Below, one piece after another: positions 1 through 42,570 of a stretch of DNA of 42,570 nucleotides; position 1 is the first letter of the stretch; the number at the start of each line of letters is the position of its first letter. Position numbers and translations under genes: made by a program. The notes under the pieces are model-generated. The model was not told the DNA's origin. It was given only the letters and a program-made list of their open reading frames with translations, and searched no databases. The DNA lies in contig JAITMR010000027.1 in NCBI GenBank assembly GCA_031277215.1, positions 1 to 42,570 on the forward strand, given 5' to 3'. This stretch comes from Burkholderiales bacterium (GTDB taxonomy: Bacteria > Pseudomonadota > Gammaproteobacteria > Burkholderiales > Casimicrobiaceae).

Positions 1-71
1 CGTGCGAAAAGGTATTCGATTTCAGAGCGGGAACAGTCGTTGAATTGCAGATAATGTCTGAGCGTGGTCAT
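1..71 (-). CDS. argF: Ornithine carbamoyltransferase, N-terminal fragment (cut by window edge)
   Basis: Reading the minus strand from an ATG at 71-69 gives an open frame that runs off the window start. Its 23 complete codons begin MTTLRHYLQFND and continue into an SEIEYLF stretch. This matches the usual start of ornithine carbamoyltransferases (RHxLQ..D followed by E.EYLF), which make citrulline from ornithine and carbamoyl phosphate in arginine synthesis. A good ribosome binding site, AGAGGA, lies a few bases upstream. Only about 7% of the usual 300-residue protein is inside the window, so the catalytic motifs cannot be checked. The identification rests on the N-terminal signature alone. Confidence 0.72.
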   Translation of the reverse strand, partial: MTTLRHYLQFNDCSRSEIEYLFA

Positions 72-130
72 GTTTTCCTCTACGATGAATCAACTTGTCG
101 AGCGTTGGGGATTCTAGCATGCAGATATAT

Positions 131-150
131 CAGGAATCAGGGATCAGCGG
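131..150 (+). repeat. Short GAATCAGGGATCAG-type repeat (family E)
   Basis: This is one of at least five intergenic copies of a GGRATCAG-type motif. The others are at 14757-14776, 29321-29347 (complement), 37329-37360 (complement) and 42271-42295 (degenerate). It lies in the argF/sulP gap just upstream of argF. Function unknown. Confidence 0.5.
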
Positions 151-174
151 TTGGCGGCTTGCATCTGACCGTCA

Positions 175-192
175 TTCCCGCGAAGGCGGGAA
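175..192. repeat. TTCCCGC...GCGGGAA hairpin repeat (family A, copy 1)
   Basis: TTCCCGC (175-181) and GCGGGAA (186-192) form a perfect 7-bp stem with a 4-base loop in the gap between the sulP stop and argF. The flanks (GTCA before, CCCAGTGTCTT after) match the other copies of the family near 36.5-37.2 and 38.9 kb. No T-run follows on either strand, so it is better called a dispersed palindromic repeat than a terminator. Confidence 0.75.
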
Positions 193-208
193 CCCAGTGT
201 CTTGCCCC

Positions 209-1966
209 CTACGCCTGTTCACTGATTCTTTTCAGCGCGGCTTCCAGATCGGGAACCAGATTTTCCCGCCCAAGTTCTTCGGTGAATCCGGTGCGTTCCA
301 TGTCGTTGAGAACGGCTTCTTCCGGGGCGCACAAAACAAGACAGCCCCCGCGTTTCTTCAGCATTTTATTCAGCGACAGCAATGAATCCATTCCGGTCGC
401 GTCGATATCGAGTATTTTCTGAATATCGAGCACGATGAATGTGGCCGTGTTGGTGCGTGGATCCATCAGCGGCTCGATTTTTCCGACAGCGCCGAAGAAC
501 AATGAGCCGCGTAATTTATAAGCGGAAACGTTGGGAGGCGCGTTGTCGAGCGGTTGGCGCTCGATGCGCGTCAAGTTGGAAACGCGAAAGATGTAGAAGA
601 TGACGGAAAGTGTCAGTCCGATTTCGATGGCCAGCGTTAAATCGAAGACAACCGTAACGAAGAAGGTTGTCAGCAGAATCACGCGGTCTTGCAACGAGAA
701 CCGGCGCATTTCGCGGAAGGCATGCCAGTCGCCCATGTTGAGCGCGACGACGATGAGTATGGCGCACAGCGCGGGCAGTGGGATGTGGCTGGCCAATGGT
801 GCGGCAACCAGCACGATGACAAGAAGCGTCAGCGCATGAATCATGCCGGCGATGGGGGTTTTTCCTCCGGCGCGGATATTGGTGGCGGTGCGGGCGATGG
901 CGCCTGTTGCCGGGATGCCTCCAAAAAACGGGACGACCATGTTGGCAATGCCCTGACCCATCAATTCCTGATTGGGATCGTGGCGGTCGTCGATTTGGGC
1001 ATCGGCGACACGGGCTGACAGCAACGACTCAATGGCGCCAAGCAGCGCGATGGTGACGGTCGGCGCGGCAAGTTTGCGCAGCGTTTCAAGAGAGATTTCC
1101 GGCCACTGAAATTCAGGAAAACCTTGCGGAATGCCGCCGCTGAAACGGCTGCCGATGGTTTCGACGGATAGCCCATGCGGGGTTAGCCATGCAACGATGA
1201 GCGACGCCAGAACCAACACGCCAATCGGCGCCGGAATGCGCATCAAAAACCGCCAGCCCCGGGTGGTATGCGTCATGGTTTTGTCGAAAACAGAGCGGGT
1301 TATTTTGAACATGTCGAGGCTATCGAGTTTTTCGCCGGGCTGTTTGCTTTCCTGAGCTTTGAGCGCGTCGCCGGAAGTCAGAATTCGTTTTGGCCAGAAC
1401 CAGATCACCAGCACGCAAACAGTGCTTAACACGATGGCTTGCCAATTGGTTTGATCGAGGTTCTGGGCGATGATGCGCAATTTTGTGAAAAACTCATCGG
1501 GCAAGGTGACGCTCAAGCCGAGGAAATCCTTGATTTGTGAAAGCATGATCAGCACGGCGATGCCGTTGGTGAAACCGATGACGATGCAAACAGGAATAAA
1601 ACGGATGAGTCCGCCCAGACGCATCACGCCCATAAAAAACAACAAAGCACCGGCGGCCATGGTACACAGCAGCAGATTGGCCAGTCCGTATTCGCTGATA
1701 ATGCCGTAAACAATCACGATGTACGCGCCGGTGGGGCCGCCGATCTGCACACGCGAGCCGCCAAACATCGAAATCAGAAAACCGGCAATGATGGCTGTGA
1801 AAATACCTGCTTGTGGCGTGACACCGGAAGCAATCGCAAAAGCCATGGCCAGCGGCAGAGCGACGATGCCAACCGTAATGCCGGCGCTCAGGTCTGCCTG
1901 AAACGTGGCACGGTTATAGCCGTCAAGACTTTTCAGAAAAGCGGGGCGAAAAAGATGGGTGAACAC
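209..1966 (-). CDS. SulP-family inorganic anion transporter with STAS domain
   Basis: The 585-residue protein is a SulP/SLC26-type secondary transporter of the inner membrane. Substrates in this family are sulfate, bicarbonate or other anions, and the sequence does not settle which. The N-terminus (AGITVGIVALPLAMAFAIASG) is the conserved SulP start of the transport domain. About a dozen hydrophobic segments fill residues 30-440. The cytoplasmic STAS domain occupies about 475-575, with VLDIQKILDIDATGMDSL as its core. The start is GTG at 1966. An in-frame TGA lies just upstream, so no longer start is possible, and no clear Shine-Dalgarno sequence precedes it. It lies 49 bases downstream of metG on the same strand and may be co-transcribed with it. 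Confidence 0.93.
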   Translation of the reverse strand: MFTHLFRPAFLKSLDGYNRATFQADLSAGITVGIVALPLAMAFAIASGVTPQAGIFTAIIAGFLISMFGGSRVQIGGPTGAYIVIVYGIISEYGLANLLLCTMAAGALLFFMGVMRLGGLIRFIPVCIVIGFTNGIAVLIMLSQIKDFLGLSVTLPDEFFTKLRIIAQNLDQTNWQAIVLSTVCVLVIWFWPKRILTSGDALKAQESKQPGEKLDSLDMFKITRSVFDKTMTHTTRGWRFLMRIPAPIGVLVLASLIVAWLTPHGLSVETIGSRFSGGIPQGFPEFQWPEISLETLRKLAAPTVTIALLGAIESLLSARVADAQIDDRHDPNQELMGQGIANMVVPFFGGIPATGAIARTATNIRAGGKTPIAGMIHALTLLVIVLVAAPLASHIPLPALCAILIVVALNMGDWHAFREMRRFSLQDRVILLTTFFVTVVFDLTLAIEIGLTLSVIFYIFRVSNLTRIERQPLDNAPPNVSAYKLRGSLFFGAVGKIEPLMDPRTNTATFIVLDIQKILDIDATGMDSLLSLNKMLKKRGGCLVLCAPEEAVLNDMERTGFTEELGRENLVPDLEAALKRISEQA

Positions 1967-2015
1967 GGGAGAGGTTGAAAATGTTCAGAGGGCAATGCTC
2001 GCCTTGAAATGGAGG

Positions 2016-4103
2016 TTACTTGATCTTCATCCCCGGTTGCGCGCCGCTATCCGGTTGCAGCAGGTAAATGCCGGGAGTTTCTCCAGAAGCGGCAAGCACC
2101 ATTCCTTCAGAGACGCCGAATTTCATTTTGCGCGGCGCCAGATTGGTGACGGCGGCAGTGAAACGACCAATCAATTGTTCCGGCGCATAGGCGTTTTTGA
2201 TACCGGCGAATACAGTACGCGGTGTGTCCTCACCGATGTCGAGGGTGAGTTTCAGCAATTTGTCGGAGCCTTCAACGGCTTCGGCATGAACGATTTTCGC
2301 TACGCGCAGATCGACTTTCGCAAAGTCGTCGATGGCGATGGTGGGAAGTGCCGGAGCGGTGCTGCTCTTTGCCGCAGGCGCAGGAGTGGATACTTTTTGC
2401 GCCTGCATTTCCAGCAGGCGATCAATGTGCTGTTTCGGGTCGATGCGGGACATCAAATGGGTGTAATCGTTGATGGTGTGACCGGCAGGCAGTGTCGTTG
2501 TGACTTCGCGCCAGTTTAACGGGGCGATATTCAAAAAGTGTTCGGCATCACTCGCAAGTTTCGGCAGGATCGGCTTTAAATACAATGTCAGCAACCGGAA
2601 GACTTCAAGCGCAACGGAACAGGTGTCGTGCAATGCTTCTCGTTCGGCGTCGTTGAGCGTGTCGAAGCGTTTGGCGAGTGTCCACGGCGCTTGCTGATCC
2701 CAGTAAGCGTTCATTTTGTCGGCAAGCTCCATGATGTTGCGCACGGCAGCGGAGAACTGGCGCTTGTCGTAGAGCGCGGAGATGGCGTTCGCCTGCTGCA
2801 ACGTTTCTTTCGCCATCGGCAGGGCGGCGAAACGTTTCCCGAGGCGATTGTCGAAATATTTTTTGAGAAACGTTGCGGTGCGGCTGGCGATATTGACGTA
2901 TTTTCCGATCATGTCGCTGTTGACGCGAGCAACAAAATCGTCAGGATTGAAATCAAGGTCTTCGACGCGATCGTTCAGTTTGGCGGCGAGGTAATAACGC
3001 AACCATTCGGGATTCAGCCCAAGGTCGAGATACAGTTCCGGGCTGATGCCAGTACCGCGTGATTTCGACATTTTTTCACCGGAGAAAGTGATGAAGCCAT
3101 GCACGAACACATTGTCCGGCACATGGTAGGGGTCGCCAGCAAATTTCAATACCGCCGGCCAGAACAGCGTATGGAAATAAATGATGTCTTTGCCGACAAA
3201 ATGGTATTGCTCGATGCCGGGGTCGCGCAGATAATCGTCAAGCGCAACGCCTTCTTGTCTCAATCGCGCTTTCAGGCTTGCAAGATAACCGATTGGCGCA
3301 TCGAGCCAGACGTAAAAGTATTTTCCCGGAGCGTCGGGGATTTCAATACCGAAATACGGCGCGTCACGCGAGATGTCCCAGTCAACGAGTTTGCTTTCGC
3401 CGCTCTCATCGCCGAGCCATTCGCGTATCTTGTTGCTGACTTCGCTTTGCAGCCGGTTGTTTTGTGTCCATTCGCGCAAGAACGCGAGGCATTGCGGATC
3501 GGACAGTTTGAAGAAGTAGTGTTCCGACGTTTTCAATACCGGCGCTGCGCCCGACAGGGTTGAATACGGGTTGACCAGTTCGGTCGCGTTGTAAACCGTG
3601 CTGCAATGTTCGCAGGCGTCGCCATACTGATCCTTGGCGCCGCATTTCGGGCATTCGCCTTTGATGTAACGGTCAGGAAGAAACATGCCTTTGACCGGAT
3701 CGTAAAATTGCTCAATGGTTTTCGGATAAATCAATCCACGCGCTTTGAGCTTTTGATAGATGTCGCAGGACAGTTCAGTGTTTTCCGGCGAATCCGTGCT
3801 GTGCCAATGGTCAAAACTGATCAGAAAGCCATCCAGACATTGGGGTCGGGTTGCGGCGATGCGAGCGACCAGCGCTTGCGGCGTGATGCCCTCGGCTTCG
3901 GCCTTGAGCATGATCGGCGCACCGTGCGTGTCGTCGGCGCAGACAAAATACAACTGATCCGCGTCAGTCAGTTGCAAGCGGACATGGCGCACCCAGATGT
4001 CGGCCTGGATGTATTCCATGATGTGGCCGATGTGAAAGGGACCGTTGGCGTAAGGCAGTGCGGTTGTTATAAACAGGCGGCGCGGGGGTTTTGCTGATGA
4101 CAT
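2016..4103 (-). CDS. metG: Methionyl-tRNA synthetase
   Basis: This cytoplasmic enzyme charges tRNA-Met. The 695-residue protein has the class I signature HIGH at residues 24-27 and KMSKS at 344-348. A zinc knuckle has cysteines at 151, 154, 164 and 167. A C-terminal OB-fold tRNA-binding domain runs from about 590 to 695 ([13 protein letters not shown]), which makes it the long, dimeric, E. coli-like form. Start ATG at 4103; the ribosome binding site is weak. A possible -10 box TAGAAT lies at 4144-4139, about 35 bases upstream. The neighbours are sulP downstream and the toxin-antitoxin patch upstream. All key motifs are intact. Confidence 0.98.
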
Positions 4104-4138
4104 AATCGGGTTTGTGGAAAAATAAGGCGTAACTTCCT

Positions 4139-4144
4139 ATTCTA
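4139..4144 (-). promoter_or_regulatory. Possible -10 box of metG
   Basis: TAGAAT on the minus strand lies about 35 bases before the metG ATG. No good -35 box is seen at the expected distance, so this is a weak call. Confidence 0.3.
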
Positions 4145-4260
4145 ACAAAGCAGAGCGTGATACCGGCTGATGAATAAACGATCAAACACACCACAAAGCC
4201 AATTATCCTGAAAACCTCGCGCACAAGCGTTGCTGCGGATTTCGACGTGGCGACACTGTT

Positions 4261-4318
4261 GAAACGTCTGCCTCTCCAGCGGCGCTGATACGGGTAAAAA
4301 CGGCTCAAGCGGTTGCAA
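4261..4318 (+). repeat. Direct repeat flanking the toxin-antitoxin pair, copy 1
   Basis: The core at 4285-4318 (starts CTGATACGGG, ends GGTTGCAA) is identical over 34 bases to 5011-5044. The preceding part (from GAAAC at 4261) also matches 4991-5010 with small gaps. The two copies are in the same orientation and bracket the toxin-antitoxin pair. The 317 bases from 4104 to 4420 otherwise hold only the metG and antitoxin promoter regions, and no gene is seen there. Confidence 0.85.
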
Positions 4319-4380
4319 ACTGCGGCATAACCGGTGGCCGGGGGCGTCGCCGAAAACTTGTGGTTCAATTCCCGCATATG

Positions 4381-4389
4381 TGCTAATGT
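4381..4389 (+). promoter_or_regulatory. Possible extended -10 promoter of the toxin-antitoxin pair
   Basis: TG-C-TAATGT is an extended -10-like box ending about 31 bases before the antitoxin ATG. An AGAAAGG ribosome binding site lies between them. The -35 region is unclear. Confidence 0.35.
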
Positions 4390-4420
4390 GGGTTTCTGTA
4401 ATGCCAAGAAAGGTTGTTCC

Positions 4421-4672
4421 ATGAGCCGCTTGACCATCGACATGACAGATCAGCAGCACCAAAGTCTAAAGGCGTTAGCCGCCTTGCAGGGCAAGACCAT
4501 CAAGCAATACGCACTGGAACGTTTATTTCCCGGTGATGCCGATGCCGATCAGGCTTGGCAGGCGTTGAAAACCTTGCTGGGCAACCGCATCAGCGATGGA
4601 CTTGCGGGGAAGGTGTCCACCAAGGATATTGGTGAAATCGTTGAAGAAGAACTCGCTGGGGATGGCGCTTGA
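4421..4672 (+). CDS. Type II antitoxin, ParD/RHH-like
   Basis: This 83-residue protein starts at the ATG at 4421. AGAAAGG at about 4406-4413 is a good ribosome binding site, so the upstream in-frame ATG at 4334 is rejected. The N-terminal RLTIDMTDQQHQSLKALA followed by GKTIKQYALERLF has the spacing of a ribbon-helix-helix DNA-binding fold. The acidic C-terminus (IGEIVEEELAGD) would wrap around the toxin. Its stop overlaps the toxin start (TTGA), which is the usual antitoxin-first arrangement with translational coupling. It is inferred to neutralise the ParE-like protein and to repress the operon. The exact antitoxin family is inferred from size, context and pattern. Confidence 0.85.
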   Translation: MSRLTIDMTDQQHQSLKALAALQGKTIKQYALERLFPGDADADQAWQALKTLLGNRISDGLAGKVSTKDIGEIVEEELAGDGA

Positions 4673-4977
4673 CAGCCTGGGTTCTTACGGCTGACGCCGA
4701 AGCCGATCTGCGCGACATCATCCGCTATACGCGCAAGGAATGGGGCGCCGTGCAAGTGCGCCGCTATATCGCCAAGCTGGAACTGGGCATCAACCGCCTT
4801 GCCGCTGGACAAGGCGCTTTCAAGGATGTGAGCGAACTCTATCCCGCACTGCGGATGGCGCATTGCGAACACCACTATCTCTTTTGCTTGCCGCGTGAGC
4901 GTGCGCCTGCGTTGGTGGTGGCCATTTTTCATGAGCGCATGGATTTGATGGCGCGATTGGCAGACAGGCTCGGATGA
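4669..4977 (+). CDS. ParE/RelE-superfamily toxin
   Basis: The 102-residue protein begins with a TTG codon at 4669 that overlaps the antitoxin stop. The N-terminus (WVLTADAEADLRDIIRYTRKEWG) is the classic ParE/RelE opening with its alpha-helical hairpin. The central FKDVSELYPALRMAHCEHHYLFC and the late VVAIFHERMDLMARL match the beta-sheet core of ParE-type toxins. ParE members poison DNA gyrase and RelE members cleave mRNA; the YTR..WG and FHERMDLMARL parts favour ParE. The pair sits between two direct repeats, which suggests a mobile or excisable cassette. No truncation is visible. Confidence 0.88.
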   Translation: MTAWVLTADAEADLRDIIRYTRKEWGAVQVRRYIAKLELGINRLAAGQGAFKDVSELYPALRMAHCEHHYLFCLPRERAPALVVAIFHERMDLMARLADRLG

Positions 4978-4990
4978 ATCAGACCTTCCT

Positions 4991-5044
4991 GAAACACCTG
5001 CCTCCAGTGACTGATACGGGTAAAAACGGCTCAAGCGGTTGCAA
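4991..5044 (+). repeat. Direct repeat flanking the toxin-antitoxin pair, copy 2
   Basis: This is the second copy of the repeat at 4261-4318, with 5011-5044 being the 34-base perfect core. Its right end overlaps the last codons and stop (5031-5033) of the minus-strand Xre-type gene, so the C-terminal residues of that protein are read from repeat sequence. Confidence 0.85.
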
Positions 5045-5366
5045 GCACAAGATGGCCGACCGGCTCGGACGCTGGGCGTATCTTGATTTCGATATCGTAG
5101 CCAAGGCGAGTCAGGCAATCCATTAACTTGCGCTCTGACAAGTTGGTGAAGTCGCCACGCATCATGCCCGACACTTTGGGTTGTGGAATCCCCATGCGTT
5201 TCGCCGCTTCTTGCTGTGTCAGGCCGAGTTTTTGTATCGCTTTCTTGATCTCAAACACCAGTCCGGATTTGATTTTGAGCTTTTCGGCGTCGGGCAGTTC
5301 AAGGTCGGCAAAGACATTGCCTGAACTTTGCTGAACTTCAATGCCATCAATGATTCGTTTTTGCAT
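5031..5366 (-). CDS. Xre-family helix-turn-helix regulator (HigA-like orphan antitoxin)
   Basis: About 111 residues are read from the ATG at 5366; an in-frame TTG at 5381 would add five residues. The helix-turn-helix is IQKLGLTQQEAAKRMGIPQ followed by KVSGMMRGDFTNLSERKLM, a Cro/C1-type fold. The N-terminal SSGNVFADLELPDAEKLKIKSG is typical of the small Xre proteins paired with HigB/Gp49-type toxins. Those toxins are normally encoded immediately upstream, but no toxin-like frame is seen between 5367 and 5598. It is therefore probably an orphan antitoxin or free-standing repressor. A promoter with an internal ACCT-N4-AGGT palindrome lies upstream, consistent with autorepression. The 3' end lies inside the direct repeat. 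Confidence 0.85.
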   Translation of the reverse strand: MQKRIIDGIEVQQSSGNVFADLELPDAEKLKIKSGLVFEIKKAIQKLGLTQQEAAKRMGIPQPKVSGMMRGDFTNLSERKLMDCLTRLGYDIEIKIRPASEPVGHLVLATA

Positions 5367-5420
5367 TTTTGCTGCTGCCAATCCATTCGAGTGGTTTTTC
5401 TTTGTCTTTCATGGGGGATT

Positions 5421-5448
5421 ATTTTATACCTTTTCAGGTAAACCGCAA
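5421..5448 (-). promoter_or_regulatory. Promoter and operator of the Xre-type gene
   Basis: On the minus strand, TTGCGG (5448-5443) and TAAAAT (5426-5421) form a sigma70-like promoter with a 16-base spacer. The spacer contains the palindrome ACCT-GAAA-AGGT (5439-5428), well placed for an autorepressor operator. Binding by the adjacent Xre protein is inferred. Confidence 0.5.
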
Positions 5449-5598
5449 GACGGCACAAAACGAAAGCAAGCATCCTGCCAGCAGACGATAAGCGGCATCC
5501 CCCATCACACTGAAGCAACCTCATCCAAGCTAGAATACGACATTTCGCGTTGCGCTTCCGCAGCGCCATGATGAACAAATTTGCAGCCTGGAGCCACC

Positions 5599-6687
5599 AT
5601 GACCTCAGTCGAAACCGATGTGCAATCGTGCTTGAAAACGCTAACCGACCCCAATACCGGTAAAGATTTTGTGACCGGAAAGAGCGTCAAGAAAGTGGCC
5701 GTCACAGATGGAGAAGTGCATGTCGATATCGAGTTGGGGTATCCGGCAGTCAGTCAGTTCGATGTGATACAGGAGCACATCGAGAACGCCCTGAAGCAAG
5801 TCGCCGGTGTCGACAAAGTGCGTGTTCATGTGCGTCAACGCATCATCGCTCACGTTGCGCAACAGGGGTTGAAACTGTTGCCCGGTGTGAAAAACGTGAT
5901 TGCGGTGGCTTCCGGGAAAGGGGGCGTGGGCAAATCGACGACGGCGGTGAATCTGGCGCTGGCGCTGGTTGCCGAAGGGGCGAAGGTCGGCATGCTTGAT
6001 GCGGACGTGTACGGACCGTCGCTGCCGACGATGTTGGGCGCCAACGGTTTGCCGCAATCGGAAGACGGAGAAACCATCGAGCCGCTCGAAGCCCACGGTA
6101 TGCAAGTAATGTCCATCGGCTTCATGATCGACGTTGACACGCCGATGGTGTGGCGCGGGCCGATGGCGACGCAGGCGCTTGATCAATTGCTGCGTCAGAC
6201 GAAATGGAACGATCTTGATTATCTGGTGGTCGACATGCCGCCAGGCACGGGCGATATTCAGTTGACGCTGGCGCAGAAAGTGCCGGTAACCGGCGCGGTG
6301 ATCGTCACCACACCGCAGGACATTGCGCTCATTGATGCACGCAAGGGTTATAAAATGTTTGAGAAAGTCGGCATTCCGGTTGTCGGGATCGTCGAAAACA
6401 TGAGCGTTCATACGTGCTCAAATTGCGGTCACACCGAACGCATTTTTGGCGAAGGCGGCGCTGCCAGAATGGGTGCTGATTACCAATTGCCGGTGTTGGG
6501 GGCGTTGCCGCTTGATTTGCACATTCGTGAGCAGGCCGATTCCGGGCAACCGACAGTCGTGAGCGATCCTGAAAGCAAGGCTGCGACCCTGTACAAGGAA
6601 ATCGCACGCAAAACGGCGGTGGCGATTGCCAGAAAAGCAGTGGATTTTTCGTCGAAATTTCCGAATATCGTTGTAAAAAATTCTTGA
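5599..6687 (+). CDS. apbC: Mrp/ApbC iron-sulfur cluster carrier ATPase
   Basis: The 362-residue cytoplasmic P-loop ATPase binds and delivers Fe-S clusters to apoproteins. Residues 1-80 are the MIP18/DUF59-like N-terminal domain. The deviant Walker A motif is [10 protein letters not shown] at 105-114, followed by [10 protein letters not shown] and the VDMPPGTGD motif. The cluster-binding CxxC is C273-C276 (HTCSNCGH). The ATG at 5599 is preferred because GGAG lies just upstream and the Mrp-type domain begins there; a TTG at 5581 in the same frame is less likely. It is followed after 25 bases by dcd on the same strand, a pairing common in betaproteobacteria. A weak -10-like TAGAAT is at 5531-5536. 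Confidence 0.96.
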
Positions 6688-6712
6688 GCGCCAACGTCGG
6701 CGGGAGATACGC

Positions 6713-7276
6713 ATGATCAAATCAGACAAATGGATTCGCCAGATGGCGTTGCAACACAAAATGATCGAACCGTTTGAGCCGGAACAAATACGGTACGTCA
6801 ACGGCGCACGCATCGTGTCGTATGGAACGTCGAGTTACGGTTACGATATTCGCTGCTCACGCGAATTCAAGATTTTCACCAACATCAATACAACCATCGT
6901 CGATCCAAAGCAATTCGACGAAAAATCGTTCGTCAATTTTGAAGGCGATGTTTGCATCATTCCGCCCAATTCGTTTGCGTTGGCAAGGACGGTCGAATAC
7001 TTCCGGATACCGCGCAATGTGCTGACCATTTGCCTCGGAAAATCGACCTACGCACGTTGCGGCATCATCGTCAACGTCACGCCGTTCGAACCGGAGTGGG
7101 AAGGATTTGTCACGCTGGAATTTTCAAACACCACGCCGTTGCCGGCCAAAATTTACGCCAACGAAGGTGTGGCGCAAGTGCTGTTCTTTGAATCTGACGA
7201 GGAATGTGAAACATCTTACAAGGATCGCGGCGGCAAATACCAGGGGCAAACAGGCGTGACGCTGCCGAAAATGTAG
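6713..7276 (+). CDS. dcd: dCTP deaminase
   Basis: The 187-residue enzyme converts dCTP to dUTP for thymidylate synthesis and acts as a homotrimer. Conserved features visible are [12 protein letters not shown] at 41-52, [11 protein letters not shown] at 109-119 with S111 and R115, and FVTLEFSN with the catalytic Glu at 136. The C-terminal [13 protein letters not shown] closes the active site in this family. The length is close to the E. coli enzyme (193). A GGGAG ribosome binding site precedes the ATG. It lies between apbC and the decarboxylase, with gaps of 25 and 9 bases, so the three are likely one transcript. Confidence 0.97.
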
Positions 7277-7285
7277 GAGAGTGAA

Positions 7286-9544
7286 ATGAAATTCCGTTTT
7301 CCCGTGGTGATTATCGACGAAGACTTCCGCTCTGAAAACACAAGCGGTCATGGTATTCGCGGTCTGGCGCAGGCCATCGAAGCGACGGGCTTCGAGGTTT
7401 TGGGCGTGACGGCTTACGGTGATTTGTCGGTGTTCGCACAGCAACAAAGCCGTGCGTCGGCGTTTATTCTGTCGGTCGATGACGAAGAATTTTCGGGCGA
7501 AGCGGCAGAGCAGACCGTGGCGGGGTTGCGAACGTTTGTCGAACAGATTCGCCACCGCAATTCGGAAATCCCCATCTTTCTGCACGGAGAAACACGAACA
7601 TCACAGCACATTCCCAACGATGTTTTGCGTGAGCTGCATGGATTCATTCACATGTTTGAAGATACGCCGGAATTTATCGCACGCCATGTGGTGCGCGAGG
7701 CACGCGCTTACCTTGATTCATTGTCGCCGCCTTTTTTTCGGGCGTTGACGCACTATGCGGCGGACGGCTCATACTCGTGGCACTGTCCGGGACACTCGGG
7801 AGGTGTGGCGTTTCTGAAAAGCCCGGTTGGACGAATGTTCCACCAGTTTTTCGGAGAGAACATGCTTCGTGCCGATGTGTGCAACGCCGTTGATGAACTG
7901 GGGCAGTTGCTCGACCATACCGGACCGGTGGCGGCCAGCGAACGCAACGCGGCACGGATTTTTCACAGCGACCACATGTTCTTTGTCACCAACGGAACAT
8001 CGACATCAAACAAAATTGTCTGGCATTCGACCGTCGCGCCGGGTGATATTGTTGTCGTTGATCGCAATTGCCACAAATCGGTGTTGCACGCGATTATTAT
8101 GACCGGCGCGGTTCCGGTGTTTTTGATGCCGACGCGCAACCATTACGGAATTATCGGGCCGATCCCGAAATCAGAATTTGCCTGGAAAAACATCCAGAAA
8201 AAAATCGCGTCTCATCCTTTTGCCAAGGCACAAAAAGCGCAACCGCGTGTGTTGACGATTACGCAAAGCACTTACGACGGCATTCTCTACAACGTTGAGG
8301 AAATCAAGGAAGCGTTGGACGGCAAGATCGACACACTGCATTTCGATGAAGCCTGGTTGCCACACGCGGCGTTCCATGATTTTTACGGCGATTACCACGC
8401 TATCGGAGAAGGGCGGCCTCGTTGCAAAAAATCAATGGTGGTTTCGACACAATCGACACACAAGCTGCTTGCAGGTTTAAGTCAGGCATCGCAAATTCTG
8501 ATACAGAATTCACAGGAGCGTTCTCTCGATTTGCCGCGTTTCAACGAAGCGTATTTAATGCATACTTCGACCAGTCCGCAATACGCGATTATTGCTTCGT
8601 GCGATGTGGCAGCGGCGATGATGGAGTCGCCGGGGGGAACAGCGCTTCTGGAAGAATCGCTTCAGGAGGCGATGGATTTTCGTCGGGCGATGCGAAAAGT
8701 CGGCGAAGAATGGAGCCTTACCGGTAAAGACGACGGCTGGTGGTTCAAAGTGTGGGGGCCGGACACGTTACCGGAAGACGGCATGGGCGGGCGTGAACAA
8801 TGGATGTTGCGTGCCAATGAGCGCTGGCATGGCTTCGGCGATTTGGCGCCCGGCTTCAACATGCTCGACCCGATCAAGGCAACGCTGATTACGCCGGGAC
8901 TTGATGTTGATGGCTCGTTTGCCGATTGGGGCATTCCGGCAGGCGTGCTGACAAAATACCTCGCTGAACACGGCATCATTGTTGAAAAAACCGGGCTGTA
9001 TTCGTTCTTTATCATGTTCACGATTGGCATCACCAAAGGCCGCTGGAACACGATGGTGACCGAGCTACAACAATTCAAAGACGCTTACGACGCCAATCAG
9101 CCGCTGTGGCGAATCATGCCGGAGTTCATCGCCAAACATCCGTTGTACGAAAAAATGGGATTGCGCGATTTGTGCCGGCAACTGCACGACTTTTACAAAG
9201 CGTATGATGTGGCGCGAATCACGACCGAAATGTATGTGTCGCCGATTGAACCGGCCATGCGTCCGGCTGACGCATGGGCGAAAATGGCGCACCGTGACAT
9301 CGAGCGGGTGATGATCAACGACCTCGAAGGGCGAGTGACGGCGATGTTGGTCACGCCATACCCTCCGGGGATTCCGTTGCTCATCCCGGGCGAGCGCTTC
9401 AATCAACAAATCGTTCACTTCTTGCAATTCGCACGCGAACTCAACCACACGTTCCCGGGCTTTGAAACCGATATTCACGGATTGATTTCAGAAGAGGTTG
9501 ATGGGAAGACCTTGTATTTCGTTGATTGTGTGATTGAAGAGTAG
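7286..9544 (+). CDS. PLP-dependent Orn/Lys/Arg decarboxylase (AdiA-like)
   Basis: The 752-residue fold-type I decarboxylase consumes a proton and releases CO2 from a basic amino acid. It has an N-terminal receiver-like wing domain (about 1-130), the PLP-binding domain with HxPGH-like SWHCPGHSGGVAF near residue 165, FDEAWLPHAAFHDFY, and the Schiff-base lysine K393 in STHKLLAGLSQ. The large C-terminal domain follows. The length is closest to AdiA-type arginine decarboxylase (about 755) rather than the lysine or ornithine enzymes (about 711-715), but the substrate cannot be fixed from sequence alone. An AGGAG ribosome binding site precedes the ATG. No cognate antiporter is adjacent, so a role in acid resistance is not supported by context; polyamine synthesis is equally possible. 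Confidence 0.93.
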   Translation: MKFRFPVVIIDEDFRSENTSGHGIRGLAQAIEATGFEVLGVTAYGDLSVFAQQQSRASAFILSVDDEEFSGEAAEQTVAGLRTFVEQIRHRNSEIPIFLHGETRTSQHIPNDVLRELHGFIHMFEDTPEFIARHVVREARAYLDSLSPPFFRALTHYAADGSYSWHCPGHSGGVAFLKSPVGRMFHQFFGENMLRADVCNAVDELGQLLDHTGPVAASERNAARIFHSDHMFFVTNGTSTSNKIVWHSTVAPGDIVVVDRNCHKSVLHAIIMTGAVPVFLMPTRNHYGIIGPIPKSEFAWKNIQKKIASHPFAKAQKAQPRVLTITQSTYDGILYNVEEIKEALDGKIDTLHFDEAWLPHAAFHDFYGDYHAIGEGRPRCKKSMVVSTQSTHKLLAGLSQASQILIQNSQERSLDLPRFNEAYLMHTSTSPQYAIIASCDVAAAMMESPGGTALLEESLQEAMDFRRAMRKVGEEWSLTGKDDGWWFKVWGPDTLPEDGMGGREQWMLRANERWHGFGDLAPGFNMLDPIKATLITPGLDVDGSFADWGIPAGVLTKYLAEHGIIVEKTGLYSFFIMFTIGITKGRWNTMVTELQQFKDAYDANQPLWRIMPEFIAKHPLYEKMGLRDLCRQLHDFYKAYDVARITTEMYVSPIEPAMRPADAWAKMAHRDIERVMINDLEGRVTAMLVTPYPPGIPLLIPGERFNQQIVHFLQFARELNHTFPGFETDIHGLISEEVDGKTLYFVDCVIEE

Positions 9545-9625
9545 CGCGGAATCAAAAAACGGACACGAATGCTCAATCAAATCGAGCTGATCTCATCGGT
9601 CGGCTTGGCTCTGGTGTTGGCAATA

Positions 9626-9659
9626 CAAGCCTGGATTGCGCTTCGCTTATCCAGGCTTG
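9626..9659. repeat. Strong palindrome downstream of the decarboxylase gene
   Basis: CAAGCCTGGAT (9626-9636) and ATCCAGGCTTG (9649-9659) form a perfect 11-bp stem around a 12-base loop. No T-run follows on the plus strand. It could end or stabilise the apbC-dcd-decarboxylase transcript, or be a REP-like element. It lies between convergent genes. Confidence 0.6.
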
Positions 9660-9681
9660 CTATATACCCGGCGAAATAGTG

Positions 9682-9711
9682 AAAAAATACCGCCGCAAAA
9701 GGCGACGGTAT
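9682..9711 (-). terminator. Rho-independent terminator of rpoD
   Basis: On the minus strand the stem ATACCG/CGGTAT (9711-9706 and 9692-9687), one mismatch, a further 3 bp and a short loop are followed by a run of six T (9687-9682). It lies about 40 bases after the rpoD stop. Confidence 0.8.
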
Positions 9712-9749
9712 AGACAAGAAAAAACATACAACAGGGCGCTTGTTTTTGG

Positions 9750-12551
9750 CTATTCGCTCTCAAGAAAGCTGCGCAATTTTTCGGAACGCGATGGATGACG
9801 CAATTTGCGCAAAGCCTTTGCTTCGATTTGCCGAATGCGTTCGCGTGTCACGTCAAATTGCTTGCCGACTTCTTCGAGAGTGTGATCGGTATTCATCTCG
9901 ATGCCGAAACGCATGCGCAGCACTTTGGCTTCACGCGGTGTCAGCGAGTCGAGAATTTCTTTGCACACATCGCGCAGGCTGGCATTAACCGCCGCGTCAG
10001 ACGGCGCGATCACCAGCGAATCTTCGATGAAATCACCGAGGTGGGAATCGTCGTCGTCGCCGATCGGCGTTTCCATCGAGATCGGTTCTTTTGAAATTTT
10101 TAGAATTTTACGTATTTTATCTTCGGGCATTTCCATTTTTTCGGCCAGCAATGCCGGCTCCGGTTCTTGTCCGGTTTCCTGAAGGATTTGCCGCGAGATA
10201 CGGTTCATCTTGTTGATCGTTTCGATCATGTGCACTGGGATGCGAATGGTGCGCGCCTGATCGGCGATCGAACGAGTAATCGCTTGCCGTATCCACCAAG
10301 TGGCGTAGGTCGAGAATTTGAAGCCGCGCCGGTATTCGAATTTATCGACGGCTTTCATAAGACCGATATTGCCTTCCTGGATCAGATCAAGGAACTGCAA
10401 ACCACGGTTGGTGTATTTCTTGGCAATCGAGATGACCAGCCGCAGGTTGGCTTCGGCCATTTCCCGTTTGGCTTTTCGCGCCTTTCTCTCGCCGTCATTC
10501 ATCTGCTTGTTGATGTTTTTCAGTGCCTTGAGCGGCACCATCACCCGTGTTTGCAGGTCGATCAATTTCTTTTGTTCATCGACGATGGCTTGCCGAAAAC
10601 GCGCCAGTTGACTGCTGTAAGGTGCGTCAGCGGTGATTTCTTTGTCGATCCATTTTAGGTTGACTTCGTTGGGCGGGAAGCGTTCGAGGAATAATGGCCG
10701 CGGCATTCCCGACTGCTCAACGATGAGATTTTGAATCTTGCTTTCAATTTTTCGGATGCTTTCCACTTCGGAACGCACGGCTTCGCACAAACGTTCAACA
10801 ACGCGAACCGAGAAACGGATGCCGGTCAGTTCATCCGAAATTTTCTTTTGCAGTACTTCTACCTTGGGAGATTTGGCGCCCTCTTTGGCAATGACGCCAC
10901 GCATCTTGGCGGAGTGTTTGCGCAATGCCTCAAATTTTTCAAGCGATCGTTCTCTGAGACGGGCAAGATTTTCGGCGGAGACGGAAGCGGCGTCGTTGCC
11001 GTCATCGTCTTCGTCTTCATCAGAATCGGTTTCATCGCTTTCGTCATCGCCGTTTTCGCTGTCGGCCATTTGCAGCAGCGCTTCCGCTTCTTCTTCAAGA
11101 TCGGTTAACCCATCGACCACATCGTCGATTCTCGTTTCTCCGGTCTTGACTTTGTCGGCCATATCGAGGATTTGCGCAATGGTCATTGGGCACGCGGAGA
11201 TGGCGTTGACCATGTGCTTAAGCCCCTCTTCGATTCGCCGGGCGATTTCGATTTCATCTTCGCGAGTCAGCAAATCCACCGTGCCCATTTCGCGCATGTA
11301 CATCCGCACCGGATCGGTGGTACGTCCAAATTCGGAATCCAGCGTCGAGGCGGCGGCTTCGGCTTCCTCTTCGACATCTTCACTGGGAGCGCTTGGTGCG
11401 GTTTCCGACATTAGCAAGGTTTCAGCATCGGGCGCTTCATCATAGACATGGATTCCCATGTCGTTGATCATCGCGATGATGCCTTCGATTTGCTCAGGGT
11501 CGATGATTTCATCGGGCAGGTGATCGTTGACTTCGGCGTAAGTCAGATAACCGCGTTCTTTGCCGAGAACAATCAGGCTCTTTAGCCGGTGCTTGCGTGC
11601 TTCGGCTTCAGCCGGCGACACTTCACGCAGGTTCAGTTCGTCGGCCAGCTTGGTCGCTTTTGCCGATTTTTTTGGCGTCGGCGCTTTTGAGGTTTCAGCA
11701 AGTTTGGCTACCGCATTGACCAGCGCCGCTTCGGCGGCTTTGGTCGGCTTGGCCGTTTTTTCATTTTTCTCTTTGGCGGAAGGGGCGCTTTCGGGCTTGG
11801 CAGCTACCGGCTTTGCCGAAGGAGGAAGTTCCTTCTTCATTTTTTTGCTGCTTTTTTCAGCAGCAGGCGCGGTACGCTTGGGCGTTTTCGCAACGGGCGC
11901 CGCTTTTTTCGAGGGGACTGGTTTGGCGCTCGGTTTGGCGCTTTTTGACGCGAACGCGGTGCGAGGCTTTTCCGCAGCAACGGCCTTCTTCTTTGCCTGG
12001 CGAGGTTTTGCCGTGGCCTGTTTCGCGGCGGGCGTCGCTTTCTTGACGTTGGTCGTTTTAGGCGCGGCGCTCTGCTTGAGCGGCGTCGGCTTGCGGGTGG
12101 CCTTCGCTACGGTTTTCGCTGCGGTTTTTGCCGCAGCTTTTGCCTTGGTTTTGACAGCGGGCTTGACGGCTTTCGATGTGGCCTTTGGGGTAACTTTTGA
12201 CGCGGCTTTGGGCATGCTTTTGACAGTCGTTCGGCTTATCGCCGCTTTTGTGGTAGTGGTTTTCTTAATCGCCTTTGCAATCGCCTGCGTGCGCACTGCC
12301 GTTTTCTTGATGCTGGCGGCTTTACGGGCGGTTGTTTTGGCGGCAGTTTTGCTTACGGTTTTTCGCGCCGTTCCGGTAGCGGCTTTCTTTGCCGCGTTGC
12401 GTGAAGGCTTTTGTCGCTGCTGCGCGGCGCTGAGTTTCTTCACGGCAGGATGCGCTTTGGCGGCGGTCTTGCCAGCGGCCTTCTGCGTCGTCTTGGAGGC
12501 GGTGCGCCGAACAGCTGTTCTACGGGAGGCTTTCGCAAGTTTTTGAGCCAT
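9750..12551 (-). CDS. rpoD: Primary sigma factor RpoD with long histone-H1-like N-terminal extension
   Basis: The principal sigma70 subunit of RNA polymerase. Counting from the first possible ATG (12557), residues 1 to about 305 are almost pure Lys/Ala/Thr/Pro repeats. Region 1.1 follows (about 320-385, [20 protein letters not shown]), then region 1.2 ([11 protein letters not shown], 416-426) and an acidic linker (about 497-523). Region 2 is at about 703-770 with [15 protein letters not shown]. Region 3 is at about 775-850. Region 4 has its helix-turn-helix at about 892-916 ([19 protein letters not shown]). The core is intact; the protein is about 320 residues longer than E. coli RpoD (613) because of the basic tail. 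I prefer the ATG at 12551 (MAQKL), with 12557 as the alternative. It follows dnaG, as in the classic macromolecular-synthesis operon, and has a nearby promoter of its own. Confidence 0.97.
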
Positions 12552-12595
12552 GATCATCCAGTCCGCATAGCAAACATAACCCCGCAGTATAACAC

Positions 12596-12601
12596 ACCGC
12601 C
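12596..12601 (-). promoter_or_regulatory. Possible -10 box of the rpoD promoter
   Basis: TATACT on the minus strand lies about 45 bases before the rpoD ATG. CGAACA, 17 bases further upstream, is a poor -35 match (ACA only). It suggests that rpoD can be expressed separately from dnaG. Confidence 0.4.
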
Positions 12602-12763
12602 TATCAAATGTTCGCTAAAAAACATGGACAAACAGCATGGGTAAAGCGCTGCGCACATGCCTACGGCCATGCCGAAAGCGTAGTCTCATGCCCTGTTATC
12701 AAATCCTCTTGCCAGCGGTGGTTTGTTGAGTGGCAAGCCGACCTCTTTATGACCGCAATGCCT

Positions 12764-12796
12764 CCCCGGTTGTTCCGCTAAAAGGCGGAACAGGGG
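12764..12796. other. Hairpin in the dnaG-rpoD gap
   Basis: TGTTCCGC (12771-12778) pairs perfectly with GCGGAACA (12785-12792) around a 6-base loop. CCCC/GGGG extend the stem across a 3-base bulge. No T-run follows on the minus strand. It may be a processing site, attenuator or partial terminator between dnaG and rpoD. The rest of the 285-base gap shows no gene. Confidence 0.55.
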
Positions 12797-12842
12797 AAAC
12801 AAAAAGCTATCTCATTGCAATGACTGCTTTCTCATGGCGGAG

Positions 12843-14750
12843 TCAGAACGGCGGCGACTCGTCATCAAGAGCGAACAAAGAGGGTTCCGCGCCCCGGGAT
12901 TGCTGCGGCAACGTATGGCGGTGGGCGCGCTTGGCGGCGGAGAGTTCAGGCTTTTTTTCTTCGGGAGGTGGTGGTGGCGTCGGCGGCGTCGTTTTGCGCT
13001 CTTCGCGACGCATTTGCGCCAGTTGTTCCCGCTGTTCGTCGCTGAGTTGCGCTAACGGCGTTTGCAGCAATGTGGCGGCTTCCTGCTGTTGCAACTGCTG
13101 TCGCCAGCGCGTCAGCGCCGCTTCAAACTGCGATGCCGCCAGTTCCGGCGGTAATGCTTGCGCTTCGGCTGCGGTCAATGTTTCGGTGATGAAGGCATGA
13201 TGGGGTGATCCGGCGAAATGCTGAATCAAACCGGCGACGGAGAGCGGCGCGTGCGTGTCTCGGCAATAACGAACAACTTCATTCAGAGTCAGCGCCTCAG
13301 GCGAACGTTCATCGGCAGTGGGGATCACATGTTGGCGGGCGAGTTCGGGCTGTTGAACGATGGCTTGCAGCAATTCGCGGATCAGCGACGGGGCACGGCG
13401 TGCCGCACGAAAAGGCGCTGCCCCGGAGGCGCGTCCAGAGATGGATATGCCGCTTGAAGCGCCAAGGGCACGTTTTTCAGCGATTGAACGGTCGTTCAAC
13501 AGGGTGCGCAATTCGGGTTCGGGAAGTTGTGTCAATTCGGCAAGGCGTCGGCGCAGCAGCGCCGCCAGTGCCGGTGCGATGACGGTAGCGAGCAACGGTC
13601 GCAGCGCATGAATCAATGCGGCCTGTCCTTCGGCGGTGTGCGGCGGGTGTTGCGCCGTTTTTTCGGTGAGCAGGAATTCGGACAGCGGTGTGGCGCGGGT
13701 CAACGCCTCTTCAAAAGCCGCACGTCCGCGCTGGCGAATAAAATCGTCCGGGTCGAGGCCGTCGGGCAAAAAGAGGAAAGCGGCGCGTTTTCCGTCTTGC
13801 AAGGTGGGCAGGGTGTTGGTCAGCGCTCGCCAAGCGGCTTGCTTACCGGCGTTGTCGCCATCGAAACAAAAGACAACGTTATCAGTCAGCCGATAGAGTT
13901 TTTGCGTGTGTACGGCTGTTGTTGCCGTACCCAGCGTGGCAACGCAGTAATCAATGCCGTGTTGTGCCAGCGCGACCACATCCATGTAACCTTCAACGAC
14001 GATGGCGCAGCCCTGGCGGCGGATCGCGTCACGCGCTTGATAAAGACCGTACAACTCATGGCCTTTGGAAAACAGCGGCGTTTCCGGGGAGTTCAGATAT
14101 TTTGGTTCGCCGCTTTCGATGACACGACCACCGAAAGCGATGGTGCGCCCCCGCGCATCGTGGATCGGAAAAATGACGCGACGACGAAAACGGTCGTACC
14201 GGCGCCCCTCTTTCTGGGTTACCAGACCGAGAGTATCGAGGATGGCGGCTTGATAATCCGGGAAGACTTGCTCCAGCGCTTGCCAGGCATCGGGGGCGTA
14301 GCCGATGCCGTAACGTGCCGCGATTTTTCCAGTCAGTCCGCGCTGTTTGAGGTAGGCGATGGCGCTGGGCGTATCACGCAATTTTGCGCGGTAAAAATGT
14401 TCGACTGCTTGCATCATGGCGTAATGGTCGGGGGGTGCCGGTTTATCGCGTTCGGTATGGGTATAAGGCACTGTCAAGCCGACATCACGCGCTAAATCCT
14501 CGACGGCTTCCGGGAAGGTTTTGCCGGAATACTCCATCAGAAAACCGATAGCCGTACCATGCGCACCACAACCGAAGCAGTGATAAAACTGTTTCGACGG
14601 GCTGACCGAAAACGACGGCGATTTTTCTTTGTGAAACGGACAGCAGGCGACGTAATTGGCACCGGCTTTTTTGAGCGGCACCAGACGGTCGATGACTTCG
14701 ATGATATCGACACGGGTTAGCAGGGATTGAACGAAGTCGTTGGGAATCAC
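12843..14750 (-). CDS. dnaG: DNA primase
   Basis: DnaG makes the RNA primers for replication. The 635-residue protein has the CHC2 zinc ribbon (C37, H40, C58, C61, within CPFHKEKSPSF and YHCFGCG). The TOPRIM catalytic domain has VVEGYMDVV with Glu 253 and FDGDNAG with D297 and D299. The C-terminal helicase-binding domain (about 450-600) precedes a low-complexity proline-rich tail (about 590-605). The length is near the usual 580-650. Start ATG at 14750. The rpsU gene that precedes dnaG in many proteobacteria is not present: pgeF is the upstream neighbour. A possible -10 box is at 14804-14799. Confidence 0.97.
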   Translation of the reverse strand: MIPNDFVQSLLTRVDIIEVIDRLVPLKKAGANYVACCPFHKEKSPSFSVSPSKQFYHCFGCGAHGTAIGFLMEYSGKTFPEAVEDLARDVGLTVPYTHTERDKPAPPDHYAMMQAVEHFYRAKLRDTPSAIAYLKQRGLTGKIAARYGIGYAPDAWQALEQVFPDYQAAILDTLGLVTQKEGRRYDRFRRRVIFPIHDARGRTIAFGGRVIESGEPKYLNSPETPLFSKGHELYGLYQARDAIRRQGCAIVVEGYMDVVALAQHGIDYCVATLGTATTAVHTQKLYRLTDNVVFCFDGDNAGKQAAWRALTNTLPTLQDGKRAAFLFLPDGLDPDDFIRQRGRAAFEEALTRATPLSEFLLTEKTAQHPPHTAEGQAALIHALRPLLATVIAPALAALLRRRLAELTQLPEPELRTLLNDRSIAEKRALGASSGISISGRASGAAPFRAARRAPSLIRELLQAIVQQPELARQHVIPTADERSPEALTLNEVVRYCRDTHAPLSVAGLIQHFAGSPHHAFITETLTAAEAQALPPELAASQFEAALTRWRQQLQQQEAATLLQTPLAQLSDEQREQLAQMRREERKTTPPTPPPPPEEKKPELSAAKRAHRHTLPQQSRGAEPSLFALDDESPPF

Positions 14751-14756
14751 GTTGGC

Positions 14757-14776
14757 AGGGATCAGGGATCAGAATC
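14757..14776 (+). repeat. GGGATCAGGGATCAGAATC-type repeat (family E)
   Basis: A tandem GGGATCAG motif lies immediately upstream of dnaG, so it would be in the dnaG leader. It matches copies near argF, eamA, uspA and leuS. Confidence 0.5.
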
Positions 14777-14798
14777 TCTTTCCCGCAAGCGGGCTGAA

Positions 14799-14804
14799 AG
14801 TATA
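14799..14804 (-). promoter_or_regulatory. Possible -10 box of dnaG
   Basis: TATACT on the minus strand lies about 48 bases before the dnaG ATG. TTGCGC upstream is a weak -35 with a short 15-base spacer. A CCCGC-AA-GCGGG palindrome at 14782-14793 lies in the presumed leader. Confidence 0.35.
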
Positions 14805-14926
14805 ACGTTATGGCCTCTGGCGCAAACAGGAGAGGGCAAAAAACAACTATATCAGGGATTACGGCTCAAAACAGATTCCTGACCGCATGAGGCCGACCCG
14901 TCGCGGTTCGCTGCGCTTACCACGAC

Positions 14927-15772
14927 CTACGCGCTGACGCCTGAAATCCAGGCAAACGTTGCCATGCGTCCTTCATCGCGTTGTCGGCGGTATGAATAAA
15001 ACCGCTGCGCATCGCTGTACGTGCACCACGTCCCGCCACTGATTTTTGTAATGCCCAATCGCTGCAATCGGAGCCGTGCCAGCGCGTACACATCGGCGTG
15101 CCATTTTTCCGAAACGTCCGTGGGGGTGAAACAGGATGCGGTTTCGTTGTCATGGACGGCATGGGGCGTGGAATTAAACGCGGCATAAACATCTTCACCG
15201 ACTTCAAACGCGGTGGGGCCAATGGCCGGCCCCAGCCAGGCCATCAATGACGCAGCGGGAGACGACGACGCAGCGGCCAATGATTGGACGGCATTTTCCA
15301 GTACGCCGCTGGCCAATCCACGCCAACCGGCATGGATGGCGACGAGGGCGGGGATCCCTTCACTGGCGATGATGACAGGCAAGCAATCTGCCGTCAGGAT
15401 GGCGAGCACGGTATTTGGCGTGCAGGTGATGGCAGCGTCAGCGGTGGGCGGCGTTTGCCGCAAGGCAGCGGCACAGATGCCATCGTTGACGTTCACCACA
15501 TCAACGCCGTGCACTTGTTGCAGCCATAAAGGAGGCGCGGGTAGAAAACGATGCAAAGCATGGCCGCGTTGCGCGAACGCGGATTCAATCGCCACGCCTT
15601 TGACATGCCGGGCTGGAGGCCATCCGGTATTGCCGAATGTGGCGTCGTCCAACGTTGTTTCCTTTGCCGTGTCCGGTAAAAGCCGGGTCGTGGTCAGCAC
15701 ACGAATGAAGGGCGGTAATTCGTGCGCTGACGGCGCGATAAAAGTTCCCGGGAAAGCGGCGGAAGCGGACAT
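14927..15772 (-). CDS. pgeF: Peptidoglycan editing factor / multicopper-oxidase-like laccase-domain protein
   Basis: The 281-residue protein belongs to the YfiH/LACC1 family. E. coli YfiH edits wrongly made UDP-MurNAc-L-Ser, and related proteins have purine nucleoside or polyphenol activity. The metal/active-site residues are visible: QVHG with H88, TADCLP with C130, and IHAGWRG with H147. The length (about 250-280) is typical. The start ATG at 15772 lies 14 bases after the stop of the M16 peptidase gene, so the two are probably co-transcribed. The ribosome binding site is weak. Confidence 0.93.
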   Translation of the reverse strand: MSASAAFPGTFIAPSAHELPPFIRVLTTTRLLPDTAKETTLDDATFGNTGWPPARHVKGVAIESAFAQRGHALHRFLPAPPLWLQQVHGVDVVNVNDGICAAALRQTPPTADAAITCTPNTVLAILTADCLPVIIASEGIPALVAIHAGWRGLASGVLENAVQSLAAASSSPAASLMAWLGPAIGPTAFEVGEDVYAAFNSTPHAVHDNETASCFTPTDVSEKWHADVYALARLRLQRLGITKISGGTWCTYSDAQRFYSYRRQRDEGRMATFAWISGVSA

Positions 15773-15786
15773 AAAACGCGGTCAAA

Positions 15787-18537
15787 CTATTTTGTCGCAG
15801 ACTTCTGAAAATCACCGGCGACGGAATAAACCACGTTCTTGGGAACCAGATATTTTTTCAACGCGGCGGCGATTTGTTCAGACGTGACGGCGGCGATTTC
15901 GGCGTCCAGTTGCGCGGAATCTTTCCAGGTACGTTTCAAGTAGAGCTGATAAGCGAGGCTTGATGCTTGTACGGCATCTTGCGCCCGTGCGATGTGGCGT
16001 TCCTGTAGCAGCGATTGTTTGGCATCGGCAATTTCCTGGTCGGTCAAACCCTTTTGGGCGGTTTGTGTCAAAACATCGAGAAACGCGCTCTGAACGCGCT
16101 TCAGATTCTGCGGTGCGAAGATCGCATAAAACACGAAGCGCGAATTGGCATCGAGCGAGGCGGGTTGCAATGCCGAACCGACGCTGTAACTCAAACCGTC
16201 TTGTGTGCGAATTCGGTTGGGCAGCCGCGCTTCGGGAGAGCCGCCGAGTGCCTGATTGGCGACGAGTAACGCCGCGAAGTCGGGGTCTTGATCGTTGATC
16301 GGCAGTGCCAGCCGTCCCATTAGGAAGGCGTTGGCCTTGTCCGGCGTTTCAAAATGCAATACGGTCGGAGCGATTTTCTGATAAGGATCATCAACACGCG
16401 CATAAGCCACTTTGCTTTTGAACTGGCCGAAGAGTTTTTCGCTCAGGACGAGGATTTCTTCAGGATCAAAATCGCCGACGACAGCCAGCTCACCGTATTG
16501 AGCGCCGTAGAAATTTTGATGAAACTTTTTCAGACCGGCGACGGTGAGCGCCTTCAGTTGCACTTCCTCTTCGTCGTGCGTCAGAATATAACGCACATCG
16601 CCTTGAGGAAAGGGTTGGGTATAGCGGCGCAATGCCCGGGTGGCGATGGCTTGCGGGTCGCTTCGGGAGGTTTCCAGAGTGGTCAGCTTTTCGCGCACCA
16701 GTTTTTCAAGCTCTTCTTTGAGAAAAGCGGGAGAACGCAGCGCTTCTGCTGCCAGCGAAAGCAGTTCGGGCAAATGCGCACGTGTGGTTTCGCCGCTGAT
16801 GTTTGCGCTGGTAGCGTCACCGCCGATGTCCAACTGCGCTTGCAAGCGATCAATTTCATCCTCGAATGCCTGACGGTTGCGTTGCGTCGTTCCCATCGAC
16901 AGCATGTCGGCGGCGATACGACCGATGATTGCCGAATTTTTCAATGACTCGGCGTTGCCCCAGCGTAAACGCAGGCTGAAACGCACGGCTTCGCCACGGG
17001 TTTTTTTGGGTAACAAAGCAAGTTTCAAACCATTTTTCAAAGCGGTGCGCTGTGTTCGTGCCTCGAGGTTGTCCGGCGAGGCATCGAAAGATTCACCAGC
17101 GACGAGTGCTTCGTCGCCGCGATAGTCACGAACCAGAGCATCAATGTCAATCTTGGGCGCTTGTTTCGCACGCACGGGTGTGCTTTCGGGAAGGTATTCG
17201 CCAAAGGTCACGTTTGACGGCTTAATGTAAGCCGTAGCAGCGCGTTGTACGTAGGCAGCGGTAAGTTTGCGCCATTGATCGCGTTGCAGGAAAAAGAGGC
17301 GCCAGTCGCCTTGTGCGATGGATTCGGACAACGCAACAGCAAAGTGTTCAGGATCGCGCAGCAGTTCGTTGTAATCTTTAAGAGCGCGAGCACGGGCGCG
17401 GGAGACTTCCGCGTCGGTTATCGGCTTTTGGGCAACAGCGTACAATGTGTCGGTCAAAATTTTCTTGACGGGCGCAATTTTGTCTTGTGGTGACAGCGCA
17501 GCCCAGAAGATCAACATACCAGGATCGGCCAGCGAAAAATTCCAGGCATCAACAGTGCTGGCTTTGTGGGCGGCGACCAGCGCTTTGTACAAGCGCCCCG
17601 ATGGCGCCTGCGTCATGATCTCGCCGAATGCTTCAAGCGCGACGCTGTCGGGATCGGAGCCGGATACGGTGTGGTAAAGCGCAGCCAACATCGGCGCACC
17701 TCCATGACGCCGCACGGTGACGGAGCGTTCACCTTCCTGTACCGGCTCTTCGGTATAAAGTTTTGGCAACTCTCGTTTCGGTTTGGGCAATGCGCCGAAA
17801 ACGCGGGCAATGGTTGCCAACGTTTTGCCGGTATCGAATTTGCCGGCGACGATCAAGACAGCATTGTCCGGCTGATAGTAACGGCGGTAAAACGCTTGCA
17901 GTCGCTCAATATCGACATTCTCGATGTCGGAACGCGCACCGATGGTCAGATTGCCGTAACGGTGCCAATCGAATGCCGTCGATTGCAACCGTCCCCACAG
18001 TACGAGGCGCGGGTTGTTTTCCCAGTTCTCGTACTCGTTTCGGACGACGGTCATTTCACTATCGAGATCCTTGCGTGCGATGAAAGCGTTTACCATCCGG
18101 TCAGCTTCCATGCCGAGCGCCCAGTCGAGCGCATTTTGATCAGCAGTGAACGTTTCGTAATAGTTGGTGCGGTCAAAGTAAGTCGAGCCGTTGAAGCGCA
18201 TACCGCGTTTTCCGAGTTCTTCGAAAATGTTGGCGGTGGTAGGCGTTCCTTTGAACATCAGGTGTTCGAGCAGGTGTGCCATGCCGGTTTCGCCGTAGTT
18301 TTCATGGCGCGAACCGACTTTGTAGGTGATGTTGACCGTCGTTGTCGGCTTGCTGTCGTCGGGGAAAAGCAATACTTGCAAGCCGTTGTCCAGCGTGTAG
18401 GAAGCGATGCCTTCAACGACGGCACCGGCGGTAAAGCCGACGGGAAGGCGAGTAGAAGAATCCGGCGAAGCGGCAGACGCGGTTACAAGCATCGTGTACC
18501 ATCCAAAAAAAAGAAAAAAACGAAAAACAATCGACAT
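15787..18537 (-). CDS. Secreted M16-family zinc metallopeptidase, two-domain (pitrilysin-like)
   Basis: The roughly 916-residue protein is an inverzincin peptidase. A signal peptide (hydrophobic FRFFLFFGWYTMLVTASAA) directs it to the periplasm. The active HxxEH is H88-L-L-E-H92 (MAHLLEHLMFKG), and the downstream glutamate lies in VVRNEYENWE. The second half (about 490-900) is a homologous M16 domain without HxxEH (IIGRIAADMLSMG), as expected for the inactive partner lobe. I chose the ATG at 18537 because GGAG lies 8 bases upstream; an in-frame start at 18579 would add 14 residues. It follows uppP and precedes pgeF on the same strand. The substrate is not known. Confidence 0.93.
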   Translation of the reverse strand: MSIVFRFFLFFGWYTMLVTASAASPDSSTRLPVGFTAGAVVEGIASYTLDNGLQVLLFPDDSKPTTTVNITYKVGSRHENYGETGMAHLLEHLMFKGTPTTANIFEELGKRGMRFNGSTYFDRTNYYETFTADQNALDWALGMEADRMVNAFIARKDLDSEMTVVRNEYENWENNPRLVLWGRLQSTAFDWHRYGNLTIGARSDIENVDIERLQAFYRRYYQPDNAVLIVAGKFDTGKTLATIARVFGALPKPKRELPKLYTEEPVQEGERSVTVRRHGGAPMLAALYHTVSGSDPDSVALEAFGEIMTQAPSGRLYKALVAAHKASTVDAWNFSLADPGMLIFWAALSPQDKIAPVKKILTDTLYAVAQKPITDAEVSRARARALKDYNELLRDPEHFAVALSESIAQGDWRLFFLQRDQWRKLTAAYVQRAATAYIKPSNVTFGEYLPESTPVRAKQAPKIDIDALVRDYRGDEALVAGESFDASPDNLEARTQRTALKNGLKLALLPKKTRGEAVRFSLRLRWGNAESLKNSAIIGRIAADMLSMGTTQRNRQAFEDEIDRLQAQLDIGGDATSANISGETTRAHLPELLSLAAEALRSPAFLKEELEKLVREKLTTLETSRSDPQAIATRALRRYTQPFPQGDVRYILTHDEEEVQLKALTVAGLKKFHQNFYGAQYGELAVVGDFDPEEILVLSEKLFGQFKSKVAYARVDDPYQKIAPTVLHFETPDKANAFLMGRLALPINDQDPDFAALLVANQALGGSPEARLPNRIRTQDGLSYSVGSALQPASLDANSRFVFYAIFAPQNLKRVQSAFLDVLTQTAQKGLTDQEIADAKQSLLQERHIARAQDAVQASSLAYQLYLKRTWKDSAQLDAEIAAVTSEQIAAALKKYLVPKNVVYSVAGDFQKSATK

Positions 18538-18664
18538 GAAAAAAACTCCGAAACTCAGTCGTGTGATTGGTGTTATCAAGTAAAAAAAGCAAACGGGGAA
18601 CAGAAGAAAAACAAACTTTGATATTCCTTATTTCGGCGCACGGGAAAAGCACACAGGATAACGC

Positions 18665-19495
18665 TTACCAGACGATGATGCCGGCGTAGCTTGTCACCAA
18701 GATCAACAAACCGAATCCTACCCGGTACCACGCAAACGGTACGAAATCGTTACGGCTGATATAGCGCAGCAGCCAACGGACGCAGAAGAAGGACGAGATG
18801 AAAGCGGCGACAAAGCCGACACTTAAAAACGAGGCAAGGTCGCCTGATGAAAGTATCTTGGGGTCTTTGTACAGCGAATAGCAGGTGGCGGCGGCCATGG
18901 TCGGAATCGCCAGAAAAAACGAGAATTCGGTGGCAGCGACCCGCGAAAAACCAAATAGCATGCTGCCGATGATGGTTGCGCCGGAACGCGATGTCCCTGG
19001 AATCAGGGAGAAGGTTTGGGCAACGCCGACTTTCAGCGCATCCCGCCAGTCGATATCGTCGAGCGTCTGGATGCGGACGGTTTCGGGACGGCTTTTGTAG
19101 CGCCGTTCGGTCAGCAGAATGACGAAGCCGCCGACGATCAGCGCACACGCGACCGGAATCGGCGCGAACAGGTGGTCTCTCAGGAATGAGTACAGCAAGG
19201 CGCCCAGCATGATCGCGGGCAACAGGGCAAGGGTGAGATTGAGAACCAGCTTTTGTGAGGCGCGGGCGTGCGGTAGCGTTGTACACATTTTCCAAAGGCG
19301 CTGGCGGTATTCCCAAAAAACGGCAAGAATGGAGCCTAGCTGAATCACAACAAAGAAGGTTTTGGAACTGTCTTCGGTGTAATCCAACAGTGAACCGGCG
19401 AGAATCAAATGGCCGGTCGACGAAATGGGCAGGAATTCGGTGATCCCTTGCACCAGGCCGAGGATCAAAGCGATGAAAAAGAGGTCAAGCGTCAT
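18665..19495 (-). CDS. uppP: Undecaprenyl-diphosphatase
   Basis: UppP (BacA) dephosphorylates undecaprenyl pyrophosphate to recycle the lipid carrier for peptidoglycan and O-antigen. Overproduction gives bacitracin resistance. The 276-residue membrane protein carries both family motifs: GITEFLPISSTGHL near residue 20 and PGTSRSGATIIGS near 165-180. About eight hydrophobic segments are present. The length matches E. coli (273). Start ATG at 19495 with no strong ribosome binding site. It is the first gene of the minus-strand series running through the M16 peptidase, pgeF, dnaG and rpoD. Confidence 0.97.
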   Translation of the reverse strand: MTLDLFFIALILGLVQGITEFLPISSTGHLILAGSLLDYTEDSSKTFFVVIQLGSILAVFWEYRQRLWKMCTTLPHARASQKLVLNLTLALLPAIMLGALLYSFLRDHLFAPIPVACALIVGGFVILLTERRYKSRPETVRIQTLDDIDWRDALKVGVAQTFSLIPGTSRSGATIIGSMLFGFSRVAATEFSFFLAIPTMAAATCYSLYKDPKILSSGDLASFLSVGFVAAFISSFFCVRWLLRYISRNDFVPFAWYRVGFGLLILVTSYAGIIVW

Positions 19496-19706
19496 GCGAC
19501 AGGCATTATTTTTTATCTTGGAAAGACGGATTATAAGAGCTTTCAGGCATTGGAGGTCAGGAGCCAGGTGTCAAATACTTTGAATTCGTCATTCTGCGCG
19601 AAGCGGATCGGAATTGCGGAATCCATAAAGCGCTCTCACGCGGAGGCGCGGGGAACGCTCGTTTTTCCGATGCAAAGACTTGGAAACGTGAGGTTTGGAT
19701 AACGCG

Positions 19707-19726
19707 ATTCCCGCTTTCGCGGGAAT
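19707..19726. repeat. ATTCCCGC...GCGGGAAT hairpin repeat (family A, copy 2)
   Basis: A perfect 8-bp palindromic stem (19707-19714 and 19719-19726) with a 4-base loop. It is a short-loop form like copy 1. Confidence 0.75.
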
Positions 19727-19960
19727 GGCGGTTTTCTGACCCCTGACACCCCGTCGTCATCATCGATACACGACAGACATTGCACCTGAGATAGAGCTGA
19801 GACAGAATTTTGAAACGTTTCGGACAACCATTATACGCGCTGCGGTGTTGTGGAGTGACGGTTCATGGACAATTCATGGGCAATTCGGAAGAACCGGAAC
19901 CAAAAATGATGAAATATGCAACGGTGCGGGAATTACAAAAGCGAAATAGGCAATAATTCT

Positions 19961-19989
19961 TTTACAAAAATTAGCAGTTCGAGTATGTT
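19961..19989 (+). promoter_or_regulatory. Sigma70-like promoter of the kinase-cheY-cheX unit
   Basis: TTTACA (19961-19966) and TATGTT (19984-19989) are separated by exactly 17 bases in an AT-rich stretch about 105 bases before the kinase ATG. It is the best sigma70 match in this gap. Confidence 0.5.
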
Positions 19990-20093
19990 ACAGGGTGATT
20001 CATTGTAAAGTGAACAGGATTGGGTTAAGGACGCGGAAAAGCCCTCCTGTTGCCAGATAGCTATACCGATAATAGGGATGATTGGAGGGTAAG

Positions 20094-22142
20094 ATGTTTA
20101 GGGGACTTTTCCGGAAATACCTCGCGATTTTTTTCTCGGTGGTGATCTTCTTTGTCTTTAACCTGGCCATTTTGGGCACAAACATCTACACTTCGCAAAA
20201 AATTGCCGAATCGGCGGTGTCGATCAACCTGTCCGGTCGTCAGCGGGCGATGTCACAACGGATGTCCAAATCGCTGATGTTGGTGCAGGATAACATGCTG
20301 CGCGGTCAGTCGCAGGATGCTGATCTGAGGGAACTGGCGTTTGCGGTAAACATTTTCGACACCACAATAAGAGGCTTCCGCGATGGAGCCGTGGTGACCG
20401 GCGGCGATGGCAACCCGGTGTTTCTGGTGCAAGTCGAAACGGAAGAAGGGCACCGGATCGTGCGTGACGCCTACGAAATCTGGAGCCCTTATCTGATCAG
20501 ACTGCAACCGCTGCTAAGAAGCCCTGATTTCAGTATAGAAGAATTGGAAGACGCGGTGGCGTACATGCGCGCCAACAACGTACCGTTATTTGATTTGATG
20601 AACGCCTTGACATTCGAGCTCGAACGGAGCGCCAACCAGCGGGCGAATCTCCTTTGGTGGGTTCAGATCATAGGGTTGTCGGCGGTGTCGTTTTATGTGT
20701 TGTACATCGTGTTCATCGCAATCACCGGTTTGATAGGTAGTGACCGCAACTTGGCCAAGGCGCGTAAGGAAACCGGGGAAATTCTGGGGACGGTGAAAGA
20801 AGGCTTGTTCCTGCTCGACCGGGAATACCGGCTGGGGTCGCAGTATTCGAAATCGCTGAGGAACGTTTTGCGACGTGAAGTGTTTCCGGAAATGCCATTC
20901 ATGCCTGTGTTGGAGGAGATGGTATCCAAGGAAGTTTACGAGAACGCCAGAGACTATATCGAATTGCTGTTTGGCGATCGGGTGAAAGAAGCGCTGGTGA
21001 CCTCGTTGAACCCATTAAGTCAGGTGGAAGTACGCGGTAAGGAAGGTGAAGAATCACTCTATTTGAACTTCAACTTCAACCGGGTGCTCGAAGAAGGTAA
21101 AATTGCACACTTGCTGGTGACGGTGCAAGACGTGACAGAACTGGTGCAACTGACCGCGCAATTGGATGTGGCGAAAGGGCAGTCGCGGGTTGAGGTGGAG
21201 GTGCTGCTCAAACTACTGAACACTGACGCCAGCGTGTTGCGGCAATTCCTGGATAACGTCGGCAAAGGGCTGGCTCAAATCAATGAGCGGTTGCGTTCCG
21301 AGGATGATAGCGAGAAGGCGCGTTTGCACCTGTTGAACCACATCATGCGGATCGTGCACGGCATCAAGGGCGAGGCTGCAGCACTGAACATTGAAATGTT
21401 CGAAGGCTATGCGCACGGATTTGAAAGAGAGCTGGTCGGGATGCGCGAAAAAGGTGAAGTGCGCGGCGAAGACATGGTGCGGATCACCGTGTTGCTGGAC
21501 GGTTTTTACGAGCGGTTGGCGTCGATCACCAATATCGCCGAAAAGATGGCGGGTTCCGGCGGTGGTGTGGATGCCGACGAAAGATACCTGCAAACGTTTG
21601 TCGGCAGCGTACAAAATCTGGCTTCCCGCATCGCTAACGACGAACAGAAGGCCGTGGACGTGGTATGCGACCTTGGCGATATCGTGAGATTGCCGCGACG
21701 GATTGCCAACGAATTGAACAGCATTACCATTCAGTTGTTGCGTAACGCCGTCAAGCATGGCATCGAAGCGCCAGCCGAGCGCGAGGCGCAGGGCAAATCG
21801 GCCAACGGAGAAATCCATGTTGAATGTAAAGAAGTAGAGCGAGACGAGTACGAATTTACCGTTCGGGACGATGGCCGCGGAATTTCGGCGGGCAAGATAC
21901 GAAAAGAACTGGTACAGAAAGGATTGCTCTCGGAAGAAGACGCGAACGCGCTCAGTATTGATGCGGTGATGTTGTGCTTGTTCGAGCCGGGCTTTTCGAC
22001 GGCGGCGACGGCCGATCGCGATGCTGGACATGGGGTCGGCCTTGATGTGGTGGCCGAGAAAATCATGAGGTTGCGCGGTCATCTGACGCTAAACAGCAAA
22101 GCGCAGGCGTTCACGGAATTCAAGATACGTTTCTCGGTTTGA
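20094..22142 (+). CDS. Membrane sensor kinase: PilJ-type sensor, PAS-like, Hpt and CheA-type ATPase, no CheW domain
   Basis: The 682-residue protein starts at the ATG at 20094, with GGAGGG just upstream. A first membrane helix (about 11-29) is followed by a periplasmic PilJ/NarX-type helix, INLSGRQRAMSQRMSKS at 44-60. A second helix lies at about 187-215. A PAS-like region (about 225-350) leads to an Hpt domain with phospho-acceptor H422 in RIVHGIKGEAAALN. The CheA-type ATPase has its N box at N551 (LLRNAVKHGIE), G1 at 592-596 (DDGRG), an F box at FEPGFSTA (630-637) and a G2 box at GHGVGLDVV (645-653). The protein ends at the close of the ATPase, so the CheW-like P5 domain of CheA is absent. 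It therefore resembles a receptor and a CheA core in one chain. CheY- and CheX-like genes follow. Signal and output are unknown. Confidence 0.9.
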   Translation: MFRGLFRKYLAIFFSVVIFFVFNLAILGTNIYTSQKIAESAVSINLSGRQRAMSQRMSKSLMLVQDNMLRGQSQDADLRELAFAVNIFDTTIRGFRDGAVVTGGDGNPVFLVQVETEEGHRIVRDAYEIWSPYLIRLQPLLRSPDFSIEELEDAVAYMRANNVPLFDLMNALTFELERSANQRANLLWWVQIIGLSAVSFYVLYIVFIAITGLIGSDRNLAKARKETGEILGTVKEGLFLLDREYRLGSQYSKSLRNVLRREVFPEMPFMPVLEEMVSKEVYENARDYIELLFGDRVKEALVTSLNPLSQVEVRGKEGEESLYLNFNFNRVLEEGKIAHLLVTVQDVTELVQLTAQLDVAKGQSRVEVEVLLKLLNTDASVLRQFLDNVGKGLAQINERLRSEDDSEKARLHLLNHIMRIVHGIKGEAAALNIEMFEGYAHGFERELVGMREKGEVRGEDMVRITVLLDGFYERLASITNIAEKMAGSGGGVDADERYLQTFVGSVQNLASRIANDEQKAVDVVCDLGDIVRLPRRIANELNSITIQLLRNAVKHGIEAPAEREAQGKSANGEIHVECKEVERDEYEFTVRDDGRGISAGKIRKELVQKGLLSEEDANALSIDAVMLCLFEPGFSTAATADRDAGHGVGLDVVAEKIMRLRGHLTLNSKAQAFTEFKIRFSV

Positions 22143-22171
22143 GGACATATTGTGAGAGAGCGTTTTGAGTT

Positions 22172-22191
22172 CTCATCCTGAGATGAGTTTT
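22172..22191 (+). other. Small hairpin with TTTT between kinase and cheY-like genes
   Basis: CTCATC (22172-22177) and GATGAG (22182-22187) form a 6-bp stem with a CTGA loop, followed by TTTT. It is too weak to be a firm terminator but could lower or set the ratio of downstream expression. Confidence 0.4.
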
Positions 22192-22237
22192 GATAAATCT
22201 TGCTTGAGTGTTAAAACGTTAGAAAAGGGAAAGCTGC

Positions 22238-22603
22238 GTGAGATTACTGATAGTTGACGATTCCAGTATTATCCGTAGCCGGATCGCCAGAATTATGGGC
22301 GATCCGCGGTTACCGTCTTTGAAGATCGTCGGGATGGCGAAAAACGGGGTCGAGGCATTGGAACTTTTTTCCAATGCGCAGCCGGAACTGGTAACGATGG
22401 ATTTGACCATGCCGGAAATGGATGGTGTCGAGTGCACCGAAAGCATGGCCAGATTGAATCCCCAGGCAAACATTCTGGTGGTGTCGGCATTAAGCGATAA
22501 AGCGACGGCTATCAAAGCGCTTAAAAGAGGCGCAAAAGGGTTTCTTTATAAGCCCTTTACGGATGAACAATTGATCGGCGCACTTCTGGAAGTTATGAGT
22601 TGA
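22238..22603 (+). CDS. Single-domain CheY-like response regulator
   Basis: The 121-residue receiver has no output domain. The acidic pair is D7-D8, the phospho-acceptor is D55 (MDLTMPEMDG), the conserved Ser is S83 (VVSALS), Y104 and K105 lie in FLYKPF, and the fold is complete. It starts at a GTG at 22238 with AAAGGGA a few bases upstream. It would accept phosphate from H422 of the upstream kinase and act by protein contact, as CheY does at the flagellar switch. No flagellar or pilus gene is in the window, so its target is unknown. The following gene begins one base after its stop. Confidence 0.93.
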   Translation: MRLLIVDDSSIIRSRIARIMGDPRLPSLKIVGMAKNGVEALELFSNAQPELVTMDLTMPEMDGVECTESMARLNPQANILVVSALSDKATAIKALKRGAKGFLYKPFTDEQLIGALLEVMS

Positions 22604-22604
22604 G

Positions 22605-23069
22605 ATGGTTGATATTACTGAACGAGAAATAGAAGTTTTTGTAGGCGCGGTGAACCGCTATTTTGCCCAGATCACGGGAGAAAAAGCCAAAATTCGCTCT
22701 TCGTTTTTGGCAGAGGGAGAAATCCATCCGCCGATCTACGATTTCACGGGATTGATCTCCCTGAGCGGGCGCTATCGCGGGTGTATTTATTTCTCGGCGA
22801 CGAAAATCATGCTGATGCGGCTGTTGCTGGCGATGCAGGAGCCACGACAAACCGATGCGCACTTGCTCGACGCGGTAGGCGAAATTGCCAATACGCTGGC
22901 GGGTAATGCGCGTGAATATTTCGGGGAGGATATGGGTATTTCGGTGCCGACGACCTTTCAGGGGCCTTCCGAGCGATTGGAGGCGGCGGTGCGGGAACGG
23001 CCTTACGTCATTATGATCAAATGGAAACAGTACGAAGCGGCAGTCATCATTGATATTGCCAAAAAATGA
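22605..23069 (+). CDS. CheX-family CheY-P phosphatase-like protein
   Basis: The 154-residue protein has the features of CheX: an N-terminal alpha/beta half with FTGLISLSGRYRGCIYFS, then the active-site helix LLDAVGEIANTLAGNARE. This helix contains the E93-x-x-N96 motif that promotes dephosphorylation of CheY in the CheC/CheX/FliY family. There is a single ExxN motif, as in CheX. The ATG lies one base after the cheY-like stop, so translation is probably coupled and the two proteins made in fixed ratio. It is inferred to reset the adjacent regulator. It lacks the receptor, adaptor and methylation genes that usually accompany CheX. Confidence 0.85.
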   Translation: MVDITEREIEVFVGAVNRYFAQITGEKAKIRSSFLAEGEIHPPIYDFTGLISLSGRYRGCIYFSATKIMLMRLLLAMQEPRQTDAHLLDAVGEIANTLAGNAREYFGEDMGISVPTTFQGPSERLEAAVRERPYVIMIKWKQYEAAVIIDIAKK

Positions 23070-23088
23070 TTCAGACTGGGATGGAACA

Positions 23089-23121
23089 AAAAACGGCGCT
23101 CTTATGACGGGTGCCGTTTTT
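23089..23121 (+). terminator. Rho-independent terminator of the signalling unit
   Basis: AAAAACGGC (23089-23097) pairs with GCCGTTTTT (23113-23121), with further inner pairing, and ends in a run of five T. It lies 20 bases after the cheX-like stop and closes the three-gene unit. Confidence 0.85.
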
Positions 23122-23273
23122 ATCGCATAGCGTATGTAGATTGGCGGTGAGCACAGCGAACCTCAATGAAAGAGCTGTGCCGCTTCGTAGTTTTTTCAAC
23201 CGATGAAACGGTTGCGGCGGCAGGCTTTTCGGCCTTATTCCCCTACGTTTGCTATGCGTTCTTTGTGGTTAAA

Positions 23274-24464
23274 TTACGGCAACCGCTTCAACCACCACGC
23301 CAGCGCCAACGAAACGAGGGCGCAAAAAGTACCCAGCGCAAAGATGGCCGGGAGGCCGAACCATTCGCCGAGTGCGCCGCCAAGCGCCATTCCGGCGCCG
23401 ATGCCGCTGACGATGCTGGTCGATGACCAGGTGAAAGCTTCGGCGGTGTAGCGTTCCGGTGTGTAGCGCGAGATGAGCAAGGTCAAAGCCGTCAGCGCTG
23501 GCGCGACCAGCATGCCCAGAAGGGTGGCAAGCAGCAGGAAATAGGCGGGGATGTTGGCGGTGATGTGCAGCGCGGCGAACAGCAGCAGTGCGGCAAGCAT
23601 CCAGGGCAGATGTTGCTCGGGGCTCGATTTGAGGCGAATGCCGCCGTAGGTCAGTCCGCCGATGGCGCTTCCGATGCTTGCAAAGGCCATCAGGATTCCG
23701 GCCCAGAAAGGTTTTCCGTATTGTTCGGCGAAGGCCGGGTAGCCGATTTCGATGGCTCCCAGCGTCATGGCGATGGTGAAGGTGATGATGAACACCAGCA
23801 GTAAACGTGGTTCAGTCAACGGTCCAAGCCAGTGACGTTCGACGGTGCGATCATATTTGACGTAGTGGACAGCCGGTGAGCGCAGGAAAAGCGGCACGGA
23901 CAGCGTTGAAAAGACTAAAAAAAGCAGAAAAGCCCAGATCGGGGAAGCGACGGCCAGTGCGAGGGCAACCAGCAACGGGCCGGCAACGAAATTGAGTTCT
24001 GTCAGGACGGCATCAAATGAAAAGGCAATTTTTCGCAGATCGGGCGTTTCAAAACGATAGCGCCAGACAGCGCGTGTGAGCACAATGAGCGGCGGGCAGA
24101 ACAGTCCCGCAACAATCATGCAGGCGGTGATGAATAGGGTCGGTAAGGGGGTGGTGGCAGGCAGCAACATCAGCCACAACACGAGCGGATGGACGATGCC
24201 GACGACGACGAGCAGGCGTCGGGCGCCGAATCGGTCGATCAAACGTCCCATGACCGGCGCAGCGACGGACATGGCCACCAGGTAAATGCCGACATTCCAA
24301 CCGGCGAATGCCAGCGATCCGGTCACTTGTTTCAGGTACATCAGAAACGCCAGCGACGACATGCCCACGGGCATGCGTGTGATTAGCGCGGTGATGAGGA
24401 TCGCACGAATGTCCGGCGTTTTCAGGAATTGCAGATAGCGGTCGCGGGCGTCAAGAAGAGGCAT
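23274..24464 (-). CDS. MFS transporter
   Basis: The 396-residue protein is an inner-membrane major facilitator with about 12 predicted hydrophobic helices. The loop after helix 2 has the family signature: GRLIDRFGARRLLVV matches the GxLxDRxGRR motif. The C-terminal half has a second helix bundle (AEQYGKPFWAGILMAFASIGSAIGG). No motif reveals the substrate, and an exporter role is only a guess. Start ATG at 24464. It lies 16 bases downstream of dnaE and is probably transcribed with it, though no functional link is evident. Confidence 0.92.
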   Translation of the reverse strand: MPLLDARDRYLQFLKTPDIRAILITALITRMPVGMSSLAFLMYLKQVTGSLAFAGWNVGIYLVAMSVAAPVMGRLIDRFGARRLLVVVGIVHPLVLWLMLLPATTPLPTLFITACMIVAGLFCPPLIVLTRAVWRYRFETPDLRKIAFSFDAVLTELNFVAGPLLVALALAVASPIWAFLLFLVFSTLSVPLFLRSPAVHYVKYDRTVERHWLGPLTEPRLLLVFIITFTIAMTLGAIEIGYPAFAEQYGKPFWAGILMAFASIGSAIGGLTYGGIRLKSSPEQHLPWMLAALLLFAALHITANIPAYFLLLATLLGMLVAPALTALTLLISRYTPERYTAEAFTWSSTSIVSGIGAGMALGGALGEWFGLPAIFALGTFCALVSLALAWWLKRLP

Positions 24465-24480
24465 GAAGGGGTTTTTAGGA

Positions 24481-27400
24481 TTAGTACGTAAAACGGGCTT
24501 CGGTGACGCCGGGTAAAGTATGGAGGTGTTGAATCAACGTTTCTTCCGGCGCGATACGCCAGAGGTCGGGCAGTGTGATAACACCGGACGCTTGAGTGTT
24601 GGCGTAGTCAATCACGACGGGGACACCGGAACCGTTTTTACCCGAGAACGGGCGAAGAATTTCGAGGAATGTTTTGGCATTGGCGTTAGCGGTACACGAG
24701 ACTCGCAATGTTTTGGCACGGGTGCGGCGGAGCGTATCGAGATCGTAGAGCGTGTCGACAAGCACGCGTAAATTGCTTTGCGCGTCTTCGCCATCACGCT
24801 CCTGATGCCGGGTGATGATGCGCACATCGGCGATGATCAAGCGATCTTCTTGCAAGAAAGCGCGGACGGTATCGAAAGTCTCATTGTAGATAGTGATTTC
24901 GACATTGCCGGCGCTGTCGTCAAGGGTGACGAAAGCCATTTTGCCGCGTTTGCTCGATTGAACGCGAATCGCTGTGACGATGCCGGCGATCAATGCGCGG
25001 TCTTGTTGCGGTTTGAGGCGGTCGAGCGGAGCGGAAACTAGCGTAGACAGTTCTTCTTTGTATTGATGGAACGGGTGTCCCGACAAATAAAAACCGAGCA
25101 CACTTTTTTCCTGCGCCAGACGTTCGGCTTCCGGCCAGGGCAGCACATCGGCGAGCGCGTGATGGTATGGCAACACTTCGTCCGAGAAGAGCGCCGTTTG
25201 CGCAGCATGGGCGCTTGCCTGTTCTGCTGCGTCTATTGCGGTCGGCACGGAAGCGAGCAGGGCGGCGCGATTGCTGTCGAGCGAATCGAAAGCGCCGCCG
25301 CGAACCAGCCCCTCAATGACGCGGCGGTTGACTTGGCGGCGGTCAACGCGTTTGCAAAAATCAAAGAGATCGGTAAAAGCGCCGCCGACATCGCGTTCGG
25401 CGACGACGTTATCAATCGCATGCTCGCCAGTGCCCTTGATCGCGCCAAGACCGTAACGCAAGGTTTTGGTATTGATCGGTTCAAAACGCCACGTTGAAGC
25501 ATTGATGTCGGGCGGCAGGATGGTCAAGCCTTGCGCGAGTGCGTCATCGTAAAACAGCCGCACTTTGTCGGTGTCGTGCATCACGAGCGACAAGTTGGCG
25601 GCCATGAAGGCGGCGACATGATGAGCCTTGAAGTACGCGGTTTGGTAAGCAACCAGCGCATAAGCGGCGGCGTGCGATTTGTTGAAACCGTAACCGGCGA
25701 ATTTTTCCATCAAATCGAACAGAAGATGGGCTTTTTTTCGCGGCGTTTCATTTTTCTCAGCACCATCAACAAAGATATCGCGGTGCTTCGCCATTTCTTC
25801 GACGTCTTTCTTGCCCATCGCACGGCGCAGCAGATCGGCGCCGCCCAGCGAGTAACCGCCAATCATTTGCGCGATCTGCATCACCTGTTCCTGATAAATC
25901 ATGATGCCGTAGGTCGGGCTGAGGATGGTTTTCAGTCGGTCATCAAGATAATTAATGCGGGCACCGTGTTTGCGTTCGACGTATTCGGGAATCAGTTCCA
26001 TCGGGCCGGGGCGGTACAACGCAACCAGCGCGATGATGTCCTCGAACTGGTCGGGATGCGCACGTACCAGCAACTCGCGCATGCCGCGCGATTCGAACTG
26101 GAAGACGGCAGTGGTGTTGCCTTTTCGGAAAACGTCGTAAGTGGCTTTATCGTCGAGCGGCAACTCTTTGAGCGTAATGCTGGAAGCAGGATCAAGTTTT
26201 TTGACGAATTTCAGTGTCCAGTCGAGTACGGTCAGCGTCGCCAACCCGAGGAAGTCGAACTTTACCAATCCCGCCGCTTCGACATCGTCTTTATCAAATT
26301 GCGAAACAGCAACATCGGCGCCGGGCTGGAGGTACAGCGGACAAAAGTCGGTGAGTTTCCCCGGCGCGATCAACACACCACCAGCATGCATGCCGACATT
26401 GCGCGTCAATCCTTCGAGCGGTGCGGCGAGCGCCAGCAGTTCGCGCACTTCTTCTTCGTTTTTTTCTCGTTCGGCAAGCAACGGCTCAGCTTGCCGCGCT
26501 TCAGCCAGCGTGATTTTGTTACCGGGCGTAAATGGAATGAGTTTGGAAATGCTGTCGCAGAACGAATAGGGAAGATCAAGTACGCGGCCAACATCGCGCA
26601 CGACGGCTTTGGCGGCCATTGTGCCAAAGGTGGCGATTTGTGAAACGCTGTCGCTGCCATATTTGTGGCGCACATAATCAATGACGCGCTCGCGTTTGTC
26701 TTGACAAAAGTCGATGTCGAAGTCGGGCATCGACACGCGCTCAGGATTGAGAAAACGCTCGAACAGCAAAGCGTAACGCAGCGGATCGAGATCGGTGATG
26801 CCGAGGCTGTAGGCAACCAGCGAGCCAGCGCCCGAACCGCGACCAGGACCGACCGGCACATCGTTGGCTTTTGCCCAGTTGATAAAGTCGGCGACGATCA
26901 GAAAGTAGCCAGGGAAACCCATTTGCACGATGGTATCAATCTCAAAATCGAGACGCGCCTGATATTCGGCGCGTTTTGTTTCGCGCTGTGTTTCATCCGG
27001 AAACAGTTCGTTCAAACGGTGTTCCAGCCCTGCCGCCGCCTGTGTTTTTAAAAATATTTCGACGCTCATGCCTTCCGGCGTCGGAAAATTCGGAAGATGC
27101 GGTTTGCCGAGCGGAATCGTCAGATTGCAGCGTTGCGCTACTTCTACTGTGTTGGCGAGCGCTTCTGGCAGATCGGCGAATTTTTCCGCCATTTCTGCTT
27201 GCGTCGTGAAAAACTGTTCCGATGTAAAACGTTGTGGGCGTCGGGTATCGGATAAGGTGTAGCCTTCGGAAATGCAGACACGCGCATCGTGCGCCCGAAA
27301 ATCGTCGCGGGCTTTGAACTGTATCGGATGGGTGGCGACGAGCGGCAGATCGAGATGGCGTGCCAGATCGGCGCAGGCGGCAACCAGCAGGTCATCATCG

Positions 27401-27936
27401 GCGTGACCGGTACGCTGCACTTCGAGATAGAGACGATCAGGAAAATGTTGCGCCCAGGCACGCGCCGTGGTTTCGGCGGTTTCGGTATTGCCCTGCAATA
27501 ACGCTTCGCCGATTTCGCTGTCGCGGCTGCCGGTGATGAGCAGCAGACCTTCGTGGTGCTCGCGGAGCCACTCAGGCGCGATGCCGATTTTCCCGTGGTG
27601 CGCTTCCTGTGCTTGGTAAGCGCGCGTCAGCAGAGTGCACAGATTCAGATAGCCGGTGCGCGACTGCGCCAACAGCAATACCCGATGCGGCGCGGCACGC
27701 GGCTTTTTCTGAATGATGCCGATATCGGCGCCGACGATCGGCTTGATGCCGGTTTTACGCGCAACCTTGTAAAATTTGATCAGTCCGAAAAGGTTGTTAA
27801 GGTCGGTCAACGCCAATGCCGGCATGGCGTCAGCGGCGGCAGCGGCAACAGCTTCGTCGATGCGCAGAATGCCGTCAACGATGGAAAATTCGCTGTGGCA
27901 ACGCAAATGGACGTAACGTGGAGTGGCGGCGGTCAC
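24481..27936 (-). CDS. dnaE: DNA polymerase III alpha subunit
   Basis: This is the replicative polymerase catalytic subunit, 1151 residues (E. coli 1160). The N-terminal PHP domain begins YVHLRCHSEFSIVDG. The polymerase active site has VGPGRGSGAGSLVAYSLGI followed by PDFDIDF, giving catalytic D407 and D409; the third acid lies in VKFDFLGL near residue 559. The fingers and helix-hairpin-helix region follow, with an OB fold at about 985-1060 (AGIVTAIRVQSSKRGKMAF). It starts at GTG 27936; upstream GAAAG is a weak ribosome binding site. The gene is complete and typical of DnaE1. Confidence 0.98.
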   Translation of the reverse strand: MTAATPRYVHLRCHSEFSIVDGILRIDEAVAAAAADAMPALALTDLNNLFGLIKFYKVARKTGIKPIVGADIGIIQKKPRAAPHRVLLLAQSRTGYLNLCTLLTRAYQAQEAHHGKIGIAPEWLREHHEGLLLITGSRDSEIGEALLQGNTETAETTARAWAQHFPDRLYLEVQRTGHADDDLLVAACADLARHLDLPLVATHPIQFKARDDFRAHDARVCISEGYTLSDTRRPQRFTSEQFFTTQAEMAEKFADLPEALANTVEVAQRCNLTIPLGKPHLPNFPTPEGMSVEIFLKTQAAAGLEHRLNELFPDETQRETKRAEYQARLDFEIDTIVQMGFPGYFLIVADFINWAKANDVPVGPGRGSGAGSLVAYSLGITDLDPLRYALLFERFLNPERVSMPDFDIDFCQDKRERVIDYVRHKYGSDSVSQIATFGTMAAKAVVRDVGRVLDLPYSFCDSISKLIPFTPGNKITLAEARQAEPLLAEREKNEEEVRELLALAAPLEGLTRNVGMHAGGVLIAPGKLTDFCPLYLQPGADVAVSQFDKDDVEAAGLVKFDFLGLATLTVLDWTLKFVKKLDPASSITLKELPLDDKATYDVFRKGNTTAVFQFESRGMRELLVRAHPDQFEDIIALVALYRPGPMELIPEYVERKHGARINYLDDRLKTILSPTYGIMIYQEQVMQIAQMIGGYSLGGADLLRRAMGKKDVEEMAKHRDIFVDGAEKNETPRKKAHLLFDLMEKFAGYGFNKSHAAAYALVAYQTAYFKAHHVAAFMAANLSLVMHDTDKVRLFYDDALAQGLTILPPDINASTWRFEPINTKTLRYGLGAIKGTGEHAIDNVVAERDVGGAFTDLFDFCKRVDRRQVNRRVIEGLVRGGAFDSLDSNRAALLASVPTAIDAAEQASAHAAQTALFSDEVLPYHHALADVLPWPEAERLAQEKSVLGFYLSGHPFHQYKEELSTLVSAPLDRLKPQQDRALIAGIVTAIRVQSSKRGKMAFVTLDDSAGNVEITIYNETFDTVRAFLQEDRLIIADVRIITRHQERDGEDAQSNLRVLVDTLYDLDTLRRTRAKTLRVSCTANANAKTFLEILRPFSGKNGSGVPVVIDYANTQASGVITLPDLWRIAPEETLIQHLHTLPGVTEARFTY

Positions 27937-28040
27937 AGCAGATTCTTTCGGCAGTGAGTGTTAAAATCCGGTAATCTTCGACGCGAACGCCTGAGCGAGA
28001 ACATTACAGCAGGGAAAACGAAAAAACGACAGATCAATTT

Positions 28041-28361
28041 ATGAAACGACTTTTCTTCAGCTTCGCTATTTTAACAGCGGTTACGGGATGTGCGGTGACC
28101 GATCCTCTGGAAAAACCGGAGACAACGCCGTCAGGTGATCGAGGGTTTGTCGGCGCACCGGTAAGCGTGCCGTCTGCTGTCGAACCGCCGCGTCCGAAAC
28201 ACAATCTTTCCGGTTTCCCGCTGCCGTATCGGCAGGGCTATGATGACGGTTGTAACAGCGTCCAGGGCACCGAGCGCAAAGATGCGCAACGGTTTGTGAG
28301 CGACGCGAATTACCGGACAGGTTGGCAGGACGGCTATGCGCTGTGCGCACGCCGGAAATAA
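28041..28361 (+). CDS. Small predicted lipoprotein of unknown function
   Basis: This 106-residue protein begins MKRLFFSFAILTAVTGC, a signal peptide with a lipobox ending at C17, so it is probably membrane-anchored by lipid. After a proline-rich spacer (about 20-55) two similar motifs appear: YRQGYDDGCNS and YRTGWQDGYALC. Each has an aromatic-x-x-G-aromatic-x-D-G pattern followed by Cys. The paired cysteines could form a disulfide in the periplasm. The family was not recognised. It lies divergently from dnaE with about 105 bases between the two, and 72 bases before the EamA gene. Confidence 0.8.
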   Translation: MKRLFFSFAILTAVTGCAVTDPLEKPETTPSGDRGFVGAPVSVPSAVEPPRPKHNLSGFPLPYRQGYDDGCNSVQGTERKDAQRFVSDANYRTGWQDGYALCARRK

Positions 28362-28433
28362 CCGGATAACAACATTGTCTCCCCTCTTTTTGATGCGACG
28401 GCGAGAGTCAATCTCCGACTTTCGGCCTCCGGC

Positions 28434-29342
28434 ATGAATTCACTCCTTCTTTTCATGGTGACAGCGGTCATCTGGGGCGCAACCTGGCTGGCCATTACGG
28501 GGCAACTGGGAATCGTTTCACCAGTGGCATCGGTAACGTACCGTTTTGTGATTGCGGCAGCGATCCTGTTGGCGTGGTGTTGGCAGCGCGGTGTGCCGTT
28601 GCGCTTTCCGTGGCGGGCACATATTGCGTTGGCAGGGCAGGGCGCTTGCCTTTTCAGTCTCAATTATCTGTGTATTTATGTTGCGGAACAGTATGTTTCA
28701 TCAGGGCTGGTGGCGATTCTTTTTTCACTGTTGGCGGTTTTGAATGTGTTTGGCGCTCGCGTGTTGTTCGGTGCGCCTTTGACGGTGCGCACGGTGCTTG
28801 CTGCCGTGTTGGGCATCAGCGGTGTGGCGCTGATGTTTTTTCCGGAGTTCGGGATGATGAACAACCATCCGGAAGTGCTTAAGGGCATTGCGTTTGGTGT
28901 GCTCGGCACCTTGTTTGCGTGCGGCGGCAACATGGTGGCGATTTACAATCAGCGAACGGAAGTGCCGGTGTGGTCGGGGGCCGCGTGGGGAATGGTGTAT
29001 GGAGCGGTGATTTCGGCGCTTATCGGCGTAACGATAGGTGTCGAATGGACATTTGATGTGCGCCCGATGTATATCATTTCGCTGCTGTATTTGTCGGTGT
29101 TGGGGACGGTCGTGGCGTTTTTGTGTTACCTGACGCTGCTCAAGCGCGAAGGCGCCGGTTTTGCTTCATACGTCAATGTGGTCATACCTGTGGTAGCGTT
29201 GCTGCTCTCGACGTTGTTTGAAAACTATCAGTGGACGGGGATTGCTGCTCTTGGCGCGGTATTGGCGCTGGCCGGGAATTTTTGGGTAATGCGGCGCAAC
29301 CATCGGAGATCAGAAGGCGAGGATCGGGTGTCTGATTCCTGA
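28434..29342 (+). CDS. EamA/DMT-family transporter
   Basis: The 302-residue protein has ten predicted membrane helices in two EamA repeats (about 1-135 and 150-290). The start VIWGATWLAI is typical of the RhaT/EamA drug/metabolite superfamily. Members export amino acids or other metabolites; the substrate is not shown. The last residues (from about 293, EDRVSDS) are read from a family E repeat, so the native C-terminus may have been altered without touching the membrane core. Start ATG at 28434; the ribosome binding site is weak. Confidence 0.9.
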   Translation: MNSLLLFMVTAVIWGATWLAITGQLGIVSPVASVTYRFVIAAAILLAWCWQRGVPLRFPWRAHIALAGQGACLFSLNYLCIYVAEQYVSSGLVAILFSLLAVLNVFGARVLFGAPLTVRTVLAAVLGISGVALMFFPEFGMMNNHPEVLKGIAFGVLGTLFACGGNMVAIYNQRTEVPVWSGAAWGMVYGAVISALIGVTIGVEWTFDVRPMYIISLLYLSVLGTVVAFLCYLTLLKREGAGFASYVNVVIPVVALLLSTLFENYQWTGIAALGAVLALAGNFWVMRRNHRRSEGEDRVSDS

Positions 29343-29347
29343 TCCCC
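29321..29347 (-). repeat. GGGATCAGGAATCAG-type repeat at the end of the eamA gene (family E)
   Basis: Read on the minus strand, it contains GGGGATCAGGAATCAGACAC, matching other copies of the family. It covers the last codons and stop of the EamA gene. A GATCC...GGATC hairpin (29341-29357) adjoins it. Confidence 0.5.
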
Positions 29348-29369
29348 GCTGCGGATCAAAAAGCAAGCG

Positions 29370-29975
29370 TCAATTTTTTTTCTTGTCCTTTTTCTTTTTG
29401 GTTTTTCTCTTGGCTTTTTTGTCGTTTTTCTTGTCTTTCTTTTTGTCCTTCTTTTTCTTTTTGAATTTGATCAGGTAGCCCCGGCATTTTTCGCTGCCGC
29501 AGTGGCAGATGTAGTCTTCCAACTCTTTTTTCTTGAGTTTGCCGTCAACCGAAAGCTTGTAGTCGTAGGAAAGCTCTTCGCCTTTCGAAATATCGCGGAT
29601 TGCCTGAATCCAGACGCGGTCGTTTTCGTCCTCAAACGATTCGCAATTGGGGGAACAGGAGTGGTTGATCCAGCGTGCCGCGTTGTTGCCGCTGCCGCCG
29701 TCGATAACGTTACCGTCGGAGAGTTCAAAGAAGAAGGTATGGGTCGGGTTGTCGGGGTCGCTGGGCGGCAATTCGAGCGCCTCGTCCCAAGTCATCCGGT
29801 CGCCTTTGTACTCAATGACCGATGTTCCCTTTTTGATTTCGCAGGCGGCGAACACGCCGCGCCCATGAATGCGGGAATTTCTGACTCTGTAAAGGAGCGC
29901 TGATTTCTTGGCAGCGGCTTTTTTACTGCGTTTTGTCGTTTTCGCGGTTTTGCGTTGAGGTGTCGTGGGTGCCAT
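29370..29975 (-). CDS. SET-domain protein (putative lysine methyltransferase) with polylysine tail
   Basis: The protein is about 201 residues from the ATG at 29975. It has a basic N-terminus (about 9-25), a compact SET domain (about 28-145) and a lysine tail. SET motifs are HGRGVFA (37-43), NHSCSPNC (104-111) and GEELSYDY (132-139). A post-SET zinc motif, CHCGSEKCRG (157-166), is also present. All S-adenosylmethionine and substrate-site motifs look intact, so activity on lysine is plausible. Residues 170-201 are nearly all Lys with Asp. Similar small SET proteins occur in betaproteobacteria and some pathogens. In-frame ATGs at 30083, 30050 and 30023 are possible starts, but the longest would leave only 27 bases to the divergent nuclease gene. 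Target unknown. Confidence 0.88.
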   Translation of the reverse strand: MAPTTPQRKTAKTTKRSKKAAAKKSALLYRVRNSRIHGRGVFAACEIKKGTSVIEYKGDRMTWDEALELPPSDPDNPTHTFFFELSDGNVIDGGSGNNAARWINHSCSPNCESFEDENDRVWIQAIRDISKGEELSYDYKLSVDGKLKKKELEDYICHCGSEKCRGYLIKFKKKKKDKKKDKKNDKKAKRKTKKKKDKKKN

Positions 29976-30110
29976 GTTCGGTTTAAAGGGGCGAAGAAGA
30001 TGGTTTGCGGCTGTTGTGGGCATAGCCTCGTAAGGGTGAGACAATACCATGTTAGAGCGCCATGTGCGCTTGATCGCTGTCATGGCTCGGAATTTTATTG
30101 ACTTATCGAC

Positions 30111-32813
30111 ATGATTTCCCGTTTTTCAAACGAGCTCAGGCAGGCGCTGGCGGAAGGCCGCTTGCTGGTGACGCCGAACAACCGAATGGCGCGGACGTTG
30201 GTGCGGGCGCACGATGCCGCGCAACGGGCTGCCGGTGTGTCGGTCTGGCCGACGGCTCAGGCGTTGCCGTATGCTGCCTTTGTGGGATGGCTGTGGCGGC
30301 AGTTGTCGTCAGTGGTGCCTTTGCCGCGATGCCTGAATGCGCAGGCCAGCCGGATTTTGTGGTCGGAAATCATCGAGCAGGACGCGGAGGCGTCGTTGTA
30401 CGCGACCACCGGCGCGACGGCGTTGGCGCAGGAAAGCTGGCGGTTGTTGCATCTCTGGCGTGCGATAGGCGATGAAACGCCCTGGCGACAATGGCGGCGC
30501 GAAGGTGTTGGAATCTCGTGCGATACGGCGCGTTTTGCGCGTTGGGCGGCGCGTTATCACGAACGGCTTAATGATGGTGGTTTTATCGACGTTGCGTTGA
30601 TGCCCGATTTCATCGCACGTCATGCTTCCCGTTTGCGGGGAGCGGCGTGGGCGGGGGCGATGACAGGGTTCGACGACCACACGCCGCAAGCCTTGCGACT
30701 GGTGGCGGCATTACGCGCAGCGGGTTTCGAGATGACTGAAGTGTCTTCGTTGCCCGAGACGGAGGGAGAAGTTTTTCAATACGGCGCCCGTAATGCGGCG
30801 ACAGAGTTGCGCGATGCTTTGAGTTGGGCTTGGCAGCAGGTGTCTCATTCAAGCAGTGAGGGGCAAAACAATCGACAGGTGGCGATTGTGGTTCCGTCGA
30901 TGGGTGTGCAGGAACGAGCGGTGCGCTGGCAAGTGGAAGATGTGTTGCCCGAACCGGCGCTGTGCAATGTTTCGCTGGGCGAACCGCTGGCACAAAAGGC
31001 GTTGGTGGCAACGGCGCTGGATTTGTTGACGCTTCTCGACCAGCCGCTTCCAGTGGAACGGGTGGCGGCCTTGTTGCAGTCGGCGTATTTGCCAGGCGAT
31101 GTGCGAAGCCGGGTGAAGCGTGCGGCTTTGGCGAGTCGGTGGGTTGAGCGCGGTCAGCGTGAAGTGTCTTGGCGTGAGGTCTTGGCGGCGTTAGCAGCGG
31201 TCGATCCGGCGCTATCAACCCGCTGGCGTGAAGCCGATAACGCTTTGCCAACGCACGCCGCAACGGGCGCTTGGCCGCGTCATGTGCTGGTGTGGTGGCA
31301 AGCGTTGGGTTGGCCGGGTTCACAGACGCTGGACAGCGTTGATTATCAGGTGCGCGAAGCATGGATGCACTGCCTTGAAATACTGCCAACCGTGGAAGCG
31401 GTGACGCCGCAGATGACGCGCCGGACATTGGCACAGATGTTGCGGCAGTGGGCTGCGGAAACGCTGTTTCAACCCGAAGGCAGCGATGCGCCGATTCAGA
31501 TTCTGGGCATGCTGGAGGCGGCGGGATTGCCGTTCGACGCGCTGTGGGTGACGGGACTCGACAGCGACTCTTGGCCGCCGCCTGTTGAGCCGCAGCCGTT
31601 GTTGCCTCTGGCTTGGCAACGGGCGCACCGGATGCCGCGTGCGTCGGTCGATCAGACGCGGGCTCACGTCGCTTGGATGCAGACACAATGGCAGCGAATG
31701 GCGCCGGAAGTGGTGATGAGTTATCCGGCGGAACGCGATGGACAACCAGCAATGGCTTCACCGCTGTTGGCCGCTTGGCCGTCGTACCAGACGCCGATAG
31801 AGATACTGCCAAACCGGATGATGCGAATGCCGGAAGTGAAACGGGAAACGCTCGGCGACAGTCAAGCGCCGCCTGTCGCACGCAATCAGCAGGGTCGCAT
31901 TGTCGAAGCGATCCGTCACGGCAGCAGCGTACTGATGCAACAAAGCGATTGCCCGTTCAAGGCTTTTGTCAGTGCTCGTTTGCGTGTTTCGGCATGGCCG
32001 GAAATGGGCGAGGGATTGTCGCTGCTTGAGCGCGGAAACCTGGTGCATGCGGTATTGCAAAAGCTGTGGTGTCATTTGGGGTCGCAAGCGGCGTTGCTGG
32101 CGCTTGACGCGACGGTGCTTGACCGGAAGATCGACGCAGCGTATCAGGAGACCGTTGCCGAAGGAAAAGCGGTGACGCCAGAGCGTTGGCGAAATCTGCC
32201 GCCGCCCATCATGGTGATGGAAAGAGAGCGCATCACGGCCTTGCTGCGGACTTGGTGCGACGTTGAACGGACGAGAGCGCCGTTTCAAGTGGCGCATACA
32301 GAAAAAGAGTTGACACTTGAGCTGGCAGGAATGACGTACACGCTGCGAGCCGACCGTATTGATACGCTTGAAGAAGGTGGCGCTGTCTTGATCGACTACA
32401 AGACAGGGCGACTGGAATCGACGAAGGGCTGGTTTGAAACACGGCCATCGTCGGTGCAACTCGGTATCTACGCGCTGGCATGGCAGGCGTCGCCGGAGGC
32501 AACGGTGCCGGTGAAAACGTTGGCGTACGCGCATTTGCGCGAAGAGGGTGCGGAGGCACGCGGGATGGCGGACGATGCAGTGCTGTGGTCGAAACTTGAG
32601 ACCGTGGCGCGTTTCGGTTTCAATTCCGTGGAAGCCGCGCAACAGCGTTGGCGGGAAATTTTTACAGCGTTGACGCAGGCGTTCCTGGAAGGAGATGCGC
32701 GGGTGTTGCCGCGTCACAAAAGTCTGTGCAAGAGGTGTGACCTGAAGCCGTTGTGCAGGATCGACACTCTGGCAAGCGGTGACGAAGAAGACGGCATGGA
32801 GAAAGTCCCATGA
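30111..32813 (+). CDS. AddB-like nuclease/inactive helicase subunit (PD-(D/E)XK, Fe-S)
   Basis: The 900-residue protein is the AddB-type partner of the helicase-nuclease encoded next. The N-terminal part (LLVTPNNRMARTLVRAH) aligns with the degenerate helicase region. The C-terminal PD-(D/E)XK nuclease has LIDYKTGRL with D762 and K764. Cysteines C614 (QSDCPFKAF) and C873, C876 and C882 (CKRCDLKPLC) have the spacing of the AddB 4Fe-4S cluster, which staples the nuclease domain. The complex would resect double-strand breaks for RecA. The stop overlaps the start of the next gene (ATGA), a sign of translational coupling. Start ATG at 30111, ribosome binding site weak. Confidence 0.9.
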   Translation: MISRFSNELRQALAEGRLLVTPNNRMARTLVRAHDAAQRAAGVSVWPTAQALPYAAFVGWLWRQLSSVVPLPRCLNAQASRILWSEIIEQDAEASLYATTGATALAQESWRLLHLWRAIGDETPWRQWRREGVGISCDTARFARWAARYHERLNDGGFIDVALMPDFIARHASRLRGAAWAGAMTGFDDHTPQALRLVAALRAAGFEMTEVSSLPETEGEVFQYGARNAATELRDALSWAWQQVSHSSSEGQNNRQVAIVVPSMGVQERAVRWQVEDVLPEPALCNVSLGEPLAQKALVATALDLLTLLDQPLPVERVAALLQSAYLPGDVRSRVKRAALASRWVERGQREVSWREVLAALAAVDPALSTRWREADNALPTHAATGAWPRHVLVWWQALGWPGSQTLDSVDYQVREAWMHCLEILPTVEAVTPQMTRRTLAQMLRQWAAETLFQPEGSDAPIQILGMLEAAGLPFDALWVTGLDSDSWPPPVEPQPLLPLAWQRAHRMPRASVDQTRAHVAWMQTQWQRMAPEVVMSYPAERDGQPAMASPLLAAWPSYQTPIEILPNRMMRMPEVKRETLGDSQAPPVARNQQGRIVEAIRHGSSVLMQQSDCPFKAFVSARLRVSAWPEMGEGLSLLERGNLVHAVLQKLWCHLGSQAALLALDATVLDRKIDAAYQETVAEGKAVTPERWRNLPPPIMVMERERITALLRTWCDVERTRAPFQVAHTEKELTLELAGMTYTLRADRIDTLEEGGAVLIDYKTGRLESTKGWFETRPSSVQLGIYALAWQASPEATVPVKTLAYAHLREEGAEARGMADDAVLWSKLETVARFGFNSVEAAQQRWREIFTALTQAFLEGDARVLPRHKSLCKRCDLKPLCRIDTLASGDEEDGMEKVP

Positions 32814-35800
32814 GTGATGTCGCCTACCAGAAGCTGATTGAAGAAGACCAGCAAGCGCGTACGCAGGCGCTTGATGTGATGCGGTCGTTTCTCGTGCAAG
32901 CGCCTGCCGGCTCCGGCAAAACAGAGCTTTTGATCCGGCGCATGCTGGCGTTGCTGGCGCGGGTTGACCGACCCGAACGCATTTTGGCGATGACCTTTAC
33001 GCGCAAGGCGGCGGCGGAAATGCGCGAGCGTATTGTCACGGCGTTGCGTGCTGCTCATGCAGGTACTCCGCTGGCGTCGCCTCATGAACAGCAAACCCGC
33101 GACCTTGCGTTGGCCGTTCTGGCGCAGGACACCAAGCAACAATGGCATTTGATGGAACAACCCTCGCGTTTGCAGGTGATGACCATTGACGCTTTTTGCG
33201 CACAGTTGCTGCGGCAAACACCGTTGACGAACCGTTGGGGAGCAATGCCATCGTTCGAGGAATTTGTTCAACCACGCTATGAAGCGGCTGTCCGCGAAGC
33301 GTTGCGTGATGCCGATAACGAGGCGCAGCCATTCTGGCATGAAGTGCTCAAAACGTTGGGTAACGATGGCGACAGGCTGGTGCAGGCGATGAGTGCGTTG
33401 CTGATGAAGCGCGAGCAATGGTTGCCGCTGTTTGGTAGTGCGCTGCAACAGGATCAACGGGAAATGTTGCAAGAGGTGTTATCGACCGAGATTAAAAACG
33501 AGTTGACGCAAGTTCATGGTGTGTTGCAACGAATGTGGTCGGCGACAGAGCGCGAAACATTACGAATGGCAATGCGCTATGCGGCGGGACATCTCGACGC
33601 CGACGACGCGACGAAGGCGCTGGCGCAGACGCTGGTGATGTGTGCAGAGCGCAAGGAAATCTGGCCTTTGCCTGAACCGGAAGCGTTGGAGGACTGGGTG
33701 CATTTGGCGGATTGGCTTCTGACGAAAGAAGGAAAGTGGCGCAAGAGCTTCAGAAAAAATGAAGGTTTTCCAAGCCAAAAGGAAGGCGGCAACGCGGCGC
33801 TGAAAAAAGCCATAGGAGCGCTCTTGGAGGAACAAGGCGGCGATTGTACCGCGTTGGCGCGTGTGCAAGTTTTGCCGTCGGGGAGGTATCACGGCAACGA
33901 ATGGCGGTTTATCGACGCGTTATTGTATTTGTTGCCGCGTTTGCTGGCGTATTTTCAATGGAAGTGCGCTCACGATGGTGTGATTGATTTTGCCGAGGCG
34001 CAGTTGGCGGCGATTGAAGCATTGGGAGAAGAAGACGCGCCGAGCGATGTGCTATTGGCGCTCGACATGCGAATTGAACATCTGCTGATCGACGAATTCC
34101 AGGATACGTCGCAAACGCAGATGACGCTGCTTCGTAAATTAACATCGGGCTGGCAACCCGGCGATGGCCGGACGCTGTTCGCGGTTGGCGATCCGATGCA
34201 GTCGATTTACCGTTTTCGGCAGGCGGAAGTCGGATTGTTTCTCGAAGCGCAGGCAGCGCAGCGTATCAACGATGTGCCGGTGACGTTGCTGACGCTGACG
34301 CGCAATTTTCGCTCGCAAGCGCGGTTGGTCGATTGGACGAATGTGGTATTTCCTGAGGTGTTTTCGCGCGATCAAGACGCATGGCGTGGCGCGGTGACAT
34401 TCAAGGCTTCGGCGCCGACACATGCAGCGACAGAAGAAGACGTGACGGTATGCGTACTGACCGATCCGCTCGAAGAAGGTGTGTATGTGGCGCAACAAAC
34501 GGAGGAAGCGTTAAAACGCGGTGTGCAGGAAGTGGCGATTCTGGTACGCGCACGAACGCATTTGAGTGAAATCCTGCCGGCTTTGCGCACACGAAATATA
34601 GCGTTTACGGCAGTGCGTTTGGACTGCCTTGGCGATAAACAGGCGGTGATGGATTTGTTGATGCTGACGCGAACACTGGTGCAGCCTAACGACGAATTGG
34701 CATGGCTATCGGTGTTGCGGGCGCCCTGGTGCGGATTGACGCTGGCCGATTTAACGGCATTGGCGCGGGGACGTTCTTTTCCGCAAGAGGAGAGAGGAGC
34801 AAGCCAGGAAGAAAAGCCGCGTTTGCGACATTGGAGCGAATGGTTGTTGGCGTTGCCTGAGCGCATTGACGGATTGAGCGAAGACGGGCATCGGCGGCTG
34901 ACGCGCTTGCTGCAATGCTGGCAAACGGCGTATGAGACTTGCCACGATCGGTTGGCGCAACGTGTGCACCGTTGCTGGCTGGCGTTGCTGGGGCCGTCTT
35001 GTCTGGACGGGTGTGCCGATGCGTTGGCGGCGGCGCGTTTCTTTGAATGCCTTGACGCGGAAGACGTCGCGGGAGGGATTCCCGACTGGCTGCTGTTTAA
35101 GCGTCGTCTCGACGAAGCCTTTTTGCCGGAAGACGTGATTGGCGCGGAAGAAGCCGATGTTCGCGTCAAAGTGATGACGTTGCATCAGGCCAAAGGATTG
35201 CAATTCGATACAGTGATCATGCCGGGGCTGGGACGGGGCACAGGGCAGTCAGAAACACCGTTGTTGCGTTGGCGGCAGCGACCGCAGGGATTGCTGCTGG
35301 CGGCACGCCGAACCAGAGCGGAAATGAAAACAGAGAAAGATGCGGAGATGTACTCCGGCCTGGATTGCTATCTGGCGCTTCTCGAAAAAGAAGAGGCGCA
35401 CCACGAGTTGGCACGCTTGTTGTACGTCGGCGTTACACGCGCTAAACGACAACTGATTCTGACAACAGTTGCCGACGTAAAGGAAGATAAAAAAGCAGCA
35501 GACGATGGCGGTTTGCTGCAATGGGTTCCGCCGAAAGAGGGGGCGGCAATGGCGTTGTGGTGGGAAGCGTTGTGCGCGAAAGGAATGATAACGCCGCCTG
35601 CGATAGAAACGACCGCAATGGAGACAGCTTCTTCATTTTCAGGAAGCGATTCCGGTTTGCCGTTGCGACGCTTATCGGGGGCGAGCGTCGAGCTCAAGAA
35701 TGCGCCAGCCGTGATAGAGAGGCCACGTTCACACGCTGTACCGCTATCCTTCAACGAGGCGAATGTTGCTGCGCGGCATGTCGGGACACTGGTACACGAT

Positions 35801-36328
35801 TGGTTGTCGCGGGTGGGGCTTCCCGATGGGCAGCGGTTACAGGACTGGACACCGACGTTTCTTGAAGCGCAGCGCGAAACGATGGCTCATGCTTTGGTTG
35901 AACTGGGAGTGCCGATGGCGCAACGCGATGAAGCGGTTCGGCGCGTGATTGCAGCGTTAAGTGCGGTGCGCGATGATCCATTCGCGCAGTGGCTACTCGA
36001 TCCGGCGCGGGGGACAACGCAAGAGGGCGCACGCAACGAATGGGCGCTTTCGGCGACATTTCATCAGGATAATCGCCATGTGCGATTAGACCGGACGTTC
36101 ATCGACGGCGACGTTCGCTGGATTGTTGACTACAAGACAGCGGAAACCGACGCAATAAACATCGAGGCTTGGCTTGATGCGGAAGTCGAAAAATACCGAC
36201 CGCAGATGGAAGGCTACGCAGCGTTGATGAAACGTTTTGAAGAAAGGCCGCTGAAACTGGTTTTGTATTATCCGTTGCTTCAACGATGGAGAGAGATTGC
36301 TCCGATTGCAGGACGAACAAACCAATGA
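32810..36328 (+). CDS. AddA/RecB-like UvrD-family helicase-nuclease
   Basis: The 1172-residue protein is the ATP-driven motor of the recombination complex. Superfamily 1 motifs are in order: Walker A APAGSGKTELL with GSGKT at 34-38, TFTRKAAAEMRERI (Ia), IDEFQDTSQTQ (II, D428), VGDPMQSIYRFRQAE (III), LTRNFRSQ (IV), VKVMTLHQAKGLQFD (V) and LLYVGVTRAKRQL (VI). The C-terminal nuclease has WIVDYKTAE with D1107 and K1109. The ATG overlaps the stop of the AddB-like gene. With a nuclease in both subunits and no RecC or RecD gene nearby, it resembles AddAB rather than RecBCD. It is the last gene before the repeat nest. Confidence 0.94.
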   Translation: MSDVAYQKLIEEDQQARTQALDVMRSFLVQAPAGSGKTELLIRRMLALLARVDRPERILAMTFTRKAAAEMRERIVTALRAAHAGTPLASPHEQQTRDLALAVLAQDTKQQWHLMEQPSRLQVMTIDAFCAQLLRQTPLTNRWGAMPSFEEFVQPRYEAAVREALRDADNEAQPFWHEVLKTLGNDGDRLVQAMSALLMKREQWLPLFGSALQQDQREMLQEVLSTEIKNELTQVHGVLQRMWSATERETLRMAMRYAAGHLDADDATKALAQTLVMCAERKEIWPLPEPEALEDWVHLADWLLTKEGKWRKSFRKNEGFPSQKEGGNAALKKAIGALLEEQGGDCTALARVQVLPSGRYHGNEWRFIDALLYLLPRLLAYFQWKCAHDGVIDFAEAQLAAIEALGEEDAPSDVLLALDMRIEHLLIDEFQDTSQTQMTLLRKLTSGWQPGDGRTLFAVGDPMQSIYRFRQAEVGLFLEAQAAQRINDVPVTLLTLTRNFRSQARLVDWTNVVFPEVFSRDQDAWRGAVTFKASAPTHAATEEDVTVCVLTDPLEEGVYVAQQTEEALKRGVQEVAILVRARTHLSEILPALRTRNIAFTAVRLDCLGDKQAVMDLLMLTRTLVQPNDELAWLSVLRAPWCGLTLADLTALARGRSFPQEERGASQEEKPRLRHWSEWLLALPERIDGLSEDGHRRLTRLLQCWQTAYETCHDRLAQRVHRCWLALLGPSCLDGCADALAAARFFECLDAEDVAGGIPDWLLFKRRLDEAFLPEDVIGAEEADVRVKVMTLHQAKGLQFDTVIMPGLGRGTGQSETPLLRWRQRPQGLLLAARRTRAEMKTEKDAEMYSGLDCYLALLEKEEAHHELARLLYVGVTRAKRQLILTTVADVKEDKKAADDGGLLQWVPPKEGAAMALWWEALCAKGMITPPAIETTAMETASSFSGSDSGLPLRRLSGASVELKNAPAVIERPRSHAVPLSFNEANVAARHVGTLVHDWLSRVGLPDGQRLQDWTPTFLEAQRETMAHALVELGVPMAQRDEAVRRVIAALSAVRDDPFAQWLLDPARGTTQEGARNEWALSATFHQDNRHVRLDRTFIDGDVRWIVDYKTAETDAINIEAWLDAEVEKYRPQMEGYAALMKRFEERPLKLVLYYPLLQRWREIAPIAGRTNQ

Positions 36329-36435
36329 ACCGCAAAGAACACAAAAAATAGCTCACGCGAAAGCGCGAAGCGGCGAAGAAGGAAAAGGCTCATCGTGAAA
36401 TTCCGGAGAAGGATTCACGCGAAGGTACGGTGTAT

Positions 36436-36458
36436 GAATTCACGACTCCATTGAAAAA
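36436..36458 (+). repeat. Inverted repeat arm, left (23 bp, perfect)
   Basis: This starts GAATTCACGACTCC and ends TTGAAAAA. It is the exact reverse complement of 37206-37228. A third copy, with one mismatch, is at 42351-42373 in the same orientation as the right arm. Confidence 0.85.
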
Positions 36459-36474
36459 GGCACGGTGCACCGTC

Positions 36475-36496
36475 ATCCTGCGCGAAGTCGCAGGAT
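36475..36496. repeat. ATCCTGCG...CGCAGGAT hairpin (family B)
   Basis: An 8-bp perfect stem (36475-36482 and 36489-36496) with a 6-base loop. A related half-copy, GGATTCTGCGACTTCGCG, follows at about 36510-36527. Confidence 0.65.
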
Positions 36497-36548
36497 CCAA
36501 GCGCTCTCTGGATTCTGCGACTTCGCGTGAGCACACGAATGTGCCGTC

Positions 36549-36573
36549 ATTCCCGCGTGTTTTTGGCGGGAAT
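36549..36573. repeat. ATTCCCGC...GCGGGAAT hairpin repeat (family A, copy 3)
   Basis: Perfect 8-bp stem (36549-36556 and 36566-36573) with a GTGTTTTTG loop, flanked by CGTC on the left and CCAGCGTC on the right. Confidence 0.8.
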
Positions 36574-36710
36574 CCAGCGTCTTTTTTCCGCTCTATCGCA
36601 CAGCGATTTGCGGCAGGAGAGACAAACCCCCGTCCGCCTCCGCGCCTCCGCGTGAAAATGGTTTTTCTCCGTGCTCTCGCGCCTCCGCATGAAAAACAAA
36701 AAGACGCTGG

Positions 36711-36735
36711 ATTCCCGCCAGAAGCACGCGGGAAT
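36711..36735. repeat. ATTCCCGC...GCGGGAAT hairpin repeat (family A, copy 4, inverted)
   Basis: Perfect 8-bp stem (36711-36718 and 36728-36735). The flanks (GACGCTGG before, GACGG after) show that it is in the opposite orientation to copy 3. Confidence 0.8.
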
Positions 36736-36755
36736 GACGGAGTATGCATCAGGCT

Positions 36756-36781
36756 CCCCTCGCCCGCTTGCGGGAGAGGGG
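36756..36781. repeat. CCCCTCgCCCGC hairpin (family C, copy 1)
   Basis: Arms 36756-36767 and 36770-36781 pair over 12 positions with one mismatch around a TT loop. Other copies are at 37233-37256 (inverted) and 42308-42339. Confidence 0.7.
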
Positions 36782-36850
36782 CGGGGGAGAGGGCGGTGGA
36801 TTCACGCGGAGGCGCAGAAACATTTTGTAGGAGCAGTCCCCTGTGCCTGC

Positions 36851-36913
36851 CCTTGGGCGGCCACGGGGGGCAGCCCCTACGGCCTTCTCCGAAGCTTCGC
36901 ATGCAAAGGTTGA
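36851..36913 (+). repeat. GGGCGGCCACGGGGGGCAGCCC-type unit (family D, copy 1)
   Basis: The unit contains CCCCTACGGCCTTCTCCG and AGCTTCGC followed by TGCAAAGG. It matches 42384-42436 in the same orientation with a few differences, including a palindromic first half there (GGGCAGACAC/GTGTCTGCCC). Confidence 0.65.
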
Positions 36914-36933
36914 GGTGATATACATACTCCGTC

Positions 36934-36958
36934 ATTCCCGCGTGTTTTTGGCGGGAAT
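36934..36958. repeat. ATTCCCGC...GCGGGAAT hairpin repeat (family A, copy 5)
   Basis: Perfect 8-bp stem (36934-36941 and 36951-36958), same orientation and loop as copy 3, followed by CCAGTGTCTTTTTTCCGCC. Confidence 0.8.
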
Positions 36959-36990
36959 CCAGTGTCTTTTTTCCGCCCAATCAGTACTCC

Positions 36991-37072
36991 GTCATTCTGC
37001 GCGTAGCGTAGCGAAGTCGCAGAATCCAGAGACCGCATGGATCCTGCGTTCTGCGACTTCGCGCAGAATGAC
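36991..37072. repeat. Long imperfect inverted repeat (family B)
   Basis: GTCATTCTGC (36991-37000) pairs with GCAGAATGAC (37063-37072), and GCGAAGTCGCAGAA (37011-37024) pairs with TTCTGCGACTTCGC (37049-37062). This gives 24 bp of stem with a 10-base bulge and a 24-base loop. Short local hairpins can form instead. Confidence 0.75.
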
Positions 37073-37167
37073 ACGCGCAGGATGACGGTGCTTCGTGCCT
37101 TTCTCCGCGTCTCCGCGTGAAAATGATTTTTCTCCGCGCCTTCGCGTGAAAAACAAAAAGACGCTGG

Positions 37168-37192
37168 ATTCCCGCCAAATGCACGCGGGAAT
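37168..37192. repeat. ATTCCCGC...GCGGGAAT hairpin repeat (family A, copy 6, inverted)
   Basis: Perfect 8-bp stem (37168-37175 and 37185-37192), in the orientation of copy 4. Together with the CTCCGCG-rich text before it, it is part of a direct repeat of about 36640-36740. Confidence 0.8.
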
Positions 37193-37205
37193 GACGGCGC
37201 GTACT

Positions 37206-37228
37206 TTTTTCAATGGAGTCGTGAATTC
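37206..37228 (-). repeat. Inverted repeat arm, right (23 bp, perfect)
   Basis: Exact reverse complement of 36436-36458. The two arms bracket about 750 bases of repeat patchwork. Confidence 0.85.
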
Positions 37229-37232
37229 GCTG

Positions 37233-37256
37233 CCCTCTCCCGCAAGCGGGCGAGGG
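37233..37256. repeat. CCCTCtCCCGC hairpin (family C, copy 2, inverted)
   Basis: Arms 37233-37243 and 37246-37256 pair with one mismatch around an AA loop. Confidence 0.7.
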
Positions 37257-37328
37257 GTGCCTGATCACGGCAAACGGGAGGGGAATCAGGCATCCGTGCC
37301 ATTTTGCGCGGAATGATGCGCTGCGCTC

Positions 37329-37360
37329 CCTGATCCCTAATTCTCTGATTCCCGATCCCC
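37329..37360 (-). repeat. GGGATCAGGGA-type repeat at the end of uspA (family E)
   Basis: Read on the minus strand, it contains GGGGATCGGGAATCAG and ATTAGGGATCAGG. It encodes the last residues (DRESEN) and the TAG stop of the universal stress protein. Confidence 0.5.
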
Positions 37361-37783
37361 TCGCGCAATCAGAATGCTGCAATGCACCCGATCCATCAGG
37401 CCAATACCTGTCGAACCTTTCCACCAACGCGCCGCAAAACGTTGCTCGCGTTTGTGTCCCAGAATCAACAAATCAATATCAAGCTCTTTGACGAGCCGGG
37501 AAATAACCTCGATCGGGTCGCCTGTCACCGCATGCGTACGCGCTGGCAGACTGTGCGCAGCCAAGTACCACTGCGCCGCTTCGAGGTCTTTTTCGGCGAG
37601 CTTGGCGTCCTGCTCGAATGCCAGCGCCGGAACGTATTCACCGGCCAGCGTATATGCCGCCAAATCGTGAATCACCGCGACGATATGAATCTCGGAATCG
37701 CGCGGATTGAACATCAGACATTCATCAAGCGCGTAACGGCTGGCTTGCGAGCCATCATAAGCAATAAGGATACGTTTGTGCAT
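37337..37783 (-). CDS. Universal stress protein, UspA family
   Basis: The 148-residue cytoplasmic protein begins MHKRILIAYDGSQASRYAL, the standard Usp opening with the Asp and Ser near the nucleotide site. The C-terminal LLILGHKREQRFAARWWKGSTG resembles the G-x2-G-x9-G(S/T) ATP-binding motif, but the second Gly is Arg, so binding may be altered. I chose the ATG at 37783, which has GAGGGGG 6 bases upstream, over an in-frame GTG at 37798. The last six or so residues lie in a family E repeat. Targets unknown; the neighbours are holA upstream and the repeat nest downstream. Confidence 0.92.
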   Translation of the reverse strand: MHKRILIAYDGSQASRYALDECLMFNPRDSEIHIVAVIHDLAAYTLAGEYVPALAFEQDAKLAEKDLEAAQWYLAAHSLPARTHAVTGDPIEVISRLVKELDIDLLILGHKREQRFAARWWKGSTGIGLMDRVHCSILIARGDRESEN

Positions 37784-37852
37784 GATCAACCCCCTCACAA
37801 ATAAGTCTCAACGCCATCCTACCTTGTCAGCACCGCTACGAAAAGAAATTTT

Positions 37853-38908
37853 TCAGGACACCCTTCCTGCAACAGAAGCAACAGAAAACTCTCGCACTCC
37901 ACAAAACGCCAACGCGGCCGTCGTCAGACTTTGCCAAACATCGACGGGCGGCCCAGCCAACGTCAAACCTTTTGCCTGTGCATCCAGTTTTGCAAGCGTC
38001 CCCAAAAAACCCGGTAGCGCCGCATTGGGCACCCGTCGCGCCGCTTTTTCCATCGCCGCCTGCCGCCGCCCCCAGACCCGCGCTTGCCGTATCGCCTGCG
38101 CGGCAGCCGTTCCCCGCATCGTCAGCGCCCGAACGGCGCACAGCGCATGAACGTCCTCGGAGAACTGCCACACCGGCAGTACCACGGCTTCGCCTTCGTC
38201 GCGCAACGCTTGCAACAAACGCACCACTCGCGCCGCATCGCCGGAGAGCCACGCCTCCGATAACGCAAACACATCGTAACGCGCCACATCGGCAATCGCC
38301 GTTTCGATCATCTCCATCGTCAACGCGCCCGCCGGAAACAGCAATCCCAATTTCTCGATTTCCTGACGTGCCGCCAGCAAATTGCCCTCGCAATGATCCG
38401 CGAGATACGTCAGCATTTCGTCCGTTGCCTGTTGTCCCTGCCGCCGCAATCGCTCACCGATCCAGCGCGGCAATGCTTCGCGTTCCAGCGGCTGCACCGG
38501 CACAACCGTTCCGACGCCTTCCAGCGCTTTGAACCATCCTGTCGCCTGCATCGTTTTATCGGCACGCGGCAATGTGATCAGCGTCACTTGTTGCGTATCC
38601 AGTGTCTGAGCGTATTTTTCAAGCACTTTGGCGCCTTCCGTCCCGGGTTTCCCGGTCGGAATGCGCAAGTCGAGCAAACGTCGTTCGCCAAACAAACCGA
38701 GATTGCTGTGCGCCGCCTGCAAACTGTCCCATTTAAAACCGCTCTCGACGATGAATACTTCGCGCTCGATGCAGCCTGCTTCACGCGCAGCGCGGCGAAT
38801 CGCATCGCCTGCTTCCTGAACGAACAATGCTTCATCGCCATGCACCACATACAACGGCGACAGCGATTTTGCTAAATGTTTTTCAAGATCGTCGAAACGG
38901 ATTTGCAT
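37853..38908 (-). CDS. holA: DNA polymerase III delta subunit
   Basis: The delta subunit opens the beta sliding clamp as part of the clamp loader. The 351-residue protein (E. coli 343) begins MQIRFDDLEKHLAKSLSPLYVVHGDEALFVQEA, typical of HolA. The clamp-binding SNLGLFGERRLLDLRIP is near residues 68-84. The all-helical C-terminal oligomerisation domain is present. It sits downstream of lptE and leuS on the same strand, in the conserved leuS-lptE-holA order, though a 178-base gap with a family A repeat separates it from lptE. Confidence 0.95.
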   Translation of the reverse strand: MQIRFDDLEKHLAKSLSPLYVVHGDEALFVQEAGDAIRRAAREAGCIEREVFIVESGFKWDSLQAAHSNLGLFGERRLLDLRIPTGKPGTEGAKVLEKYAQTLDTQQVTLITLPRADKTMQATGWFKALEGVGTVVPVQPLEREALPRWIGERLRRQGQQATDEMLTYLADHCEGNLLAARQEIEKLGLLFPAGALTMEMIETAIADVARYDVFALSEAWLSGDAARVVRLLQALRDEGEAVVLPVWQFSEDVHALCAVRALTMRGTAAAQAIRQARVWGRRQAAMEKAARRVPNAALPGFLGTLAKLDAQAKGLTLAGPPVDVWQSLTTAALAFCGVREFSVASVAGRVS

Positions 38909-38936
38909 AAGGAAGCTCTGAGTAAATCATTCTGTC

Positions 38937-38961
38937 ATTCCCGCGTGCTTTTGGCGGGAAT
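38937..38961. repeat. ATTCCCGC...GCGGGAAT hairpin repeat (family A, copy 7)
   Basis: Perfect 8-bp stem (38937-38944 and 38954-38961), in the orientation of copies 3 and 5, located in the lptE-holA gap. A partial copy (GCGCGGGAATGACCG) follows near 39009-39025. Confidence 0.8.
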
Positions 38962-39086
38962 CCAGTGTCTTTTTTTCCGCCCAATCACACAACGATTTTG
39001 GGCGGGGAAGTGCGCGGGAATGACCGTGAATGGGGAATTGTTCAGAAGCTCCCCAAACATTTAAGGCAGATTCCACGAAAAAACAC

Positions 39087-39611
39087 TCACTTCGGCGGCA
39101 GCGCTTTCTGCAAGCGTCGCAAAATCTGTTGCGCTGCGTCTTGCTGCATCTCCTGCAAAATACGCTGCTCCTGAATTTCGCGTGCCAGCCGTTGGGTATC
39201 GTCGTACAAATACGTGCGTTGAATTTCGATCTCACCGGAAGGCATCCATTCGTTACCGTCCTTGTCGTACAAACGGAACGCATAGACTCTCGTCAACGAA
39301 TACTCACGGGCGCGTCCCCCGGAGGTCAGCGATAACACCGACTTATCATCGGTTTGCCGTTTAAGTTCGAGCGTTACTTGCGCATCCTTGGAATGCGGCA
39401 TTACCTTCAACCCGGAAACGCGATCCAGCAACTTGCGCAAATCCTCGGTTAGCTCGGGCGCTTCGGCGCCGTTGATTGCAATGGATTGAAACGTATACGT
39501 CACATGGCCGCGCAACCTGAAACCGCACGCGGAAAGCGTTCCCGCCACGCCCAAGCCCAACAGGGCTTTCAACAATACGCGACGCCTTGATCTTTTCTCA
39601 GACGACAACAT
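39087..39611 (-). CDS. lptE: LPS-assembly lipoprotein LptE
   Basis: LptE plugs the LptD barrel and helps place lipopolysaccharide in the outer membrane. The 174-residue protein has a lipoprotein signal ending in LSACG with the lipidated C29. The mature start CGFRLRG is the LptE hallmark. The n-region SRRRVLLK looks somewhat like a twin-arginine motif. The start at 39611 overlaps the leuS 3' end by 14 bases, indicating coupling. Length and position between leuS and holA are standard. Confidence 0.95.
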
Positions 39612-42234
39612 TGATCAATCTCCCGGGGACTACAATGATTTTTTTGACCGCCCTGCCCTCTGCGTGTTTCGCCACTTCGGCGCTTTCGCACGCCAGCGTC
39701 TCCAGCATTTCGCGTGTCGCCGTTGCGGGCGCCATCAATTTTCCGCGCAACTTGCCGTTAATTTGCAACACCCATTCAATTTCATCCTGCACCAGCGCCT
39801 TGTCGTCAACGTCGGGCCAGGGCGCGTCAAGCAGCGTCCCGTCGTTTTTGTCGTAGCCCAACTTTTCCCACAACACATACGTCGTGTGCGGCACAACCGG
39901 ATACAGAATGCGCAACAAGATACTCAAGCCCTCACCTATCGCCATACGTGAAGCTTCGTCGTCACCGTTATGCGCTTCCAGCGCGTTGAGCATTTTCATT
40001 CCGGCGGAGACAACGGTGTTGTATTGCAAGCGTTCGTAATCGAAGTTGGCTTGTTTCAACGTGTTGTGAATTTCAAAACGCAGTTGTCGAACCGCCTTGT
40101 CTTGCGTCCCATCGACTGCGCCCGCTTTGTTTGCCGCTTCGGCAACATCGCCGCGCCCGCTCACTGCGTATTGCCACAACCGTCGTAAAAAACGGTGCGC
40201 ACCTTCAACGCCAGCATCCGACCATTCGAGTGTCGCTTCAGGATGTGAGGCGAACATCACAAACAACCGCGCCGTGTCTGCGCCATAACGATCAATCAAT
40301 TCCTGTGGATCGACACCGTTGCGTTTCGACTTTGACATCGTGCCGATACCCGCATACTCAACCGGCTTGCCGTCGTCCTTCGCATGTGCGCCGATGATTT
40401 TTCCAACGCTGTCGCGTTCCAGATCGAGTTCTTCCAGCGCGTAATAATCAAGCCCTCCCTTCTCCGTCCGCCGCTGGAAGATGGTGTTCAACACCATTCC
40501 CTGCGTCAGCAATTTCTCAAACGGCTCGTCGATGTTGACAAGTCCAAAATCGCGCATCACCTTCGTCCAGAAACGCGCATAGAGCAGATGCATGATCGCG
40601 TGTTCGATGCCGCCGATGTACTGATCCATCGGCATCCAGTAATCGTTACGCGCATCGACCATCGTTTCCGCATTGGGGCAGGTATAACGCATGTAATACC
40701 AGCACGAGTCAACAAACGTGTCCATCGTGTCGGTTTCGCGCTGCGCCGCGCCGCCGCATTGCGGACAGACACATTTCAAAAAATCGTCGCGCTTGTTCAA
40801 CGGATTGCCGCTGCCATCCGGCACGCAGTCTTCAGGAAGCACGACCGGCAAATCCTTTTCCGAAACAGGCACCGCGCCACACACCGGACAATGAATGATG
40901 GGGATCGGTGTCCCCCAATAACGTTGACGCGAAATGCCCCAATCGCGCAATCGGAACGTTGTCTTTTTCTCACCAAGTCCCTTGGCGGCAAGATCAGCCG
41001 CCACCGCATCAACGGCTTCCTTATACGGCAACGCATCATACTTGCCGCTGTTGACACAAGCGCAACGTTCCTTGTCTTCGTACCATGACTGCCAGGCGTC
41101 CAGCGAAAAAGTCTCGCCCTCATTTGCCACCACCTGCCGGATGGGCAACCCGTATTTTTTCGCAAATTCAAAATCACGCTCATCGTGTGCAGGCACGCCC
41201 ATCACCGCGCCGTCGCCGTAGCTCATCAACACATAATTGCCGACCCACACCGGTATCTTTTCGCCGGTGAGCGGATGCACCACGAAAAGTCCCGTCGGCA
41301 TTCCTTTCTTTTCCATCAACGCCATGTCGGCTTCCATCACACTGCCGCGTTTGCATTCCTGAATGAACGCCGCCAGATCGGGGTTGTTCCGCTCCGCCAC
41401 CGCCGCCAGCGGATGCTCCGCCGCCACCGCGCAAAACGTCACGCCCATGATGGTGTCGGCGCGTGTGGTGAATACGTACATCCGGCCATCGTGAATCAGC
41501 GTGCCCTCAGCGTCGCGGACGTCGTGCGTGAACGCAAAACGCACGCCAACGCTCTTGCCGATCCAGTTTTTTTGCATCGTCTTGACACGCTCCGGCCAGC
41601 CCGGCATCTCATCGAGTTTTGTGAGAAGTTCATCAGCGTAATCGGTAATCCGCAAGTAATACATCGGGATTTCACGCTTCTCGATCAACGCCCCCGAACG
41701 CCAGCCGCGCCCATCAATCACCTGTTCGTTGGCAAGCACCGTTTGATCGACCGGATCCCAATTCACCGTTCCGGTTTTTTGATAAGCGATGCCCTTTTCC
41801 AGCATCTTCAAGAACAACCATTGATTCCAGCGGTAATAATCGGGTTGGCACGTCGCCACCTCACGCGACCAATCAATCGCCAAGCCCATCGCCTGCATCT
41901 GCCGCTTCATCGTCGCAATGTTTTCATACGTCCAACGGGCGGGCGGCTGACCGCTTTTCATCGCGGCATTCTCCGCCGGTAGCCCGAACGCATCCCAGCC
42001 CATCGGCATCAGGACATTCAGCCCCTTCATCCGCAGATGACGTGCCATCACGTCGTTAATCGTGTAATTGCGAACATGCCCCATGTGCAACTTGCCGGAC
42101 GGATACGGCAGCATCGACACACAGTAATACTTCCGGCGATCACTGCGCTCATCACTTCGGTACACATCACCGGCATTCCATGCTGCCTGTGCAGCGGCTT
42201 CGATAGCGTTGGGCTGAAACGGTTCTGCTGTCAT
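39598..42234 (-). CDS. leuS: Leucyl-tRNA synthetase
   Basis: The 878-residue class I enzyme charges tRNA-Leu. The HIGH motif is HMGH at 50-53 ([13 protein letters not shown]). The KMSKS loop reads [11 protein letters not shown] (T632-M-S-K-S636), with Thr in the first position where Lys is usual. The editing domain (about 225-415) and a zinc ribbon (CPVCG and CPQCGG, about 460-510) are present. The ATG at 42234 is preceded by a perfect -10 box at 42270-42265. It heads the leuS-lptE-holA cluster. Confidence 0.98.
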
Positions 42235-42264
42235 TTTTTCTATGGGATTTTGGGCTAAAGCGTG

Positions 42265-42270
42265 ATTATA
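42265..42270 (-). promoter_or_regulatory. -10 box of leuS
   Basis: A perfect TATAAT on the minus strand about 30 bases before the leuS ATG. The -35 region (GATTCT at 17 bases) is poor. Confidence 0.55.
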
Positions 42271-42307
42271 AGGGATCGGGGTGTCGAGAATCAGTGTCAG
42301 TCAGTCT

Positions 42308-42339
42308 GCTCCCCTTGCCCGCTTGCGGGCGAGGGGAGC
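42308..42339. repeat. GCTCCCCTTGCCCGC hairpin (family C, copy 3)
   Basis: Arms 42308-42322 and 42325-42339 pair over 15 positions with one G-T wobble around a TT loop, the strongest stem of this family in the window. Confidence 0.75.
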
Positions 42340-42350
42340 CTGACTGTGCC

Positions 42351-42373
42351 TTTTTCAATGGATTCGTGAATTC
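42351..42373 (+). repeat. Third copy of the 23-bp inverted-repeat arm
   Basis: It matches 37206-37228 with one mismatch (GGATTCG here, GGAGTCG there). Confidence 0.75.
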
Positions 42374-42383
42374 GCACCAGGGC

Positions 42384-42436
42384 AGACACGGGTGTCTGCC
42401 CCTACGGCCTTCTCCGCAGCTTCGCCTGCAAAGGAA
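42384..42436 (+). repeat. GGGCAGACACGGGTGTCTGCCC-type unit (family D, copy 2)
   Basis: The first half is palindromic (GGGCAGACAC with GTGTCTGCCC). The second half, CCCCTACGGCCTTCTCCG and on to TGCAAAGG, matches 36875-36911. Confidence 0.7.
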
Positions 42437-42570
42437 TGAAATGAGCGCCTCCCCCCCCGCAAAGGGTAACGCCGCAGATAAGGTGCGCTCCCTTTCGGGC
42501 CGGCGGCATCAAAGTGCCAAAAATGGAAGACCATAAAGGTTTTCACAGGTAACCCGAAGGGAGCACAAAA

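Follow-up and report, generated by a model that had tools for sequence, protein, structure and literature searches.

A membrane kinase with a CheA-type core, a single-domain CheY, and CheX are encoded by a conserved gene trio that probably acts as a self-contained signaling module

The window, which is the whole 42,570-nucleotide stretch of DNA from a Burkholderiales bacterium (contig JAITMR010000027.1) that was analyzed, contains a unit of three genes at positions 20094–23069, all on the + strand, that encode a kinase, a CheY, and a CheX. The kinase gene, assigned from the list of open reading frames (ORFs) and by Pfam, extends from an ATG at 20094 or a TTG at 20082 to 22142, and is followed, after a gap of 95 nt, by the cheY gene, which runs from a GTG at 22238 to 22603 and was recognized by its Response_reg domain, and then, after a gap of 1 nt, by the cheX gene at 22605–23069, which was recognized by its CheX domain. 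Folding indicated an intrinsic terminator with a 13-bp stem and a 7-nt loop at 23089–23121 on the + strand. The stem, of −18.3 kcal/mol (z of −4.7), was matched in stability by none of 200 shuffled sequences, in agreement with the strong terminator claimed in an earlier note on this DNA, and of three relatives with which it was compared, one retains it. The promoter claimed in the same note is a putative sigma-70 promoter on the + strand (TTTACA-17-TATGTT at 19961–19989; 9 of 12 consensus positions). The score in itself is at the chance level, with 3 such matches found against 3.2 expected, but the promoter is plausible because the match falls inside the longest non-coding block conserved among three congeneric genomes. 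The gap between the kinase and cheY genes holds a weak hairpin (22150–22235) that is retained by part of the genus; an attenuator hairpin between these genes was considered and rejected (z of −1.7, present in some relatives only). The unit is flanked on the left by uppP, an M16-like peptidase ORF, dnaG, and rpoD. On the right are genes for an MFS transporter and for DNA repair together with a DnaE-like ORF; the DnaE label and that of M16 were assigned by eye. The genes for the kinase, CheY, and CheX form one transcription unit, to which the flanking genes are unrelated. In a canonical chemosensory system, the kinase gene is accompanied by a gene for a receptor, CheW, CheR, or CheB; as the earlier note had stated, the window genes examined were found to include none of these. 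Farther along the window, a gene at 29370–30083 that encodes a SET-domain protein of 237 residues (PF00856, 5e-24), which is less usual in bacteria, adjoins an EamA transporter gene.

The kinase is a protein of 682 residues with transmembrane segments at residues 10–28 (TM1) and 192–210 (TM2), between which lies a periplasmic PilJ-type four-helix domain. This part is followed by a PAS-like alpha/beta domain (about 235–346) seen in an AF2 model, a coiled-coil helix (348–376), an Hpt/P1-like helical bundle with H422 (about 379–485), and a CheA P4-type ATPase (about 495–682). The model, made for a monomer with 34 homologues, had a mean pLDDT of 84 and a pTM of 0.47, so that the domain arrangement is uncertain. 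Pfam matches to PilJ (4.5e-7), Hpt (7.6e-6), and HATPase_c (3.5e-15) were all above the curated cut-offs, and residues 495–682 were aligned with CheA P4 with a Z of 21.8 and an rmsd of 2.5 over 173 residues at 32% identity. When the family profile was compared with solved structures, CheA P4 was matched at 4e-52 and CheA P1 at 1e-8 to 4e-10. Two N-terminal hydrophobic segments were present in all 34 kinase homologues, Hpt (PF01627) was found in 34 of 34 with H422 invariant, and the N- and G-box residues inspected were also invariant among them; one kinase, that of G506, is broken by a run of N. The P5/CheW-like domain (PF01584) had no match among the 34 kinases, the chain of the window protein stopping at P4, and the HisKA-type DHp domain had no match in the family, in which Hpt takes its place. 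A P3 hairpin was not visible in the monomer model, where a single helix (494–516) precedes P4, and the profile matches to CheA begin late in P3. Since a survey of CheA found P1, P3, P4, and P5 to be present in all CheA (PMC10782961), the trio kinase is outside CheA by definition, with a core that is CheA-like.

The CheY is a single-domain protein of 121 residues (Response_reg at 5.2e-26, above the curated cut-off), in which D55 is invariant across 35 CheYs, as are T57, S83, L85, and K105. Its identity to the other trio CheYs was 44–97%, compared with 31% to PilG and 26% to PilH. The CheX, of 154 residues, matched PF13690 at 4.8e-19 and scored 68.7 bits, the curated cut-off being 27, and its ExxN motif was conserved, with E93 present in 37 of 37 and N96 in 35 of 37 CheXs. 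Its AF2 model (pLDDT of 90.5) was matched by Foldseek to 6vpw and 1xko with an E of about 2e-10 and a TM of about 0.8, and the protein as modeled has the CheX fold. The fold and the motif are common to CheX of Vibrio, Shewanella, and Desulfovibrio (6vpw, 3h2d, and 3hm4), whereas the trio-type CheX constitutes a separate group by profile score (at least 88 bits versus less than 39 for other CheX). The Vibrio CheX VC0377 occurs in a motility suppressor (PMC8789113), and cheX of Alteromonas appears only in an orthologue table of the paper concerned (PMC12388587). In the CheX copies of G436 (L157:6745-7191 and L157:10903-11400), ExxN is changed to ExxS, and these copies, judging from that change, are perhaps no longer phosphatases. 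Two proteins matched by no Pfam family are encoded directly after the duplicated trios of the same genome (L157:9984-10919 and L157:5849-6721) and could be partners of the CheX or CheY of this lineage. The earlier note had described a membrane kinase with Hpt and a CheA-type ATPase, a CheY with D55, and a CheX-like protein with E93 and N96, and these descriptions were borne out by the Pfam and P4 matches, the two transmembrane segments, and the conserved and correctly numbered residues. Its further claim that one protein replaces receptor and kinase is supported by the possession of a sensor and the lack of P5.

The order of kinase, CheY, and CheX on one strand was found, with the window included, at 35 loci in 32 genomes, belonging to 13 families of one class, and the genes around these loci are unrelated. 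Within the genus of the window, 10 of 11 genomes carry the trio, the exception (G001) being 76% complete, and its neighbors are constant wherever the contig extends far enough on the left side; in four further genomes of the family, the trio is at other sites, with kinase identities of 30–33%. When searched from the kinase side, all 14 full-length kinase homologues found had CheX beside them. With the CheX profile, trio-type CheX was detected in 13 of the 300 order genomes and in 12 of the 369 class genomes searched, the window's own genome being counted. The phylum sample yielded none beyond the class, and plasmids gave no match to one CheX used as the query. A lone trio-type CheX in G154 is an exception to the trio. 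At the loci that were read, no gene next to the trio was recognized as encoding a receptor, CheW, CheR, or CheB, with the possible exception of L081, in which a receptor-like ORF, read by eye only, lies upstream. The trio, for which the earlier note had suggested a genome search covering neighbors and CheW, thus recurs in 13 families, outside any che cluster at the loci examined. No description of the conserved CheW-free trio as a named system was found in the open-licence papers searched, and a prior mention in other papers is possible. The pairwise distances of the kinase core, CheY, and CheX were correlated with r of 0.81–0.88 overall and 0.57–0.69 outside the genus, values that partly reflect shared ancestry. 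The trio has fewer genes than a canonical che cluster, as would be the case if it were a degraded cluster that ceased to work upon the loss of receptor, CheW, CheR, and CheB, but this is scarcely credible, because the catalytic residues are invariant over the 13 families, the frames are intact, the order is conserved, and the trio has been duplicated, with three copies in G492 and two in G436. All members lack P5, so that this architecture is ancestral to the group and not a result of recent decay.

CheW was absent from three genomes (G256, G223, and G186), each 99–100% complete, that all carry the trio, and FliG was missing in 21 of the 32 trio genomes, including the window's own genome and genus. 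The carriers of the trio thus include bacteria that have neither flagella nor any other chemotaxis machinery, and neither CheW nor the flagellar motor can be a requirement of the module. Flagella are present in 11 trio genomes, in which a flagellar role of the trio is possible. Near the trio of G186 is a gene for a ComP-type DUS-receptor pilin, so that the bacterial family concerned is probably Neisseriaceae. Compared with known systems, the trio shares with the CheA–CheY–CheX pathway of the Thermotoga and Borrelia type a P1-like Hpt, P4, a single-domain CheY, and an ExxN CheX, whereas its kinase carries its own sensor and transmembrane segments, and P5, a visible P3 hairpin, CheW, receptor, CheR, and CheB are lacking. 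With NarX/NarQ-type kinases and the McpN chemoreceptor, it shares the periplasmic PilJ/NarX-like bundle (PMC6381276, PMC8199190) and, in many members, the N-box or G-x-x-R; in contrast to the NarX/NarQ type, it has neither DHp nor a DNA-binding regulator and signals through a lone receiver that has a phosphatase of its own. The Pil-Chp system, which is present in the window's genome together with the trio, likewise has a sensor of the PilJ type, Hpt chemistry, and CheY-like outputs, but its PilJ, PilI, and ChpA of more than 2000 residues are all absent from the trio, the CheY of which is unlike PilG and PilH. The trio stands between two-component and chemosensory systems; its parts are known, and the conserved CheW-free combination appears to be new.

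The coexistence with Pil-Chp raises an alternative, which is that the trio feeds that system, the kinase phosphorylating or the CheX dephosphorylating PilG or PilH, with the trio CheY as a phosphate sink or decoy. In the window's own genome, the only CheW matches were indeed PilI and ChpA, and PilG, PilH, PilJ, and ChpA are encoded on a contig (C71) separate from the trio. We nevertheless consider this alternative improbable, given that the three trio genomes devoid of any CheW are consequently devoid of ChpA, that PilG (31% identity) and PilH (26%) are only distantly similar to the trio CheY, and that this CheY is encoded with the kinase in 35 of 35 trios.

With respect to the input to the preferred self-contained module, the distances of the sensor were correlated with those of the rest at r of 0.52–0.56, which is below the correlations of the core, and the kinase of G004 (L051:7525-9717) has a Tll0287-like sensor (1.8e-17) with CxxCH on the same core; the motif, CMGCH, is perhaps heme-binding. 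The sensor therefore seems to be exchangeable on a constant kinase core, and the low correlation and the exchange both fit a module whose kinase itself would read the input. The N-box has been defined for nitrate-binding PilJ domains as [IVL]-[ND]-x-A-G-x-Q-R-M-L-[ST]-Q (PMC6381276), and a G-x-x-R core has been named for nitrate sensors (PMC8199190). The N-box was exact in 7 of the 34 kinases, those of the G587 and G178 types among them, and had at most one mismatch in 6 more, and G-x-x-R was found in 21 of 34, including that of the window. The N-box of the window, INLSGRQRAMSQ, retains G-x-x-R but has 3 mismatches and falls outside the definition, and because of this and of the 13 of 34 kinases devoid of G-x-x-R, nitrate is not the general ligand. 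The trio of G587 is flanked by narK with a PP2C-Ser/Thr kinase gene and by a nirB-nirD-nasA-like cluster, in which the nasA-like protein, being below every curated cut-off, is identified by our reading, and the lone trio-type CheX of G154 is located 40 bp after nrtB-nrtCD. The occurrence of two such nitrate-cluster cases in 21 lineages has a p of about 0.005–0.02, calculated after the cases were seen and with a per-locus chance of 0.5–1% that was assumed and not measured. Part of the family could thus plausibly sense nitrate or a similar anion, and the motif weakly suggests it as the ligand of the window's own kinase.

As for the output, the CheY has no DNA-binding output, and its phosphorylated form (CheY-P) must, for this reason, bind an unlinked target; no conserved neighbor gene naming this target was seen in the loci examined. 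In the window's genome, the most likely target may tentatively be sought among the components or regulators of the type IV pilus machinery, because the genome is flagella-less, its only other chemosensory system is Pil-Chp, and pili are the best-known target of the CheY type. PilT was found in every trio genome tested and also in 84% of the class sample, and its co-occurrence was rejected as support for a pilus target (Fisher p of 0.37). The trio could, alternatively, be a two-component unit with no role in motility that controls second messengers or metabolism through c-di-GMP enzymes, a Ser/Thr kinase, or nitrate uptake. In G559, a gene for a fusion of a receiver and a Ser/Thr kinase (L151:6613-7854) starts a few bases after the trio, the trio of G272 adjoins a divergent EAL-GGDEF gene, and two members lie in the nitrate assimilation clusters, one of them by the PP2C-Ser/Thr kinase gene; however, none of the neighbors is conserved among the loci examined, where every such link was seen in one or two lineages, and we regard this alternative as somewhat unlikely.

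Taken together, the trio is probably a self-contained signaling module in which phosphate flows from the kinase to CheY, with CheX as the off-switch. The domains, the invariant catalytic residues, the conservation as a unit, and the independence from CheW and flagella can be read from the sequences, from which we also infer the phosphoflow, whereas the ligand and the target are suggested weakly. In the proposed mechanism, the kinase, presumably as a dimer, would use its periplasmic PilJ-type bundle to sense a small molecule, perhaps nitrate or another oxyanion, and the signal would pass through TM2, the PAS-like domain, and the coiled coil to the in-line Hpt and CheA-type P4 ATPase. P4 would phosphorylate H422, from which the phosphate would be handed on to D55 in the single-domain CheY. 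CheY-P would then act by contact with the unlinked target until the ExxN motif of CheX strips the phosphate, providing a fast off-switch that needs no methylation-based adaptation. A more far-reaching proposal, which we consider rather doubtful, is that the trio represents an undescribed chemosensory class that dispenses with CheW and arrays, exerts direct control over type IV pili, responds to nitrate in many lineages, and provides the only CheY-type control of pili in Neisseriaceae-like bacteria. A CheA-type core, CheY, and CheX that work without receptors and CheW would represent either a simple version of the chemotaxis pathway that has survived or one that has been stripped down. If pili are controlled, the trio would offer a small three-protein system for rebuilding chemotaxis-type phosphoflow and would be an overlooked sensing route for twitching bacteria that lack CheW.
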